Source: Planctomycetota bacterium (lineage in GTDB: Bacteria; Planctomycetota; Brocadiia; JAJRTI01). From it: a stretch of DNA of 14,265 nt. The notes beneath the pieces were generated by a model. It did no database searches. It saw only the letters and a list, made by a program, of their open reading frames with translations, and was not told the DNA's origin. The DNA lies in NCBI GenBank assembly GCA_024278415.1, contig JAJRTI010000737.1:1-14265 (forward strand), written 5' to 3'. Below are positions 1 to 14,265 of this stretch, one piece after another (the first letter of the stretch is position 1; each line of letters begins with the position of its first letter). Position numbers and translations under genes: made by a program.

Positions 1-67
1 CACCGCCCGCATCGGGGTCTGCGCCACCAAAGGCGGCAAAGCTGTCCCCATGGTCTGCGCCAATCAT

Positions 68-103
68 GCTCTGCATCCGTGGGTCGGCTCTGCCATCCGT
101 GGG
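68..103. repeat. Short imperfect direct repeat upstream of the propeller gene
   Basis: Two near-identical copies of GCTCTGC(C)ATCCGTGGG lie at 68-83 and 87-103 and differ by one inserted C. A GC-rich hairpin, GCGGCC-AAC-GGCCGC, follows at 125-139. I see no convincing gene or promoter in 1-265. This could be decayed repeat DNA or a regulatory tandem; the sequence does not decide between them. Confidence 0.4.
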
Positions 104-265
104 ACACCTCCGACCTCTTTGGTTGCGGCCAACGGCCGCGCTAGGACCTCTGTGGCTCTAAGAACATCTCCGCGGCACGCGAAGATGCCACAGCCTAAGA
201 CTCTAGTCGGTGCAAGAGTAGTCGTAGGTCGATCATGTGAACGACGGTGTGAGCGGCGGCGTCTC

Positions 266-1696
266 ATGAGTGACTTCAAGACAGTTCTGCTCCTACTCGC
301 TGCCGCCGCGACCGTCGCACGTGCAGCACCCAACAAGGACGAACGCCCTGTGACCCAGAACGCTCGCCTCTACCGGAAGGTCGCCATCCCGAAGGAGTTC
401 CTCGTCACGCGCAAAGGCGTGACCTTCGGCGGCGACGTTCGCATTGGCGATCTGGCCGGCGAGGGCCGCTGCGACTTCCTCGTGTATCGCTGCAACCACG
501 GCGCGCCTACGGGCGCGCACGTGGGCGGCATGAAGCCCTGCTTCCTTGGCGCATTCACCATCGACGGCCAGCCCCTGTGGAGCCAGGGCGAGGGCGGCAA
601 TCATCCCTCGCGGCCCATGAGCGTCGCGGTGCACGATTTCGACGGCGACGGCTCCGCGGAGGTGGTGTGCTTCTGGCATCGGCCCAAGCCGGGCGGCGAT
701 GCGGACTGGCAGTCGCTCGAAGACGTGGTCGTGCAGATCCGAAGCGGCAAGACGGGCGAGGTGATGCGCGAAGCCGCACCGCATGCGATCACAGCGCGAC
801 GGAGGCGCGACCCGGTCGGCGCCAACTGGGTGCATCAGCGCCTGCTCATCGCCAACTTCCGCGGGCTCGAACGGCCGCGGGACTTTGTCGTGAAGCTGGG
901 CGACACGTACGTCGCGATGGACGACGAACTGAACGTGCTGTGGACGTACCGATCCAAGTGGGTCCAGTACGCGAACTGCCCGGCGTACATCCCGTCGGTG
1001 GGAGACATCGACGGCGACGGCCGGGACGAAGTGAACACGGGCTACGCGGTGCTCGACTCCGACGGCACGCTGCTATGGGAGAAGAAGCTCGCCAAGAACA
1101 TGGATTCCGTCGCTATCGCCGAATGGGACGGCGGCCACGCGCGGGCGATTTGCTCAGGCGGCGGGCACGTGATGGACGCCAAAGGCAACGTGGTGCTGGG
1201 AGTCGGAGAGGAACTCGTGCCCCATGGCCAGGAGGTACGCGTGGCCGACTTCCATAGCGGCTACCCCGGCCCCGAGATGGCGCTGCGCTGGAACGGGCAC
1301 AACACGGACATCTACGTCGTGAGCAGCGCGACCGGCGAGATCGTGAACAAGATGAAGATCAACTTCTCGCCGACGAACGTGGGCATGGAGGCTGTGCAGT
1401 GGAACGGCCCGGACAAGCCGGCGCTGCTCTACAACGGCGGCTGGCTGTGGGATCTGGAGATGGGGAAAGGCGCTGCACTGCCAGGCCTGCCACCGCCGTT
1501 GGGCAACGACGTCCACCGCATGAGCTTCTACCACGCCATCGCGGCCAACGTCTGCGGCGACGAGCGGGAGGAGCTGGTGCTGTGGGATCCTGCCGCGGCG
1601 CACGTCTACATCTACACCCCCGACCCGCTCGACGAAGCCGCGTACGCGGGGTACAAGCCAGAGCCGAAGCAATACAACCCGCGCCTGATGGACTAA
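266..1696 (+). CDS. Secreted FG-GAP/VCBS-type beta-propeller protein, PL11 rhamnogalacturonan-lyase-like
   Basis: This is a 476-residue exported protein. The ATG at 266 was chosen over the in-frame ATG at 50 because it begins a clean signal peptide (hydrophobic stretch about 6-17, cleavage near ARA-AP at 20/21), while the upstream 72 residues look non-coding. No clear Shine-Dalgarno is visible. Calcium-binding-loop-like blade motifs recur: GDLAGEGRCD (61-70), HDFDGDGSAEV (123-133), GDIDGDGRDEV (246-256) and a degenerate CGDEREEL (430-437). Such D-x-D-G-D-G-x-x-E loops inside a propeller, and the closing GDEREE-type strand, are typical of PL11 rhamnogalacturonan lyases, which cleave the pectin RG-I backbone by beta-elimination. 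PL11 members are usually longer (about 600 residues), so enzymatic activity is not assured and it may only bind glycan. It converges with the reductase gene and sits in a glycosidase cluster, which fits a polysaccharide role. Family assignment is from memory of motifs. Confidence 0.7.
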   Translation: MSDFKTVLLLLAAAATVARAAPNKDERPVTQNARLYRKVAIPKEFLVTRKGVTFGGDVRIGDLAGEGRCDFLVYRCNHGAPTGAHVGGMKPCFLGAFTIDGQPLWSQGEGGNHPSRPMSVAVHDFDGDGSAEVVCFWHRPKPGGDADWQSLEDVVVQIRSGKTGEVMREAAPHAITARRRRDPVGANWVHQRLLIANFRGLERPRDFVVKLGDTYVAMDDELNVLWTYRSKWVQYANCPAYIPSVGDIDGDGRDEVNTGYAVLDSDGTLLWEKKLAKNMDSVAIAEWDGGHARAICSGGGHVMDAKGNVVLGVGEELVPHGQEVRVADFHSGYPGPEMALRWNGHNTDIYVVSSATGEIVNKMKINFSPTNVGMEAVQWNGPDKPALLYNGGWLWDLEMGKGAALPGLPPPLGNDVHRMSFYHAIAANVCGDEREELVLWDPAAAHVYIYTPDPLDEAAYAGYKPEPKQYNPRLMD

Positions 1697-1710
1697 CGCT
1701 CGCCCGGTTC

Positions 1711-1759
1711 GGAGCGGAACGCCTTCGCGTTCCGACGGACGGCGAAGGCCGTCCGCTCC
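1711..1759. repeat. Three-way-junction inverted repeat between convergent genes (possible bidirectional terminator or REP-like element)
   Basis: Two perfect 7-bp hairpins, GGAACGC-CTTC-GCGTTCC (1716-1733) and GGACGGC-GAAG-GCCGTCC (1737-1754), are separated by GAC and enclosed by a perfect 5-bp stem, GGAGC (1711-1715) with GCTCC (1755-1759). The tetraloops CTTC and GAAG are reverse complements. An alternative long hairpin is also possible: GGAGCGGA pairs with TCCGCTCC and GCCTTCGC with GCGAAGGC. The element starts 14 nt after one stop codon and ends 28 nt before the other. There is no T-run on either strand, so a classical intrinsic terminator is not shown. No second copy was seen in the window. 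Confidence 0.7.
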
Positions 1760-1787
1760 TCTTGGCTGCGACGAAGCCCTCGTTGGC

Positions 1788-2912
1788 CTACAGCCGGTTC
1801 GGCGTCTCGCCGCGTAGCTTCGCAAGCGCGAGCCGCGCTTTGCGTGGCACGTCGATACCGTACGGACACACGACCGCAGCCGCATCGTCGAGGAGCGCCT
1901 CCGCCTGCCAGCCTCGCTGCTGGAAGCGCGCCCGTGCCATGTCGCCGAGCGAGAACCAGTTGGCCAGCCGCAGCCGCAGCGCGTAGTCGGCCGGGTCGTG
2001 GGGCAGGTAATCGATCATCTGCCGGTCGCAATAGCCCTCCAGCCGGAACAGCTCCATGAGCGCGCCGGTGCATTGCCCGCACTGGCGGCACACGTAGTCG
2101 CCCAACTCAACAGCGTCACGCAGGATCGCCTCCCGCTCGTCTGCCCCGGCCGGGCCGCGGCGCACCGCGGCCGCGCACTCGCGCACGTGCGCGGGATCGT
2201 TCATGCCGCACACGAGCACGTCGGCCCCCACGCCGAGAGCGTAGCGCATCGCGCTCTCAACTGAGCGATACAGAAACCCATCACCCAACGGCTTCATGGC
2301 CGTGATGCCCACATTGTGTTCGCGCGCGAGCGGGAAGACCCGCTCGGTGATCTCGGGGAGATACATCAAGTCGAGGTAGTTGCACCAGATGAGGATAAGC
2401 GATAAGGGGAGCCGTTCGAGCGCCTCGACGTACATGGGTATGCGGTGGCTGCTCATGCCCATGCCGCGGACCAGCCCCTGGTCGATTGCTTGCTGCATGC
2501 CTTCGAGCGCTCCGCCCGGCGCGGTGATCTGGTCGAGCTTGTCCACGGTGCTGACGCCGTGGAAGAAGTAGAACTCGACGTGGTCGGTGCGCAGGAGCTT
2601 GAGCGTATCGTCGAGGTCGCGCAGCAGATCGTCCCGCGTGGCCGCTCCGCTCTTGCTGCACAGCACGACCTCGTCGCGGCGTCCCTCCAACGCGCGGCCC
2701 AGCTTGTCCTCGGACGCTCCCTTGCCGTAGCCGCGGGCGGTTTCAATGTAATTGCCGCCGGCCGCGAGGAATTCCTCGACGACCTGGGCGACGACCTCCG
2801 ACGATATCTCGACCTGGTGGAAGCCGCCGAGCGCGAGGCGGCTCACCTCGATGCCGGTGTCGCCTAGGGAGACAAGAGGAAGGTGGGCCGAATTAGCTGT
2901 GTCTTGCCGCAT
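1788..2912 (-). CDS. Aldo/keto reductase with C-terminal Fe-S-type Cys cluster
   Basis: This 374-residue cytoplasmic protein should be an NAD(P)H-dependent oxidoreductase acting on a carbonyl or sugar alcohol. The ATG at 2912 is preceded by GGAG about 6 nt upstream on the minus strand; upstream in-frame residues look non-coding. The AKR barrel covers about 15-250. The catalytic tetrad positions read E57 (in NYIETARGYG, where Asp is usual), Y62, K87 (CSKSG) and H118 (FFHG). The tail carries C275-x2-C278-x2-C281, C295 and C349-P350 (VVCPYGIDVP), matching the ferredoxin-like [4Fe-4S] extension known in one AKR subgroup, though with wider spacing than the compact form. It lies 114 nt downstream of the CBM9-like segment on the same strand, so co-transcription with the giant glycosidase gene is likely. 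The stop is TAG. Substrate unknown; sugar metabolism is inferred from context. Confidence 0.9.
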   Translation of the reverse strand: MRQDTANSAHLPLVSLGDTGIEVSRLALGGFHQVEISSEVVAQVVEEFLAAGGNYIETARGYGKGASEDKLGRALEGRRDEVVLCSKSGAATRDDLLRDLDDTLKLLRTDHVEFYFFHGVSTVDKLDQITAPGGALEGMQQAIDQGLVRGMGMSSHRIPMYVEALERLPLSLILIWCNYLDLMYLPEITERVFPLAREHNVGITAMKPLGDGFLYRSVESAMRYALGVGADVLVCGMNDPAHVRECAAAVRRGPAGADEREAILRDAVELGDYVCRQCGQCTGALMELFRLEGYCDRQMIDYLPHDPADYALRLRLANWFSLGDMARARFQQRGWQAEALLDDAAAVVCPYGIDVPRKARLALAKLRGETPNRL

Positions 2913-2934
2913 GGTTTCTCCGTTGCTGCCGTTA

Positions 2935-2946
2935 GTGTCATGACAC
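2935..2946. promoter_or_regulatory. 12-bp perfect palindrome upstream of the reductase gene
   Basis: GTGTCATGACAC is a perfect palindrome ending 23 nt upstream of the reductase ATG on the minus strand, in the 114-nt gap after the giant gene. It is a plausible operator for a dimeric repressor, but no convincing -35/-10 pair was found beside it. A 12-bp palindrome can occur by chance in a window this size. Confidence 0.3.
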
Positions 2947-3026
2947 GGCGGAAGTGTCGAACGCACCGCCGCCCTTTGGTAGTGAGGCCACCGTGGACCC
3001 ACCGCTCCTGGGCGTCGCGACCGAGG

Positions 3027-3632
3027 CTACTCAAACTTCAGCATCCCATAACGCTCGACATCGGACCACCTGCCGACCCGAGCCCAGTAGCTCTCGGGAG
3101 TCCGAAACTCCCTGAACCGACGCAGGAAGTTCGCGCGCCATTGCTCCCCCGGCTTGGGCGCCGGCGCCTCCAGCGAGGCGAACGGGATTGCGGCCTCCAC
3201 GATCCATTCGCCTTCCTTGACTCCGGTCGCCAAGGCCCAAGGCCTGTGGAGCAGATCGTCCTGGCCCACACCCCACTCGCCGGAGGCAGCGAAGTAGCGC
3301 ACGCCTCCTGCGTTCGTTGCGAACTGCCGGACCTGGCGCCCGCGGGGACTCAGGAACATGACGACCGTGTCGTCGTACTTCCTCAGCACCTGCACGGGGT
3401 TCTCAGGCGCCGCCGTCATCCTCAGGGCTTTCACGTCTGGGTCGGCCATGCGTAGGGCGATGTAGAGTGTCTTGTCGTCGTAGCACGCCTGCACCGACGT
3501 GTCCACCAGTGGCATGCCCTTGTACGCCCTGCCCGAAGCCACGCTCAGGAAGCGGTAACTCGGAGGTGCGTCCCGCCACACCGGCTCATCGAGCTTGCCA
3601 TCAATTGTCGGCGCCCGCCCCTTTGCGGACAC
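3027..3632 (-). CDS. CBM9-like carbohydrate-binding C-terminal segment (severed from the upstream glycosidase by a TAG)
   Basis: The reading gives 201 residues from a GTG at 3632, but the same frame is open without interruption back to the TAG at 3759-3761, so this is better read as the tail of one larger protein than as a separate gene. The start APTIDGKLDEPVW, the later ACYDDKTLYIALRMADPD and the closing strand regions are typical of the CBM9-like/DOMON sugar-binding fold (about 190 residues), which usually sits at a protein terminus to hold an enzyme on its polysaccharide. There is no signal peptide and no convincing Shine-Dalgarno at the GTG. If translated alone it would stay in the cytoplasm, which makes no sense for this module. 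The stop is TAG at 3027-3029. Confidence 0.65.
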   Translation of the reverse strand: MSAKGRAPTIDGKLDEPVWRDAPPSYRFLSVASGRAYKGMPLVDTSVQACYDDKTLYIALRMADPDVKALRMTAAPENPVQVLRKYDDTVVMFLSPRGRQVRQFATNAGGVRYFAASGEWGVGQDDLLHRPWALATGVKEGEWIVEAAIPFASLEAPAPKPGEQWRANFLRRFREFRTPESYWARVGRWSDVERYGMLKFE

Positions 3633-3758
3633 GGCCTGGAGCTGAGGTGTTTCCTTTGGGTCCAGATCGATCTGCGGCCTCCCAGGCAGACGCGCGGAGA
3701 ACGTGCTGGCTTGGCGCAGTATCTCCCGCAGTGTCCACAGGCGCCAGTGCGTCAGGTC

Positions 3759-3761
3759 CTA
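3759..3761 (-). other. In-frame amber codon interrupting a 1522-codon gene
   Basis: On the minus strand the frame reads ...KRYAAAW, TAG, DLTHWRLWTLREIL... and stays open for 243 further codons to the TAG at 3027-3029. The stop lies inside an apparent amphipathic helix that continues smoothly on the other side. CAG to TAG (Gln) or TGG to TAG (Trp) is a one-base explanation. The codon is followed by G and there is no CARYYA-type readthrough context. TAG also ends the reductase and the sigma-54 activator genes here, so it is an ordinary stop in this genome. Confidence 0.85.
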
Positions 3762-6700
3762 CCAAGCCGCGGCGTACCGCTTGGCTCCCAGCAGGCTGCG
3801 TCCGCTCTTGAGTTGCGCGCTGATGAATTCGCGGTCCTTCAGCGTAATCGCCAGAGCCGTGGCCCGGTCCGCCAGAAGCCTGCCCATGTCCGCGATGATC
3901 CATCGCATGTGTGCGAGGTCGGCGTCGCTGAGCGGCTCGTTGCCCCATCGGACGACCTTCACCTGTCCCTGCGCGCGGAACGCGGCCATGCCGAAAGGGC
4001 CGAGCGCTACAGGAACGACCGTGTTCGCTCCCTCGCTTCGCGTCTGTACGACGCGGCCATCGCAGGGAGTGGCCACCTGCGTCTTGCCGCTCAACACCAC
4101 GTGGCCGCGGATCGGCCAGTACCCTGGGTTGGCCACCGTGAACCACGTCTGCCCGTCCTTGACCAATACGCGGATCGCCAAGTTGTGCCGAAAGTCGGTC
4201 GTGCCGCCGACCGGCTCGAAGCGCTCCTTCGGCAGCGCCGTGATGGCCTTGGCGACTTGCCGGACCTGCTGCTCGCGGCTGTCGATGATGTTCACGTCGG
4301 TGAGGCCGAACACGAGGATGTCGGGGTCCGCGCCGATCAGGGCCTGGGTGTAGGATTCGAGAGCGTTGTCGCCATGGGCTTGGGAGATGAAGCGGCTCAC
4401 GTTCCGCGGGGTGGGCCAGTCGGGCGGCTTGATGTTGGCGACGCCGCCCTTGCCATCGAACCAGCCCGGCGTGCTCGTGGGTAGTTCGTGCCAGCAGGTG
4501 TCGAGCGACACGAGCCGATTTCGGGGATTGTCATAGTACGCGATCGCTTCGGGGCTCACGGCCTGCGGCCAGTAGTAGGGCTTCCCCTGGCTGTGCGGCC
4601 CGGTGGGGTAGATGTAGCGCCCGAACCAAATGTGCGGCTCGCCGCGCACCACGCTGGGGTCCATGCCCATTTCCCGAAAATAGTCCCGATACGACTTGCC
4701 GGACTCGTTCAGCCAATATCGGAGGGTTCCGCCGATGAGGTGGTATGCGTAGAGCACGTTCAGATCGCGCCGGTGCTCGTGGAGCACCTTCAGCGTCTTG
4801 GTCATGTACGTGCCCGTCTTGCGGCAGCGCCAGTCGATCCACTTGGCGCGCATTGCGTCGGACGTGAGGAATAGGTAGCGCTTCATGAACCGCTCCGGGT
4901 CGCGCGGTGCGGCGGGGACTTTGATGCCCGTGTCTTTCTCAAACGCGGCGATGGTCGCGTCGGAGTAGTCGTAGTCGAACGGCGCGGCGTGGGGTGCGCA
5001 GGGCCCTGGCCCCATGCCTCCGCCGTCGATGTACACGAAGTAGTAGATGCCTTTCCATGCGGGCGAGAACGCGAACTTCTCAGCCAAATCGTCGGCGACC
5101 TTCAGATACCCGGCCTCCACGGCTGGGTGGTTCGGGTTCGCGTTCCACCCGCCCTGCTTGCCGTCTTTGGCCACGAAGGACACGGTATCCGCTCCCTCCG
5201 CCACTTCCGCATCTCCGACCGCGTACTCGGCCCGGATGCTCTTGTGGCAGGTGTACTCGACCATGGAATACATCGCGATCCCGTTGCGCTCGAAGAAGCG
5301 CAGGGCCGTCTCCCGAATGTCCTGGAGCAGCCGGCCGTCTCCGGGCACGCGTTCGGGGGGAGTGTACGGAGTATTGTACTCATTGTATTGAAACGAGCCC
5401 ATCACGTGCAGGTTTTGGCCTGTGAAGCGCAGGTACGCGGTGTAGTTGCGGCACGCGTCGAAATGCCACCGCAGCCGCTGCGTGAACCGAGCCACCATGT
5501 CGTAGCCGAGTTTGTCGTAGCGAATCTGGTAGGCGTCCATGCCGTCCCCATCGCTGAACGTGCGGCCCAAGCTCCGAGCGCGTTCGGTGTGGATGCCGAA
5601 GAACCGCTGCCCACTGGTTTGGATCTTCAGCGCCGGCAGCTCCTTGACGCGGTAGATGCGAACCCGGGCCGCCGCGGCGCGCAGCCCCGGTTTCAAGTTC
5701 ACAATGTCCAGCGTATGGATCTCCGGGTCAGCCCAGTGCAACCACCGCATTTCGTGCATCTTGCCGTCCAGCGGGTACTTGCCTCCCGTCACCAGCGACG
5801 GCCCGTCCTCCGAGTTGTAATCGCGAGTGTACCGGGTCCGAAACGGGATCGGCGGCCTCTCCCGGCAGTCCCGCGCCGCGCTCGTGACCGACACGCCGAT
5901 CCAGCGCTCCGCGTCGTTCGGGTATTCGAGCACCATCAGATACCAGGAATAAGGATGCTTGAACTCGAAGCGATAGGAGAACAGCGCCCGGACCCGGTCG
6001 TCGGTCACTTCGCGATAGGCCAGCCCTTTCTGGCGCAGGATCCTCGGCGTGTCCACTCCCTCGGCCGGCTCCTTGTAGGGCTGGCGATGGGCCTTGGCCT
6101 CCACCCAGCGGTGCGGGTCCGCGGGGTCGGTGAAATCGATGACGTCTTCCAACTCCAAGTCCATGCCTTCCTCGTACGAATCCCCCGCGACCTCCTTCAT
6201 GGGCAGCCGGCCGACCACGATGAGCGGCTCCTCGAATCGGCGCTCGACCACCTTGCCATCGATGGCCATCTCCACTTCCAGCGTATACACGCCCGGGTCT
6301 CGCCTGCCCATGTCAATCGTATACACGAGCGAATGCGCGTTCGGCCTGGGCCGCGCCTGTCGCGCGATGCCGCGGCCCACTTCGGGCCGCTCGTTTTCCC
6401 GCTTGACTCGGCGCAGCACCCAGGCCATCGCCGGGCGATCTCGCAAGAGCCCCTCCGGCACGCGCACGTTCACCCGAACCGGCCGGGCGCTGTCGAAGTA
6501 GAGCTTCGGATCGTTTCCCGGGTTCTCCAGCAGCAGCCGGCCGTCATAGACCGGCCAGCGGCGCTTGGCGGTCCCCAAGTTCGGAGTAGCCAGCGTGGCT
6601 CGCTTCCAGTTGGAAGCATCGAACTCCACACTGGTCCAGCCCTTCTCCGCGGCGCCGGCCCCCTTCCAACTTGCGTCCGCGTCCAGTCGCGCCACGGTCC

Positions 6701-7595
6701 CGTCGGCCATGACCACTGTGCCCTGGAAGTAGACCAGTGGCGCGCCGCGATCGGTCCGCGACTGCTGTGCAAAAAGGCAGAGGACGTTCTTCTTGCCAGG
6801 CCTCAGATAGGGAGCGAGGTCCACCGGCCCCATGGGTTGGAAGGTATCCGCGGCCGGCACGCGCTGGCCGTTCAGCGTCACTATCGAGGTTCGAGAGACC
6901 TCCCCCACCGCGCGCCAGATCGTGCCCTCTGGCAGTTCGAACTCCTTGCGGAAACAGCCCTGACTGAGCGACTGTGTGATCCGGATCGAGGCGATCTCGA
7001 TGGTGCTCCCGGCGGCCCCGGTGATGGTGAGCCCGAATCCGTCGGCGCCGGCCCGGTAAGCCCTAAACCGCACGGTCTGCCAGTCCTTGCCCTTCACTAT
7101 CGCCTTGGCATGGGGCACGGCCCAGAACGCGATCTTCTCGTGGCTGTATCGCCCGGGCTTGGCGCTCCCGTTCGCCCAAAGCGCGAGCGTCCACTGGCTC
7201 GATAGCGCCGATTGCCGCACCTTCATCTCGATTTCATTCCATCCCGAGAACATCATCACCCGCTCCCGCTTCGTCTGCCGGCCGTCGTAGTTCCCCCACC
7301 CCACCACGACCTTGCTCCCCGCCGCGCGAAACCGCAGCCCTTCGTCTCCAAACGTCACGTCCCTCGCCTCTGGCGAGAAGTACGTGAAATTGCATGTCTC
7401 ATCTTTGCTGAATCGCCATGGCCTGCCCAAGCGATCCGCTGCGAGGTCGGTCGTCACCCGATACGTCTTGAGCTGCTGTGCGCGGTACAGATCCGAAGGC
7501 GCCACGCGCGGCAGCGGATTGATCGCGGCCGCAACGGTGGCAAACAGCCCCATGGCCAGCGCAAAAGACCATCGCCGGATTCCATCACGGTTCAT
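3759..7595 (-). CDS. Giant secreted multidomain glycoside-hydrolase-like protein (truncated by amber codon)
   Basis: The reading is 1278 residues to the TAG and 1522 codons in all if joined to the CBM9-like tail. The ATG at 7595 is fixed by a perfect AGGAGG 7 nt upstream and a signal peptide (RRWSFALAMGLFATVAAA, cut near 24/25). In order: a laminin-G-like beta-sandwich (about 60-205), a rhamnosidase-type galactose-binding-like domain (about 213-340, with LNGQRV and the DLAPYLRPGKKNVL stretch), further beta domains (about 350-650), a TIM-barrel region (about 665-1110) containing FVYIDGGGMGPG and a YSDATIAAFEKDTGIKVP block like GH10-like/GHL10 or GH42-type proteins, a small beta-sandwich (about 1115-1210) and a helical segment from about 1222 that runs through the stop. 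I cannot assign a GH family or name the catalytic acids. It probably acts outside the cytoplasm on a complex plant or algal glycan. Confidence 0.75.
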   Translation of the reverse strand: MNRDGIRRWSFALAMGLFATVAAAINPLPRVAPSDLYRAQQLKTYRVTTDLAADRLGRPWRFSKDETCNFTYFSPEARDVTFGDEGLRFRAAGSKVVVGWGNYDGRQTKRERVMMFSGWNEIEMKVRQSALSSQWTLALWANGSAKPGRYSHEKIAFWAVPHAKAIVKGKDWQTVRFRAYRAGADGFGLTITGAAGSTIEIASIRITQSLSQGCFRKEFELPEGTIWRAVGEVSRTSIVTLNGQRVPAADTFQPMGPVDLAPYLRPGKKNVLCLFAQQSRTDRGAPLVYFQGTVVMADGTVARLDADASWKGAGAAEKGWTSVEFDASNWKRATLATPNLGTAKRRWPVYDGRLLLENPGNDPKLYFDSARPVRVNVRVPEGLLRDRPAMAWVLRRVKRENERPEVGRGIARQARPRPNAHSLVYTIDMGRRDPGVYTLEVEMAIDGKVVERRFEEPLIVVGRLPMKEVAGDSYEEGMDLELEDVIDFTDPADPHRWVEAKAHRQPYKEPAEGVDTPRILRQKGLAYREVTDDRVRALFSYRFEFKHPYSWYLMVLEYPNDAERWIGVSVTSAARDCRERPPIPFRTRYTRDYNSEDGPSLVTGGKYPLDGKMHEMRWLHWADPEIHTLDIVNLKPGLRAAAARVRIYRVKELPALKIQTSGQRFFGIHTERARSLGRTFSDGDGMDAYQIRYDKLGYDMVARFTQRLRWHFDACRNYTAYLRFTGQNLHVMGSFQYNEYNTPYTPPERVPGDGRLLQDIRETALRFFERNGIAMYSMVEYTCHKSIRAEYAVGDAEVAEGADTVSFVAKDGKQGGWNANPNHPAVEAGYLKVADDLAEKFAFSPAWKGIYYFVYIDGGGMGPGPCAPHAAPFDYDYSDATIAAFEKDTGIKVPAAPRDPERFMKRYLFLTSDAMRAKWIDWRCRKTGTYMTKTLKVLHEHRRDLNVLYAYHLIGGTLRYWLNESGKSYRDYFREMGMDPSVVRGEPHIWFGRYIYPTGPHSQGKPYYWPQAVSPEAIAYYDNPRNRLVSLDTCWHELPTSTPGWFDGKGGVANIKPPDWPTPRNVSRFISQAHGDNALESYTQALIGADPDILVFGLTDVNIIDSREQQVRQVAKAITALPKERFEPVGGTTDFRHNLAIRVLVKDGQTWFTVANPGYWPIRGHVVLSGKTQVATPCDGRVVQTRSEGANTVVPVALGPFGMAAFRAQGQVKVVRWGNEPLSDADLAHMRWIIADMGRLLADRATALAITLKDREFISAQLKSGRSLLGAKRYAAAW

Positions 7596-7726
7596 CGAAC
7601 ATCCTCCTGTTCCTTGGGGAATCGAAGGGCCGTGCTTCCGTTTCACACACCGCAAGGAGCATAACGTACGAACCAACGGTAACGCCACCCTTCGGCAGCA
7701 GCCACGCCCGGCGCGGCGCCCGGGGG

Positions 7727-7755
7727 TTGAGTCCAGCGTGAGCGTCTGCCATAAT
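7727..7755 (+). promoter_or_regulatory. Sigma-70-like promoter pointing toward the GH4 gene
   Basis: TTGAGT (7727-7732) and CATAAT (7750-7755) are separated by exactly 17 bp and match the -35/-10 consensus at 4 and 5 of 6 positions. Predicted initiation is near 7762, which falls on a strong hairpin CGCGGCC-N5-GGCCGCG (7761-7779). The next gene on this strand is GH4, so its 5' leader would be about 466 nt. No better promoter was found nearer to GH4. Confidence 0.5.
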
Positions 7756-7810
7756 CGCCTCGCGGCCGACGGGGCCGCGCGGTTTCACCTCGAGAGGCCT
7801 ATGGGTCGGC

Positions 7811-7920
7811 TGATTGAAGATTGACAATCGGAGATTGGAGACAGCAAGAGGATCCTTGCGCTCCGGGCACGCCTGGGCCAACTTGCAGTTTCCAATTGAC
7901 ATTCCTCAATTTGCCGTCTG
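7811..7920. repeat. AT-richer imperfect inverted repeat in the divergent intergenic region
   Basis: The left arm, about 7811-7847, is built from ATTG-type words (TGATTGAAGATTGACAATCG, then GAGATTGG) and ends in AGCAAG. The right arm, about 7882-7920, begins CTTGCAGTTTCCAATTGACA and continues with TTCCTCAATTTGCC. The reverse complement of the left arm matches the right arm best at CTTGC-x-GT-x-TCCAAT and later at TCAAT. The base composition stands out from the surrounding GC-rich DNA. It resembles decayed low-complexity dispersed repeats seen in some planctomycete-like genomes (from memory). I see no protein-coding sense in 7604-8227. Confidence 0.4.
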
Positions 7921-7972
7921 CCATGATAAGAGAATAGGCTTTCTCGCAGACTGTGCTGTGATAAACAGGCGG

Positions 7973-8091
7973 CTCCACCGCAGCCCATGTGGAGTGTGGT
8001 CCCGCCTGTGCGGGAACGCCGCTTTAGCTTCTCGCCTGTCGCTGGCGAAGGGCGAGCGCGTGTGCGCATGCAAAGCAGCGCTAGGCGCTGC
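7973..8091. repeat. Run of hairpins in the presumed GH4 leader
   Basis: Four stem-loops follow closely. They are CTCCAC (7973-7978) with GTGGAG (7989-7994); TCCCGC-CTGT-GCGGGA (8000-8015); CTCGCC (8031-8036) with GGCGAG (8051-8056), which can alternatively use the internal GGCG at 8044-8047; and GCAGCGC-TAG-GCGCTGC (8075-8091). All would lie in the long GH4 leader RNA if the promoter at 7727-7755 is used. They could be a structured leader, REP-like DNA or chance in GC-rich sequence. No riboswitch class was recognised. Confidence 0.45.
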
Positions 8092-8136
8092 CCGCCAAAG
8101 CGCCGTCGAGCCGGCGCACTCCACAACGGAGCGCAT

Positions 8137-8152
8137 CGACAACATGTTGTCG
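8137..8152. promoter_or_regulatory. 16-bp perfect palindrome upstream of GH4 (candidate operator)
   Basis: CGACAACATGTTGTCG is a perfect 16-bp palindrome 75 nt upstream of the GH4 ATG. Its length and symmetry suit a dimeric helix-turn-helix sugar repressor, but no regulator gene of that kind lies in the window and no -35/-10 pair overlaps it clearly. Treat it as a candidate only. Confidence 0.45.
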
Positions 8153-8227
8153 TTCCAGCCGCGACAAGAGACTAAGCTTTACGCCCCCGCATCACCGTTC
8201 CCATTTTCCCTTACCGAGTGTTCCCCC

Positions 8228-9520
8228 ATGAAGATCACCATTATCGGCGCCGGCAGCGTGCAGTTCACGCGGCACTTTGTTAACGACGTGCTCCTCACGC
8301 CTGCGCTCGAAGGCTGCACCTTCTGCCTCATGGACACGGACCCGCCGCGGCTGAAACTTGCGGAGTCGTACGTGAGCCGGCTCATTGCAGAGAACCACGC
8401 GAAGGCCACGTGCATCGCCACGACCGACCGCGCCGCGGCCGTCCAGGACGCGTTTGCGGTGATCGTCACGATTCGCGTTGCGGAGAGCAAGACACTCCAA
8501 GCCAACTTCGCGATCCCGGCCCAATACGGCGTGCGCCAAACCGTAGCGGACACGGTCGGCCCGTCGGGCGTGATGTATGCCGTGCACAACGGCCAAGTGC
8601 TGCTCGACCTGTGCCGCGAGATGGAGACGCTCGCGCCGGACGGCGTGGTGCTGAACTACACCAACCCCATGGGCATCGTGACCGCGCTCTGTCTGCGCGG
8701 CTCGTCGACGCGGTTCGTGGGCCTCTGCCACAGCGTGCAGGAGGGCATCGAGTTCCTGTCCGGCGTGGCCGATGTGCCGAAAGAGGAAGTCGACTACATG
8801 TCTGCCGGGGTGAACCACTGCGCGTGGTTCCTCTGGCTGCGGCACAAGGGCAAGGATTTGTATCCGCTTCTCCACGAGCGCTCGAAAGACCCTGAGGTGT
8901 TTAAGCGCCAGTCGGTCAAGTGGGATCTCATGCAGAGCTTCGGCCTCTTCCCCACTGAAGGCCCCATCCACCACGCGGAGTATCATCCCTACTACGTGCG
9001 CCACGATTCCGAGATCGAGCGCCTCAACATCACGCGCGTCAACACTGGCATCGAGGAGTTCAAGACGGAACGCCGCGACGCGCGCATCGTGCAGTTCCAA
9101 GAGGTGATCGACAACCCGGACAGCTACAAGCTGACGCGCTCGCACGAGTATTGCGCGGACATCATCCGTGGCATGGCCACGGACGAGCCCATGCGCATTT
9201 TCGCGAGCGTCATGAACGAGGGCTACGTGGACAACCTGCCCCCGGAGGCCGCGGTCGAGGTGCCCATCTTCGTGGACCGCAACGGATTCCACCCCACGCC
9301 CGTTGGCTCGATTCCGACCGGTCCTGCGGCGCGAACAGCCGCCGTCGCGTACCACCAGGCCCTCGCCGCGGAAGGCATCCTAAACAAGAGCCTCGAGCAA
9401 CTGCGTCAGGCGATCCTCATCGACCCCAACACGAGCGCGACGCTCACGACTCCCCAAGCGCGGGCCATGTGCGAGGATCTGTTCGAGGCGAACGCGAAGT
9501 ATCTAGAGGGATATCGGTAA
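8228..9520 (+). CDS. GH4 family NAD- and Mn-dependent glycosidase, probably alpha-galactosidase type
   Basis: This 430-residue cytoplasmic enzyme has about the usual GH4 length. The family hydrolyses glycosides through NAD-assisted oxidation at C3, elimination and re-addition, and needs a divalent metal and reducing conditions. The ATG at 8228 was chosen because it begins directly with the NAD-binding strand MKITIIGAGS (GAGS 7-10); no Shine-Dalgarno is visible before it. Visible signatures include DTVGPSG (108-114), NYTNPMGIVT (143-152), the metal-site motif C167-H168-S169-V170 and GVNH with H197. In GH4 the CHSV form is associated with alpha-galactosidases of the MelA type, while CHE, CHG, CDMP and CNVP mark other specificities (from memory). 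It is transcribed divergently from the giant glycosidase across a complex control region, so the two may share regulation. The stop is TAA, and the gene converges with the flavoprotein gene. Confidence 0.9.
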   Translation: MKITIIGAGSVQFTRHFVNDVLLTPALEGCTFCLMDTDPPRLKLAESYVSRLIAENHAKATCIATTDRAAAVQDAFAVIVTIRVAESKTLQANFAIPAQYGVRQTVADTVGPSGVMYAVHNGQVLLDLCREMETLAPDGVVLNYTNPMGIVTALCLRGSSTRFVGLCHSVQEGIEFLSGVADVPKEEVDYMSAGVNHCAWFLWLRHKGKDLYPLLHERSKDPEVFKRQSVKWDLMQSFGLFPTEGPIHHAEYHPYYVRHDSEIERLNITRVNTGIEEFKTERRDARIVQFQEVIDNPDSYKLTRSHEYCADIIRGMATDEPMRIFASVMNEGYVDNLPPEAAVEVPIFVDRNGFHPTPVGSIPTGPAARTAAVAYHQALAAEGILNKSLEQLRQAILIDPNTSATLTTPQARAMCEDLFEANAKYLEGYR

Positions 9521-9526
9521 ACCAGC

Positions 9527-9538
9527 GGCCCCGGGGCC
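9527..9538. terminator. GC palindrome between convergent GH4 and flavoprotein genes
   Basis: GGCCCCGGGGCC is a perfect 12-bp palindrome in the 48-nt gap between two convergent stops. As RNA it would form only a 4-bp stem with a 4-nt loop and has no T-run, so a terminator role is weakly supported. Confidence 0.2.
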
Positions 9539-9568
9539 TAATGCGGAAGCCCGCGAAGCGGAGTCGTC

Positions 9569-10873
9569 TCATGTCCCCAGACGCACAGCGGCCGGTGCAG
9601 CGTTCTGGCCATCCCCGCTCTCAGAGTCCGCCGGTTCCGGGGGCAGTTGGATGTGATGGTCTTTGCTGAACTGGTAGTCCCTGAACACGTGCTCGACGGT
9701 GAGGATCTGGTAGGAGCCATCGGGCAGCCGCCGGGTCGTGCCTTTCAGGCGGAAGACGTTGTGGCCGCACGTCCAGCAGCGATACGCTCGCATGGCGGAG
9801 CACAGACAGATCTTCCCCTCGACGAACGGGTTCCCCTCTGGGTCTCGCTCATGCGCGTCGCAGTAGGCCTCGAGATATGAACAAGTGCCCTTTTCCAGCA
9901 GATAGCCCAGCCCCTCACAGTCGGGCTTCGCGTTTCGGCTCAAGGCGGGAGTCTGCCGGAGCATGCGCATCGCGTACCCCGTCGGCGACACCATATTGAC
10001 CTCGACGTCTTGCTCCTCTGCCTGGAAGAACTCTTGCTTTACGCTGTCCGGGAGCCCCGATTCCTCGGTGACCGCGAACCGCGTGGCCACCTGGATGCCG
10101 GCCGCGCCAAGTCGAAGAAACTCCACGCCGTCCGCGCCAGTGAAAATACCCCCGGCCGCGATGACGGGGATCTTCAACTCCTGAGCCTCTAAGAGGCGCA
10201 AGACATCCTGGAGAATCTCCTTCAGGTCGTACTGATGCCAGTCCTCGGCGCCAAAGCCCAGATGCCCTCCAGCCAAGGGCCCCTCGACAATGATATAGTC
10301 CGGCAAGCGCTCCATCTTGCCCGCGCGGATCAGAAAGAGCCTCAGCGCGCGGGCCGACGAGACGATGATCCCCAGCTTCACGTCTCGGAAACGCGGGTGA
10401 TCCTCCATCATCTTCAGCGACTTGAGGTGGAGCCCCGCGCTCAAGGTGATGCCATCGATCCCTCCGTCCATCGCGGCCCTCAGGCGAGCCCGCAACGTGC
10501 CAGTGGGATCGTTCATCGTCAGCTTCTCCATGCAGTTGACGAAAAGCAGGCCCTCGCCTTGCTTGGCCTCCATGGTTTTGCTGACGTACAGGCGCTGGGC
10601 CTCGGCCAGTGCCTCCAGGTCGAAACGGGCGCCGGATTTATCCCTGCTCCCGATGCTGGCCCGGGCGCTGTCCCGTTTCTCTGCGACGAAGCGGGTGCCA
10701 AACCGTTGATCGGCCACGGCCATGACGACCGCGTCGGAGATGTGGCCAATGCCTCCCAGCCTCGCGCCTTCGAGGGCCAGCTCGGCAGTGGAGATGTTGA
10801 CACCCATACCTCCGATCACGATAGGCACGAGCGTTTTCCCGCCCAAGTTCAACCGAAATTGATCTACTTCCAT
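9569..10873 (-). CDS. Nitronate monooxygenase/FabK-like FMN oxidoreductase with Cys-rich C-terminal extension
   Basis: This 434-residue cytoplasmic FMN TIM-barrel protein starts at the ATG at 10873, which has GAGAG about 7 nt upstream; a GTG two codons earlier would leave too little spacing. It shows the NMO/2-nitropropane dioxygenase pattern: an N-terminal PIVIGGMGVNIS (17-28), EGPLAGGHLGF (197-207) with the likely catalytic H204, the phosphate loop IPVIAAGGIFTGADG (235-249) and GAAGIQVATRF (256-266). Relatives oxidise alkyl nitronates or act as enoyl-ACP reductases; which applies here cannot be told. The last 120 residues are not part of the core: C319, C331, C338, then ICLC (355-358) and CWTCGH (366-371), suggesting a metal or Fe-S site, followed by a polar tail. 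It stands alone on its strand. The stop is TGA. Confidence 0.85.
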   Translation of the reverse strand: MEVDQFRLNLGGKTLVPIVIGGMGVNISTAELALEGARLGGIGHISDAVVMAVADQRFGTRFVAEKRDSARASIGSRDKSGARFDLEALAEAQRLYVSKTMEAKQGEGLLFVNCMEKLTMNDPTGTLRARLRAAMDGGIDGITLSAGLHLKSLKMMEDHPRFRDVKLGIIVSSARALRLFLIRAGKMERLPDYIIVEGPLAGGHLGFGAEDWHQYDLKEILQDVLRLLEAQELKIPVIAAGGIFTGADGVEFLRLGAAGIQVATRFAVTEESGLPDSVKQEFFQAEEQDVEVNMVSPTGYAMRMLRQTPALSRNAKPDCEGLGYLLEKGTCSYLEAYCDAHERDPEGNPFVEGKICLCSAMRAYRCWTCGHNVFRLKGTTRRLPDGSYQILTVEHVFRDYQFSKDHHIQLPPEPADSESGDGQNAAPAAVRLGT

Positions 10874-11268
10874 CGTCACTCTCTAATGCGTATCTCCGCC
10901 CAGGGAGCGAAGAAGATCAGCCGCAATCCATTGGGAAACGTCGTTGCATCCACGGGCTGCCGCGCCGGCGCGCGGCCACAGGCCCGAGGCGGGTATCGAC
11001 CAAAGGCGCGATGATGAACTCGGCAGTCCCCGCGCGTCGGCACGCGTTCCCCCGCGGGATTTGACACCGGTGAATCGGCGGCAGGATCGCCCCGCGCGCC
11101 CGATTGCAGGCGCCGTCCCCGTGCTTTGGCGAATTGCTCGTATGTCCTCGTCCTTTGGGCAGGTACAAACCTAAGTCAGCATCAACCGTGGCGCCGCCGG
11201 CTCAGCAAGCGCCGCCAGCGCGCCTCTCATAGCGCTCCACTCGCAACGCGGATAGGAGCCCATATGAG
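10874..11268 (-). other. Long putative 5' leader of the flavoprotein gene, with a 30-codon mini-ORF
   Basis: If the promoter at 11302-11275 is used, about 395 nt precede the flavoprotein ATG. Immediately after the predicted start site an ATG at 11263 opens a 30-codon ORF ending at TAG (11173-11171), with a Leu/Ala/Pro-rich end (GALAALAEPAAPRLMLT). GC-rich inverted segments follow, for example CCGCGC at 10960-10965 pairing with GCGCGG at 10970-10975 inside a CGGGC/GCCCG closing stem. I recognise no riboswitch. The other ORFs here look like chance frames. Confidence 0.25.
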
Positions 11269-11274
11269 CACGCG

Positions 11275-11302
11275 ATTATAGCAAGGCAAGGCGCGAAGTC
11301 AA
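11275..11302 (-). promoter_or_regulatory. Near-consensus extended -10 sigma-70 promoter, leftward
   Basis: On the minus strand TTGACT (11302-11297) and a perfect TATAAT (11280-11275) are separated by 16 bp, and TGC directly before the -10 makes an extended -10. This is the best promoter match I found in the window. Transcription would start near 11268 and run toward the flavoprotein gene. Confidence 0.6.
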
Positions 11303-11382
11303 TCTGCATTGATGCTCCCGCGTCCGCGTTCTGCGCCCGGACAGTGCCGCCGTCCGCGGCCAACGGCGATCGGCCCACCGCC

Positions 11383-11411
11383 TTGCACGCGTCAAACGGC
11401 TACCGTACAAT
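11383..11411 (+). promoter_or_regulatory. Promoter placing the sigma-54 activator start codon at +1 (leaderless)
   Basis: TACAAT (11406-11411, 5 of 6 to the -10 consensus) lies 17 bp after a weak -35, TTGCAC (11383-11388, 3 of 6). The A of the ATG at 11418 is the seventh base after the -10, which is a canonical transcription start. With no Shine-Dalgarno before that ATG, a leaderless mRNA is the simplest reading. Confidence 0.5.
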
Positions 11412-11417
11412 CCCTGC

Positions 11418-12902
11418 ATGGTCAACCACGCCAAACTTGACAAGACGTCTCGCGATTTCTTCGAGCTTGTAGTCCAAGCGGTCTTTCTCAACCCCTTCAG
11501 CGACGAGCGTGCGCGAGTGGACGCCCTCATCGCGGGGGACGACTCCGCGGCGAAGGAGGCCTCGTCCGAGCGTGTGCGCCGGCTCTTGCCGCGGGTGATC
11601 GAGCACGTCGAGCGCCTTCGCGCGCAGGGGATCCATAGGATCGACGTGTTCCCGGAGGCCGAGCAGGAGCTGGTCAAGTACGCGTTCCTCTTCGACCTCT
11701 TCCACCGGCTCATCGACGACTTCGACGCGCTCATCGAAGCGCAGAGGGCCAAGGGCGCCACGCCGCTGCCGGTGCCGTTCGCCAAGGACGCCCTTGCGGA
11801 GATCGAGTCCCGCGGCCTCCCGCACGACGAGGCGCTGCGCTACTTCGCGCTCTTCTACCAACTGCGCCGCGCGTTCTATTTCATCGAGAAGCGCCTCATC
11901 GGTTGCAGCCCATCCATGAAGGGCCTGCGCCGCGCGCTGTGGAACAACGTCTTCACCCACGACATCCGGCTCTACAACCGATATCTGTGGGACCGCATGG
12001 AGGACTTCGCAACGCTGCTGCTGGGCGAGACCGGCACGGGCAAGGGCGCGGGCGCCGCGGCCATCGGCCAGTCGGGCTTCATTCCCTTCAACGAGAGAAC
12101 CGGAGCGTTCGAAGCCAGCTTTACTCGCAACTTCGTGCCCATCAACTTGTCGCAGTACCCCGAGTCGCTCATCGAATCCGAGTTGTTTGGCCACCGCAAG
12201 GGAGCGTTCACCGGCGCGGTCGACGACCACGACGGCGTGTTCGCTCGCTGCTCGCGCTACGGCTCGCTTTTCCTCGACGAGATCGGAGAGGTGTCGATCC
12301 CCGTGCAGATCAAGCTGCTTCAGGTGATCCAAGACCGCACGTTCAGCCCAGTGGGCAGCCACGACCCGAAGCGGTTCGAAGGCCGCGTCATCGCCGCGAC
12401 CAACCGGTCCATCGACAAGCTGCGCGCGGAGGGCAAGTTCCGCGACGACTTCTTCTACCGCCTGTGTTCGGACATCATCGTGTTCCCGACGCTGCGCCAA
12501 CGCATCGCGGAGGATCCGCATGAACTGGACGACCTGATCGCGGCGGTCGTGCAACGCATGGTCGGCCAGCCGTCTCCGGAGCTGGTGAAGATGGTGCGCG
12601 CCACATTGGGCAAAGCGCTGCCGGCCAATTATCCTTGGCCGGGGAACGTGCGCGAGTTGGAACAGGCCGTGCGCCGTATCCTGCTCACCCAGTCGTACCA
12701 AGGCGACCTCCGCGCGGTGGCGCAGGACGCCACCGCCGCGCTGCTCCAAGAGATTGAGGCCGGAGCGATTGACGCGCAGGATCTGCTCTGCCGCTACTGC
12801 GCGATGCTTTACCAGCGCCACGGCACATACGAAGAAGTCGCGCGGCGCACGAAGCTCGACCGGCGCACAGCCAAGAAGTACGTCCAATCCGCGTTGGCTT
12901 AG
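11418..12902 (+). CDS. Sigma-54-dependent AAA+ transcriptional activator with unusual N-terminal region
   Basis: This 494-residue cytoplasmic protein would use ATP hydrolysis to open promoters bound by sigma-54 RNA polymerase. Seen in order: a mostly helical N-terminal region (1-195) with no receiver, GAF, PAS or CARF signature that I recognise; Walker A GETGTGKG (203-210), where the usual GKE is GKG; a roughly 12-residue insertion before ELFGH; the sigma-54 contact loop GAFTGA (262-267); Walker B SLFLDE (283-288); the arginine-finger region FRDDFFYRL (341-349); sensor II PWPGNVRELEQ (406-416); and a C-terminal Fis-like HTH (about 471-491, YEEVARRTKLDRRTAKKYVQ). All parts needed for activation are present. 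The insertion and the segment before Walker A resemble a subgroup I recall from myxobacteria and planctomycetes. No -24/-12 promoter was found in the window, so its target is unknown. The stop is TAG. Confidence 0.92.
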   Translation: MVNHAKLDKTSRDFFELVVQAVFLNPFSDERARVDALIAGDDSAAKEASSERVRRLLPRVIEHVERLRAQGIHRIDVFPEAEQELVKYAFLFDLFHRLIDDFDALIEAQRAKGATPLPVPFAKDALAEIESRGLPHDEALRYFALFYQLRRAFYFIEKRLIGCSPSMKGLRRALWNNVFTHDIRLYNRYLWDRMEDFATLLLGETGTGKGAGAAAIGQSGFIPFNERTGAFEASFTRNFVPINLSQYPESLIESELFGHRKGAFTGAVDDHDGVFARCSRYGSLFLDEIGEVSIPVQIKLLQVIQDRTFSPVGSHDPKRFEGRVIAATNRSIDKLRAEGKFRDDFFYRLCSDIIVFPTLRQRIAEDPHELDDLIAAVVQRMVGQPSPELVKMVRATLGKALPANYPWPGNVRELEQAVRRILLTQSYQGDLRAVAQDATAALLQEIEAGAIDAQDLLCRYCAMLYQRHGTYEEVARRTKLDRRTAKKYVQSALA

Positions 12903-12943
12903 CCCGGCATTCCGCAAGTCCGCAACGCGCCAGGGGACACGAT

Positions 12944-12969
12944 GCGATTTCGCCGTATGGCGAAATCGC
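12944..12969. terminator. Perfect 11-bp hairpin after the sigma-54 activator gene
   Basis: GCGATTTCGCC (12944-12954), loop GTAT and GGCGAAATCGC (12959-12969) form a flawless stem 41 nt after the activator stop. No T-run follows on either strand, so it may be a non-canonical terminator, an mRNA 3' stabiliser or an operator for the next gene, about 150 nt downstream. Confidence 0.5.
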
Positions 12970-13018
12970 GCCTAATCAGTTGTCTGTCGCGAACTGACGC
13001 GCGATGGGCGCTCGTCGC

Positions 13019-13034
13019 ACGCTCGTAAGAGCGT
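13019..13034 (+). repeat. Short hairpin with GTAA (GNRA-type) tetraloop
   Basis: ACGCTC-GTAA-GAGCGT forms a perfect 6-bp stem capped by a GNRA-type loop in the 219-nt gap between the activator and the EEP gene. It would be in the transcript of the latter. No wider RNA class was recognised. Confidence 0.35.
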
Positions 13035-13121
13035 CTCTGGCCGGTCATGCGGGAAACCGCGGAACGGAACGCACTGACGTGCGTGCTACAAGCGGCGTCC
13101 CCTGGCGCCGAAAACTGCGAC

Positions 13122-14072
13122 ATGGCAAACCGGTTCAAAGCGAGAAGACTGGTTGTCGGGGTCGCCGCGCTCGCGGCCGCGACCGGATTTGTGTGGCTCG
13201 CATTGCTGGGCTGCACGGCCGGCCCTGCTCGCGTTGAGCCGCAGGTGGAAACCATCACGTCCGCCGCGGTTCCCCAGCGGCCAGCGCCTGCGCTCAAAGT
13301 CATGAGCCTCAACCTCGCCCATGGCCGGAGCAACGGCCGGCACCAGCTCCTCCAGAGCCGCAAGAGCATCCAGGGCAACTTAGACGCGGTCGCCAAGCTC
13401 CTGGCCCGCGAGCGCGCGTACGTCGTCGCGCTTCAGGAAGCCGACGGCCCCTCCATCTGGAGCGGACGCTTCAACCACGTCGATTACCTGGCGAGCAAGT
13501 CCGGCTATCCGTTCGCCATTCGCGCGGAAAACGTGAAAGGCCTGAAGCTATCCTACGGCGCGGCCATGCTCTCGATGTTGCCCATGCAGAGCCCGCAGGC
13601 TTTCACCTTCAAGCCTTCCCCGCTGACGCCCACGAAAGGCTTCGTCGTCGCGACGGTCCGCTTCCCGACTGCGCCCCCCTTCTCAGCCACCGTTGTCTCC
13701 GTCCACCTCGACTTCCTGCGCCAGAAGACGCGGCGTAAGCAGGTGGCAGAATTGGCCGCGGCGCTCGAGCAGCACAAGACGCCGCTCGTCGTGATGGGCG
13801 ATTTTAATTGCGAGTGGACCGACGAGGATTCACCGGTTCAGGCCCTCGCCAAGCGCCTCAACTTGCACACGTTCGAACCCCATGCAGAGGGCGTCATCAC
13901 CTTCCCCAAGCGTCAGAAACGCCTCGACTGGATCCTCGTCTCGCCAGGGCTTGAGTTCGTCAACCAAACGGTGCTTCCCGATGTGGTGTCCGACCATCGC
14001 GCGGTCGTCGCGGAATTGCGCGTGGCGCGGCCGAGGTGGCCACGCGGCGGGGACCGGGGGAGCAATCACTGA
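13122..14072 (+). CDS. Exported endonuclease/exonuclease/phosphatase (EEP) family protein, probable lipoprotein
   Basis: This 316-residue protein starts at the ATG at 13122 because that gives a basic N-terminus, a hydrophobic segment (about 10-30) and an LALLGC lipobox-like end with Cys31. An in-frame ATG at 13047 would add 25 unlikely residues, and neither start has a clear Shine-Dalgarno. Leu at -2 of the lipobox is tolerated but not preferred, so a simple membrane anchor is possible. All EEP active-site motifs are visible: SLN (N63), LQE (E106), VSVHLDF (H195), GDFN (226-229), LDWI (D269) and SDH (D291-H292). The fold uses Mg to hydrolyse phosphodiesters in nucleic acids, phospholipids or inositol phosphates; the substrate cannot be told. 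Export argues for an extracytoplasmic substrate. The C-terminus is short, Arg/Gly-rich and probably disordered. The stop is TGA. Confidence 0.88.
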   Translation: MANRFKARRLVVGVAALAAATGFVWLALLGCTAGPARVEPQVETITSAAVPQRPAPALKVMSLNLAHGRSNGRHQLLQSRKSIQGNLDAVAKLLARERAYVVALQEADGPSIWSGRFNHVDYLASKSGYPFAIRAENVKGLKLSYGAAMLSMLPMQSPQAFTFKPSPLTPTKGFVVATVRFPTAPPFSATVVSVHLDFLRQKTRRKQVAELAAALEQHKTPLVVMGDFNCEWTDEDSPVQALAKRLNLHTFEPHAEGVITFPKRQKRLDWILVSPGLEFVNQTVLPDVVSDHRAVVAELRVARPRWPRGGDRGSNH

Positions 14073-14233
14073 TCGACGAAGTAGCGCCTCACGTCCGCAA
14101 TTAGCATGGGGTGTAGGTCTAATTGTACGATCCCAACGCGTTGCATTCTGGAGTTTCAGTTTCGAAGTGGATTCAGGCAGGTTCACAACAAACGTCCCGG
14201 CTCTTCGCCTGCGTGCAACCCCTCGCGGACACC

Positions 14234-14265
14234 GCAGCCCGAAGGGCTGCCACAACATAGCCCAG
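14234..14265. repeat. Palindromic dispersed-repeat-like element, cut by window end
   Basis: GCAGCCC-GAA-GGGCTGC (14234-14250) is a perfect 7-bp hairpin, followed by CACAACATAGCCCAG at the edge. From memory, a CCCGAAGGG-type hairpin followed by ACAACATAGCCCAG recurs as an intergenic repeat in planctomycete-like genomes, usually with a second hairpin just downstream, which here would lie outside the window. The stretch 14073-14233 shows nothing else I can support. Confidence 0.45.

Follow-up and report, generated by a model that had tools for sequence, protein, structure and literature searches.

An interrupted glycosidase-like gene and its open tail

On the minus strand of the window (the whole stretch of DNA analysed, 14,265 nucleotides), the frame from 7595 to 3027 translates into 1278 residues, a TAG at 3761-3759, 243 more residues and a second TAG at 3029-3027. 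The residues around the internal stop read AKRYAAAW-stop-DLTHWRLWTLREIL, and the base directly 3′ of this TAG is G. Translation thus confirmed what an earlier sequence-only reading had given for the frame and its internal TAG, for the open tail of 243 codons and for the junction sequence; its figure of 1522 codons holds as a length if the internal TAG is counted along with the 1521 sense codons, the terminal TAG being extra. The features of the gene, 5′ to 3′, are as follows.

3762..7595, minus strand: head, the 1278 codons preceding the internal TAG (translation)
4233..5609, minus strand: TIM-barrel glycosidase-like domain, residues about 663-1121 (predicted structure)
3753..3776, minus strand: predicted helix holding stop position 1279, residues 1274-1281 (helix 635-642 of the model)
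3759..3761, minus strand: internal TAG, residue 1279 (translation)
3699..3746, minus strand: last helix of the predicted bundle, residues 1284-1299, lost on truncation (helix 645-660 of the model)
3030..3647, minus strand: CBM9-like module, residues about 1317-1522 (Pfam CBM9_1 match)
3027..3029, minus strand: terminal TAG, the usual end of CBM9-bearing relatives (26 of 40 relatives end at most one residue away)

The enzyme gene is flanked by a rhamnogalacturonan lyase family 11-like gene (2-1696) and a family 4 glycosidase gene (8201-9520), which suggests a plant-polysaccharide locus. An aldo/keto reductase gene (1788-3026) lies directly downstream in the same frame, which stays open from the terminal TAG up to the start of that gene. 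Further away is a sigma-54 activator (11418-12902) whose best NCBIfam match, the RNA repair regulator RtcR, reached 178 of 650 bits, far below the cut-off. A nitronate monooxygenase-like neighbour was found at E 1e-60 in 3 of 291 genomes from the phylum of an Armatimonadetes metagenome-assembled genome (MAG; 57-61% identity) and in 1 of 294 from that of a Planctomycetota MAG (51% identity).

The tail stayed open in only 28 of 20,000 mononucleotide shuffles, its G+C content at third codon positions was close to that of the head (0.811 vs 0.845), and its G+C pattern across codon positions was coding-like. The open tail exceeds chance and is a true coding continuation of the head. It matched Pfam CBM9_1 (PF06452) at E 5.8e-8 with 33.3 bits, above the curated cut-off of 23.4, and its module has the CBM9 fold. 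In the database the locus is entered as a 1278-residue protein (P0003) and a separate 201-residue CBM9 protein (P0030). A search with the tail returned four proteins, namely P0030 itself, two distant ones and P0031, a 234-residue tail-only protein from a 938-base contig that shares 56% identity with the tail and is perhaps a contig-edge fragment.

The head is ordered as a signal-peptide-like helix, a mostly beta N-terminal half, the predicted TIM-barrel domain and the start of a C-terminal helical bundle. In the model of residues 1-660, a helix at residues 4-23 is followed mostly by strands; by eye this helix looks like a signal peptide, and the enzyme is probably exported. Profile positions 211-337 matched PDB 3w5m, a putative rhamnosidase, at E 1.8e-14. 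No GH42-type family profile was found, the head matching nothing in Pfam at E 0.01 or in NCBIfam at E 0.001; at E 10, Pfam gave Glyco_hydro_2_N alone (E 0.15). A model built across the junction, in which the TAG was rendered as serine by choice, placed the stop inside a helix, as the sequence-only reading had supposed from the residues alone, with a pLDDT of 96 in model block 631-640 and 88 in block 641-650.

Relatives at the position of the stop

A search with residues 900-1522 yielded at least 29 proteins, including the window's own P0003 (7996 candidates scored), and a profile search at E 1e-20 yielded at least 36 (7991 candidates scored). The best other matches listed, P0001 (1522 residues, 82% identity over the region) and P0002 (1523 residues, 71%), are both uninterrupted, in agreement with the earlier claims of one ancestral reading frame broken by a single stop and of a CBM9-like tail that belongs with the enzyme, the two parts being joined in these near relatives. 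P0003 itself represents one member from one contig. We aligned 40 relatives with the window (alignment A3, 41 rows), excluding P0026-P0029 and P0051, which match P0001 in the CBM9 part only, P0049, which matches residues 36-767 only, and P0031-P0033. All 40 have a residue in the TAG column (S in 24, A in 5, L in 5, H in 2, and Q, Y, F and R in one each). These relatives are predicted proteins, by construction free of internal stops, and one sharing the stop would be split into two shorter entries that could escape notice among the matches listed. None of the 40 stopped at the TAG position with a length of about 1280 residues, and the arrangement that the sequence-only reading had named as its refutation, homologues ending at residue 1278 beside a separate CBM9 gene, was absent among them. 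Downstream of the stop, W1287 is W in 39 of the 40. The homologues are thus uninterrupted, the stop is private to one lineage and the site is not a natural terminus, as for a nonsense mutation. One substitution suffices to turn a codon of the commonest residue in the column into TAG.

A scan of viral contigs for a further copy of this DNA gave 0 matches. At E 1e-100, the enzyme family occurred in 1 of 291 and 1 of 392 whole genomes, in each case the centre genome. Twelve stretches matching the head were present in one Armatimonadetes MAG and another 12 in one Planctomycetota MAG, several of them separate copies.

Some relatives have no CBM9 module. Five of the 40 fill at most 3 of the 192 CBM9 columns, gave no match to Pfam CBM9 and end 27 (P0018), 20 (P0037), 17 (P0043), 18 (P0045) and 21 (P0048) residues past the TAG column; three CBM9-less loci of one Armatimonadetes MAG (L004, L010 and L007) end 18, 22 and 19 residues past the aligned serine. 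The TGA that falls within the L007 match is no internal stop but that protein's own end, 19 residues past the aligned site. The segment following the TAG site, with the tryptophan of W1287, is kept in all eight. P0018 falls next to the clade that unites the window with P0001 and P0002 in a tree computed from the head with FastTree, without support values. Other relatives run longer, such as P0039 (1609 residues), whose residues 1450-1591 form a malectin domain. Judging from these sequences, a CBM9-less enzyme exists in the family, and the cases seen retain the start of the predicted last helix, a part cut off by the stop in the window. We rejected the TAG as a natural domain boundary, because the CBM9-less relatives end at least 17 residues beyond its column.

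To P0001, identity was 81.1% in the tail (243 residues) vs 82.9% in the head (residues 26-1278), with no indels in the tail; to P0002, it was 67.9% and 72.8%, respectively. Where 12 relatives agreed at a consensus of 90% or more, the window branch had changed at 0 of 72 positions in the tail and 4 of 400 in the head. Such intact conserved positions in the tail indicate a young change, a sequence error or ongoing translation. Over all columns, the ratio of changes on the window branch to those on the P0001 branch was 15:13 for the tail, compared with 48:73 for the head (Fisher p 0.21), and at a 50% threshold the per-site rate of the window was higher in the tail with p 0.03, an uncorrected value from one of five thresholds. 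Taking P0002, P0004, P0005 and P0006 in turn as the outgroup, the ratio was 14:8, 12:10, 14:11 and 16:6 in the tail, and 55:72, 52:60, 41:54 and 45:53 in the head. The tail thus leans weakly and consistently towards relaxed constraint; such loosening would imply a slightly older stop.

Origin of the internal TAG

We favour as probable a single recent point substitution, real in the organism, that placed an in-frame amber codon in a gene formerly encoding a polypeptide of about 1522 residues and truncates the enzyme. The ancestral product would have been a glycosidase-like enzyme, probably exported, that carried CBM9 at its C terminus. Translation most likely ends at residue 1278, giving a product that would have neither the CBM9 module nor the last helix of the bundle between barrel and CBM9, and the tail would be left untranslated or nearly so. 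The allele would be young, or a polymorphism within the species. Among the origins that the sequence-only reading had listed (mutation, polymorphism, assembly error, readthrough, suppression), a recent nonsense change or a sequence error is favoured; the stop looks like one of these ordinary events rather than a new mechanism.

The main rival, in our estimate unlikely, is a one-base error in the contig, the gene being intact in the organism. The tail is conserved about as well as the head and entirely in frame, and the allele is known from one contig only, both as expected for a consensus error; but no other damage was seen, the tail having no indel relative to P0001 and the other six main frames of the contig being open, as judged without comparison to relatives.

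Functional readthrough, in which some ribosomes would pass the TAG to make the CBM9-bearing enzyme while the rest yield the short form, appears improbable. Continued translation would also explain the persisting conservation of the tail, and the cited part of PMC7918605 describes in-frame stops of bacteria that show signs of purifying selection. Moreover, a G follows the TAG, and in E. coli reporters this base increased readthrough according to the portion of PMC11126739 drawn on here, so that some background leakage at the TAG is plausible. However, all 40 aligned relatives continue through the site, no tRNA genes were found within the window, and none of three RNA folds tested around or after the stop was more stable than shuffles (z 0.81, 0.83 and 1.35); in the same portion of the E. 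coli study, structure failed to predict readthrough. The idea that leaky termination yields two secreted forms in an adjustable ratio, one free and one bound to polysaccharide through CBM9, is more doubtful still. The sequence-only reading had raised two such useful forms, and the proposal is weakened because the short form would have no last-helix segment, which CBM9-less relatives keep. If readthrough were true, the gene would show a bacterium setting the dose of a carbohydrate-binding module by termination; literature searches combining readthrough or stops with binding modules listed a general paper only. As things stand, this is one more in-frame stop on a single contig, and it matters little.

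A fission into two functional genes, in which the tail would have a translation start of its own, we regard as highly doubtful. Among 17 start-like codons inside the tail, the GTG at 3632 precedes the domain and would begin it nearly complete, and P0031 is listed as a tail-only relative. This GTG, however, has none of the five scanned SD-like tetramers at a suitable distance; only 2 of the 17 starts have one, both inside the domain (residues 1364 and 1466), and the tail alone would have no export signal. Finally, the reading of TAG as a sense codon, whether through recoding, pyrrolysine or a strong amber suppressor, is very unlikely, bordering on negligible, because TAG ends three of the seven contig genes, with head and tail taken as one gene (TAA and TGA end two each): the open frame beyond the TAG is its sole support, whereas genome-wide amber recoding would leave TAG unused as a terminator, the gene's own terminal TAG sits where the majority of relatives end and as a sense codon would append 412 codons running through the aldo/keto reductase gene, two other contig genes terminate in TAG, and none of the remaining six main frames calls for an internal TAG.

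Comparison with known systems

The lone TAG in an otherwise conserved frame resembles the in-frame stops treated in PMC7918605, which, in the part of that study cited here, are widespread in bacterial genes and persist for a short evolutionary time. Carbohydrate metabolism, the category of the present gene, is among the abundant ones in that part of the study. The retained stops it describes are common to two or more species, whereas the stop described here is known from a single contig. As for the enzyme, the predicted barrel at residues about 663-1121 would be similar in fold to GH42/GH35-type barrel glycosidases and to the PgaB glycoside hydrolase domain (PDB 5xb7, 8faa and 6au1), with about 9-13% sequence identity to these. 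CBM9 is known from xylanases such as Thermotoga maritima Xyn10A (PDB 1i82); here, by contrast, the CBM9-like module is attached to a barrel family that matches neither Pfam nor NCBIfam profiles.
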